Assembly (NCBI RefSeq): GCF_032362555.1
Contig: NC_083506.1
Coordinates: 11,331,501-11,395,500 of the forward strand
Source of the DNA: Amyelois transitella
Taxonomy: Eukaryota; Arthropoda; Insecta; Lepidoptera; Pyralidae
Direction of reading: 5' to 3'
DNA length: 64,000 nt
Part shown: positions 1 through 64,000 of the stretch, piece after piece
How the letters are laid out: every line of letters begins with the position of its first letter
How positions within the stretch are numbered: position 1 is the stretch's first letter
The notes under the pieces: model-generated
The model's database searches: none
Seen by the model: only the letters and a program-made list of their open reading frames with translations
What the model was told of the DNA's origin: nothing
Made by a program: the position numbers and the translations under genes

Positions 1-3000
1 AGCCCGAGCGGGACAAGACGATGGTCGCCGAGCTGCTGGAGTTCAAGGAGCAGCTGGACCACGTGGTCAGCACGTGCTTCCAGAGGAACGACAAGTTCCT
101 GTACTCCATGAGGGAGGCCTTCGAGCACTTCATCAACCAGAGGCAGAACAAGCCAGCGGAGCTTATAGGTAACATATATCTGTACAATCTATATCAGTCA
201 ATACATACATTAAATAAAGCCGTTTTCCCGGAGATCTAGGCAGAGACTACATCTTTCCATTTGCCACGATCTCTGCATGCTTATTTCGCTTCAACCAAAT
301 TCGTTTCGGGTATTCTTGACCCTGACCTTTTGCCAGGACGTCCTTAATTTGGTACGTTCGTCTAGGTCTCCTACTCCTACCTTTCCATCCACACTCTTCA
401 TATTTGCTTAGTTAAGTATTTCATATATAATCTACATATACGCTTGTCCTTGGCACCGGAGATTCCGGGTTCGAATCCCGGCCAGGGCATGATGAGAAAA
501 GAACTTTTTCTGATTGACCTGGGTCTTGGATGCTTATCTATATAAGTATTTATCTATACTAATATTATAAAGCTGAAGAGTTTGTTTTGTTTGTTTGTTT
601 AAACGCGCTAATCTCAGAAACTACTGAACCGATTTGAATAATTCTTTCACTGTTAGATAGTCTATTTATCGAGGAAGGCTATAGGCTACATTTTATCCCG
701 AATTTCCTACGGGAAACGTCAACAATGCAGGTGAAAGTTGAATGAGTCGGCCATCTGCGAGCTTTCCACGCGAACGCTGCGCAAACCAACAAAGATATAG
801 TAAAACAATGTACTAAAGATATGAAGTACTCATTTTTTGCCACAAAAAAGTCCGCGAGAGCATATATCTATCTCTTAAGGTTTACTTACAATAACCACTT
901 TTATGTTCATTTTTTAATATTATTTTTTCATTATAAACATAAGTTATTTTGAAACCAATTTTCTTTAATTCAGTATTAATCCTTATCCAAATAAATATGT
1001 TTATTACTTTCGGCTTTTCATGTAGACTAAAATTGCCATTTACAGTATATAAATCAGACGAATAGGTTTTGAGATATAGTCGTTATAAGCAATTTGCAGC
1101 GAAACATTTAATACGGCGAACGCCTGACCGCCTGACTAGGACTAGGAAATAGCCGAGGAGGATGTTTGCAAAAATAAATATGATGCACAAAATAACTTTT
1201 CCACGCGGACGAAGTCGCAGGCACATCTAGTTATAAAATATAATATCGTTGAGGTAGTATCTCCTAACACAAATCTCGAACTTACTTCGAGGCTAACTCA
1301 ATCTGTGTAATTTATAATTGGTAGTAATGTTTTTCCCAATAGATAAATTAATAGCGATAGATTCCAATTCTCAATTATTTTATTCTGATTTAATATATTG
1401 TTTTAATCAAAGTTATTATAATCTTTATGCAAATAAATGTGATAGGTAGATTGCGTTAATATAGATTCATACATCTTCTTACCTCCAGTTAAGAAGAGAC
1501 TGATATTATAAATCCTACTACTATTATAAAGGCGAAAGTTTGTATGGATGTTTGTTACTCTTTCACGCAAAAACTACTGAACCGATTACCATGAAATTTG
1601 GTATGTAGGTAGCTGAAGACCCAGAATAACACATAGGCTACTTTTTATCCCAGAGTTCCCGCGGGATTGATAGGGTTTCCATGCGGACGAAGTCGCGGGC
1701 GGCCTCTAGTTTATTAATATTTTCAGCGAAATTCGTGGACGTGAAACTGCGAGCTGGCAACAAGGAGGCGACGGAGGAGGAACTGGAGCGCTTGTTGGAC
1801 AAGATCATGGTGCTGTTCCGCTTCATACACGGCAAGGACGTCTTCGAGGCGTTCTACAAGAAGGTGGGAATTGACAGAAATAATATTGAATTTGTTTTTT
1901 TTTTAATAGTAAGGTGAGATCACGTGGAAATTGACAGAAATAATATTGAATTTTTATTTAAATAGTCTTGTTCTTCCTCACCTTTCAGGAGTTACATACT
2001 CACCGCTCTGGATAGGTGTCCGAGATGCGTGTTTTGATCTCTTTTTAATTTTTAACCCCCGACAGAAAAGGAGGGGGTTTTATAAGTTTGACGTGTATGT
2101 CTGTAAAATAACTTTAATCTTTTGAACTGGAACTACCAGGCCATAATAGAAAATATATTTTTTCTTTAATAAATAATTTATCCGATACAAGACAGAGACA
2201 GATAGATAGAGCAAACAGTCTCGCAAAGACTTGAAATGCCACGTTCAGCTGTTAGGCTAAATGATAGATTTTAAATTCAAATAGTAACAAATTGTATGCC
2301 CATCGCCTAGAAGAAAAACCCCAAGTTTATTATCCTATCCCATCAGTCCCCATTTATGACCATCCATGGGAAAGCAATGAAGTGGTCCTGGCCTTTTTTC
2401 AATTGAAGCCAGTTACCACACGGGCCGTGTCGGTCTCAGTGCCGTGTGGTTCCCGGCACCAATACAAAAAAAGAATAGGACCACTCCATCTCTTTCCCAT
2501 GGATATCGTAAAAGGCGACTAAGGGATAGGCTTATAAACTTGGGATTCTTCTTTTAGGCGATGGGCTAGCAACCTGTCACTATTTGAATCTCAATTCTAT
2601 CATCAAGCCAAATAGCTGAACGTGGCCATTTAGGCTTCATTGGCTCTATCTACCCCGCATGGGATAAAGACTTGACCATATGTATGTATGTACCACACGG
2701 CATATAATGTTCCTCTACTCCTCTACAGGATCTGGCCAAGAGGCTGCTAGTGGGCAAGTCGGCGTCCGTGGACGCGGAGAAGTCGATGCTGAGCAAGCTG
2801 AAGCAGGAGTGCGGCGGCGGGTTCACGTGCAAGCTGGAGGGCATGTTCAAGGACATGGAGCTCAGCAAGGACATCAATATCACATACAAACAGGTATGGA
2901 TTGATTCCAAGCTTATGTATGTATGGATAGTGTATGTGGCGCAGTGCCGGTAGTGTCGAGGTCTGAGTTCGAATCACGGCCAGGACATGATGAGAAACGA

Positions 3001-6000
3001 ACTTTTTCTGGTAGTCACGTCTTTTTTTCCTGCGGGGTAGACAGAGCTTTGACTTGTCTTGACGACAGTGACTGATAAGCCCCGTTCAGCTGTTAAGCTT
3101 AATGATAGATTTGAGATTCAAGTAGTGACAGGTTGCTAGCCCATCGCCTATAAAAAAGGATCACAAGTTTATAAGGGATAGGCTTATAAACTTGGGATTA
3201 AAAATATTTCACAACAGAATAAAAATATTTGACAAAATAGGTAAAATCTCTGCCATTTTTTTCTAACTAAACAAACCATGGCAACCGTTGCTATGGCGTA
3301 CATAACATAAAGGAGGTTGCCTACAATCATGTTACTCATCTCGGCCAGCACCTGGCGGCGTCTCCGGAAGGCGGCCTGGAGCTGTCCGTGTACATCCTCA
3401 CCATGGGGTTCTGGCCCACCTACCCGCCCGTGGACGTGAGACTGCCGGCCGACTTGACCCGGCACCAGGACCACTTCAGCAAGTTCTACCTCGCCAAGCA
3501 CTCGGGCAGGAAGCTGCAGTGGCAGGCCACTCTTGGCCATTGCGTGCTGAGGGCTCACTTCACACAGGTACCGCTAGAACCATCTTTCTATCATCAGACG
3601 ATTAGGTCAGAGACCCATATGTGGTCGGTATCCAGTTGGACCTTTTGATATGATTAATACTAAATAGTATTATGAATTTAGCATTCATAATGTATTCAGT
3701 ATGTTTATTTGTTCGTTTGTTACCTCTTTACTGGTATTCTAATGAATTAATCTCCTTGAAATATAGCGTATATATAATTAAGTGTGGCGAAGGACATAAT
3801 GGTACCTGTCATCCCGGTAAAGATTGCGAAAAAACTGTAGTGCATGTATGTAGATCTAAGTATAAAAAGTACTTAATTATAAAAAAAAAATGGTGTATGT
3901 GACGCTAATAAATCATTTAAATTCGCACGTGTGGATATGAATAGCGTAGTACTTTATGATGTGGACCGCTAAGATTTGGAATCTCAGTTTGTTTTCTACG
4001 ATACCGTCAACTTGTTCCCATTTTGCTGACAATTACTCAGATTAATGTGAAACACACTCAATACATATAAACTAATTCAGCAATTTCTACTAAGAACCAA
4101 ATTTATTAAGTGCCGTGTGGTTTCCTGCACCAATAGAAAAAAGGATAGGACCACTCCCACTCTTTCCCATGAATGTCGTAAAAGGCGACTACGGGATAGG
4201 TTTATGAACTTGGGATTCTTTTAGGCGACGGTCTAACAACCTGTCACTTTATACGAATCTCAATTCTATCAGTAAGCCAAACAGCTAAACGTGGCCTATA
4301 AGTATTTTCAAGACTGTTGGCTTTGTCTACCCCGCAAGGGATATAGAAGTAATTATATGTATGTATGATGATCACATCCACTTTTATGTCCATTTCAAAC
4401 CTAAATCGTCTCACATACACATAACACCGTCACATTTTAACTACTTAGTTAGTTACCTAAGCACTGATCAGTGCACTGGCCTTAACTGTTAGCTCAGATC
4501 AGCGCTCGCCCGACTTACCTGTCACGTTTTTATTTTATTTTGAGTATTAGATACATTACTATAAATTTGAAAAGTGTCAACTCCATGTAACGTCACTGGA
4601 TTTAACGACAAACTCTAAAGGGTCGAAATCAATTGGCTTTGGTTGGTTTAGCTCGGCCTCTGTGGCGCAGCGGTAGTAAGTAAGCTTGTCTGTGACATCG
4701 GGGGTCCCGGGTTCGAATCCCGGCCAGGGCATGATGAGAAAAGAACTTTTTCTGATTGGTCTGGGTCTTGGATGTTTATCTATATAAGTATTTATTATTA
4801 TTATAAAATATAGTATCGTTGAGTTAGCATCTCGTAACACAAGTCTCGAACTTACTTCGAGGCTAACTCAATCAGTGTAATTTGTCTCGTATATATTATT
4901 AAAAAAGCTTGTATTCAATACAATGATTCACTCTACATAGCATTACACTTACTCTATATAACGACATAATACAACGTTATCATATTCTTAGTTGCTGACA
5001 AACTTTAAAACTGTAAACATGGCTAGTAAAATAAAATCGATTGTTTTTTATATACATAACTTCTAACACTAGACTGAAATAAACTTTTTCTTTTTCTTTT
5101 TCGGATTTTTCTTCTCTCCATTTAACTACCACTCTTTATAACGCCAAAAAATGCTCAGTCCCTTCAGTGTCGTTATATAGAATTTACACTGTACTCCTTT
5201 CTCGCTCGAAATATTATTTCTCGCGGCAGATGCGCGTGGAAATCGGCTCGCGGTTTCGACAGCTCAAAGGTTAATATGAATTGTCAATCAGTAAATGAAC
5301 TGTCTTCGTTCCAGGGTAACAAAGAGCTGCAGGTGTCGCTGTTCCAAGCCCTAGTCCTACTTCTATTCAACGACGGCGACAACCTATCCTTTGAAGACAT
5401 AAAAACTGCCACTAACATTGAGGTATGTATGCGTTTACGTACGTGGGATCGTGGTTACTGGAAATATGTTATCTCTGCCTACCCCTTTCGAGAAAGAGTC
5501 GTGATTTCATGTATACCGCCACCAATAGAAAGAGGAATAGGACCACTCCATATTTTTCCCATGGGTGTCGTAAAAGGCGACTAAGGGGAAGGCTAATAAA
5601 CTTGGGTTTCTTCATGTAGGCGCCATCGCCTATATGAAAAAATCCAAGCTAGCCCATGCTAGTGACCTGTCTCTATTTGAATTTTAATTCCATCATTAAA
5701 CCGTACAGTTGAATGTGGCATTTCAGTCTTTTCAAGATTGTTGGCTCTGTCTATTCCGCAAGGGATATAGAAGTAACTATAGATATGTATGTATGTATAC
5801 AGCTGAATATGTATAAATGTACTTGTTATATCGTTTCAAAACTTATCATCTATCTTATCATATATCATTTCTTACTTTTACAATCTCATCTAAGATGTTA
5901 CTATATTTTTACTTACTGTGTAACACACACACTTTTTTTTTTTTAATTTATTATTATGGTATTTTCAAATGAGTCATCCCATATCATACAAACATGAATG

Positions 6001-7932
6001 AAAATGAAAAATATTTTATTTGGAAACAAAAACAAGTACAATTTAAGTAACATAGGATAACGATGACATCTGCAGAAGTTATGAAACTGTGTCGCAGATC
6101 TCAACGCCCACCTCCAGAAAACATTTATATAATGTGTTTCCTTAATCTTAGCACCTAATCCATTTATCACAACAAAAGAGAAGGAAAAAAAAGATTTAAT
6201 GTTTAATATATGTATTGGGTGCAAATGTGTTTTGTTAGTGTGTTGTGTGGAAAACGAACACTTATTCTCTTTCTCCTTCTTCCCCTCAGGAGGGAGAACT
6301 CCGGCGCACGCTGCAGTCGCTGGCGTGCGGCAAGGCGCGCGTGCTCAGCAAAACTCCGCGCGGGAGGGAGGTCGCGGACGGCGACCACTTCGCCTTCAAC
6401 GCGGACTTCACCAACAAGCTGTTCCGCATCAAGATCAACCAGATACAGATGAAGGAGACTGTGAGTGTGTTTGTCTGTTGTTATCAATTATTTTTTAGGT
6501 TATAGGAGTTGAATTTGACATTTGGTTAAATTGTAACTATTAAATCCCAATTTTGTAATTTCGTGTCTTTTCAAACCATGACATTGGCAGAATCACCGAA
6601 AGTCCGGTGGAAGCCATAATATAGAAAGAAAGAAAGAAAATCTTAGTTATCGGTTTAAATCTTTCATCGAACTAGTACTTATTTATTATATTATTATAGA
6701 AGAGTCAAAATACAAAGTCATCTAAATATCTGTAGTATAGAAGTGTTCACTTATAGGTCTGTCTAAAGGTTATTTATGTCAAATTTCAATTTCCTACCTA
6801 CATTTAGTATTTTCGCCTGTACGTTGTAAATGTTTGTTAGTCACTAACATTTTATTAAAATTAAAAAGGATTAAAAAGTGGTCTCAGGGATGAGAAAAAT
6901 TAAGTACCTATGCATTAATATTTCGAACCTGTTTCAATCATGAAAATTAGCCGAATATTCGTTACATCACTTATAGCCACAAGTCAGTCACTAGTACTGC
7001 CGTGGTATAACTAAAATGCCGTTATCTGACATCATCATCATCACCTTTTTTACCAGTAGAATGAGAAAAAAAAATATCCTGCTTGTATCACGTCAGTCAG
7101 TAACTCAACAACTCGACAAAATTTAAATTGTTTTTCCTCTCCAATTCACCAGAGTGAAGAACAGAAGGCGACCGAAGAGCGGGTGTTCCAAGACCGCCAG
7201 TACCAGATCGACGCGGCCATCGTGCGCGTCATGAAGATGAGGAAGGCTCTCTCGCACAACCTGCTCATCTCGGAACTCTACAACCAGCTCAAGTTCCCGG
7301 TCAAGGTAAGGTATCTCACCATCTCACTCGTGTCCACTACTCTACTGACTCGTGGTAATATACTTGGGAACGGAACGGTCTTTCTAAACCTTCTAGCTGA
7401 ACGGGTTACGTCATTGGAAGTAAGACACAGGTTCAAGGAAATAAACAAGCGTGTAAAAAACGAAAACATACTCGTTCTATTATATGTTCTTGAAGCTTGA
7501 TTCCGGGTCACATGTCCAATGTCCATGTAGGAAGTATAGTAGAAAGTTAGTTATTCACTACAGAAGACAGGAGAAAAGAGGAGAGAAATAATCAAATAAA
7601 AAGGACTTAATATTTTGTTGGTAATAAAATGAAAATATTTGACAATAACTGTCATTTTTTCCTAACTAACAAACTATGGCAACCGTTGCTATAAGTCAGG
7701 TTGCCTCGTTAGCAAAGTCCCTATAGGGTCTTTTGACCCTGGAACGTGGACAAAGGCCGGGCCCAGAGTCCTGGGACTCCGGAACTTAGGGAACTCCAAT
7801 AACTTTTGTTTCTAATGACATACTTTTTTTTTACAGCCGGCAGACCTGAAGAAACGTATAGAATCACTAATCGACCGCGACTACATGGAGCGAGACAAGG
7901 ACAACCCCAACCAGTACAACTACGTCGCGTAA
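1..7932 (+). CDS. Cul4: Cullin-4 (C-terminal part, 5' end outside window)
   Basis: Scaffold of CRL4 (DDB1-RBX1) ubiquitin ligases, nuclear and cytoplasmic. Eight exons were read: 1-168 (partial), 1727-1863, 2729-2893, 3349-3567, 5315-5422, 6290-6460, 7153-7305, 7837-7932 (stop TAA 7930-7932). Phases join cleanly into about 404 residues, roughly the second half of a ~760-820-residue cullin. Seen: the cullin-homology stretches [38 protein letters not shown] and [14 protein letters not shown] (here [10 protein letters not shown]), then the C-terminal winged helix and neddylation domain. The neddylation motif IVRVMKMRK places the NEDD8-acceptor Lys at codon 7234-7236, and the protein ends [10 protein letters not shown], a standard cullin C terminus. 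Family knowledge points to CUL4A/B rather than CUL1-3 because of [26 protein letters not shown] residues and LACGKARVL. The substrate-adaptor (DDB1-binding) N-terminal repeats lie upstream of the window. Nothing suggests inactivation. Confidence 0.95.
553..1230 (+). mobile_element. Helitron-like non-autonomous element (CTAG end), ~680 bp
   Basis: Begins TCTATACTAATATTATAAAG and ends ...GACGAAGTCGCAGGCACATCTAG, preceded by A and followed by T with no target-site duplication, as expected for Helitron insertion into AT. A CGCGGAC/GTCGCAGG hairpin precedes the CTAG end. It has no coding capacity. Closely similar to 37617-38293. Confidence 0.72.
1513..1709 (+). mobile_element. Short Helitron-like element (CTAG end)
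   Basis: About 200 bp, TCCTACTACTATTATAAAGG to CGAAGTCGCGGGCGGCCTCTAG. Related copies: 34102-34295 (+) and 36794-37011 (-). It ends 17 bp before Cul4 exon 2. Confidence 0.7.
2438..2690 (+). mobile_element. (TATG)n-family retroposon (family B) in Cul4 intron
   Basis: Archetypal ~255-bp element: starts TGCCGTGTGGTTCCCGGCAC, then AATAGGACCACTCCATCTC, GTAAAAGGCGACTAAGGGAT, GGGCTAGCAACCTGTCACTA, and ends in TATGTATG. Fragments not listed separately include 3017-3195 (-), 10690-10765 (+), 13915-13992 (+), 15886-16036 (-), 18881-19035 (-), 25361-25543 (+) facing 25544-25643 (-), 29103-29332 (+) and 47780-47860 (+). Confidence 0.85.
4110..4369 (+). mobile_element. Family B retroposon copy
   Basis: Full-length copy in the Cul4 intron between exons 4 and 5. 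Confidence 0.85.
4653..4886 (+). mobile_element. SINE family A copy in Cul4 intron
   Basis: Near full-length copy between Cul4 exons 4 and 5. It has both pol III boxes and the conserved 3' end. Confidence 0.85.
5512..5802 (+). mobile_element. Family B retroposon copy
   Basis: 5'-truncated copy about 90 bp after the Cul4 exon 5 donor. It carries a small internal duplication around GGCGCCATCGCC (about 5619-5660). Confidence 0.8.
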
Positions 7933-8484
7933 TCCCCCCCCCCCCCCCCCCACTTTTATCCCTTCTTCCGCCCTTTTATCCCCTCCTGCCCCCCACTGCC
8001 CCAGTGGAACGTATGCCGACTCACGATTCTCTCTCGATAACGGACATATTTGTATGACTTTCGTGATAAAAAAAGAAAAGATGGCCATAATTCTGAGCAA
8101 CATTCTTTTATGACTAAGGTATGTGCTATCTCTGTCTAGTTCTCTTAGGGAAATATCGACAAATTAATTTTTTTATTTGAAAAGTTTCTTCAGGAAAGAA
8201 CTGTTTACAGTCAATATCGCAGACCTAATTGTAAAATAACAGACAGTTTATTATATGTAACCGTATGTTTCATCAACGGAGAGCTTGATTAAAATCTGTT
8301 TCTCTCTTGAATATGTCGCCGGTAATTTAGCTGTATTGTAATATAATTTTGTACAAATATTTTGCTGTTGTTTTAACTTGACTCTAACATTTTTTTCTCA
8401 TTTACTATAACTATCAACACTTCAAATTTATTGAGAGTCATTGGTAATACCCAATATAATGAGAATACAAATGACAAATTAAAA

Positions 8485-8541
8485 ATGTTCACTTCAAAAT
8501 AATCTAGTATATAATTTACTTGATTATTTTGAAGTGAACAT
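8485..8541. repeat. 20-bp perfect inverted repeat (hairpin)
   Basis: Arms 8485-8504 and 8522-8541 are exact reverse complements with a 17-nt loop. It lies about 550 bp after the Cul4 stop, so it is probably in the Cul4 3' UTR or just beyond. Confidence 0.85.
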
Positions 8542-10037
8542 GTTTACTTCTTGATCTATGGACAAGCATTTGAAAGCTACATGAGAAATGTCGCCCGTTT
8601 CCTGCGACAATTCGCGGTTTGCATTAGTGTTGACCCGTGTCAAAGTCTTTAGTCCATTGATAGAGAATTAAGGACAGGACACATTAATGAATTCAATATC
8701 GAAAGTTAATTAAAAAGGTACAGCAAGTGATTGTTCGTAACATTTTAGTTACAATACTAGTTTTCAAGACTTACATAAGAATTTCTGCTCTTCGTAATCG
8801 AGATAAAAGAGAATGTGGGTAAGCGGCATACAGAAGACGACGCTTTTAGTTAGTTAACCGCTCTATTCAATTGACAAAAGTAATCTGCTAGATTAAAGTT
8901 TGTTAATGTTAAGTACGACTTACGATTAACTATAAGTATGCCTGCCACGATTTTAGAGCCACGTTTAGGATAATATCTATCGGAAACGATTACTAAGAAA
9001 CCTCTTTGTATTTATTATATCTCTCTCCTGATAGTTTGGTTTGTGATGCCAAATAAAACGGACCAGATGTGGGAATCTGCCGGTGTTGTGCGTGAAAATT
9101 TATTAATTACTTTCTAAGACAAGAAACTGGTTCACTGATGTATAATAAATATTTATAGTTAAGTTTCATTTTTTTTTTCGTTTTTTTTTTCTTTACCTTT
9201 CCTAAATTTCCTTTTGATTGATTGATACCCATCACAGATGTCCATCTCGTGTAGATGCACAGATTGGTTGCTGTTTAATTAAGATGACAGCTAATTAATC
9301 GATAAAGTTAGTGTATGATAAGTGTAATTTAGTTGCATATGTGTGATATTAGAGAATCAACTTTTACCCTCCAACGACGACAGATTTTGAGACTTATTGG
9401 CTACCTGCATTAAGGTATACCGCTGAGGGAAAATGTAATGTTGGCTGTGTACACTACGAATGATAAATCCTTTACAAATACAATAATATTTTACCAGATA
9501 GGTACATGACGTTTTAGTTTTAAATACAGTATCCACTTATTTCGCAATAACTATATTTCAAAATCATATATACTTACTTAGTTTATTCATATTATTGTGT
9601 ATATCCGTTCATTACATGTGTGTTGTGTCAGTATGGAGGGATTACTAATTAAAATTACTATTTATAATTTTCAGATGTAGTTTTATTTCAACTTCATTCA
9701 AAATAATAATCAAATAAATAACAATGTACATTTTTAGGACAACCTTCATCACTTTATTAATACTACAAATCACGTTTACAAAGCGAGTGATTTTACAACA
9801 AGAGTTTAAAGTTTTGTCTTTTGTCTTGCAGTATTTACGTTTAAGAAAAAAATAATATATTTATTTAACAGTATGTAGAAAGAAAAACCGTACAGATGAA
9901 ATGAAAATTAAACAAATAGACACCATGTTTTCGACCATTCATTTCATATAAACATTAAAATATTTACATCGAAAGTACCTAGATATTATATACACATACA
10001 TAGTGAATTGGAAGGAAATAAGTTAATGAGAACTGCC

Positions 10038-10086
10038 ACCATTTTTAAGACAATAACATAGCATAAATTATTGTCTTAAAAATGGT
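10038..10086. repeat. 19-bp perfect inverted repeat (hairpin)
   Basis: Arms 10038-10056 and 10068-10086 are exact reverse complements around an 11-nt loop. On the minus strand this is about 290 bp after the MIPEP stop codon, in its likely 3' UTR. It could be an RNA stem-loop or a rho-independent-like fold of no function. Confidence 0.85.
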
Positions 10087-10377
10087 AAAAAGCGAAATCC
10101 GCTGTCTGATTCAGCGTAGAGGTATGATTTGCTCAACCTGTGATATATTCCGCTTATATTTGTGTCCACTGTAAATTCTGAATAAAATAAAAATCGCAGA
10201 AAATATTGTTATCAAAAAAAATATACCTACGCCATTTGTCAATGGTCAGCGAACCATAAACAAAATTGAAATCGCACAGATAAATTCATCTAAAAGCACC
10301 ATTATACACTACACTAGATTCATAGAATTATCAACAAGTTCTAACTATTCACAGATCTTTCAATCAACAAGTCCAGT

Positions 10378-13300
10378 TCATTTGTCGGTAATTTTGAACA
10401 CTGTGTCTAGGTGATCCTTGTGGTAATCCAACTCGTCGGCCAACGCGTTGGCCAGCGTGTTGGGAGTTATTTCCATATCCAGATAATTTCTGAGTAGTTT
10501 CTGTAAAATAAAAAGATAGTGATTTTAGTTACTTGTGTTAGTTAATGATACATACATACGATCACGCCTCTACCCCGGAAGGATAGGCAGAAACTACATC
10601 TTTCCACGAACCCCACATTATGAATGATCGTTATTTAACTTGTGAATTTGTTTTCTTGCAATGTATGTGTAATGTGATGTCACCAAAAATATAAAGTGGC
10701 CTTCACACTTATCGAGACTGTTAGCTCTGTGTACCCCGTAGGTGATGACGTAGATAGTAGTAATAGTACATGTTTTGCTTGTACGAGATCATGACATAAG
10801 AACAGACTACATACATACATACTTGTACATGCGTCTGTCTTCCATTGGGATAGGCAGAGACTATGAATTACCCCTTGCTGCGATCCTTAGACCTCTCCCG
10901 CTTCCTCCACACTCATTACTCTTTTCAAGCATATTCGACAATTACCGGTACTCCTAACATCTTCCTTTTTTGAGACATTCTAAATTTGGTCCTTAAAATT
11001 TTTTTGACCCTGTCCCATTTTTATTCCTTTTGTTATAATGTCCTCAACCATTCCTTCTATAAAGCAGACTTAAACTGCGGTAACTAAAGGCATTGCTAAG
11101 TACATATACATATGGTCACGTCCATATCCCTTGCGGGGAAGACAGAGCCAATCGTCTTGAAAAGACTGAATGGCCACGTTCAGCTACTTGCCTTAATGAT
11201 AGAATTGAAATTCAAATAGTGACAGGTTGCTAGCCCATCGCCTAAAAAAGAATCCCAAGTTTGTAAGCCTATCCCTTAGTCGCCTTTTACGACATCCATG
11301 GTAAAGAGCTGGAGTGGTCCTATTCTTTTTTTGTATCGGTGTCGGGAACTACCCGGCACACTACACGGTACTCCTAACATCTTCCTTTTTTGAGGCATTC
11401 GAAATTTGGCCATTTTTATTCCTTTTGTTATAAGTACTCTCTCTATAGAGAAGACTAAAACTGCGGTAATTAAGGGCATCGCTAATGTCACGTGTAAATG
11501 AAGTTGACGGCCTCTGTGGCTCAGCGGTAGTACGCTTGTCTGTGACACCGGAGGTCCCGGGTTCGAATCCCGGTCAAGGCATGATGAGAAAAGAACTTTT
11601 TCTGATTGTCCTGGGTCTTGGATGTTTATCTATATAAGTATTAATTATAAAATATAGTATCCTTGAGTTAGTATCTCGTAACACAAGTTTCGAACTTACT
11701 TCGAGGCTAATTCAATCAGTGTAATTTGTCTCATATATATAAGAAAAAAAAAATGAAGTTCAATGACCTGCGGCGGGACCGCGCCCCCGTGCCGCAGCAG
11801 CCCCGCCCGCAGCCCGTCCCCCGCGCCCCGCGACAGCGGCTCCCGCCGGAAGTGCGCGCTCCAGGCGCTCCAGGCGGCGGCGCGCGATATCAGATAAGAG
11901 TAGTACTTCGCGCCGTAGCCTATCAGGTGGCTGAAGCGGTGCTGCCACGCCTGGGGACAATTTTTTATTTATTTTAATAATTAATGTACATACATACATA
12001 CTGTTGTCTATTAAACTAACCTTTTTTTATAATACGAAACGTCAAACGTAATGATGTCGTCAATGTAGTTTTCGTAAAGATTGAATCAGTCACAATACAG
12101 TTTTTGCACCTTTCCACAATTTGTTTGACTCAATATTCCTAGCAATCACCCAAGAAACCTCATCATCTTTCCATGTGGTCCTTCGAGCCGGATGCTTTTT
12201 ATAAACATACATACATATGGTCACGTCTATATCAGACAGATGATTATATGTGAACGTATGAGAAGAACAGATACTATAAATATATTATAGATTAAATGTT
12301 TGACGGCCTCTGTGGCGCAGCGGTAATACGCTTGTCTGTGACACCGGAGGTCCCGGGTTCGAATCCCGGTCAGGGCATGATGAGAAAATAACTTTCTCTG
12401 ATTGGTCTGGATCTTGGATGTTTATCTAAGTATTTATTATAAAATACAGCATCGTTGAGTTAGCATCTCGTAACACAAGTTTCGAACTTACTTCGAGGCT
12501 AAATCAATCTGTGGAATATGTCAAAAAAAAAAAAACTATAAATAAGAAGAAAAAACAAATACATTTGATACAATCGGATACGTACCGTGTTCTCAACGTA
12601 CGGCAGGCCGTAGTACTGTTTCTGTACATCTTGCAGCACGGCCGTGGTCCGGCCGCCGCACGACGCGTCCGGCCCGTGGTAACGCTGGTCCAGCGCCGAG
12701 TAGAACACCTGGGAAGTACAACATAAATATATATATATATATATATATATAATTGTATATATATACCGTCCCGTATATATATATAATATATATATATATA
12801 TAATATATATATATACGGGACAAATTACACCTCCTTTTTATACAGTCCATGAATTTCTCAATTTTAGATAAAAATTAAATTTATTCATAACTATTTTATT
12901 TTCTTGAAATCAAATATTGATAAGTATGAAGTATTTTTTTTTTATTTATTGGAACAAATTGACATTATATTTTCATCATTTTAATAAAAATTAATTAATT
13001 GACTTAGGTATAATTTTATAATAATTTGCATGCTATAATTCATGGCTTGTAAACCCTAGTCAAAAGCAAATAAATATTCTATTCTATTCACTGATTGAGT
13101 TAGCCTCGAAGTAAGATCGAGACTTGTGTTACGAGATACTAACTCAACGATACGATAATTACAATAAATACTTATATAGATGGCCTTGTATGTTTAATAC
13201 AAGACCAAGGCCAATCAGAGAAAGTTCGTTTCTCATCATGCCCTGGCCGGGATCCGAACCCGGGACCTCCAGTGTCATAAACAAGCGCACTACCGCTGCG

Positions 13301-13466
13301 CCACAGAGCCCTCAAATCGTAAATAGATAGCATCAGTTAGTATTCAAACTATCATTCAAACTATATCTCGTTATAATTCTTTTTACATACATACATTAAA
13401 CCACGCTTTTTTCCCAGAGTGGTAGGCAGAGTATAGGTATCTTTCCACAAATTATTTCTATGTGCA

Positions 13467-13499
<33 letters not shown>

Positions 13500-16400
13500 A
13501 ACAAACCGACCTGCAGCTGCATCTCGCTGGCCCCGAACAGGTACTTGGAGGCGCACAGCCGCTGGAGCATGTCCTCGGGCATGGGCGCGCGCGTCTGGAA
13601 GTGCCGCGCGAAGCGACGCACCACCTGCGCGGGCGCCGGGGACATTATCGTTTTTATTTACTTGCTAGTAAGTGACCCGGCCAACGTTGTTTTGCCATAT
13701 AAATAATTTCTAAGTAATTTTTAGTAAAAAAAAGTTAAGTGTGGGTAACCCTTATCACTGAGTGTTATGAAAAATAGATGTTGGCTGATTCTCAGATGTA
13801 CTCAATATGCTCACAATATTTCATGAGATAGGAACATTGTGACACGAGAATTTTATATAAAAGATTTATCTTTATACTTACTAAGCTAAGTTCAGTAGCT
13901 AGGATCACTACGTCTAGTTCCCATGGATGTCGTGAGCGACCAAGGGATTCTTTAATGAGTGATGGGCTAGCAACATGACACTATTTGAATCTATGAAATA
14001 TATGTATTATAAAGAAAATTACCGAATGGCAAACAAGGAACGGACAAAACTATAAGCAATAACACTTAATATCTGTATATAATCTGTATCTAACTGTAAC
14101 AGTGTAATAGAAAACTAAAGGAACACTAAAAAGAAAATCTGAAATAGGGATCTCTTTATAGGCAGTACAAAAAAAGGGCACTGTTAGGTAGCAATCTCTA
14201 ATAAAGATCTCTCTCTAGGGACTCAAAAAAGGGGGTTCTCTCTAACAGACAGCAAACGCTAGACGACCCTGTACATGATTCGGCTCGTATATACATATAA
14301 TCAGAAGACTATTAGAGTCACGGATGATATTAAGATACCCCTCAAAACTGGACCCACCTGAGGACTGCTAGCGAAGTACTCCATCAGCACACTGGGCACT
14401 TCAGCCAGGTCGGTGGGGCAGCGGGTGCCGGCCACGTGCTGGTGGCGCGCGCGGCCCAGCATGGAGTGCAGCGCGTGCCCCGCCTCGTGGAACAGGTTGT
14501 CCACCGCGCCGGGGGGCAGGAGCGCCGGGCCTGAACGGTGGCCTCCGCACAGGGACAGCATCACCACCACGATTGGGTTCTGGAAGGGAAGTTATGTCAA
14601 GTGCCGTGTGGTTCCCGGCAAAAAGAATAGGACTATTCCATCTATTTCCCATAGATGTCGGCATCTCCACCACGATTGGGTTCTGGAAGGGAAGTTATGG
14701 CAAGTGCCGTGTGGTTCCCGGCAAAAAGAATAGGACTGTTCCATCAATTTCCCATAGATGTCGGCATCACCACCACGATTGGATTCTGGAAGAGAAGTTG
14801 GGAATGTCAAGTGCCGTGTGGTTCCCGGCAAAAAGAATAGGACTACTCCATCAATTTCCCATAGATGTCAGCATCACCACCACGATGGGGTTCTGGAAGG
14901 GAAGTTAGGTCAAGTGCCGTGTGGTTAACGGCACCGATTAAAAAAAGAATAGGACTACTCCATTTATTTCCCACGGATGTCTTTAAAGGCGACTAAGGGA
15001 TTTGATTTGATTTGAACTTGAGATTCTTATTTTTGGCGACGGGCTAGCAACCTGTCACTATTTGAATGTCAATTCTATTATTACGCCAAACCGCCGAACG
15101 TGGCCTTTCAGTCTTTTCAAAACTGTGGGCTCTGTCTAGCCCGCAAGGGATAAAGACGTGATGATATGTATGTATATGTATAGGTAAATTATGTCAAAAC
15201 GATAGAACAATAACAATGTTGTTAACGTGCGGTTCCCAGCACTTTAGACACTCTCACTCCACATCTTACCCATGGATGCCGTAAAAGGTGACTGAGGGAA
15301 AACTTATAAACTAGGGATTCTTCTTGTAGCCGACGAACTAGCAACCTTTATTTGAATCTGAATTCTATCATTAAACCAAACAGCTGAACGTGGCCATTCA
15401 GTCTTTTCAAGACTGTTGGCTCTGACTACCCCGCAAAGGATATAGACGTGACCATATGTATGTATGTATGTATAGACAGAACAAACCTGATAAGTGCCAT
15501 CAGGCAGCAGCTTCCCGCCCTGTATAGTGAAGTGGCAGTCCTGGTGGGGTTTGCCCGGCCTCTCGTACAGGTCGCAGTAGATGTGGCCGAGTAGACCTTC
15601 CGTCTCGTGTACCACGGCCAGCTTGTACACGTCCGGGGACCAGGATTCACCTGATAAGATAAAATAAAAAGATTTATACATATATACATGTAATACACGA
15701 CGGCCTCTGTGGCGCAGCGGTAGTGCGCTTGTCTGTGACACCGGAGGTCCCGGGTTCGAATCCCGGCCAGGGCATGATGAGAAAAGAACTTTTTCTGATT
15801 GGCCTGGGTCTTGGATGTTTATTTATATAAGTATTTATTATTATTATAAAAATATAGAATCGTTGAGTTAGTTAAAAAAAAAACATGTACACATCCCTTG
15901 CGGGGTAGACAAAGCCAATAGTCTTAGAAAATTAAAGGCCATGTTCACCTGTATGGCTTAATGATGGAATTGAGATTCAAATAATGACCGGTTGCTAGCC
16001 TATCGCCTTAATGAAGAATCCCTAGTTTTTTAGCGGAACACATAATTATTGTGACATTAAATAATTGTAATTGTAATGCATATTTCTACATCATTATTTC
16101 ATTCATTCATCACAATTAGAGTTACAGTAGACATTTAATTGGAGTCAAGCAAAATATATTTATTTTGTAAAAAATGTAAGTAAATAAATGCTTTATTGTT
16201 CACTATAGGAGGCAAGGGTGAACAACAGTTCATTTACTGAAACGCTTAGTAGTGCCTAAAATAAAAGCCTAAAATAAAAACAAAGCTAAAAAAAAAAAAA
16301 AAACAAATCATAATTCCATTTACCTGGCAACATTTCCTCAGACTTCAAAGTAATGCCGTACAGCTCTTGGCACAGCATATTCAACCCTTCCATGCAGCCG

Positions 16401-19400
16401 CCGAGCGAGAAATAAGGGCTGAAATCCGAGTTCGCCACATTCAGTAACTGGGTCTTCGCTTTATGAGTAAAGTACGGTGTGTCCCAGCACATTAGTTTGT
16501 CCATATAGGGAGTTTCCTTCTTCTTCATGGCCAGCATGGCGTCGAAGTCGACACGGGCGCGGTCGTGCAATTTATCAGATAGTAAGTCGAGGAATTGGCG
16601 GACGTTGGAAGCCGTTTCCATTGTACTTGCGTTTATCGCTCTGAAAAATTACAGAATTTGTGATAATTCTGTACTGTATAATAGAAAATAGCTATGTTTT
16701 TGAAAAATGAATGATTTGATTGATTTAATAATTAATAAATTATATACGTTTATTTTCCTCTTTACGAAGGTGAGCCTTAGGATTATTTTAAAACTGGGTT
16801 TTATACATTTTATTTAATTGCTTGGTATCAACAATTATTTGAATGATATAGAATAATAATACGTTAAGAAGTGCTCTGAGCTTATCCACTTCAGTTAAAA
16901 TGTATACACATTGTGTCAAAACATTTTAACACTAAGTTAAATCAGCAGGCAGTTCGTATATGTTCTAGTGTATAAAGAAGTCAAAAAATACTTATAAATG
17001 GAGAATTTATTTAGATAATGGGTTAGCAAACAACATGTATGTGTTGTGTGCCGTGTGGATCCCGGCGCCAATAAAAAAAGAATAGGACCACTCCATCTTG
17101 TTCCCATGGATGTCGTAAAAGGCGACTGAGAGAAAGGCTTATAAACTTGGGATTCTTCTTTTAGGCAATAGGCTAGCAACCTGTCACTATTTAAATCGCA
17201 ATTCTATTATTAAGACGGGCAGCTGAACATGGCCTATCAGTCGCTACCCTACTACCCCGCAAGAGATATGGACGTGATTATATGTATGTGATGTTTGTTT
17301 TAATTCTATATTTAGGGTTTAGAATTGAGAGACATTGATTTAAAAAGTAAATACATAACCACAAACATACCTATCGGCATAGCACTGGAAACCGCAGATG
17401 GAAGCCATCTCATGCCTCGCATCCAGAGTGGTGGTTAAAAGCTCGTCTTGTCTCTGGTCCGGAGCTAAATATAGTCTGTAGGCCGCCTCTCTAGCGGCCG
17501 CCTCGCCGCATTCAGCGTACACGCCGCTCACGATTATATCATCACCTTCTGTGCTGAAACTGGAAGAGGGATACAATTGAATTTTTTATATCTAATATAG
17601 TATTTAAACGAGCAATTCTTGTATATTTATAATCAGGATCTCGGAAATGGCTCCAACGATTTTCATGAAAGTTACAGATTAGGGGTTTTTCGGCTCAAGG
17701 AATCGATTTATCATGGTCCTAGGTTCGAGAAAAGCTCGGTTCCCAAGATATATTAACATTTTAAAAACGCGTTTTAAGAAACTATATCAGCGCCATCTCT
17801 GGTAGACTCTTTACTTATACCAGTAATACTTACGTTGTAAGCACCAACAGTAATAAAAGTGAATTAAATAGTCTGTCCAGTCTATACTAAGAAAATCATT
17901 AATCAAATCCCCTCTGCTTCCACTTTCAGTCTTCTTCACCTTAGCGTTAATCCTTAAGCGAAAAAAAGATAACCAAAGTGGAACTTGGACCCTAATCCTG
18001 GATAAAGTCAGATTTTTACACTTAGCGACTACCTACCGTCTGACCTCCATAACCTTTTCACATTTTTTAAGACAATCGAAATTCGATCGACGAGGCCGGC
18101 CCTGTCCCACTTTTAGAGTATATATATGTATGAAAAAGCAACAATAAATGTATGCGACTATTCAAATAAACACCTTTTTATTTTACGACACATAGGAAAG
18201 ACGATAAATTGGCTTGCTGTGACACCAGAGGTCCTGGGTTCGAATCCTGACCAGGGCATGATGAGAAAAGAACTTTTTCTGATTGCCCTGGGTCTTGTAT
18301 GTTTATCTATATAAGTATTTATTATAAAATATAGTATCGTTGAGTTAGTATCTCGTAACACAAGTCTCGAACTTACTTCGAGGCTAACTCAATCTGTGTA
18401 ATTTATCCAGTACATATATATATATTTATTTATTTAATCTGAACTTTTCTATTATCATTGCTGGGAACTAACAACAGCACCAATGATTCGACCTACAGTA
18501 AACCAAGATCAAAAACCAATATGGCCGAATTACCAAAAGGTTACTTACAACTGCCTAACGTTGGCGGGAACTGCGGCCCTCGGTACCCTCCTGGGCTTGG
18601 CCGCGCCCGCCATGAACCTCTGTCCCGTCTGCAAGATGACGTCATTCAGCGTCACCACACGTCTCCTCTTCCCGTCCTCAAGCTGAATGCCGCTTTGTTC
18701 GAAATCAAACAGGAACAATTCTGCTAAATGCCGATCACCACAGGTACCTTGCTTCACTGTAGGCATAAATTATTTTTTCAATACAAATAAGCTTATACAA
18801 ACGGGATATGGATTATTTGACATGTACTATTATTGTTCATATTTACAAACATTGAACATTTTTGTAATTTTTAATACATATACTTACATACATATAATCA
18901 CGTTTATATCCCTTGCGGGATAGACATCCAGCAGTCTTAAAAGACTGGTTTTTTTTTGAGATTTCTGAGAATTGAGTTTGAATTGATAGAGAATTGAGAT
19001 TCAAATAGTGACAGGTCGCTAGTCCATCGTTATATCCTACAAGATATAAATAAATGAATAAAGGATGTTCGCTATAAAGAAAACTGAAATCCGAGGATGC
19101 CAAAAACTGTACAAAGTGGAGAGAGAAAAGTCGGAAGACAAAACCCTGGTCCCTAAAACACTTCTGTGGTGGATGCAACCAGAAACATACAGAGATAAAA
19201 GAATATAACATAAATATGTAATGTCACGCTGTGACCCATGTCTGTGAATAATAATTTAGTTCAAATGAAAAATCAACTAGATTTTGACAATCACCTGAAT
19301 CTCTCAAAGCTTCATATAGACGTTTATCAGTATTCAACTTCTCGACCACACCGCTGACGCTAATACACGCATCCTCTGCAGCATTCGCAAAGTGCGATTG

Positions 19401-20267
19401 GGGGTGGGCTATTCTCACAAACTCTGCTAGATCGGCTACTTTGCACAGTGTGTCGGAGAGTTCGTCGAAAATCTCAACCATAGGCCTGGTGGGGTTAGTA
19501 GTAGCCTCTTCTATCAAGCGGTCAGTGGCAGCAATGGCCTGCTCTTTGAGAGTATAAAAACCTTCGAAACTAGTGAGCTCTGGTTTGTTGAAGAGACCCT
19601 TGAAATAACAATTAAATAAAGATAAAATAAAAACACAAATCTGAATTAAAATTATATATAATATTTTATTGATTCAATATATTTTCATGTTTAGTGCCCT
19701 GTAAATGGAAAAAAAGTCAAAGTAGATAAAGCTTTAAAGAATTGCAATTGAAAGTTGGTATATTGAACCTACTTTTTAACCCCCGACAGAAAATAAGGGG
19801 TGTTGTAAATTTTGTGTCTGTCTGTAGTTTCAAGTAATAATAGTAGTCTGTATGTATTAAATAATAATGTTTAAGAAATAGGGATGAGGGTCTCCCTTGC
19901 ACATCCAAACCTAAAAAATTACAAATACTTTATCTTACCTAATTAAGCAATTTACTTTTAACTTTAACACAAAAAATACTTATAAGTTAAAGACTTATAA
20001 ATAGGTAGGCATATGATATTTTAAAGGGAAGTTCAACTTGTGTCAGGGTTTTATTAAAAATTTAAATTTAAATATAGTATAGGTTTCACTTCAGATGGAG
20101 CCAGTTAAAATTATACTTACTGTTCTTTCTCTCAAATTATCAAATATTGGTCTTGTGCTGGGTCTTGTATTAAAGGCAGTGGCCAATGGAGACCATGTGC
20201 TGACATTTCGGCCTAACTTCCGCCGAGTGGAAGGTGTCAGCATCCAGAGCGACTTTGGTAGCTTCAT
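10378..20267 (-). CDS. MIPEP: Mitochondrial intermediate peptidase
   Basis: Matrix metallopeptidase (M3 family) that removes an octapeptide from precursors after MPP cleavage. Eleven exons, 5' to 3': 20267-20121, 19598-19295, 18756-18549, 17559-17371, 16640-16324, 15650-15487, 14579-14358, 13624-13511, 12708-12586, 11950-11768, 10500-10378. All phases agree, giving 697 residues (human about 713). The start ATG at 20267-20265 is chosen because it opens an Arg/Lys-rich, acid-poor leader ([20 protein letters not shown]) typical of a matrix-targeting peptide; the upstream in-frame codon at 20291 is TTG. The zinc site FHEAGH is at about residues 474-478 with the third ligand Glu in TDLAEVPS about 28 residues on. 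Strong family blocks: [54 protein letters not shown]. The exon 1-2 acceptor is an unusual CAAG, and the exon 10 donor GTCATT is weak. Confidence 0.94.
10937..11486. repeat. Duplicated block in MIPEP intron 10 split by a retroposon
   Basis: Segment 10937-11097 (starting at CGGTACTCCTAACATC) recurs in diverged form at 11366-11486. The ~260-bp (TATG)n-family retroposon at 11100-11358 (minus orientation) sits between the copies. Confidence 0.7.
11100..11358 (-). mobile_element. Family B retroposon copy
   Basis: Full-length minus copy in MIPEP intron 10, between the two duplicated blocks. Confidence 0.85.
11506..11760 (+). mobile_element. tRNA-derived SINE, family A (full copy with target-site duplication)
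   Basis: Archetype of family A. It has an A-box-like TGTGGCTCAGCGG and a B box GGTTCGAATCC, then a tRNA-unrelated body (GGGTCTTGGATG, CGAACTTACTTCGAGGCTAA) ending near TCAATCAGTGTAATTTGTC and an A-rich tail. The 10-bp direct repeat AAATGAAGTT flanks it. Other copies: 442-552 (+, 5' truncated), 2932-3013 (+, fragment), 4653-4886 (+), 12301-12525 (+), 13085-13313 (-), 15698-15873 (+), 18211-18425 (+, 5' truncated), 29855-30090 (-), 38757-38850 (-, fragment), 51527-51656 (-, fragment). Confidence 0.85.
12301..12525 (+). mobile_element. SINE family A copy in MIPEP intron 9
   Basis: Full-length, antisense to MIPEP. Its A-rich tail ends about 60 bp from the exon 9 donor. Confidence 0.85.
12727..12826. 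repeat. (TA)n tract with inverted CGGGAC motifs
   Basis: About 95 bp of TA repeats interrupted by CCGTCCCG and CGGGACA in opposite orientation. The CGGGACAAATTACAC end matches the 3' tail of family A SINEs (compare 29857), so this looks like an expanded microsatellite at a SINE tail. It lies in MIPEP intron 8, just upstream of exon 9. Confidence 0.7.
13085..13313 (-). mobile_element. SINE family A copy in MIPEP intron 8
   Basis: Full-length minus-strand copy, from the CTCAATC-type 3' end to CCGCTGCGCCACAGAG at the 5' end. Confidence 0.85.
13468..13497. repeat. (GA)n microsatellite
   Basis: About 15 GA units, 14 bp from the exon 8 donor of MIPEP. On the transcribed strand it is (CT)n. Confidence 0.9.
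14558..14910. repeat. Tandem repeat carrying MIPEP exon 7 acceptor (3-4 units of ~103 bp)
   Basis: Units 14558-14660 (103 bp), 14661-14763 (103 bp), 14764-14870 (107 bp) and a fourth starting at 14871. Each unit begins with the first codons of exon 7 (plus-strand GCATCACCACCACGATTGGG), carries the acceptor CTTCCAG on the minus strand, and continues into the 5' part of a (TATG)n-family retroposon (CAAGTGCCGTGTGGTTCCCG). The fourth unit runs into the rest of that retroposon (to about 15180). Confidence 0.9.
15220..15474 (+). mobile_element. (TATG)n-family retroposon copy
   Basis: Diverged copy in MIPEP intron 6. It ends in TATG repeats 12 bp from the exon 6 donor. Confidence 0.75.
15698..15873 (+). 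mobile_element. SINE family A copy (3' truncated)
   Basis: Intact A and B boxes; it stops at GTTGAGTTAGTTAAAA without the usual 3' end. It sits about 50 bp upstream of MIPEP exon 6 on the transcribed strand. Confidence 0.8.
17047..17290 (+). mobile_element. Family B retroposon copy
   Basis: Full-length copy in MIPEP intron 4. Confidence 0.85.
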
Positions 20268-21511
20268 GTTGACAACACCTATGAAAATCAATGTTGATAA
20301 AGTTTTTTTAAAATCCTACCTACCTAAAGTAACAGTAAATTATCATGTTTTATTTTTGTTTTGATAACTAGTCAACCTAATGTGAGTATGGACTTTCACA
20401 GAAGCAACTATACATAAGGAGTATGAATTAATAGGAATATCAAAGTGATGAACTAAATGAACTTGATCAAATTGGGCATGTTCTGGCAAAATTTTAGGTC
20501 AAGAGTACTACAAACCGACGAGCTTGTATTTAAAAATTATGAATGTGGATGAAGCGAAAAAAGTATGCAGAAATAGTAGGAAGTCCTACTCTTCAGGGTA
20601 ACGGGATTTAATGATGATGATGATGATGAATAGTCACCCCAAATACCTGGTAATTAAATGTCAATCCCGAAGATAGACTTTTACATTCTAGGGAAAATGA
20701 AGACAATAAATATAGGTACCTTATAACTGCTTTTCTTTTTCGAATGTTGAACAATATAGTAAGTACACGAAAGTAAATATTTTACGAAAGAAGGATTAAT
20801 TCAAATGGAAAGATCCCATTCCCGATTTGTTTGCAACTTTGACACTGACTTGACTAAACATGATTTTGTCATGTCCGTCAATGTCAAATAGTCGGAAGTT
20901 GTCATTATTGTACTATATAGCTTTTACCCGCAGATTCGCCCGCGCGAATTTAGCACCACTTACAAAAGACTACAGGTTTTTCTCAAACCCCACGGAAAGT
21001 TTAGTTTTTACCATGATGAAAACTACTTTATGTCCTTTTCCAGGCTCCTAATTATATAAACGCCAATTTCAAGAATATTTATTCCGTACTTTAGCATTTA
21101 TAACATTATTAATTCTTTAGAAATTTTATATTAAAGTCTATACGTGTAAAGTGTACGATTTTTAACAAAGGTTTATTTTTTCTATGGTATTTTTATCGTG
21201 GCTGGCAGGGTCAAGCAAAAAATAAAAAAAGATATATATTTACGTCAATGCCAAACTGAAACTGCTGTCTGTCATTGTCAATTTCAAGTCGAAAAATTCG
21301 AAGCATTCCGCAGTATTATTTGCAGCTGCAACTAAATACCTACCTACCTATCCAAACCAATAAATCCATGCAAACAACGCAATCTTGTTTTTGCAATTAT
21401 AAAAAATGCAGACTATGTTAATGTGAAATTGATGAAATGTTAATTTATTAAATAACAATATATTAGAAATAATGTTTCTATAGATTTCTATTTAATAGAA
21501 CAAAGATTACA
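20268..21511. promoter_or_regulatory. Shared upstream region of MIPEP (-) and HDAC6 (+)
   Basis: About 1.24 kb separates the two divergent start codons. It holds 5' UTR and promoter sequence for both genes, but no TATA box or other element could be assigned with confidence. A LINE 3'-end fragment (about 20490-20605, + orientation) and an unclassified repeat fragment (about 20920-21055) lie in it. Confidence 0.5.
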
Positions 21512-24500
21512 ATGGTAAGTTTATTTGTTTGGTAATATCTTTGTGTTATAGAAAAGGAACGAAAATAATTTGTTTAAATTTTAGTCAACCCCGCCGCCTC
21601 AGTCTCGTCGATCTGGCGGCGATAGTAAAAAACCTTCCCCACCGCCTTCGACTATTGTTACAAGAAATGGAGCCCGGAAGGCCAAGATTCAAACTCGTGC
21701 CATGTCTGCTGGTGCTAAGGTAACGATAGCTCATGGTTTGGAAACCAAAAACATGACAACTTTGGTTGATCCAATATATGTACATAGAAGGTACTGACAC
21801 TATAGCCACATTAAAATTAGAAAATACTACTAACAAATAAATTAGCATCTGCCAATTTTTTTTTTCATTATTTTAAACATCAAAATAAAAGCTAATGAAA
21901 TAGAATTAAATATAAGATTTCTATTAAGATAGTTGTCTCACTTCAACTCGAAAATTGGCTTTATATTTTTTTTATATTTAAAACTGAACATTTCACCTAT
22001 TTCCCAAGGGTAAGGCATAGATTAAAGCTTTCCACTGGCATAAATCCCTGTTTAGGTACCTACTTTCTTCATATGCGTGTAATAAGTAAAATATTTTGGC
22101 TGTGTGGTTCCCGGAACTTTTGAATAGGACCACTCCACCTCTTTCCCATGGATTTAGTGAAAGGCGACTACAGAAAAGGTTCAAACTTAAAACTCTTCTT
22201 GTAGAAGTTCCACTGGCAACCTGTCACTATATAAATCTCAATTCCATCTTAAGGCATACAGTTGAATGTGGCCTTTGAGTTTTTTCAACACTGTTGGCTC
22301 GTGTCTTCAAAGACATTATTATATGTTTCTAAATAAAAGCTTTTTATCAACCTCATCTATAGACTATGCATAAATTATACAGATATTAAACACGCACGTA
22401 ACATACCTGTAGTGATACCCTTACCCTCCGGCTTATCGTATCTCAGACACATTCTCTCTGTACATTCCATCATGAACTGTTGTCCAAATTCTATCATAGT
22501 GGCATGTACCTTTATGTACATACATACATATAATCACGTCTATATCCCTTGTGGGGTAGACAGAGCCAACTGTCTTGAAAAGACAGACACAGGCCACATT
22601 GAGCTATTTGGCTTAATGATAGAATTGAGATTCAAATAGTGACAGGTTGCTAGCCCGTCATCTAATAGAAGAATCTTAAGTTTTTAATCCTATCCCTTAG
22701 TCGCCTTTTACATCATCCATGGGAACGAGATAGAGTGCTCCTATTCTTTTTTTTATTGGTGGCAGGAACCACACGGTACACCTTTAATACCTGTATTATT
22801 TGTAAATAGTACAATTAACAGCTTTTGATGTCAATCCCAGTTACATCATCTTTCTGGAATGAGGCCTATGGGATTCATTTTGACCATGAATTCCATTCAT
22901 GTAATATTAATATCAAGTTTTGTGACCAAATAATTGACCCTAAATAGTAACAAAACTCTTAATTACCTTATCCACCACAAATGTTATGGTATCCACATTT
23001 TAACACAAACAACACTAACACCAATTATACTTCAAGAAAAATTAATACATTTCCTAGATTGCATCAAATGATAAACATGAAATAAATAATATTCTAATTA
23101 CAAGTAAATCAATTTAAAATGGTACTGGACTGGACCAAAATCTCAGCTGTTACTTATGAATATTGATCCTAATTGAGGATAGTTTAGTTATAATTTATTT
23201 TTTTAGTTCATTAGCTAACCATTTGAAAATATTTAATTAGTTTAAATCACTCAGCGGATGAATTCTTTCAGCAATCTTATTCTCTTATTTAATGTAAGAA
23301 GGTAATTTGAATGATGTTTACATTGTCAATAAGTAAACTCATTTGTTTATTTAAACTGAAGTATCTTATCTTGGTCACAATTACATAATAATAAAATAAT
23401 CTTATCAACCTTCTGCACTTGGCTCATTTTATGTTATAATTTTCACAAGATAGCTCTGTTATTTAGTGATTATTTAAGTATGTAATTTATTTATTTTTTA
23501 CTTTTTAGCCATCTGCTTTAGTGCTGGCAGCTAAGAAAAAAGCTTTACAAAAGAAAAAACAGACAGTGGATACTTTTTTAAGGGATCACTATCAAATTGT
23601 AAGTATAATTTCAAATAGTTTATAACAATAAAGTTTTGTACTTCTATTTTTAGCAACACTTATCACACAACAATTCTGAGAAAAGTTTATTGAAATATTC
23701 TCTAGAAGTATTTGTGCCATATGGGAAACTACTATTTAAACTTCATTAAAAGTAAGTGCATAATATTCTCTACCTTTCAACTTTAAAAAAATGCAAACAA
23801 AATATTGATTACACTTGAGGCTGGCATTCTGTGGTCTGTGCTTTGATTGAACTAAGATGTGTTAATGTCCGGTTTGTACTTTTTTTAACTGGCCATTTAA
23901 ATATGGTTCAAATCACAGAAGAAGAATATATTTTCATAATTTCTTTCAGTGAGCCTCCTTTTTTTTCAATTCTGCTTGATGTCAATGGCTCTTGGTTTTC
24001 CCAAACGCTAACGTGACATGTGACAATGATGGACATAATGGAATTTATTAAACACTATTTAATCGTAAGCTTATAAGCTATCAGTATAACATTTTATGAT
24101 TGTAGATTAATAGATAACACATATGATATGGCTTTGTCTCACAATACACCACAAAATGATACAATAATAAGTGAATGAAATAAATCATTAGCGGGATTAG
24201 CGAGGCACGCGCGACGGTATTTTTATCGCGCGATAAACTATCGCTGATCCTTTTCACGTCATAATTAATGCGAGGCAGTGATATTTTATCGCGCGATTAA
24301 AAACGTCGGCGCACGTGCCATACTGGTCTGTTATATTGTCTGCTTTTCTTAAGGACAAGCTGTGTCACTTACAACTTATCTAGAATATTATATGTATTCA
24401 AATCATTCCATTAGCTGTGCCCGCGACTTCGTTCGCGTGGAATGAATAAATAATTTTCCCCGTTTTTCACATTTTCCATTATTTCTTCGCTCCTAATAGT

Positions 24501-27500
24501 TGCAGCGTGATGTTCTAAAAGTCCAAAAGCCTTCCTCGATAAATGGTCTATTCAACGCAAAAAGAATTTTTCAATTCGTACCAGTAGTTCCTGAGATTAG
24601 CGTGTTCAAACAAACTCTTCAGCTTTATAATATTAATATAGATTATAATATTAGTATAGATTACCCAAAACCAGATACATAATTGCATTAATTTTCGTTC
24701 AATAACAATGCCCGGTATCAAAATCATTATCACCCTATATGTAGCACATATTTCGTCTATCCCACAAATTTCATTGAGTTGTCTCATGGTGGGACAATTG
24801 GGCGATTTTGCCCCAGAGTTCCATGGGACGTGGGACATTAACAAAAACAGATCAGTTCAGCAGGGCAGATCCCAAAAAGGGCTTATGACTACGATTCAGG
24901 AGTAATGCTTACTTTTATAAATTTAAACGTTTGCCTGTGTGTCTTTCACGTCAAATCTACTGAATCTAACTTCATGAAATTTTGCATACATATAGCGTGG
25001 TGCACTAAGGTATAAATAGGGTACTTTTCACGCATGCGGAGCCGCGGGCAAAAACTTGATTCGGACAAAAGAAAAATGTTCATCGAATGTATTTGTTTGT
25101 ATGGTTTGATTGTCGCCTCTACTACACCCACGCCATAATGTGTCCATATTTTATGTCAACATTGTTTGTGTGTGGGTGACGTCCATTCATATCGTAAGCC
25201 GTATTTGGCTTTGGGAGATATATTTCGTAATTCAATCCTTGAGACTCATAATTTATAGAATATTATGGTCATTGATAGAATGGAATGTTGTTTTATTTCG
25301 AGCAAAATAAAATATTTTTTGCCGAAGAGATTATACTTTTTTCAATCTCAATATATTATTCATCCATCTCGTTCCCATGGATATCGTAAAAGGCGACTAA
25401 AGGATATGCTTATAAACTTAAGATTCCTTTTGTTGGCGATGGGCTAGCAACCTGTCACTATTTGAATCTCAATTCTATCATTAAGCCAAATAGCTGAACG
25501 TGGCCGATTTCAAGACTATTGACTCTGTCTACCCTACAAGGGATTGTAAGCCTATCCCTTATTCGCCTAATACGACATCCATGTGAAAGAAATGGAGCGG
25601 TCCTATTCTTTTTTTGTACTGGTGCCGGGAACTACACGGCACAAAAAAAATAATTAATAGATAGTTATCATTGTATCAACAGGCCATGGAATCAAAACAC
25701 AAAGTGAAAGGTCCAACCGGCTTCGTGACGGAGCCCCGTATGGCTGAACACCGGTGCTTGTGGGACGGCAACTATCCCGAGTGTCCGGAGCGACTCATCA
25801 GCATCATTGAAAGGTGAGGCGTGTCAATAGACTGGCTGGTCTTGTTTTTAACCGCCTTCAAAAATATACATACATTCATACATAAAATCACGCCTCTTTC
25901 CCGGAGGGGTAGGCAGAGACTACCTCTTTCCACTTGCCACGCTCTCTGCATATTTCCTTCGCTTCATCCACATTCATAACTCTCTTCATGCAAGCTCGAC
26001 GGTACGGTTTCGGGTACTTTTGACCTGACCCTTTACCAGGTCCATTTCAAAAATATGTGTGTGCAATAGTGCCATGTGGTTTGCGGCACCATTAGAAGAG
26101 GAAGAATAGGACCACTACATCTTTTTACAATGGATGTCGTGAAAGGCGACTAAGGGATAGGCTTATAAACTTGGGGATTCTTCTTTTAGGCGATGGGCTA
26201 GCATCCTGTCACTTTATATGAATCATTATTAAGGCAAAAAGCAAAACGTGGCCTATCAGTCTTTATAAGACTGTTGGCTCTGTCTACCCCGCAAGGTAGG
26301 TATATGGACGTGATTATAGGTATGTATTTAAAAAATATATATACTCTACGCATTTTGATGAAATTTGATACACGGGTAGAATTCTCCTGATGGCTTTAGT
26401 CTCGGTGGTATCCTCACCTTTCTGGAGAGGAGCCCGTGGTATGCCTTTGACCATGGCTCCTGGATTGGGTGAGTCAGGTTTTTACACAAAGCGACTCCCA
26501 TCTGACCTCCGCAACCTTTGCAGGTGAGCCTAACCCGTATTGGATCCATGGTTACACATACAGTTGACTGAATGTACAGGTTTCCTCACGATGTTTTCCC
26601 TTACCTTAAGATCATCGGTTAGTATTGAGCTAATATACATAACTTTGAAAAGAGTCATTGGTACACAGGCGAGGCGGGATTTGAACCTGTAACTTTTTGC
26701 GCATCACGCATTTCAACCGGGCACCTTACTAATTCGACCACCGACGCTCTGAATAGTAGAACCTACTTTTTATCCCGAAATTCGCACAGGAGTTAATGCT
26801 CACTTGATTAGCTTATAAAAACTATTTCATGTGCCGTGTGGTTCCCGGCACCAGTACAAAAAAGGATAGGACCTCTCCATCTCTTTCCTATGGACGTCGT
26901 AAAAGGCGACTAAGGGATAGGCTTACAAACTTGGGATTCTTTTTTTTAGGCGATGGGCTAGCAACCTGTCACTATTTGAATCTCGATTTTATCATTAAAC
27001 CAAATAGCTGAGCGTGGCCTATCAGTCTTTTCAAGACTGTTGGCTCTGTCTACCCCACAAGGGATATAGACGTGACCAATATGTATGTATGTACTACTTC
27101 ATAATACAGATGCCGAGAACTGAATCTCATCGAGCAATGTCAGGAGTTTGCGCCGCGGGCGGCGACCAAAGAGGAACTGTTGACGCTACACGACCATTCA
27201 GTTTACGAGATGCTGGAGAAGACGCACAATAACCATGATGAGGAATACCTTGAGAGGATCTCGGCGAAGTATGATGCTGTTTATATACACCCGGTGAGTT
27301 TGTTGTATTTTTGTAGGAGAGTTTACAACTGATTTAGCGTTTAGCCGCAGCGAATATAGTACCATTTTCATGCGCGAAGTTAGGGCCACCTACTCGCGCG
27401 AATTAAGCGCGTTTTGCAGGTGACAATAAATAAACGTTTTGGCAAATCAATATGGACCATAGTATAGTACGAAAAATTTCAAGAAGATATTATATATTCA

Positions 27501-30500
27501 GTTGAGAACGCGTGAAGTGACAAAAACAAACAAATAAACTTATTTTTGCATGTATAATATTACTACGTAAGAATTTCCTAAACGCATTTTTGCTTTATGA
27601 TATAAAGTTTTCTATAATTATAGTAGCTGTCCCGGAAAACTTTCTTTTGGCATATAAATAATTTTTAAGTAATTTCTACATACATACATATGATCACGTC
27701 TTTATCCCTTACGGGGTAGACAGAGCCAACAGTCTTGAAAAGACTGATAAACCACGTTCAGCTGTTTGGCTTAATGATAGAATTGAGATTCAAATAGTGA
27801 CGGGTTGCTAGCCCATCGCCTAAAAGAAGAATCCCAAGTTTATAAGCTTATCACTTAGTCGCCTTTTACGACATCCATGGGAACGAGATGGAGTGGTCCT
27901 ATTCTTTTTTGTATTGGTGCCGGGAACCACACGGCACTAAAGTAATTTCTAGTTAAAAAATATGTTAAGGTAGACCACCCTTATCACTAAGGGTGTCTAG
28001 GGTATGAAAAATAGATGTTGCCCGATTCTCAGATTTACTCAATATGCTCACAAAATTTCATGAAAATCGGTCGAGCCGTTCCGTAGGCGTACGGGAACGA
28101 ACATTATGATACGTGAATAGAATAGATCTATTTTCAAAATAGGAAACAAAGTATCACTAATTGACGTCACATCACTTAAATCTAGTTATAACTACTACCG
28201 CTTCCAAAGCGCATGTGTAGAAGAAGCGACGGAACAAACTACACTGCAGCATTTTCATCTGACGTCATTATACAATTGAGAGAATTTTACATAATAAGAT
28301 TTTCTTTTCAGAGCACGCACGAGTTAGCATTGATCGCGGCCGGTTCTACCATAGACATGGTAGACCGCATTGTCTCTGGTCAAGTTCAGAACGGCGCCGC
28401 GTTTGTGCGGCCCCCGGGACACCACGCCATGGCGGCCGAGCCGTGCGGCTACTGCTTCTATAATAACGTCGCTTTGGCGGCGAAACACGCTTTGGATAAA
28501 CATGGCTTGAAGAGGTAGTTATATAATGACATACATACATATGGTCACGTCTATATCCCTTGCGGGGTAGACAGAGCCAACAGTCTTGAAAAGACTGAAT
28601 GACCACGTTCAGCTATTTGGCTTAATGATAGAATTGAGATTCAAATAGTGACAGGTTGCTAGCCCATCGCCTATAAAAGAATCTCAAGTTTGTAAGCCTA
28701 TCCCTTAGTCGCCTATTACGACATCCATGGGAAAGAGATGGAGTGGTCCTATTCTTTTTTGTATTGGTGTCGGGAACCACACGGCACAGTTATATTATGA
28801 ATGAAGAAAATTAAGTTGTTACCTTTTCACCGTGCGGGGTAGATGGAACAAGTACTTATATAGGACTATCCCTTAGTCGCCTTTTACGACACCACGCCAT
28901 GGAAGCCGAGCCGTGCGGCTACTGCTTCTATAATAACGTCGCTTTGGCGGCGAAACACGCTTTGGATAAACGTGGCTTAAAGAGGTAGTTATATTATGAA
29001 TGAAGAAAATTAAGTTGTTACCTTTTCACCGTGCGGGGTAGATGGAGCAAGTATAAAGGACTATTCCTTAGTCGCCTTTTACGACATCCATGAGAAAGAA
29101 ATGATTCCCGGCACCAATAAAAAAATAGAATAAGACCACTTTCTTTCTAATGGATGTCGTAAAAGGCGACTAAGGAATAGTTTTGTAAACTTGGGATTCT
29201 TCTTTAGGCAATGGGCTAGCAACCTGTCACTATTTGAATCAATCAATTACGCCTTACAGCTGGGAACACGTCATTGATCGTGCTGTGTGGTTCCGTATAA
29301 TGATGTAGTCTCAGCCTTATTATATGTATGTATGTTTGTGACTCTGCTTTATTTGTTTAACAATGGCCATTTGTTTCAGGATACTCATAGTGGACTGGGA
29401 CGTTCATCACGGGCAGGCGACGCAACAGATGTTTTATGATGACCCGAGGTAAATAACTATATCCTGCCTCTTTCCCGTAGGTGTAGGCAGAGACCACATT
29501 TTTCCATACATACATAAAGTCACGCCTCTTTTCCGTAGGGATTGGCAGAGTACACATCTTTCCACTTGCCAAGATATATATTCTTTCTTCCAATATAGCG
29601 TGTACCCGATTTTATTCACAGCTTTTGGCTATAAACCTCTCAAGTCCGCTAATAATAAAATAATCGTCTAGGAATTAAAAAGTCGTCGTCCATTAAAAAA
29701 ATGGTTATGCTTTTGCAAAAATCTTTACGTGAATCGAAAGCACGACATTCACCACTACACGGTAGGGGTGGCAAATTAAAAGTTTCTAAGGAACATCTCG
29801 TTACATTTTTTTCGTAACTGCTTAGTAGTTGGAATAAATAAATAAATAGATATATACGGGACAAATAACACAGATTGAGTTAGACTCGAAGTAAGTTCGA
29901 GACTTGTTGTCACGAGATACTAACTCAACGATACTATATTTTATAATAAATACTTAAGTATATAGATAAACATCCAAAACCCAGGCCAATCAGAAAAAGT
30001 TCTTTCCTCATCATGTCCTGGCCGAGATTCGAACCCGGGACCTCCGGTGTTACAGACAAGCGCACTACCGCTACGCCTTAGAGGCTGTCAAACGAAATGT
30101 CAAGACGAAATCAATTTTCCGATATTATTTATCAACAGAGTGGTATACTTCTCCATACATCGCTACGAACACGGTTCCTTCTGGCCGAACCTGCGCCAAT
30201 CTAACTACAACTACATCGGCGCCGGCGCAGGGCGGGGGTACAACTTCAACGTTCCCCTCAACAAGACAGGAATGACGGACCGGGACTATCTCGCCATTTG
30301 GCACCAGCTGCTGTTACCCATGGCTTTTGAGGTGAATCTCGTACATACATACATATGGTCACGTCTATATCCCTTGCGGGGTAGACAGAGCCAACAGTCT
30401 TGAAAAGACTGAATGGCCACGTTCAGCTGTTTGGCTTAATGATAGAATTGAGATTCAAATAGTGACAGGTTGCTAGCCCATCGCCTAAAGAATCCCAAGT

Positions 30501-33500
30501 TTGTAAGCCTATCCCTTAGTCGCCTTTTACGACATCCATGGGAAAGAGATGGAGTGGTCCTATTCTTTTTTTCATTGGTGCCGGGAACCATACGGCATTC
30601 TGAGGTGAATCTCTTTGGAAACAAAAGCTTTTAAAATGGTATGTTTCATACTTAAACAATTCATAAGTGCAATAGTCATCATCTGTAGTTCTAGTAGTAA
30701 CTTTCATGTCTTTAAAAGTTATTTCATGCTATTAATGATAGCTAAGCTAGTGCACTTTGACCAAGTTTTTTTCAATCAAAAAAGAGGTTCTTAATTCATC
30801 CGAATCTCTTTAACTGCCTTGGCACCCATGGCTTTTGAGGTAAGTCTTCATGGAATCAAAAGTGCAATAGTTATCATCAGTAGGTCGTAGTAACTTTCAT
30901 GTCTATAACATTTTCGAAATTATTCTTATAGATACAGGCGCAACTGTTTATGTGCTAAAAATACCTATAAACGAAAACACTAAAAAAACTGTGAATAAAA
31001 AATTATTTCATGCTATTAATGAAAGCTTAGTTAATGCACTTTGATCAAATTTTCTTCAATTAAAAACATACATACATAAAATCACGCCCCTTTCCCGGAG
31101 GGGTAGGCAGAGACTACCTCTTTCCACTTGTCACGATCTAAAAGAGGTTCTTAATTCATCCGAATCTCTTTAACTGAAGTTACTGCCCACCTGCGACAAT
31201 CTTAACTACAACTAAGTACGTCGGCATATTTCAACGTTCCCCTTTAAAAGACTGGAATGATGAACCGGGACTATCCCGCCATTTGGAACCAGCTGCTGAT
31301 ACCCATGGCTTTTGAGGTGAATGTTCATTGAAAATGGAGTGGTTCATACTTAAACAGTTCAAAAGTGAATTAGTCATCATCTGTAGTTCTAGTAGTAATT
31401 TTAATGTTTTTAACATTTACGAAAATTTTCTTATAGATACAGGCGCAACTGTTTGTGTGAAAAAGCTGTGAATAAGTTATGACATGCTTTCAATTATACC
31501 CCATGCACTTTGACTAAGTTTTCTTCAATCAATAAAGGGGTTATTACGAAGGTTATATGATACTCAGGTTTCCCCCAGTACTGTATATGATTTATAAATT
31601 TCTACTTCCTAAATTGTACAAAAGTTTTAATTCTACCCTTGTTTTTTTCTTACAAGTATCAACCGGAGCTGATTCTAATATCAGCGGGTTACGACGCTGC
31701 GATTGGATGTCCCGAGGTATTTCCATCTCTTTCTTACTCACTCACAGTAGATATGTCTGTCTCTTTCAGTTCTCGCCCGAGTTGGTTCTCATCTCGGCCG
31801 GGTACGACGCAGCCTTAGGCGATGAGAAGGTGACATGAGAGTAAATTTTAATAATCAATGCTTTTGTATGTTTTTATGAGTTTTGCCAAGCTTCATGACA
31901 CTCTCATCATTCTCAGCTGATATTTAGGGGGTGCCTTTTGATTTAGACTTTGTATTGATTTGACAAAGTTAAAAAATACCATTATCTACGTTAGATGGTG
32001 TTAATATTATTGCTGCAATCTTTTTTTTTTGTGCTTCTATACCCTTTTTTAGATGCATTTTATTGTGTACATTATCCTCTCTCATGGTGACCGCTTAACT
32101 TAATGCCTGGTGATAATTGCGTTGTCACTGTACGTCTACCAATTTGTATTACATCATATCACAATAACATAACAATAGCTCATACGAAAAAATCCTAAAT
32201 CGATGACATAATTAAATTTTTAATTTGGGCTTTCGCAATTTATTTTTACTACGATTCGTCCACGATTTATAATAGATTTAGAAGATCTATATCTGACAGA
32301 TCTATGCACGTGTGAATTGACGTTCAGTGAAAACGCTGCAGCGTAATTTGCTCCGCCGCTTATTCTACATAGCACTTGGAAGCGGTAGTAGATGTAATTA
32401 GATTTAAGATTTAATCTGGACGTTAATAAGCGATACCAATTGTATTCAATAATGAAAAATCAATTTCCATTTATTGGGTTAATGTGTTAATACCACGTCT
32501 CTCATTGGGCTTGAACCGACCCTGTGATATGACCTCGATTATTAATTTATTAATAAGCGATACCAATAGTATTCAATTTTAAAAATCAATCTTTTTGTGT
32601 GAATGTGTTGATTAAACCACGTCTCTCATTGGGCTTACACCAACCGTGTGATTTGACCTTGATTATTAATCAATTTCGATCAGGGCGAGATGGAAGTGAC
32701 CCCGGCATGTTACGCTACCCTCCTGCACCAGCTGAGGGCGGCGTGCCCGGCCGTGTGCGCGGCGCTGGAGGGCGGCTACTGCCTGCCGTCGCTGGCCGAG
32801 GGCGCCGCCCTGACGCTGCGCACCCTGCTGGGGCACCCGCCGCCTGTTCTGCAGCCCGCCGGGGAGCCCTGCGACCAGTGAGTGTGTCCCCCCCCCCCCT
32901 GACCCACAAGTGAAGTGATGGTTGGTAGTTTGTGTGTTTAACGTCGTCAAAAAGGTGGGATAAAATGTGTTTTGTTGGCAGCAAGTTAATCAAGCGTTAT
33001 CTACTGAAGCAATATTCTTGAAATTTTGTGTATGGATATATAACTTGCTTAGGGATTTGCGATTCTTCCACGCGAACGAAGTCGCGGGCAACAGCTAGTA
33101 ATATTATAAAGCTGAAAAGTTTTTTTGTTTGAACGCGCTAATCTCAGAAACTGCTGGTTCGAATTGAACTTTTTTTGTATTGAATAGACCATTTATCGAG
33201 GAAGGCTTTAGGCTATATAACATGCCGTCGCTGGCGGAGGGCGCCGCCCTGACGCAGCCCGCCGGGGAGCCCTGCGACCAGTGAGTGTGGCTGTTCTGAG
33301 TGTGTCTCGTTGGTTGTTAGTTCCCCCTACTTCTGACCCACGGGAGAAGTGATGGGTGGTAGTTTGTGTGTTTTACGTAGACAAAAAGGTGGGATAATAT
33401 GTGTTTTGTTGGCAGTAAAGTTATGCTCTTAATCTGCTCCCTCAACTCTGACACTCGCTTTTAAGTTATTACATACATACATATGGTCACGTCTATATCC

Positions 33501-36500
33501 CTTGTGGGGTAGACAGAGCCAACAGTCTTGAAAAGACTGATTACCCACGTTCAGCTATTTGGCTTAATGATAGAATTGAGATCCAAATAGTGACAGGTTG
33601 CTAGCCCATCGCCTAACAAAGAATCCCAAGTTTGTAAGCCTATCTTTTAGTCGCCTTTAACGACATCCATGAGAAAGAGATGGAGTGATCCTATTTTTTT
33701 TTTGTACTGGCGCCGGGAACCACACGGCATAATTCTTCCGATAACCATACGACAAAAAGCCTGTAATAATAATGTTTTCAACAGAATATTAAAGTCGTTT
33801 TTTCTTTTCTTTTTTACAGAATTATAGACGCGATCCTAAACTGCATATACGTACACAAGCCATATTGGAAATGTTATAACTACCAACCAACGTATAGCAT
33901 AGACGCAACAGTGCCAAACGTGTGCGATGGAAAGAAACAGAAGCATACGGTAACGCTGAGGTGGGAGGGAGACGAAACGAGGCCGGAGACTTTCGCTACG
34001 AGGAACTGTTATCCGCTGCAAGATGATAAAACTAAACGAGAGATTGCGCAACGGCTCAATCATTTGAGAATAGGTGATACTATCCTTCTAATTAATATAT
34101 TTCCTATAAATGCGAAAGTTTTTGAGTATGTCAGTATGGATGTTTGTTACTCTTTCACGCAAAAACTACTGAACCGATTACGATGAAATTTAGTATGTAG
34201 GTAGCTGAAAACCCAGAATAACATATTGGCTACTTTTTATCCCGGAGTTCCTGCGGGATTGATTCCACGCGGACGAAGTCGCGAGCGGCCTCTAGTATTT
34301 CTTAATTGTTAGTAATAGTTTTTTAAGAGCGTCGGTGGTCGAATTGGTAAGGTGCTAGGTTTGAATGCGTGTGGCACAAAAAGGCACAGGTTCGAATCCC
34401 ATCTCGGCCATGTACCTATGACTATTTTCAAAGTTATGTACATTAGTTTGAATGCTAACCAATGCTCTTACCTGCACATTCAGGCAACTGTATGTGTAAC
34501 CATGATCGATCCAATACGGGTTAGGTTCCCCTGCTAAGGTTGCGGAGGTCAGATGGGTGTCTGGTGAAAATGCTGCAGTGTAGTTTGTTCCGCCGCTTCG
34601 TCTACACATGCGCTTTGGAAGCGGTAGTAGATATAATTAGATAAGTTATATGACGTCAATAAGTGATACCTTGTATCCAATTTTGAAAATAAATCTATTC
34701 TATTCAATATGTTTATAATCCGTTATCCGTTCTTTTATAGAATTTCTTCTCCAACATCCATCGTTGAATTATATTAATACATACATACATATGGTCACGT
34801 CTATATCCCATGCGGGGTAGACAGAGCCAACAGTCTTGAAGGCTAAATGGTCACGTTCAGCTATTTGGCTTAATGATAGAATTGATATTTAAATAGTGAC
34901 AGGTTGCTAGCCCATCGCCTAAAAGAAGAACCCCAAGTTTATAAGCCTATCCCTAAGTCGCCTTTTACGACATCCATGGGAAAGAGATGGAGTGGTCCTA
35001 TTCTTTTTTGTATTGGTGCCGGGAACCACACGGCACTGCCGGGAACCACATATATGTGTATTAATACGTATACTATTATATGTACGATATTTAACACAAA
35101 TTCTTCTGTTACAGTGACGGAACTGCGGTCTCCGCGGCACGCAGTCGGCTACGTGTACGATGAGGCCATGTTGAAGCACAAGAACATTTGTGAACCGTAA
35201 GTTGGCATGTTCAAAATTCATCATTCAAGTTACCCAAACTGATTTAAGAATACATTACAATACATATAAAATAATGTGAAAGAAGATGTAGTTACAGAAA
35301 TAGAAAAGTACCCTTTTCTAAGTTTTGTTAAGATGGTTCGGTCATGTGGAGAGGATGAATGAAAGCAGGTTGACTAAGCAGATATACATGGAGAGTGTGG
35401 AGGGAAAGGTCGGGGTGGGAGGACCTAGACGAACGTATCTTGATCAAATTAAGGACGTCCTGGTGAAGGGTCAGGTCAAAAGTACCCGAAATCGCCGAGC
35501 TTGCATGAAGAGAGTTATGAATGTGGATTAAGCGAAAGAAGTATGCAGAGATCGTGGCAAGTGGAAAGAGGTAGTCTCTGCCTACCCCTTCGGGAAAGAG
35601 GCGTGATTTTATGTATGTATGTACATATAAAAGAAGTATGTGTCGTGTGGTTGCCGGCTCTGTAGAATAGGACCACTCCCATATAAATATTTCACATGGA
35701 AGCCGTGAAAGGCTTTATCGCTTACGGGGTAGATGGAGCCAACTGTGTTGCAAAGACTAATGCCTGTATGGCTTAATGGTGGAATTGAGACTCAAATAGT
35801 GACAGCTTGCTAGCCTATCACTTAAATAAAAAGAATCCCAAGTTTATAAACTTATCCCTTAGTCGCCTCTTAAGACATCCATGTGAAATAAAGGTAGTGG
35901 TCCTATCGTAAAACGCTGGGAACTTACAGGACTATTTCTCTTCCTCGATCTTGTTAAAAAAAAACCGATTTGGTTTAGTTCTAAAATTTATTTACACAAT
36001 TGCAGTGACCACGTGGAATGTCCGGAGCGTATAATGAGGATACATGAGAGACACCGCGATTTCGGACTATTGTCTCGCCTGCATATGGTGGACGGCGCAC
36101 GCGCATCCGATGAACAGATACTGGCTGTGCACTCGAAGAGGCATCTGAACAAGTATTATTTTAGAGCTGTAATTGTTTTGTACATAGTTAAAATACTAGA
36201 TGATTCCACTATGAAATGTGTCTGTCTGTCGGGTTTATTACGTTTTATAGTCACGTCTGTCCCTTGCGGGGTTGACAGAGCCAACAGTCGAAAAAAGGCC
36301 ACGTTCAGCTGTGTGGCTTTATGATGAAATTGAGATTAGAATAGTGACATGTTACTAAACTATCACCTACAAGAGGAACCCCAATTTTATAAGCCTATCC
36401 CTAGGTCGCCTATTACGACATACGTGGGAAAAATATAGAGTGGTTCTATTCTCAAGTTCCGGAAACCACACGGCGCGGTGAGGATGTAATCGGTACAAAC

Positions 36501-39500
36501 ATCAGCAGGTAGAAGACATTTACACAACTCCGTATCGTAAATCGCTATTTTTATGATTCAAGCACGTCAATTTTTGGCAAATATATTATGTCTCTCAATT
36601 CCCAATATCAATTTTCCTAAAATAATCTTATCTTGTTCTTTCATAGGCTCAAAGAGTTGGCGACGACCAAACTGCGTGATCTGAACAACCAGAAAGAAGC
36701 ATATGACTCTGTCTACTTCCACCCTGACTCGTTGGAAAGTGCGGCCATTGCTGCCGGCTGTGTCATACAGGTATATGTTTAAATATAATCATACTAGAGG
36801 CCGCCCGCAACTTCGTCCGCGTGGAATCAATCCCGCGGGAACTCCGGGATAAAAAGTAGTATGTTATTCTGGGTCTTCAGCTAAATACTAAATTTCATCG
36901 TAATCGGTTTTTGCGTGAAAGAGGTTACTCTTTAATATAGGTCAATATGGATGTTTGTTAAAACATCCATATTGACTCACAAACTTTCGCAATTATAATA
37001 TAAGTAGGATTTACTGTCTAGTACCTGGGTGACAGAGAGGTGCTCGATGTTTTTTGTTGACAGTTTCAAATGACATGAGAATAGGCACACAATGTGAGAT
37101 ATTGCAACGTGATAAAGCAATCACGGTAAACACCATCAGTTATGTGCCCGCGGTGTCGACATTTTGTAACCTAGTAATCATTTTACTCCACATAAACTGT
37201 ACACCTATACCTATATCCATCGGTTTTCAGCTCATTCAAAGCATTTTCTTTTATCAACACATTCCAACTAATATTATATATGCGAAAGTAAGTTTATTTC
37301 TTACCTCTTCATGGGTTATCTAATAATTAAGAGTTTGGTGAAGGACATAATACCTGTCATCCCGGTAAAAACAACAGTTCCCGCGGGATTTGCGACAACC
37401 CTTATTATTTTGTTACATACATACATACATACATAAAATCACGCCTCTTTCCCGGGTAGGCAGAGACTACCTCTTTCCACTTATTATTTTGTTGATGGCG
37501 CTAAATTCTGCAGCTTTCCGCGGTCGAAGCTGCGGGTAAAGTCTTTTAATATTTCTTAAGTCTATGGTCTTATCAAATAGCAGACACCCATCAACACGCT
37601 ACTCTTTGCTTACAAATCTATACTAATATTATAAAGCTGAAGAGTTTGTTTTGTTTGTTTGTTTGTTTGTTTGTTTAAACGCGCTAATCTCAGAAACTAC
37701 TGAACCGATTTGAATAATTCTTTCACTGTTAGATAGTTTATTTATCGAGGAAGGCTATAGGCTACATTTTATCCCGGATTTCCTACGGGAAACGTCAACA
37801 ATGCAGGTGAAAGTTGAATGAGTCGGCCATCTGCGAGCTTTCCACGCGAACGCTGCGCAAACCAACAAAGATATAGTAAAACAATGTACTAAAGATGTGA
37901 AGTACTAATTTTTTGCCACAAAAAAGTCCGCGAGAGCATATATCTATCTCTTAAGGTTTACTTACAATAACCACTTTTATGTTCATTTTTAAAGATTATT
38001 TTTTGATTATAAACATTAGTTATTTTGAAACCAATTTTCTTTAATTCAGTATTAATCCTTATCCAAATAAATATGTTTATTACTTTCGGCTTTTCATGTA
38101 GGTAGACTAAAATTGCCATTTACAATATATAAATCAGACGAATAGGTTTTGAGATATAGTCGTTATAAGCAATTTGCAGCGAAACATTTAATACGGCAAA
38201 CCAGCGTTCTTTCTAATACGCGTGACCGCCTGAAAAATAAATATGATGCCCAAAATAACTATTCCACGCGGACGAAGTCGCGGGCTCAGCTAGTATACAA
38301 TATAACTAATCTTTTAAAAATATTGACAACATAAATTTTTTTTATTAAAAAAAAAGAAAGTCTATGGTCTCTCGTACCTTTACTGGTATCTTTTCTCTTT
38401 CGTGTTTTAAAGCGAAATTTCGTAACCTCAGATGGTAGACGCGGTCCTTACCAACGTGGTAGGCAGCGGCGTTTGTGTGGTGAGACCTCCCGGTCACCAC
38501 GCGGACGACGACTGCCCCAGTGGGTTCTGCCTGCTGAACTCGGCCGTCGCGGCGGCCGCGCACGCCGTGCAGGCCCACGGGGTGGACAGAGTCCTGTTGC
38601 TCGACTGGGACGTGCATCACGGCAACGGCTCGCAGAGGATCACGTATGCTGATAATAAGGTATTGCGTATTGAACGCACAGTGTTATAATCTTAAGGATT
38701 AAAATGGAATGAGCATTCTCTGATATATTGTTTTCACACAAATTAAATATGACGTGAAAAACTACACAGATTGAGTCTCGAAGTAAGTTCGAAACTTGTG
38801 TAACGAGATACTAGCTCAACGATATTATATTTTATGATAAATGATAAATACTTATATACCTATCCTTACTCGCCTTTTACGAAATAATTCGTTAATACTC
38901 TATGTATATCCTTTTCACAGATACTGTACATGTCAATCCACCGTTACGACCACGGCTCTTTCTTCCCGCACTCCACCGACGCCGACCACACCGCGGTGGG
39001 GGAGGGGAAAGGGGAGGGGTACAATGTCAACGTGCCTTGGAACAAGGTACTTCTTTTGCTTATCTTTTATCTCTCTTTCCCTCATGGCTTTAGTCCCGGT
39101 GTGACGAGCACACTAGAGAGGAGGCCGGGGTATGACTTTGACCATATGGATCCTGGATTGGGTGAGTCAGGCTTTTACACGAAGCGACTCCCATTTGTCT
39201 TCCGCAATACATACATACATACTAACATAAAATCACGCCTCTTTCCCGGAGGGTAGGCAGAGACTACCTCTTTCCATTTGCCACGATCTCTGCATACTTC
39301 CTTTGCTTCATCCACATTCATAACTCTCTTCATGCAAGCTCGGCAATTTCGGGTACTCTTGACCTGACCAGGACTTCCGGCGGTCTTCCGCAATCTTTGC
39401 AGATAAACCTGTATATTGGATCGATCATAGTTACACGACCAGCTAATATTTTTTTTGTTTTTTTGTTTTATTTCAGCGTGGCATGGGCGACACGGAATAC

Positions 39501-41918
39501 CTAGCTGCGTTCACGCAAGTGATACTGCCGATCGCGTACGAATATAACCCCGAATTGGTCATCGTTTCAGCCGGATTCGACGCTTGTGTGGGTGACCCGC
39601 TAGGAGGTAAGTTTGAGTTAGCGGCTATCAAATTATATCAATACTAGCTTTTATCCGCAGCTGCGCCTGCGTGCATTTAGCGCTATCAAATACACAATAC
39701 AATTTACAAAAACTATTAAAAAGATTAATATTCAAAAGCATTACATTTTTGGCGCCTTTACTTCCATGCTCCTAAGAAAAATCCTTATTTTGATTAAAAC
39801 ATTTTGTTACATTTTCTTTCATTTTAGAAAAAGAATAGGACCACTCCAACTCTTTTCCATGGATTTCGTAAACGGCGACTAAAGGATAGGCTTATAAACT
39901 TGGGATTCTTTTAAGCGATGGGCTAGCAACCAGTCACTATTTGTATCTCAATTCTATTTTAAAGCCAAATAATTGAACTTGGCCTTTTAATCTTTTCGAG
40001 ACTGTTGGTTCTGTCTACCCAGCAAGGGATGTAGACGTGATTATATGTATGTACGAGTATGTATGTACATTTTGTTACAGGTTGCAAAGTATCGCCGGAA
40101 TGCTACGGCCGTATGACCCAACTCCTACACGGGTTGGCGGGCGGCAGACTGGTCCTATGTCTCGAAGGTGGCTACAATGTCACTAGTATATCCTACGCCA
40201 TGACAATGTGCACCAAAGCCTTACTCGGTGACCCCATCGGACACCACTACGAACAAAGAACAGCCCCACATTGGACCGCGATAGAATCAATCAATAATGT
40301 TATCACAACACACAAAAAATACTGGAAAAATCTCAAGTTCCAACTAGCGTTGCCCATAGAGAATGTTCTAGAAGAACCTTTGCCATCCAGAGGGTTAAAA
40401 GTTGATGAGAAGTCAAGTATGCCATTGGCAAATGCAGACTCCAAGATTGAAAGCCATTTGGACGGTTCGTTAGAGAGCAATATGGCGGATTTGGCCATAG
40501 ATAAACCTATGGATAGAATTGACTGTGATGGCGATCGAAATTCGAATGTGAAAGAAAAATCAGAAGACAAGTCTGTAAATATGAGCGTAGACAAACCAGT
40601 CTGCTCTGATGGTATTCACTGCGGTACAGACGACGAGGATGAAAGTCCAAATGTAAAGGAGAACATAGACAAAAAATCTGCAAATACGAGCATAGATAAA
40701 CCAGCATGCTCGGGCGGTCATTGTGGGATCGGCGAGAAGGATAAAAGAAAAGACAATGAACCGTCAAACAGCAAGCAGTTAGACAAAGTTGAACCGTCAA
40801 GTATTAAAGTATGTAGTTCCAAAGACAAAATTGGTGCCATAGACACAAGTGGTCCTTCTTCAAGTACAGAGAAGACTACATTAGTCGATTATTTAGCTGA
40901 GAACATGCAAGCTATAGTGAATGGTGAAATGTTTGCTGTGATTCCGTTGGCTTGGTGCCCTCATTTGGAGACTATGTATGCCATTCCGGCCTCGGTGAAG
41001 TTTGAACAGGGAGTCAAATGCGTGGAGTGTGAAGAGACTGTTGAGAATTGGGTGTGTCTGCACTGTTATGTTGTAAGTTGCATTTTGTTTATTTCATCTC
41101 TTGATTACTGATTAGTGACCATAGATGACCTATTGCCGTGTGGTTCCCGGCACCAATAGAAAAAAGAATAGGACCACTCCATCCCTTTCTCATGGATGTC
41201 GTAAAAATCGACTAAGGGGTAGGCTTATAAACATAAGATTCTTATTTTAGGCGATGGGCTTGCAACCTGTAACTATTTGAATATCAATACTATCATTAAG
41301 CCAAACAGCTAAACGTGGCCAATTGGTATTTTCGAGACTGTTGGCTCTTTCTACCCCGCAAAGGAATATAGACGTGATTATATGTATGTATGTATGTATG
41401 TCATCTCTTATTATTAGTGATCATAAGTGACCTATTGCATGTGTAGATGTGGGTTATGAAGATCGAAATCTGTCAAATGGTTACTTTTATTCTGGTAAAA
41501 GATTTCACAAAATGTTCATTTTCACAAGATATTTGGTCAATTTGGTACTTTGATAAGATACTGCTTTAGCCCTTAAGTAACCTCCTACATCCACAGGAAG
41601 TAGTAAGGACACGAATACCCCTTCATTTATCGATTTAAAAAAGGAGGTGGTTCCCAATTCATCAGTATGTATTTCATATTTAATCATACTTTTCAGACGG
41701 CATGCGGTCGCAGTATAAACGGGCACATGCAATCCCATTACAGAACGACGCAACACCCTCTAGTTTTATCGCTAATTGACCTGTCAGTTTGGTGCAACGA
41801 GTGTGACGCATACGTCGACAACGCACTGCTATACGACGCAAAGAACAACGCACATTTGTGCAAGTTCGGCGAGGAGATGCCTTGGTGCTACAAAACTGAT
41901 ACTATTCATATGCAATAA
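21512..41918 (+). CDS. HDAC6: Histone deacetylase 6 (two deacetylase domains plus ZnF-UBP)
   Basis: Class IIb deacetylase for tubulin, cortactin and other cytoplasmic proteins; its ZnF binds free ubiquitin C termini. Exons: 21512-21514, 21585-21719, 23509-23598, 25683-25813, 27110-27293, 28312-28514, 29380-29448, 30139-30331, 31657-31716 or 31770-31829, 32684-32877, 33820-34073, 35115-35196, 36006-36152, 36647-36770, 38432-38659, 38921-39046, 39477-39606, 40081-41072, 41697-41918. Phases are consistent; 1188 residues (human 1215). Domain 1 (about 95-415) has [22 protein letters not shown] and LEGGYC. Domain 2 (about 510-860) has [34 protein letters not shown] and LEGGYN. Both therefore keep the His pair, three zinc ligands and catalytic Tyr. 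ZnF-UBP (about 1045-1188) has [21 protein letters not shown] and NGHMQSH. The N-terminal 75 residues are basic and Ser/Pro-rich. Exon 1 codes only the ATG. An AATAAA overlaps the stop codon (41914-41919). Confidence 0.95.
22098..22328 (+). mobile_element. Family B retroposon copy (diverged)
   Basis: Old copy in HDAC6 intron 2; faces the minus copy at 22517-22786, forming an inverted pair. Confidence 0.75.
22517..22786 (-). mobile_element. Family B retroposon copy
   Basis: Full-length minus copy in HDAC6 intron 2, flanked by CATACATACATA at its 3' end. Confidence 0.85.
24406..24660 (-). mobile_element. Helitron-like element in HDAC6 intron 3
   Basis: Minus orientation: starts with TTAGCTGTGCCCGCGACTTCG and ends with the TATAATATTAGTATAGAT terminus, duplicated once. 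Confidence 0.68.
26069..26327 (+). mobile_element. Family B retroposon copy
   Basis: Full-length copy in HDAC6 intron 4. Confidence 0.85.
26395..26755 (-). mobile_element. tRNA-derived SINE, family C
   Basis: Minus-strand copy of a second tRNA-derived family. The 5' end reads GAGCGTCGGTGGTCGAATTAGTAAGGTGC, followed by a B-box-like region with GGTTCAAATCCCGCC and a body including CAGATGGGAGTCGC and CCAATCCAGGAGCC. The plus copy at 34329-34600 has GGTTCGAATCCC. Partial copies: 39078-39200 (-) and 62659-62900 (-); fragments near 17988-18120 and 49135-49215. Confidence 0.75.
26829..27094 (+). mobile_element. Family B retroposon copy
   Basis: Full-length copy whose (TATG)n tail ends 15 bp before HDAC6 exon 5. 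The polypyrimidine/branch region of that acceptor is therefore partly retroposon-derived. Confidence 0.85.
27677..27938 (-). mobile_element. Family B retroposon copy with target-site duplication
   Basis: Full-length, flanked by the direct repeat AAGTAATTTCTA. It was inserted into an older repeat (27620-28120) whose halves resemble 13675-13855. Confidence 0.88.
28530..28787 (-). mobile_element. Family B retroposon copy
   Basis: Inserted 16 bp after the HDAC6 exon 6 donor, with a target-site duplication near AGTTATATAATGA. The duplicated exon 6 copy at 28892 lacks it, so it arrived after the duplication. Confidence 0.87.
28892..28984 (+). pseudogene. Partial copy of HDAC6 exon 6
   Basis: Repeats 28422-28514 (from CCACGCCATGG to AAGAG|GTAGTT) with few changes. 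The frame is open and the donor intact, but the 5' half and acceptor are missing. About 100 bp of following intron is also duplicated (to about 29095). Confidence 0.9.
30300..31500 (+). repeat. Three local copies of HDAC6 exon 8 end plus intron
   Basis: The exon 8 end CCCATGGCTTTTGAG with a following GT donor occurs at 30331 (real), 30839 (donor GTAAGT) and 31316 (donor GTGAAT). The intron after each copy shares blocks (AGTGCAATAGTCATCATC-like; GATACAGGCGCAACTGTTT after copies 2 and 3). The third copy keeps ~120 bp of exon (31195-31316) but has an in-frame break (AACTAAGTACG), a deletion and no acceptor. Confidence 0.85.
30343..30597 (-). mobile_element. Family B retroposon copy straddling HDAC6 exon 8 donor
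   Basis: Flanked by the direct repeat TGAGGTGAATCTC, which contains the exon 8 end and its GT donor (first copy 30329-30341; second about 30599-30611). Confidence 0.87.
31657..31716 (+). CDS. HDAC6: HDAC6 alternative exon 9a (Glu gatekeeper version)
   Basis: 60-nt, phase 0-0 exon encoding [20 protein letters not shown]. Acceptor TTTTTTTCTTACAAG and donor GAG|GTATTT both look usable. It contains the third zinc ligand (Asp of SAGYD). Its last codon GAG (31714-31716) lies seven residues after that Asp and would precede exon 10's [10 protein letters not shown]. Confidence 0.85.
31770..31829 (+). CDS. HDAC6: HDAC6 alternative exon 9b (Lys gatekeeper version)
   Basis: 60-nt, phase 0-0 exon encoding [20 protein letters not shown], with acceptor CTGTCTCTTTCAG and donor AAG|GTGACA. 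It is homologous to exon 9a and 53 bp downstream. Last codon AAG (31827-31829) gives Lys at +7 from the zinc-ligand Asp, like vertebrate HDAC6 domain 1 (GDPKGEM in human). Confidence 0.88.
33066..33220 (+). mobile_element. Helitron-like end-to-start junction
   Basis: A 3' end (CACGCGAACGAAGTCGCGGGCAACAGCTAG, to 33101) abuts a new 5' start (TAATATTATAAAGCTGAAAAG). The second element runs to 33220 and breaks off at the duplicated HDAC6 exon 10 piece. Confidence 0.7.
33221..33425 (+). pseudogene. Partial copy of HDAC6 exon 10 and its donor intron
   Basis: Copies 32793-33000 (from TGCCGTCGCTGGC through GACCA|GTGAGTGTG and AAAAAGGTGGGATAA) but lacks about 36 bp of the exon (CTGCGCACC...GTTCTG). 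It begins exactly where a Helitron-like 5' end (33103-33220) stops. Confidence 0.88.
33470..33729 (-). mobile_element. Family B retroposon copy
   Basis: Full-length minus copy in HDAC6 intron 10, upstream of exon 11. Confidence 0.85.
34102..34295 (+). mobile_element. Short Helitron-like element after HDAC6 exon 11
   Basis: Closely similar to 1513-1709. It begins about 28 bp after the exon 11 donor and ends CTCTAG|T. Confidence 0.7.
34329..34600 (+). mobile_element. SINE family C copy
   Basis: tRNA-like head GTCGGTGGTCGAATTGGTAA and B box GGTTCGAATCCC, then the family C body. In HDAC6 intron 11. Confidence 0.75.
34778..35037 (-). mobile_element. Family B retroposon copy
   Basis: Full-length minus copy; its final GCCGGGAACCACA is repeated once at the 5' junction (35039-35050). 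It lies about 65 bp before HDAC6 exon 12. Confidence 0.85.
35300..35632 (+). mobile_element. 3' end of a non-LTR retrotransposon (LINE)
   Basis: In-frame stretch [17 protein letters not shown], then [14 protein letters not shown] and [16 protein letters not shown], the C-terminal tail typical of lepidopteran endonuclease/reverse-transcriptase LINE proteins. It is followed by the 3' UTR ending TATGTATGTATG. No RT domain remains. Shorter 5'-truncated 3' ends of the same family: 196-415, 10545-10605, 10810-10990, 13385-13455, 25868-26045, 29508-29590, 31067-31140, 37414-37487, 39207-39380, 51189-51310, 58472-58626 (all -); 20490-20605 and 53352-53440 (+). Confidence 0.8.
35638..35935. mobile_element. 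Head-to-head family B fragments
   Basis: A + fragment (35638-35711, TGTCGTGTGGTTGCCGG...) joins directly to a minus copy (35712-35930), making a diverged inverted repeat in HDAC6 intron 12. Confidence 0.7.
36243..36478 (-). mobile_element. Family B retroposon copy
   Basis: Diverged minus copy about 90 bp after the HDAC6 exon 13 donor. Confidence 0.8.
36794..37011 (-). mobile_element. Short Helitron-like element
   Basis: Minus copy starting CTAGAGGCCGCCCGCAAC. It contains a small internal fold-back (about 36944-36976: ATATGGATGTTTGTTAAAACATCCATAT). Confidence 0.7.
37617..38293 (+). mobile_element. Helitron-like element, ~678 bp, in HDAC6 intron 14
   Basis: Nearly the same sequence and length as 553-1230, with A before and T after. 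Differences include extra TTTG units near the 5' end and a few indels. Confidence 0.72.
39826..40065 (+). mobile_element. Family B retroposon copy
   Basis: 5'-truncated copy ending about 15 bp before HDAC6 exon 18, so the acceptor region is retroposon-flanked. Confidence 0.82.
40440..40750 (+). repeat. HDAC6: 35-residue internal repeat in HDAC6 linker
   Basis: Within exon 18, [20 protein letters not shown]...DESP (from 40545) and [20 protein letters not shown] (from 40650) are tandem 105-nt units. A weaker third ([12 protein letters not shown]) precedes them. The region is acidic/Ser/Lys-rich and sits between domain 2 and the ZnF, where mammalian HDAC6 has its SE14 tetradecapeptide repeats. 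Confidence 0.75.
41132..41400 (+). mobile_element. Family B retroposon copy
   Basis: Full-length copy in the last HDAC6 intron. Confidence 0.85.
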
Positions 41919-44900
41919 AATAAATAGTAATGATAATTTACAGACCATAATGCAATACCCTCTAGTTTAATCACTAATTGACCTGTCAGTTTGGTGCAAT
42001 GTATGTGACGAATGCGGCGACAACGCAAAGCTGTGGGCACATGTGTGAGTTGAACAGACAAGGTGGTGCTACAAAACTTTGATATATTTTAACAATTCTA
42101 GATAAAACCCCACAACACTATAGAAAATTGATGATGACTTTTAACCTCTCTTTTTGTAGCGCACAAGTTTGCTTAATTCATTCAACGCATATTTGTGCAT
42201 GTTTGTAAAGAAGGTAGGCCCGTAAAGAAAACACTAAAACTATTCATTTGCACCGATATTTTTTGTTTTTTTTTAATTTTCAACCGCCTATTTGAATAAC
42301 ATCAGTATTATAAATTGGTGCTTATAGCGAAAATACGGATAATCAGAATGCACACGAAGTATTTAGAAATTTCTTTTGATAGTATAACATTTTTATATTA
42401 AACATCTAACAATTTTAACATATTTAGGTGGTTGGGATATAATTATAGTGATTAATGGGGATATTCACGATATAGCTTTTCATCGGTACCTTATCCTTAA
42501 TAAGGCCGATGTCTTATCAAAAAACGTGAATAGTTCTACAGAGTTAATGGCGTATTTTTACTTGAGAAACAACTACCTATCTAAAATTGAATGAATAACA
42601 TTATAATTTTTTATCGCAATCGTAATCTATCAAAAGCATTTTATATTATTGCTGATTGTCATTATCACTGAATTGATTAATAATTATAATGATATTTATT
42701 CATATGAATATTTATTGCGTATGTTTTAATCACTATGTATTTATATTTTTGATATTGGTATCGCACAATTAGATCTCTGTTAAAAACAATCATGTTGAAA
42801 TACCCAAAATCCATACAGATTAAGGATGTAGAATCTTAATTTGGGTTAATTACAGAAAAACAAAAGAAAAACTCCATTCATTCGTTTCTTAAACTGTTAA
42901 TTAATTTACCTACTTAATATTTATTTTTAGTGACTTTTTATGTTTTTTAAATCTAGAACTAAAAAGTACAAGTACCTACAACGAGTGGCCATTTTTCACT
43001 ATTACGTATTGCACACTAGGTATTAATGACATTGTAATAATTAACTACAAATTTGCTATTTGCTGCAAATACAGTATTACCACGTTTATAAGACTAAGGG
43101 AGCACAACCTACAACCTAATCCAACCGAATGAAAACGCATTAACCTTATGTATTACAAGTACATAAAACTTAAAATCCAAAACCAAAATGTTTCCTGCTA
43201 TCTCGCTCGCTAGTAGGTTCAATTCGCGGGGCCAAATGGTGGTCTGTGATCTGACAGGATATTTTGGCGCCATACAAACATTGATTCCTTCGCCTTTACA
43301 TATAACATCATCGATGTAACTTATAAAAGTTGTAATACTGCACAAATATCTTATTTTCCACTAATTGGAAGATTCAATGCAGAGACGGGGATATTGGCGA
43401 AGAAGTGTTTTTAACAAAATATAAACATGTTACTTGGTTGGTTGGCCTTGGCGCAGATATAAGCCACAAAATTTTCAGGTGACCCGTAAAAGGTGTCACA
43501 GTCTGATTGGCTTTTGTGTGCGACTATGTTAATAATATTTTCAATTGGAGTTACATTACAGTATCTATCTTACGTTAAACTTGCTGAAAACAATACTTAA
43601 TTTCAAAGAATGCTAACCACAATATAACGAAAATATCTCCTCTCTACTTTGATAAATGATCAGTGTATATTTATTGTAAATACTTACATTTTTTTTGCAT
43701 ATTATGTATTTAATATTGTTATATATATTTATTTCATTAGATAATAAGTCTTTTAACTCTTAATGTGTTTATGTGCATTTATTTGCAACTTGTTGTCAAT
43801 ATTTCTTATATTGACACCGATTACCGATTTCTTTTTAATAAAATTTGTTTCAAAATTACGTCAGTATAGAATTGGAACAGTATTTCATGATGAATTTAAC
43901 TTTTTAAAATAAGTACTATAAAATTAAAGAGCTCTGAAAATGTTTTGTTTTTAAATCTCAGTAGTAAGTCAATAAAGTAATTAATATAATATTATAATAA
44001 TCAGCGGTATATACAACACACCTTGTACATGTCTCATTTTGTTTATTTATAATAATTAATAGTTTTACTAATAAGAGTGGTATGATAAAAAATATGAATC
44101 TGAAACATTTTGAATTTTTCTCGTGTAACAAAACTAATGTACAACAAGAAATAGATAAGTAACAAACTGATTTTATAGAAGTTTCCTTGTTTGTAATAGT
44201 TTTTAAAAATGTAACATTAATATTTCTTTCTGTCCTTCAAGACCATTGATTTTGTAATGTTCAATCTGTGCATCTTTTGTGCATTATTTTCTCTATACCT
44301 TGATGTAGGTTAGTATAAGTTATTGGCAAGATTGTCAAGACAATAAAATTGCTCATTCTAAATCGATGTTAACGTATTAACGACACAATAAAGTCATATC
44401 ATATATTTACATATTTGTTTTTTTTTTTTGTAAACATAATCTTACTTAGTTTGTATCACTCATGGTCTCATGGTTATTATTGTTTCACTTTGTGTGAGTG
44501 CTTATTTCCTTGACGGCCTCTTAAATCTATCGGATTTAGGCCTATTCTGAAGTACGAGGAACTAGAACAAAAGTTTACAATAATGTTGGTATATTACAGA
44601 GTGTCACGTTTTCACAATCAAACCGCTAAAGATTTTAAAGAAATTTGTATAAAAAAATATTTTCTCTAGTAATAAATAGCTAAAAATAAAGATAAATTGT
44701 TTATGAAACTAATTATTTCAATAAAATTTTATACACAAATAAACTAGACCTTGCAAGAGTAAGAAAGAGTATTCCCACGGGAGAGTCCTGGGTATTTTTT
44801 TTTTAAGATTGCTATGTATTACACTCTAATTAAAAAAATTCTTGGCAAATGTCAAAATATGTCAATGTCACTCAGGCAGTTTTTTATCAAATCAAATCAA

Positions 44901-45029
44901 CCTAACAACAACAATGAAAATAGTGCTGTCTGCTGATAAAAAATGTTATCAATTTAGATAACCCGCTGTAACCATTCCGATTCGCTTACCGTTATCAGCT
45001 CCACCTCCGCGCCGAGGCGCGTAGATAAA
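41919..45029. other. HDAC6 3' flank and PIGZ upstream region
   Basis: No convincing exon. It begins with the decayed exon 19 copy, then AT-rich, largely unique sequence. Possible polyA signals lie at 41914-41919 and 44387-44392. The last ~100 bp before 45030 turn GC-richer (CCACCTCCGCGCCGAGGCGCG), fitting a PIGZ promoter/5' UTR. Short open frames (for example 43109-43345, -) lack family features. Confidence 0.6.
41936..42072 (+). pseudogene. Decayed copy of HDAC6 exon 19
   Basis: Just after the stop codon, sequence resembling 41740-41895 recurs (TGCAATACCCTCTAGTTTAATC, CTAATTGACCTGTCAGTTTGG, TGGTGCTACAAAACT) with frameshifts and an internal deletion. It would be within the 3' UTR if the proximal polyA signal is skipped. 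Confidence 0.85.
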
Positions 45030-47518
45030 ATGTTTTTGAAAACGGAACTTTTAAAAGCCATCTCATTCAAAACCCCAGTGAAATTACCTGTGTCGTATTG
45101 GATTTTGGTGGTGTTGCGGTTTGTGCTGACACTTCTGCCACAACGAGGATATATCCACCCCGATGAGTTCTTTCAGAATGTTGAGATTATTGCAGGTATA
45201 TTTACAAAAATACTTACTGGATTATGTATAGGAATAAACTTGGAAGACAGCTTGATGTTTATACTTGATTTAAAGCGGACTCCTGGTTTCGAAACTTAAC
45301 GGCTGAAGGTATAACTGACTAAGAACACACAAAGATGAAGAGAGAGCGTTTACATGCTATTTCCCTTACATATTTTTAATGTATTAAGTGATAAGAATAA
45401 TTTGTAGTTTTGTAAGTTCAAAACTAAGTTAACTATGTACCTACCTAGTATTAATTCATCAATAACTTATTTAAATTCTGTTATTTACAGGTGATATTCT
45501 CAATGTGGATGTTTCAAAAACATGGGAGTTCAACCCAAAGTTTCCAATCAGAAATATTCTTGTACCAAAAATGATATTAGGGCCACCAATCCACTTCATC
45601 CGCCTCGCCAACCCCTACAGTATGTACTATTTCAACATAGATCTCAAAACTCCTTACTATTTGCTGGTCATACCTAGACTTTTTATCTGTCTCTTGTCTC
45701 TCATTAATGACTATTGTCTATACCAAATATGTGTACTCTATGGTCAAAATTTCAGAAGTCGTTTAAAAATATTTGCCAGTTCCTATGTAGTCTTTGTGTA
45801 CTGTTGTAGAAGTTTCTCAAACTCTTTCGAAATGATATTCTTCTCACTCCTACTTTTATTGGTTGCCCAAAGCATGGCAAAGACTGATAAAATAATTTAT
45901 CATGATGAGTTTCTTACGGAGAAGTACCATCAGGCGTCATCACCAGTAGAGAAAGTTAAGTTATTCAAATTGAAAACTCATTTGCCCCAGCATTCTTTGA
46001 ATCATGTCATTATACTAGCCACTTTAGTAGTTGTGGGGATATTTAACCGTCCTACCTTTGTTGGTTACGGTATTCCACCAGTATTCTTCTGGCTCCACCG
46101 AGGCTTAGGTTCCAAGGTGGTGGGATTTCGAGATTTTCATTATAGAATCTTCATGTTTATACTTTGTGGAGTGCCCACTGTGCTACTGTTTATCATAGCT
46201 GACTCTGTGTACTACGGGTACTTGACCATGGCCGATGTGGAGTCTCTCAAACTCTCGTGGGATAATTGGGTTGTGACACCTTTGAACTTCCTGAGATACA
46301 ACTTGGACTCGAGAAATCTGAAGCAGCACGGCCTCCATCCGTGGTGGTTGCATTTGGTGGTGAATGTGCCACTTCTTTTCAATGTGTTGGGGATTTTAGC
46401 CTTTGGCACATTGGCTAAGCACGCCTACAGGTAAGCATTTAAGAATAGAAAGAATGAAATTATTAGTTGTTGGCAAGTATTAAAATATATTTTACGATGG
46501 AAGACCAGCATCGTGGTTTCTACTACAGATAGAGTTAATAAATTCTTGTAGCTGAAGTAACTTTATCTGCAGTAACTTTATAGATAGTCTTATTATGTTT
46601 TTGCTTATGCCTTTTTCATTTAATTTAGCATTGTATTGGAATACTTCTGAAAAAAACAGTTTAATTTACAGATTCATTCGAGGCCAATACAGCAAACTGC
46701 CAAGGATCCAAAGCATCACCGGTCTCATGCTGCTGTCCCTCATCATTCCGGTTAGTCTCCTGTCTCTTTTCCCGCACCAGGAGGCGCGCTTCATCATACC
46801 TGTATTGGTTCCACTGGTATACCTTTTCGGTAGTCATCTCCACCCTAATGAAGGCGACGGGCCCACTTCGAGAAAGCTCAAGAAAACATTTCGTTACAGC
46901 TGGTACATCTTAAATATTCTGTTCACAATATTTTTCGGCTTCGTCCATCAAGGCGGCATTTATCCATTCTCGCGCAGCCTTTACAGGGACATAAAGAGCG
47001 TGTACGGCATACATACCCACGTGATAACGACGCACAGTTACAGCATTCCAACTTATTTGCTCCAATTAGAAAGTACCACGACGGTGTTCAGAGATCAAAA
47101 GACGGGTCACAAGTACCGCTTGGCGCCCAGCACGTTCCTTTACATGTACGGTTCACTCCCCATCGAAGACTTGTTCACTAAAATAGATGACGTCCTTAGC
47201 AACGCAGAGATGTTGCTGCATAAAAATAAGAAGAAATACAGGTTTTACGTGACGTCACCGTGCTCGTTAGAACAGAAGATTCGAGACGCCGCAAGGAAAT
47301 ATCATTACATAGATCTAGTTGAAGACGCTTCGTACTACCCGCATTTTTGTACGGAAGCATTCCCGAAGTTTCCAAGTGCTCGCGACCAATCTTGTATAGA
47401 ATATAGTTTAAGCAAAAATGAATCTAATGTCTTAGATCTGAATATACTACAAAGGCTCGCGTGTTTTTTTAATAAGTTTTGTCTTAGGATATATAAAGTA
47501 AAGCTAGCAGCGAAATAG
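45030..47518 (+). CDS. PIGZ: GPI mannosyltransferase 4 (PIG-Z / SMP3)
   Basis: ER multi-pass GT22-family enzyme that adds the fourth, side-branch mannose to GPI precursors from dolichol-phosphate-mannose. Exons 45030-45195, 45491-46430, 46672-47518 (stop TAG); 650 residues, somewhat longer than human (579) or yeast (~516) members. The signature luminal motif HPDEFF is at residues 43-48 (GYIHPDEFFQ), followed by IIAGDILNVD and the ...WEFNPKFPIRN stretch typical of PIG-Z/SMP3 rather than PIG-B, ALG9 or ALG12. Many hydrophobic segments follow, plus FNRPTFVGYGIPP, PLNFLRYNLD and PHQEARFIIPVLVPLV (the HQEARFL-type block of GT22 enzymes). The start is the only upstream in-frame ATG before HPDE. All junctions are GT-AG with matching phases. 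A possible polyA signal is at 47951-47956. Confidence 0.92.
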
Positions 47519-49627
47519 TTTAAGTGAAATGTCCACCGATTAGAATCTCAGTTAATTTGTCTGCACATTCCAGGGTCTAGTCATTTGATAGGTTTATCAA
47601 CGTAATGTTAATTTTGAAGATTTCATCTAAGTGCGTATGGAATATTGAGATGTGAAATTTTCTCGATATTCTTACCACATTAACTTTTGAAAGACAACGA
47701 ACAATCGACCAAAGTTGAAACAAATGTGCCACACTAAACAAAAAATATTACTTTGTTTTATTGTTTCTTTTAAGCCGGTATGTACGCTGTTTACCAGCGA
47801 ATGTGGCTCACAGTGTAGAAGGGATAGAGTCGTGATTATAATGTACGTATGTGTGTACCTATGTTCAGTCAATAGAATGAACGTGCTTTCTAACTTTCGT
47901 GATTTTATAAGAATTGTAGATAGACACTCTTACATGATACTCGTAATGTAAATAAATTTAGGAAAACTTCATATTTTCCACGACTCTGCTAATGTTATCA
48001 TGAAGTTATTTGTGTAGCAATTAGCTATATTATTTTACAAGGTATTTTATATTTTACACTGATACATAATTTTGATATAATTATAAGTATACAAAATATA
48101 ATCGAGTTCTTTAATATATTTTATCACGGACGTGTATTGGCCTAGTAAGCGTCAGTTGCTGTAAATAGAAAAATGAAACGATTACAGAATTATGATACAC
48201 ATTTGCCTTAAACCTGTGTTAATAATTATATATTTATAGCATTTATCAAGACAATTTTGTTGTAAATTTTTTCATCACACCATTTGTTACAAATCATTTT
48301 AATAATAAGTTTATGTATGACTTTTTATATGTGTTGCTTTGAAGAGAGTGTTATCCTTTGACCTCTGTAATATTAGGTGATAGTATATTTGTCACAACAG
48401 TAAGCTAATTTAATTTTTTTTAACAATACTTGTTTATTGTCTGATCTGTGCTACAAAGCACCAATGCTATAATTAGTTGACAAGTCTAGAAAAAAAATGC
48501 GTAACCATGATCCAAATTGGATTCCTGTAAACTAATTGCGACCTTCTGTAGTAAGCATAAGGTGGTATCAATTGTTAAGCAAGGATGATATTATTATTTC
48601 CTTTTACGGGATACAATGTAGGTGTTCTAGGAGTAACAATAACGGTATAATTAAAATGTTATCCTGTAAAATAGATCTGATCTATGAGCCATAATTAGGA
48701 TATGACATTATTAGAATAAGAACATTAGATCGCTTTACTACAATAATTTTTGATACCGATCATTACTAAGTTTATAAAGTAAAGTATTTATGCATCAACT
48801 CCTGCTGTTGTTTATTATAAGCGCAATAAAATATGTATACCTAAATAAATCAGAGGGCGTGGATGACGATCCTTGCATACTAATCCATTTAGAAAGCAGG
48901 GTAGCTGGTAGACAATTTGCGTTTTTCATTTATTATTGTATGCTTATTAATAACATTGGTTTTTATTAAATACTAAATTTAAATTATTTAGCTTTTAGAT
49001 GTTTTTAAACGGTGCATATTTTCTTTTTTATTATGCAGATGTTTGCTGTACTTTTATTACATTAAATAAAAACTGACTTATTAAAAATTAGGTATCTTTT
49101 ATTTTCTGTGAATTTATATATTTTATTGGACTTTTGCCTTGTCAGATGGCAGGCGCTTCGTGTAAAAACCTGACGAACCCAATCGAGGATCCATAGTCTC
49201 CATTCTAGAAAGGATAAAACTGGGACAATCCAACAGGAAAGAAGAACATTAATGTAAAGTCTGTGCCAGACTTATTTAAGATCGTCCTTGGACTCGGTCT
49301 CATCTTGGTACCTATTTCTTGAATTCATTTCATTTCAAACAATAAAGCAATACAAATTACGATTACCTCTAAATAATCATCTTTCAGGGTGCATTGACTC
49401 TGATGAAAACGTACAATTTTCCTTTTGGATGTTGGCTAAAATTTGGCTGTATGAGATGAAATCTATTCCCTTTCAATGTTAACTGTCAATTATAGTCATT
49501 TCTGGAGAATAAAAACTGTAAACAAATCCCATGAAATGTTAAATTGGTGTTTGTGAAACTTTATGTGAAACGTGTAAAACTGCAAAGCAAGTTTCTTTTT
49601 CTCAAGAAAACAATTTATTTTGATAAA
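47519..49627. other. PIGZ 3' region to METTL25B upstream
   Basis: AT-rich, no exon seen. It contains the PIGZ 3' UTR, a family B tail fragment (about 47780-47860) and a SINE family C fragment (about 49135-49215). No clear promoter motif. Confidence 0.55.
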
Positions 49628-52600
49628 ATGTGCTTCGAAGAAACCGTAAAATGTTCTCTAAGAAAATCATTGAATATAGTGAAAATGTACGAATGGCTTT
49701 TGGATCTATATGTTTTGGTAAGTTTTTATACTTTCAATATGTTAGGTACGTACCTACTTTTTTTCTTTGTCTATTTTCTACTTAGATATGAAAATCTTAA
49801 CTACATAGCTATGTAGAGCTCTTCAATTCGACAAAGTATTGTTTATGGACCAAAAGCAAAATTTTTAACATTGAAGTATTTGCGTAGGTAGTCGTAAAGT
49901 TGTATTTTATGCATTGTTTCTACAGGATTTCTTCGTCGATGACCATTGGAGCAAATTACCACTATCTTGGCAAGAAGTTTTTCAAGATATGAACCCTCAA
50001 AGTATTGGTGCTTTAATATCCGGCAAACACATAAATCACATGTTACCATTGTCTTTTCTTGCTTTGATAAAATCAGTGGCGGCTTTAAGTCTGCCGCGGA
50101 AAAGGCAGTGTGAATTAGAAAGTAAAATTCTTAATTCAAATGATGCATCGGGTCTTCCAAAGTTAAAGAATTTGTTTTTGAAGCATGTGAAACTGAAGAA
50201 AAGGCATGAAATAAGTGTAATGGCAGACATAGTGAAGATGACGGGTTCAGAAGTAGATTGTGATGCTGTGGTGGACTTTGGCTCAGGGTTGGGACATTTG
50301 GTGCGTATGCTGGCGTACAAACATGAGTTTCACGCGGCAGGCATAGAGTGCCAGACACAATTGACTGAAGAGGCGAGGTCTGTACTGTTGGTATGTAGTA
50401 TTGAAGAATTAATTACCTTACAGACCTTATTTGTAAAGTTACTGAAGTTTTTCCAATTTAGTTTATTTTTATATTATCAATGGATTTCTAATTAAGTTCA
50501 CCTAATATTTAAGTAGCTTTCACTACCAGAACTTTAAATATTTGATGGTTATTTTTTAATCAACCAAATATTATTACTAGACCAAAAGAATAATGTTGTT
50601 TCTTATTATTGTTTCAGAAAATTAGACCTGGAACTGGAATACACTGCAAAAAAGCATTTGGATGGAGAAAGTGTAGCTAAACTACGCCAACCTTCTCATT
50701 TCAATATAACATTATCTTCTATCAACCAATTAGACCAAATGCCGCTACCAGAGACAATGCAACACTATGGTTTAGTGGGTCTCCATCCCTGCGGAGACTT
50801 AGGACCTCTATTGCTAAAACATTTTGTTAACTCAAAAAATGTAAAGTTCATATGTGTGGTCGGTTGTTGTTACATGAAGCTGACGTGTGGTAGCTCAGGG
50901 TATCCTATGAGTTCTTATGTGGCAACCCTGGATAGTGGGCTGTCATTTGTGAGCAGAGAGATTGCCTGTCACGCTATTGAGGTGTATTGCGAGAGGTTGA
51001 TAAAAGGAGACTATGAAGATTTGAAGGCAGGTGTCAGTTTTAAGAAGGTTTTTCTTTCTTATTGATATAGTTAGTAAGGGATGATAATGTCAAATTGCGA
51101 CATCATAGAATTCTATAGAGGTTGACTGTACCTACAGAAATCGCTTTTATTTTTCTTTTACTTTAATGGATATCCTAATATTATATTCACACATACATGC
51201 TTAAAATCGTGCATCTTTCTCAGAGGGGAAACTTAAGCAGAGATAACATCTTTTCACTTGTCAAAATCTCTGCAAACTTTTTTCGCTTCACTCCTAGATC
51301 TTTTGTTATTGTTCATGTTATTACATGCTTTAAAAATTTCAGGTACATGCATACAGATCTGCTCTTGAAAGGATATTGTTGGCCAATGATCCTAAACTCA
51401 AACACGCCCCTGTCAGAAGTATAAAGCATACAAATAGCCTGTCTTTTAAGCAGTATGTATCAAATCACTTACTGGTTAATTTTTATGGTATAAAATAAGG
51501 TAGCGTTTCTACAGTATCTTATCCTAACGTGTAAAAACTTATTAACGATAAACATCCAAGGCCCAGACCAATCAGAGAAAGTCTCATCATGCCACGGGCG
51601 GGATCTTCAGTGTCTTCAAGCAAGCTCCCTACCACTACTCCACAGAGGCCGTCAATATATACTCAAGAGTTCCCTAACTCTTTGGATTTAATTCCCTTTC
51701 CTAGGAAATGACATCCTCCTCTTGTTCGCAAATCGATATACATACATACCTACATATGGTCACGTCTATATCCCTTGCGGGGTAGACAGAGCCAACAGTC
51801 TTGTAAAGACTGATAGGCCACGTTCAGCTACTTGGCTTAATGATAGAATTGAGATTCGAATAGTGACAGCTTGCTAGCCCATCGCCTAAAAGAAGAATCT
51901 CAAGTTTTTAAGCCTGTCCCTTAGTCGCCTTTTACGACATCCATGGGAAAGAGATGGAGTGGGCCTATTCTTTTTTTCTATTGGTGCCGGGAACCACACA
52001 GCACAAATCGATATAAGGAAATGAATTGCCTGAATTTTTCAGATACTGCCATTTAGCCACAGAGAAATTGAACATCAATTTGCCCACTGCCCACGCGTGG
52101 GCGCGAGGTGAAGCCGACTTGGAGCAATGGCGGCGCGTGGTCACCGTTTATAGTCTACGGCTGGCATTAGCGCCACTGGTGGAAACAGTGATCCTATTGG
52201 ACAGGGTGCTTTATGTTTTGGAGCATGGTAAGTTTGCGTGATCGTTTTTCTATAATATTAATAAAGTCAGAATTGTAATATCTGTACTGAAGCAATTACC
52301 ATTACTGTTGTAATGGTAATTGCAATGATTGTAAAGTTATGTTCACACTGTGTAAAAGCGCTTATACTTTATATGATAAGAAATAGCGTCTAACGGCAGC
52401 GCGAAGCCTGCTGGTCACTTCTGATATGAGATTCAACTGCAGTATTTAGTGAAACTTTTCTAAATTCAAAATCCAGTAACTGTTTTTTTTAATTTGATAT
52501 ATTTATTTTTATGTGCAATAAAAAGTTTACAAACAAACAAACTTTTATAATAAATTATATTGAATCGGTTGTGCCTAGATTATATAATATCCGCTATTGT

Positions 52601-53349
52601 ATTACCGTTAGGAACAAGATATCAGTGGAGACATTTTGTTTTGGATTATACCTATGTTTAATTCAATTGTTAATAAGACCACTGTTTTATTTAGTTTTTA
52701 TTCGGCGGACGTATAAACTTTAGAGTACTCTATGTAGTGTAGTTGTTTCAATAAAACACAGCACCTGCGACCAATTGATCGAGTCTCTTTAATAAAGGAG
52801 AAAATATGTATAAACACATTTAATAACATTAAATACTTTACACATATACATTTGTACAACAACACACAGGTTACATTCACAGTTTCAATTGAACTCAAGC
52901 ATACTTAGGTAAGTTATAAAGAAAACATATTTTCATTTTGTTTTCACCGCGATTTGACTTCCGTGTAATTTGTTGTAAGAAGATCTATATGTCTCCCAAC
53001 TACTTATGTAAAATTCTGTTTAAAAAATTAGTGTCCTCCGTTCAAAGGGTCACAAACAAACATTCAAAAATTTGTTCAAATATCCTAACAACCAGGTGTA
53101 AAATTCATCGCTAGTTTGTCTTTTTATCTTTGGCACTTATAATTTTAATATACTTAATATAATTATGTATTGAAATGGCGTGATATATTTTGTGAATAAT
53201 GATTTGATTTGCTGAACAATTGATTAGAATTAAAGTAAATAAATAAGAATATTATTATTATTTTCTCAGGTTTATCGTGCACAATCCATCCTGTGTTTGA
53301 TCCTAAAATATCTCCCAGAAATCATATAATCATCGCCAAGAGGAAATGA
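49628..53349 (+). CDS. METTL25B: Methyltransferase-like protein 25B (RRNAD1-like)
   Basis: Predicted SAM-dependent methyltransferase; the substrate of this family is not firmly known to me. Exons 49628-49717, 49926-50377, 50618-51026, 51343-51452, 52043-52227, 53270-53349; 441 residues. Seen: N-terminal block DFFVDDHWSKLPLSWQEVF (compare human FFTDNLWGTLPCSWQEAL), SAM motif VVDFGSGLGHLVRML near residue 147, GLHPCGDLGPLLLKHF, VGCCYMKL, and the C-terminal block LAPLVETVILLDRVLY with FDPKISPRNHIIIAK. These match RRNAD1/METTL25B along the whole length, rather than METTL25. Start: the ATG at 49628; an in-frame upstream extension begins only at a TTG. The exon 3 donor is uncertain (see finding). 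AATAAA at 53493-53498 is a likely polyA signal, about 145 bp after the stop. Confidence 0.9.
51736..52004 (-). mobile_element. Family B retroposon copy in METTL25B intron 4
   Basis: Full-length minus copy flanked by the direct repeat AAATCGATAT, ending about 35 bp before exon 5. Confidence 0.87.
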
Positions 53350-54743
53350 AAAAGATGAGACGTGTATGAAGAGAGTTATAAGAACAAAAAAGCCTGTTAA
53401 TATCTCGCTGCCTACCCAAGGGAAATAGGTGTGATTTGTTTTTTTTTATGATTGTAATAGGAAATGACTAAAAACCGAATTTATAAATACCGAATAAAGT
53501 TATTTATATAATCTAATCTGATTGTTTTATTAAATCTTTGTGGTAACCATACTCAATCAATTAATATTTTCATTTATTCACACAGTCAGGTTTTTAATAA
53601 CTAAATAACTTAATATGATAAACAATAACGTAATGATTAGGAACTATTTAAGTAAGTACTGGTCATGTAAATACGTTCATATTCAAAGATTTTCTGACTT
53701 GGTGCGTTATTCTTTAAATGCAATTTTGGCACGTTATTTCGAATAATTTGAACTATATCCGGCCATTGTATCTGACGCGGTTTCAACTCTTCGATATGTG
53801 AATGTAGCTTTATATGTATATAACTCCTATTGGTAAATACTAATCTTAGTACTATATTAAGTATCTTACTTGACATAATTACATTGATTCCATACATGTT
53901 TATCACGGAACTTCACACAAGCGTAAGTACAGAAAGGCCGTTAACTAATTATTCTTCGCAGTTTTACGCAAATTAATCACTGTTAGATCATGCTTAAAAT
54001 ATAGTTCCTTTATGGGGTTTATAATAGGGAAAAATAAGTTTTCTTTGTACTTTTATAATTTCTATAAACTTTTTAAACCTATCGACTGCTCCATGGCGCA
54101 GTCGTAAGGCGGCCGTTCAGTACTTAGGTATAAATTCATTCACACTGATTTTCAACAATTTTGATGTTGAAGCTTCGATGTTAATTGGGATATTCTAAAA
54201 TTCAACATTTGTTTCTACAAAAAGTATGAACAGAACACATTTCTATAGAAATAAATAGCACCTTTGAAAAATCCCTATTTTTTAGTTCTAGGAAATAAAT
54301 ATGTAGGCTTGATAAACGCACATCAGTGAGAACTACATGGGCTGTAAATGATTGCAATTGGGTTTAACATATGAGTGTGTACTAGTAAATCTTTCTGATG
54401 ACGCGTCCATCAGTAGGCGTATGGACTGGCTGAAAGGATTAGCCTTTAGTAACATTATAAATAGTTGGGACTGATTCGATACAAATTTGGCATGTATGCC
54501 TACTTAGTTAAAAACCCTCGTTCTACAATAGGATACTTTTTTTTAAATCAGCCCCTAAAATACCGGAGACGGGGTGAAGGTTTGAAATTAACTATCAGTC
54601 TATTATAGTCCTGGTTAATTGTATTTTCCAAGTTACGCGAAAAGCGACCTACTTACACTCTCAAATAAAACGTAAAATCCCGTCTCACATCGAAGCCCCA
54701 TCCTATACCTAGTTTACATATAGCATTCCATTGGCGTGCGGCA
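53350..54743. other. Convergent 3' regions of METTL25B and PAL
   Basis: Immediately after the METTL25B stop is a decayed LINE 3' end (53352-53440). The remainder is AT-rich, holding the two 3' UTRs; no exon recognised. Confidence 0.55.
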
Positions 54744-57700
54744 TCATGCGTTGGCGGGCGGTTGCTGCGGCAACATCGGCGCCGGCTCGTCGTCGGAGTC
54801 GTCCGAGTGGACGCGGGTGAAGCGACGACGCTCCAGCAGCCGACGCAGTTTGAACTCACCGTGACTGTACTCCCAACGCCGTCTGGTTATGCTTTTGCGA
54901 CCTGAAATGAATGGGTGTACGCGACTGTACGTTTCGGATTGCAAAATTGAATGAGGTGTTATAGAAAACTTTTTTAAGAGGCTTCGCACCGGCCTGTATT
55001 AAGTTAGGTTTAATTAATTACTTATATTCCAAAAATTTTAAATTAAGTTTTTTTTTAATTTGCGAACTGTAACTTTTTTTCTGTAAAATAATTTATAGGC
55101 AGGTATTTTTAAAAATACTTAGTTTTTAATAAAGATAAAAAATTACTCATTCTGTAGAAATTCTATGGGGATGATTGACTTAAACATACATGTATTCTTC
55201 CAAAACGTCTTATTTATATTAAATTGCTAACTAATGGTGACAATCAGCTAAGATACAGCCAGATTGTAAAAATTCTTAAATATTTAGTATGTGCTACATT
55301 TAATTAATAAAAATTCTACGATTTTGAGAAAAATATGTGGAATAACTGTGCGACCAACAAAATTGTGTAAAAGAAGCGGATAAAATGGAAAGGCCATGCG
55401 ATGCGAAGTGCGAAAAATAAAAATCCAAAAGCTGCTTCCAATAAATATATTTCAATAAATACCTTACATCACAATACAGTTGTCTACTTACGATCACAAA
55501 ATATAAGCGACACAAAAAAATATTTTAAAACATAATAAAATTGTAAAATTGTGACCTTAAAAACTAAACATGCCTAAAAATAGAACTATGCGCGTTTATT
55601 TCACCATATCGTTCTAGGCCATGATACCTGGGTTAATAGATTTCTTTATTTCAATCTATCTCAGATCTCTTATAATAAAAATGCACAAAATCATTAATTT
55701 CACTGTAAGAAATGTATTTCTTGAGGGGCGCTGTTCACCATTACATTTTATAAAAGGTACTTGAGATTACCAAAAGGCACTTCATTCACCCAAGTGAACA
55801 TAGTGATACCTACATGAGTGATTTAAATCAGACCTAAGACCCTAATTGAGCCTTATGTGGCGACACTATATACTGGTCACATCATAAAAGTGGGATTTGT
55901 GCGGAATCGAATTAATTAACGGGAATGCTTTAATATTATTTGCAGCCGCTCAAATAATTAATTACTTACTAGTAAGTCTAGTAGCGAATAACTTAAAATA
56001 AGATCACAAAAATAAAAGTCAAATAAAATTGAATCTCAGATCAAGTAACTGGAGATCATTCAACTTTCTATATACGTATTACTTTCTTATCACTAATATA
56101 AATAACATGTACTTGTACGTAAGTACATTTTGATTATAATTCGGGAACATGATTCACATACGTTTTATATATTGTTTTAGGAACTTTTAGTCGTTTGTAA
56201 ATTCGGTTGGCCATATATTTATTTATTTTTGAAAATATTACGACACTATTAATTACACGTTAACAATAATGAACATACATACTACATAATCTTGTAGCAT
56301 TAATTCAACATCAATATCTATATATTTTACTAACCTATACAAATTAATAAAATTATTGTATATGTTATAGTTATTATATGTAACTATGGAATAGTTGAAT
56401 TTTAAGTAAACACAATTTTAAGTAAAAACATGGATATAAACATTATAGTGTAATATTGTAAAGAAAAATATATTAAGTACATCACAAAACAAAAAATTAA
56501 TAATATTCGTAGATTTAATCCGTCATCAGTTTAAAAATTAAATTATATTCATAAGTAAAACACAATGAATAAATTTATTTGAAAAATATTTCAATAAAAT
56601 ATTAACATAAAATAATATATTCTCACTAAGCAAAATAAATAACTACAATCGGAATGTGTCAATGTGCGACGAAAGTATAATAAAAATAACCAAAAATAAT
56701 CTTTCAATGGATTATAATCTTATGTATACGTACCTTATAGTAAGTTCTTGGTACGGTTTATGTGCTTTTTATCAGAAGAATTTTAATTAGGTGTATATTT
56801 TTGAATTTTGCTACTCATTTAAAGTAGAAAATCTATGAAAAATAAATTTAAATTAATGAAGTGGAGCGATATAAAAAAAAAACAAACATTGAGGGTAATA
56901 AGGTAGCCCCTCTGAATAACTTAATTCAAAAATCGAATCCAAATCAAAGTGCCAACTTCTGAAACGAACATCTTTGTCTACTGCGAGAAGCAAAATTCAA
57001 AAATGGAACAGGAATCAAAGTGAACATAAATAATGAAAGATCTACGAGACTAGCGGTTGAGCTTCGCGCTCTTTACCGGCGTTTCTGGCGCTGCGCAGAG
57101 CGAGCGCGGCCGCCAGCGCGCCCCCCACCGCGCACACCCCCCACCCCGCGCCCCACCACCACGACATGCTGATGCCGCCCTCCGCGGTGGGAGCGGAACT
57201 CGCCTCTGAAAACATCATACATAACAATTTACAAGATTTATATTTACTGCCTATAGTGACACTGAAAACGGCATTTTAGAATAGGCCCTTTACATACTAA
57301 AGAAGCCATAAAGGCTTTCCACTGACCAACCATAATTAAACCTGAATTTGTTGTACACTATATAATATTTTTTCCGTAAACTTTGGAAAACATATCCCTC
57401 TACATATCGTTTCCGTGGATATATATCTATATAGAAAGAGGCGATATAGACTTTCCACTGACAAATTGCAATATAACCTAAATTATAACCTAACTACACA
57501 ATTTACAAAAACGATATTCATAGTCGAAAGTGATAGCGAGAATGGCACCGCAAAAAATGCAACAACCATGAAAACACTCACATTTTTATTCACCACTTAA
57601 AGTTTCTTTGTTTTGATCAAAGAACATTATAAAAAGAAATTCAAATGTTGCTTGTTAGGTACGTCAAAACGATGTTAGTAGATAGTTATAATAAAACACA

Positions 57701-60700
57701 GAACAAACGACACAACACACCTACTTACCGCTGGTGACTGTCGGCTTGGCTCGTGTCGTCACGCTCTGTGCAATCTCTCGCGTTTCATTCTTCAGACTGT
57801 CATCCACAAACTTTATAACTCGATGCGGGTCTAATTCTGCTACGTACACCTGCCAATTATGAAGAATTTATTAAAATACTACACATGCACTTTACATTAT
57901 ATTTAAAAATCTCGGGCAAATGAATGATTTTATTCGGCTAGTCTACTATCTTTAGCGATAAAATAATATTATTAATTCCCGCGCAATTCCTTTATTTTTT
58001 ATTTTTTTTTTACAGATTGAATGTTTCTTTTACAAATTGCTAGTTATGAAATCTATTACCAGACTTTAAAGAATTGAAATGGTACAATGTCAGTCCGTTA
58101 TTCCGTTTTCAAAATTGCGAATCATATAAAAATGTAGGTATACTTTTAACAGATAGCATAGGCTGTTTTAGGTTAGATTTATTATACCTATGTTCCATTA
58201 TATATTTTTGTTAGATATAAGTATTATAGCTTGTTATTATACCTATGTTCCCAAACAGATACTCACGGTAGACCCATCGTTGGAGACGACGATATCATGT
58301 GGATTCCGGAACCCACCGGTGGGTGCGAAAGTAGAGATAAGCCTCCCCGATGTGAAGTCGATGCCGAACCCACGCACCGCCGCCCCGCCGTACGGACCGT
58401 TCACTATGTATAGACGACCGCCTGACCGAGAAATACAAGGATAATAAATAAATGAAGATGACGATACATACAAACATACATAACATCACGCCTCTTTCCC
58501 GTAGGGGTAGGCAGAGACTACCTCTTTCCACTTGCCACGATCTCTGCATACTTCCTTCGCTTCATCCACGTTCATAACTCTCTTCATGCAAGCTCGGCGG
58601 TTTCGGGTACTTTTGACCTTTACCTTTGAAGATGACGATTAATGACAATAAAGCGAAATCAGAACAGCCAACCCCTCAGTTTTAACTGTAGATATAAAAA
58701 TTATTATTTTTTTCTTTGTTATAATATGTTTTGCAATAACACTCGTTCTGTGAAGAATTTGGTAGAAAAGATGTTGATGATGTCACACACGTTGAAAGCC
58801 AGTTTGCAAGCATGATGAAGACGACAGACCATCTTGTGGATAATTCAAGAGTTGGTTTTCTAAAGTTACTTTTGTCGATACGTTAGCTACCTCAAAACCC
58901 TTCCACTCCATGTCTGATCTACTCTTCCCACTGCTACTTCAGCAAGCAAATTCCACTGGAACAAGACGGCAACTATCTTTCTTCTGCAGCAGCAATAAAA
59001 ACTCACCATGCACAGGAGCGTAGGCCACGCTGAAGAGCCTGGTGCCCAGCAGCCAGGAGCTGAAGCCGGTGACGTTAGCTACCTCAAAACCCTTCCGACT
59101 CCCTGGCTGATCTACTCTTCCCACTGCTACTTCAGCATGCTAATTCCACTGGAACAAGATGTTAATTTCCTTTCTTCTGCAGCAGCAGCAATAAAAACTG
59201 ACCATGCACAGGAGCGTAGGCCACGCTGAAGAGCCTGGTGCCCAGCAGCCAGGAGCTGAAGCCGGTGACGTTAGCTACCTCAAAACCCTTCCGACTCCGT
59301 GACTGACCTACTCTTCCCACTGCTACTTCAGCATGCTAATTCCACTGGAACAAGACGTTAATTTCCTTTCTTCTGCAGCAGCAGCAGCAACTCACCATGT
59401 ACAGGAGCGTAGGCCACGCTGAAGACCCTGGTGCCCAGCAGCCAGGAGCTGAAGCCGGTGACGTAGGTGCCGTTGTCGTGGCGGAAGCAGGCCACGCGGC
59501 CGCGCTCGCGGTCCGCCGCGCACACCAGCCCGCGGTCTTCAGCCAGGGTCAGCGCGTGGGGAACGTTGAACACGAACGGGTCGCTGCCGGACCCTGGGTA
59601 CGGGTTAGTAATGTCTAATTGAGGACCGTGTGCTGCCGACAGGGTGGAATAGCGCCACCTTATCCCTGGGATTTGACGGGTAGTAATGTCTCTACAAGAC
59701 ATTACTACCCGTCAAATCCCAGGTGTGGTGGACCGTGTAGTTCCCGCCACCAATACAAAAAAAGAATAGGACCGAGTGGTCCTATTCTTTTTTTGTATTG
59801 GTGGCGGGAAGATGGAGTCCATCTCTTTCCCATGGATGTCGTAAAAGGCGAGTAAGGGGTAGGCTTACAAACTTGGGATTCCTTTTCAGGCGATGGGCTT
59901 GCAACCTGTCACTAGTTGAATCTCAATTCTATCATAAAGCCAAACAGCTGAACGTGGCCTGTCAGTCTCTTCAGGACTGTTGGCCCTGTCTACCCCGCAA
60001 GGGATATAGACGTGACTATATGTACCTATGTATCTACAATTAGATATGGAATTGTGTAAACAATTCCAAACAAAGGGCAGGTTCCATTTCCATGTTTTCC
60101 CTCATCATGAAGTAGTAATATTGTTTTTTCTGTTTCAATTGTTTCTGACATAGTCATGAGAGAGTAAATAATCTCTGTATGTAATCTGCTGCAAATATAT
60201 ATATATATATGTATGTTTAGTGTAGTATATAGGTATATATTATGTATAGGATTTTAGTATAAATCGTATAGTAAGTATGTTTATTATACATTATTATTAT
60301 CACCCACAAAAAGGTTCTCCGCTCAACTCAATGGTAGACTGTTAGATAATGCTATTAGCATTAAGTCCGTAGGTACTTTACAAATTGTAATTGTTACAAA
60401 TAATATTGTTATTAATACACGGCCACTTCGACTCTGAAGAGAACTCTGCTATTATAAGTCTTGCTCAATTGACCAACTAAAATCTTTTTAATAACTAAAC
60501 AACGAAATAATATATAAAAACATACGTTTCCCCCACTGCAGTATGATCTTCCCAGCGGGCGAGAACTTTATGATCCGGTGGTTACAGTAGCCGTCAGCCA
60601 CGAAGAAGTCGCCGTTCGACAGCACGGCCACGGCGCTAGGTTTGCAGAAACGACCGTCACTGTTGCCCGGGATGAACCTGGGTGGAAAAAAAAGAAATTA

Positions 60701-63680
60701 ATTAAAAAGTCTACTATAACAAATTGACAAGTTATTGAAGTAGGATCGTAAATATTTCAATTAATCTATACTATCTATACTATATACTATTAATATTATA
60801 AACTGTAGGTAAAGTTTGTTTGTTTGAACGCGCTAATCTCAGGAACTACTGGTTCGAATTGAAAAATTCTTTTTGCGTTGAATAGACCATTTATCGAGGA
60901 AGGCTTTAGGCTATCTATACTAATATTATAAAGCTGAAGAGTTTGTTTGTTTGAACGCGCTAATCTCAGGAACTACTGGTTCGAATTGAAAAATTATTTT
61001 TGTGTTGAATCGTACAAAAACCTATCGCTGTTTCGCCCTTTATTACGACGTTAAACGGGACAGAAATAGTTGATAAAGATGGCGTCGCGTGTGCGATAAA
61101 TCTGAATAAAAATAGGAAATTATCAAAAAAAATACTCCTACAAGTCACTTGAGGATCTCTACTCGCTCAGGTCGATATATGTATTTGTAAGAGAAAAGCT
61201 TAAAACAATTAGTGCATCGATATACAAATAAAAAACTTTGCCAAATCTCTTCATGCCATGTGACGCTATGATAAAATTTTAAAGTTTTCTATAAAGACCA
61301 GTCTGTGGTCTTAGCATAACCAGTTCTCATTCTACGCAATTTGTATGCATCAAAATTATGTAAGTATTTTGTGTCTTTAATAACAATTATTTATAAGGTC
61401 ACGGGATGTATCTGTATATAATTTGGTTTCGAAATTGAAGGATGCCAATGGAAATTGAACCTCTGAAAGTTGATAAAGTAGCTCTAATGGATCATGGCAA
61501 GTGGCGAGATTCTCTGCCTACCCGACGCGGGCAAGAAGCATGGTTTTACGCATTCTTCTTCTACGGTAGGTAAGTACATCTTTCGATGTGTCGTGTGGTT
61601 CCTGGCACTACACAATAGGACCACTGCCTCTCATTCCCATGGACGTCGCTAAAGGCGATTAAGGGATATGATAGTAAACTGGGAATTCTTCTATTTGAAT
61701 CTCAATTCCATCATTTAGCAATACAGCTGAACCTTTTAGTTTTTGCGAGACTGTTGGCTCTGTCTACCCGTAAGGGATAAAGATGTGATTATATATGAAT
61801 GTATATACTTGCCACGATACCTCATACTTTTGCATTACTTCACATTAATCATCTTAGGTGCAATAGTTAATAAACATATAAAAACGTTTTGTTCACATGA
61901 CAAAATGCAGTTGTGTGTGAGTGCAGATCTTACATGGCGAACGGACTCGCGGCAAAATACAGTATACTACCTATATTTAAATACCTATTATAATACCTAT
62001 ATTTAAATACCTAGTATAATACCTATATTTAAATACCTATTATAATACCTATATTTAAATACCTAGTATAATACCTATATTTAAATACTCACTTCTCCCC
62101 AAGCGTAAGCGCGGGCGCCTGTCTCTGGGTGGGAGTAAACTTGAACACCTGATGCAGAGCTACATCTGTCACCCAGACGTTGCCGCTGTGGTCCACCGTG
62201 ATACCGTGGGGCATGAAGAACCTGAGGGTTGTACGGCAGAGAAGTTGTAGTATAAATAATTAAAAATATACCAGACAAATTTTTCTAGACATGTCTAGTA
62301 ATGTAGCATGCAAAATGCAAAAAAATTACCAATAAAGAACATTTTTGAAGACATATGTTAATGAGTTGCCATTTTTAATAAATTATTCATGGTTTTTGGG
62401 GCAAAACTACTAGAATGGCCTTAACATTTAACTAGATCTTTATACTAATCTGTTTGGTTTCCTTCCACCCAAAGGTTGACTGGAAGAGATTGCATTAGCG
62501 ATAAGTCCGTCTTTGTACCATCTCTGTCTGTTTTGTGCTGTTTTACTCTTATGGTGCAATAAAGAGTTTTATCTATCTATCTATTTAATTAGGTATATTT
62601 TACCTATGGGCAATTACATCCATACATTTTACAAACATTCTACCAGAGAGTCCTTCTTCCTACTTGCTTTTAGTCCCGGTTGCATCCTCACCACTTTGGA
62701 AAGCAGCCCAGGGTATGCCTTTGACTGACCATGGACCCTGGATTGGGTGAGGCAGGTTTTTACATACTCCCATCTGACCTCGCACCCTTTGCAGGTAAAT
62801 CTAACCCGTATTGGATAATATGGTTACACATCCATTTGCGTGAATGTGCAAGTTTCCTCAAGATCTGTTCCCTCACCGTTCATTCTAATCATTAGTAATG
62901 TAAATAATATTTGTTATTGAAATATTTTCTTCCTACATAAGGAAAACAGTAAATCTTAATATCGCTTTTCAGTGGAAATTCCAATACATTTTTAATCATA
63001 CAGTAGGTACATACATACTTACTTAGTAGGTAATTAAAATATTGTGTACTCACAGATTTTCTCCCCACTTGTCAACAAGTTCTCCCGTGTCATTGAACAC
63101 CAATATAGTGGGGTCCGGTATAGGGGGCTCCCCAATGTTCTGGTACACTTCCCGACTAGTGAATGAATTTACATCCCAGATATTTCCCGCTCTGTGGAAC
63201 ACGAGTACGCGGCCTGCATTGTCAATTGCTACCCCTGACACTTGTCCAAACTTAATGGAAGGATCTGGCCAATCGCTGACCATCTGAGGAACTAAAATTA
63301 TTATATTTTTTAATTTGATCTATCCTCCACTTGGAATACTACAGAATTCACTTGGAATATTACAATTATTTTATGTTTATGTAAATTAATAATTTTAAGT
63401 TCCTACTTAATATATTTTTAAGACATACTAACCATGGTCTAGTCTTTGCAAAGCGGCATTTATCTTCTCCACAGATTGTACTTGCTGTCCATCGTAGTAA
63501 TTATTAAAGTTAAATCCCTCCTCGAACTAATGAAATAAATTACGTGAATTACATAGTCGTTAAAAAATAAATTTCATTTTAATAATGATACGAAATATCA
63601 CTCACCCTTATGCCATGAGTTTTATCAAAACACAGTGCCACGAATACGTAGACAACAAGAATAATATCAGACAAACTCAT
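54744..63680 (-). CDS. PAL: Peptidyl-alpha-hydroxyglycine alpha-amidating lyase (PAL), membrane-anchored
   Basis: Converts peptidyl-alpha-hydroxyglycine to the amidated peptide plus glyoxylate, the second step of neuropeptide amidation in the secretory pathway. Exons 5' to 3': 63680-63606, 63526-63433, 63291-63054, 62221-62093, 60677-60526, 59593-59396, 58421-58267, 57849-57729, 57205-57077, 54901-54744; 482 residues, all phases consistent. Exon 1 encodes a signal peptide (MSLSDIILVVYVFVALCF). The NHL-propeller core has the PAL residues: FHR (substrate Arg), zinc His in MPHGI, VPHAL and NPHDI, catalytic Tyr in DGYCNHR, and ADRERG. A transmembrane segment follows (about 402-424, SWWWGAGWGVCAVGGALAAA), then a basic cytosolic tail ending HSDDSDDEPAP, similar in style to the acidic PAM tail. 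Insects carry PAL separate from PHM. Reading through the last intron gives a shorter 441-residue form. Confidence 0.93.
57042..57205 (-). CDS. PAL: PAL alternative terminal exon (retained intron, short tail)
   Basis: If the donor GCCG|GTAAAG at 57076 is not used, exon 9 reads on for 11 codons after the shared Gly, giving KEREAQPLVS and a stop (57042-57044). The transmembrane segment is unchanged; only the cytosolic tail differs from the 54744-54901 form. Confidence 0.7.
58915..59470 (-). repeat. Tandem copies of PAL exon 6 3' end with donor
   Basis: The real exon 6 end (59396-59465) is followed, in transcription direction, by two copies at about 59203-59270 and 59010-59077. Each encodes VTGFSSWLLGTRLFSVAYAP and ends at CATG|GT. 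Spacing is about 193 bp. Copy 2's donor is GTCAG, copy 3's is GTGAGT. The intervening intron (TTGCTGCTGCAGAAGAAAG-like) is repeated too. Confidence 0.9.
59665..59723. repeat. 27-bp perfect inverted repeat, 5-nt loop
   Basis: Arms 59665-59691 and 59697-59723 are exact reverse complements around CTACA. In PAL intron 5, about 70 bp upstream of exon 6. Confidence 0.92.
59741..59810. repeat. 33-bp perfect inverted repeat, 4-nt loop, at a retroposon 5' end
   Basis: Arms 59741-59773 and 59778-59810 are exact reverse complements around GAGT. They are the first ~33 bp of a family B retroposon in both orientations; the rest of the + copy runs to about 60032. Confidence 0.92.
59811..60032 (+). mobile_element. 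Family B retroposon body after fold-back
   Basis: Continues from CCATCTCTTTCCCATGG to the TATGTACCTATGTATC tail. Confidence 0.85.
60790..61020 (+). mobile_element. Two stacked Helitron-like 5' ends
   Basis: TTAATATTATAAAC...GAACGCGCTAATCTCAGG appears twice in a row (60790-60915 and 60916-61015), as if one element inserted in another. Neither has a 3' end here. In a PAL intron. Confidence 0.65.
61587..61803 (+). mobile_element. Family B retroposon copy
   Basis: Diverged, internally deleted copy in a PAL intron. Confidence 0.78.
61972..62088. repeat. 26-bp tandem repeat at a PAL splice donor
   Basis: About 4.5 units of CTATATTTAAATACCTATTATAATAC (alternate units have CTAG for CTAT). The last partial unit runs into the exon 4 donor (ATACTCAC on the + strand, 62085-62092). 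Confidence 0.9.
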
Positions 63681-64000
63681 AATTTAAAATTGCACAAAAC
63701 TTGTTGGTTGCCCGAATCTTCGATTCGTTTTAATAAAATAAAACTTGATTGGCTTGGTTTAATCAACAAGTCAATGATGCCTAATAATAATTTTATCAGT
63801 CTATCACGCACACAATGATAATAATGACGTTAATTCATTCATGACGTTTTGTTTGGTGAATTTGGTGATGACGTATGCACGTTTTAGTGATGCACCTACG
63901 TCGAACTTAAGGTACAGTTACACATGCTCATTACTAGCATGCTAAAAAACGTGCTATTAGTATGCTTAATATGAGTATGCTTATGAACTGTTTACATTTG
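63681..64000 (-). promoter_or_regulatory. Upstream region of PAL
   Basis: Presumed 5' UTR/promoter of PAL, truncated by the window edge. It contains repeated AGCATGCTA/AGTATGCTTA-like motifs (63934-63982). No TATA box could be assigned. Confidence 0.4.

Follow-up and report, generated by a model that had tools for sequence, protein, structure and literature searches.

The HDAC6 gene of Amyelois transitella contains two homologous 60-nt exons, here called A and B, that lie 53 nt apart and encode opposite charges at the gatekeeper residue of catalytic domain 1. We consider it probable that an old tandem duplication within this domain gave rise to alternative exons that switch the gatekeeper charge and are kept apart mainly by geometry. 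From the sequence of the window, meaning the whole 64,000-nt stretch of DNA that was analysed, we infer that both exons would be used, each to the exclusion of the other and by way of branch points in the spacer, and that the choice of substrate would change with them. In the proposed mechanism, the duplicated exons would be spliced as alternatives, each supplying both the strand that carries zinc ligand number three and the loop closing with the gatekeeper residue. The Lys usual for HDAC6 domain 1 would come from exon B, and from exon A a Glu, the charge found in HDAC10. Branch points just 20-28 nt from the exon A donor would be too close for pairing with it, so that A would not be joined to B. 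The outcome would be two HDAC6 proteins having like domain 1 tunnels and opposite rim charge: the Lys form would prefer acetyl-lysine with a free carboxylate, and the Glu form would disfavour such substrates while tolerating cationic acetylated ones.

One HDAC6 gene with two copies of a domain 1 exon

The window (G000:C2:11331501-11395500, in a genome of 327 Mb and 33 contigs) holds a single HDAC6 gene, located on the + strand. Profile matches indicate the typical succession of two deacetylase domains (PF00850) and a zf-UBP domain (PF02148), all on one strand. The relevant features are as follows.

25686..25813, + strand: domain 1 coding exon with the L1 loop (donor, frame, gap-free L1 alignment to HDAC6 CD1); an ATG is taken as the exon start, and further 5' sequence is possible
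27110..27293, + strand: domain 1 coding exon (frame, CD1 alignment)
28312..28514, + strand: domain 1 coding exon with RPPGHH and a GY aligned with the GY of human CD1
29380..29448, + strand: domain 1 coding exon with the DWDVHHG motif
30139..30331, + strand: domain 1 coding exon 5' of the pair (exon 8 of the original prediction), donor GAG/GTGAAT
31657..31716, + strand: putative alternative exon A, gatekeeper Glu (splice sites, frame, alignment)
31717..31769, + strand: 53-nt spacer with branch-point-like motifs and a pyrimidine tract
31770..31829, + strand: putative alternative exon B, gatekeeper Lys (splice sites, frame, alignment)
32684..32877, + strand: domain 1 coding exon 3' of the pair (exon 10 of the original prediction), LEGGY
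38429..40223, + strand: HDAC6 domain 2, PF00850 stretches 38429-38671, 38915-39046, 39459-39608 and 40077-40223; these are profile match ends and differ from exon ends
41697..41825, + strand: HDAC6 zf-UBP, PF02148 profile positions 19-61 of 63 (G000:C2:11373197-11373325)

Joining the five exons from 25686-25813 to 30139-30331 with A or B and with 32684-32877 yields a domain 1 of 343 residues that covers positions 2-297 of the 298-position deacetylase profile. The assembled domain scored 285.5 bits with exon A and 289.9 bits with exon B, placing the A form 4.4 bits below the B form. A search against solved structures with the A form returned zebrafish and human HDAC6 CD1 as top matches (5eef_A, 370.4 bits), and the scores for single-domain CD1 chains (368.6-372.7 bits) exceeded those for CD2 chains (at most 323.1) and HDAC10 (at most 325.7). 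Domain 2 retains its catalytic motifs and has a Leu gatekeeper (GDPLGG). Further 3' on the + strand, positions 45475-47518 contain two long open frames (319 and 320 aa) of a membrane-like protein, which we take to resemble a GPI mannosyltransferase.

The exon pair itself is real with high confidence. As originally predicted, two phase-0 exons of 60 nt occupy 31657-31716 (acceptor cttacaag, donor GTATTT) and 31770-31829 (acceptor tctttcag, donor GTGACA), and either one joins in frame to 30139-30331 and 32684-32877. The reading frame through domain 1 stays open in all four combinations, with A, with B, with both or with none, so that joint inclusion would indeed add 20 residues in frame. The two exons are tandem homologues of equal length and phase, with 13 of 20 residues identical. 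Their BLOSUM62 score is 70, as compared to 21 (against B) and 7 (against A) for the next best among 147 open segments of the form AG-60 nt-GT on both strands of the window, which served as the chance background. An assembly duplication was considered as the source of the pair and rejected, since a haplotype artefact would not fit 40% nucleotide divergence within 113 bp. The splice sites had been described as good, and AG and GT do flank both exons, but the donors were slightly overrated: position +5 is a pyrimidine in each (T in exon A, C in exon B), the other six domain 1 donors having G, G, T, A, A and G.

Both copies have probably been under long-term selection

Comparing the two exons pointed to an old and constrained duplication. 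They are identical at 36 of 60 nucleotides, and 10 of the 13 shared residues use different codons. Changes concentrate at the third codon position (13 of 20, versus 7 of 20 and 4 of 20 at the other two). By Nei-Gojobori counting, differences affect 13 of 15.75 synonymous versus 11 of 44.25 nonsynonymous sites (Fisher P 1.3e-4, computed from rounded counts); divergence at synonymous sites has reached saturation, and dN amounts to 0.30. We also simulated an ancestor giving rise to one neutral and one constrained copy at five branch lengths, keeping those runs that ended with 22-26 nucleotide differences. At least 13 identical residues without a stop were retained in 0.29, 0.12, 0.06, 0 and 0% of the runs, although only ~160 and 4 runs qualified at the last two branch lengths. 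When constraint acted on both copies, the same outcome was reached in 18-82% of runs at an omega of 0.05 or 0.1, wherever runs occurred, and in 1-14% at an omega of 0.2. Long-term neutrality of either copy is rejected by these simulations with P about 0.003 or less, and A and B were therefore probably both under selection through most of their history. We regard the pair as an old tandem duplication that is constrained and probably functional. Searching viral and genome contig collections for relatives of the A form (tblastn) gave 3 and 61 pattern matches, respectively, none of which was a relative.

The HDAC6 gene of this genome has a history of small local duplications, which provide an internal control. 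Partial copies of neighbouring HDAC6 exons are present at 28888-28999 (96% identity), at 31230-31322 (90%) and, in pieces, at 33223-33289 (90-100%). The copy at 31230-31322 derives from the tail of exon 30139-30331, shows 9 differences over 87 compared bases and carries an in-frame TAA. The copy at 28888-28999 has no stop in its own frame and lacks the 5' half of its exon; a PF00850 match at 28887-28994 corresponds to this decayed copy inside HDAC6. Unselected copies in the region can apparently break early, and A and B are intact at 60% identity. Of note, partial decaying exon copies within HDAC6's own introns (one more at 30824-30855) in some cases retain a donor-like GT. A separate 242-nt repeat, SINE-like by its look, occurs in three copies, at 28519-28760 (reference), 30333-30574 (70%) and 33461-33702 (92%), and two of these start, by the limits that the tool set, within ~5 nt 3' of the HDAC6 exon ends 28514 and 30331.

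The same local duplications bear on the foremost alternative, namely that only one exon is now used and that the other survives as a relic, either preserved by chance or fallen out of use recently. Local duplication of HDAC6 pieces is frequent and the copies decay (28888-28999, 31230-31322, 33223-33289), and neither A nor B has a G at donor +5, both as a relic would lead one to expect. Against this stands the rejection of long-term neutrality, as well as the retention in both exons of the zinc ligand, the frame and the splice sites after synonymous changes had become saturated. Recent silencing of either exon would leave no trace in one genome. On balance, we hold a relic to be unlikely and favour two exons that would both be in use.

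The copies encode opposite charges at the gatekeeper position

The last codon of each exon lies at +7 from the zinc-ligand Asp, as had been proposed, and encodes Glu in exon A and Lys in exon B. In alignments to solved structures, the counterpart of this residue is Lys in zebrafish and human CD1 and Leu in CD2, which bears out its identification as the gatekeeper of HDAC6 domain 1. Two nearby positions also differ from CD1: the +5 residue is Cys in exon A and Asp in HDAC6 CD1, and the +6 residue is Glu in exon B and Pro in CD1. Opposite the CD1 constriction (human F105 and Y225, with the numbering inferred from the two changes that separate chain 6wyo from wild type), the alignment shows Tyr at both positions. 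The role attributed to the gatekeeper agrees with passages of PMC5454378, in which K330 of HDAC6 CD1 dictates the preference for C-terminal acetyl-lysine and the equivalent residue of HDAC10 is a Glu, E274. In the same passages, the E274L change lowers the activity of HDAC10 toward N8-acetylspermidine 20-fold and raises its lysine deacetylase activity about 100-fold; removal of the L1 helix makes HDAC10 bifunctional and costs the zebrafish enzyme 15-fold of its polyamine activity (PMC5454378).

Splicing had been predicted to toggle domain 1 between an HDAC6-like Lys pocket and an HDAC10-like Glu pocket. The Lys and the Glu are indeed at this position, but calling the pocket HDAC10-like is too strong in view of the L1 loop and the alignment scores. 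The L1 loop aligns without gaps to HDAC6 CD1, and the HDAC10 insertion is therefore absent, so that the Glu form should have a tunnel of the CD1 type and a negatively charged rim. A query of 43 residues gave HDAC10 scores of 38.6 bits for A and 38.8 for B, and HDAC6 CD1 (5eef) scores of 45.1 and 45.3; the score against CD2 (28oi) was 37.8 bits with A and 41.8 with B. Relative to B, exon A has therefore lost likeness to CD2 and gained none to HDAC10. The scores do not support an origin of exon A from HDAC10, to which they place it no closer than to HDAC6 CD1. The predicted Glu form is best regarded as an HDAC6 domain whose gatekeeper resembles that of HDAC10, rather than as an HDAC10, and by analogy its polyamine activity may be weak without the L1 helix of HDAC10. 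A functional switch by splicing is plausible, and a change of substrate would be its expected consequence.

To place the pair within the deacetylase family, we surveyed the 23 PF00850 matches of the genome, which form six loci, with 8 matches in the HDAC6 locus. The other five loci we take, by motifs known to us, to be HDAC1-, HDAC3-, HDAC4-, HDAC8- and HDAC11-like. Their gatekeeper is Leu except for a His in the HDAC8-like locus, and in none is it Glu. This HDAC8-like locus (L009, G000:C21:4130437-4133691) reads GADALAGDPHGG around its His gatekeeper. At +5, an Asp is present in the HDAC1-, HDAC3-, HDAC8- and HDAC11-like loci as well as in HDAC6 domain 2, and a His in the HDAC4-like locus. 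No separate HDAC10 locus was found among the genome's PF00850 matches, and a missed or unassembled one is possible. One speculative and rather doubtful extension is that, where HDAC10 is apparently missing, splicing would turn HDAC6 domain 1 from C-terminal acetyl-lysine to acetylated polyamines or other cationic small molecules. If so, a single gene, controlled by tissue or stage, would serve both kinds of class IIb substrate.

The survey also informs a second, quite improbable alternative, in which exon A yields a domain 1 of little or no activity, perhaps owing to its Cys at +5, and tunes total activity or a scaffold function, with catalysis left to domain 2. Cys indeed replaces the Asp that is found at +5 in the HDAC1-, HDAC3-, HDAC8- and HDAC11-like loci and domain 2, and domain 2 has its motifs and a Leu gatekeeper. 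Yet the His in the HDAC4-like locus shows that Asp is not universal at this position, and the domain 1 residues that we take to be catalytic are intact in both forms. Moreover, the charge change affects +7, a residue with a proven effect on specificity in the relevant passages of PMC5454378. An altered substrate preference of the Glu form is the reading we retain.

A short spacer is likely to prevent joint inclusion

Because A and B are both multiples of three, their joint inclusion keeps the frame, and frame-based decay of the transcript would pose no barrier. The likely barrier is geometric. The spacer contains the motifs CTTAC, CTCAC and CTCAC, whose adenines are 20, 24 and 28 nt from the exon A donor and 33, 29 and 25 nt, respectively, from the spacer end. 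Passages of PMC7969005 and PMC5740500 give a steric threshold of ~50 nt between donor and branch point, and report potential steric interference in 57 of 629 human clusters. In human OGDH exons 4a/4b, the branch points are 25-41 nt from the donor, as described in part of PMC7969005.

For intron sizes in this genome, we used 208 exon matches collected genome-wide (myosin head 79, kinesin 74, ABC membrane 55), a small sample of three families with mostly approximate lengths. An intron was estimated wherever neighbouring matches continue the profile, resulting in 91 pairs with a smallest estimated intron of 85 nt and a smallest raw gap of 82 nt; as the pairing rule measures every myosin cluster copy up to the shared exon that follows, a handful of these pairs do not represent a single intron. 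Restricting the analysis to 144 of the myosin and kinesin matches left 74 pairs, and the minimum did not change. The pairing rule excluded three pairs that overlap (L026, L027 and the nested C4). In L026 and L027, splice sites delimit introns of 77 and 74 nt, respectively, with lengths counted by eye. Within single matches, the excess over the profile was 36-42 nt in four stop-free kinesin cases, which are taken as coding insertions, and 81-459 nt in five others. The smallest of the 93 introns measured or estimated is thus 74 nt, in line with the original prediction that the 53-nt spacer is near or below the minimum intron size. Given a spacer shorter than any of these 93 introns and branch-point-like motifs 20-28 nt from the donor, steric exclusion of A together with B is likely, the branch points being predicted from the sequence. 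Most of the weight for exclusion is carried by the branch-point distance rather than by the gap in intron size. That transcripts would contain both A and B, as an ordinary insertion of 20 residues, is highly improbable: the frame would be open, but splicing would need a 53-nt intron with its branch point 20-28 nt from the donor in a sample whose smallest intron is 74 nt, and the zinc-ligand strand would be repeated in the core of the fold.

Implications and comparison with known systems

The gatekeeper of class IIb deacetylases sets the preference for substrate charge, a role known so far through comparisons between enzymes and through point mutants. If splicing naturally switched this residue, one animal would possess a matched enzyme pair. 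To our knowledge, the purpose of HDAC6 domain 1 is still unclear, and such a switch would make its role testable, together with the question of who deacetylates polyamines where an animal lacks HDAC10. Insects commonly have tandem alternative exons, and the gatekeepers were already known; the combination of the two, in HDAC6, appears to be new with respect to the open-access papers listed, and predicted isoforms may be present in annotation databases. No description of the HDAC6 exon pair was found in the titles and abstract openings of open-access papers among the matches listed, and the terms HDAC, deacetylase and CG6170 are absent from the main text of PMC3303723.

The closest known system is HDAC6 CD1 (zebrafish 5eef, human 9k91), which is the top whole-domain match and shares the gap-free L1 loop, the motifs and, with exon B, the Lys, followed in HDAC6 by a second deacetylase domain and zf-UBP as in the present gene. 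The difference is the Glu option offered by a second exon, whereas the aligned zebrafish and human CD1 rows have Lys. With HDAC10, the A form has in common the Glu gatekeeper in a PEG context, a motif documented for HDAC10 in part of PMC11532494. Unlike HDAC10, it lacks the two-residue L1 insertion and the P(E,A)CE helix, an insertion described in passages of PMC5454378; further along, the gene encodes another deacetylase domain with its catalytic motifs as well as a zf-UBP, and the HDAC10 score (325.7) stays below that of CD1 (372.7).

As to the arrangement of the exons, insect muscle myosin heavy chain, a different gene, likewise has tandem alternative exons. In the present genome, four myosin head matches with overlapping profile ranges at G000:C12:10167187-10168555 fit the alternative cluster of insect muscle myosin, their match ends being 141-255 nt apart. 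Vertebrate OGDH exons 4a/4b (PMC7969005) are also tandem homologous exons whose choice alters a functional motif of the enzyme, and their mutual exclusion is imposed by branch points close to the donor. There the intervening stretch measures 118-131 nt in birds and mammals, compared to 53 nt in the HDAC6 pair, and the branch points have been mapped, at 25-41 nt, whereas those of the HDAC6 pair are predicted motifs at 20-28 nt.
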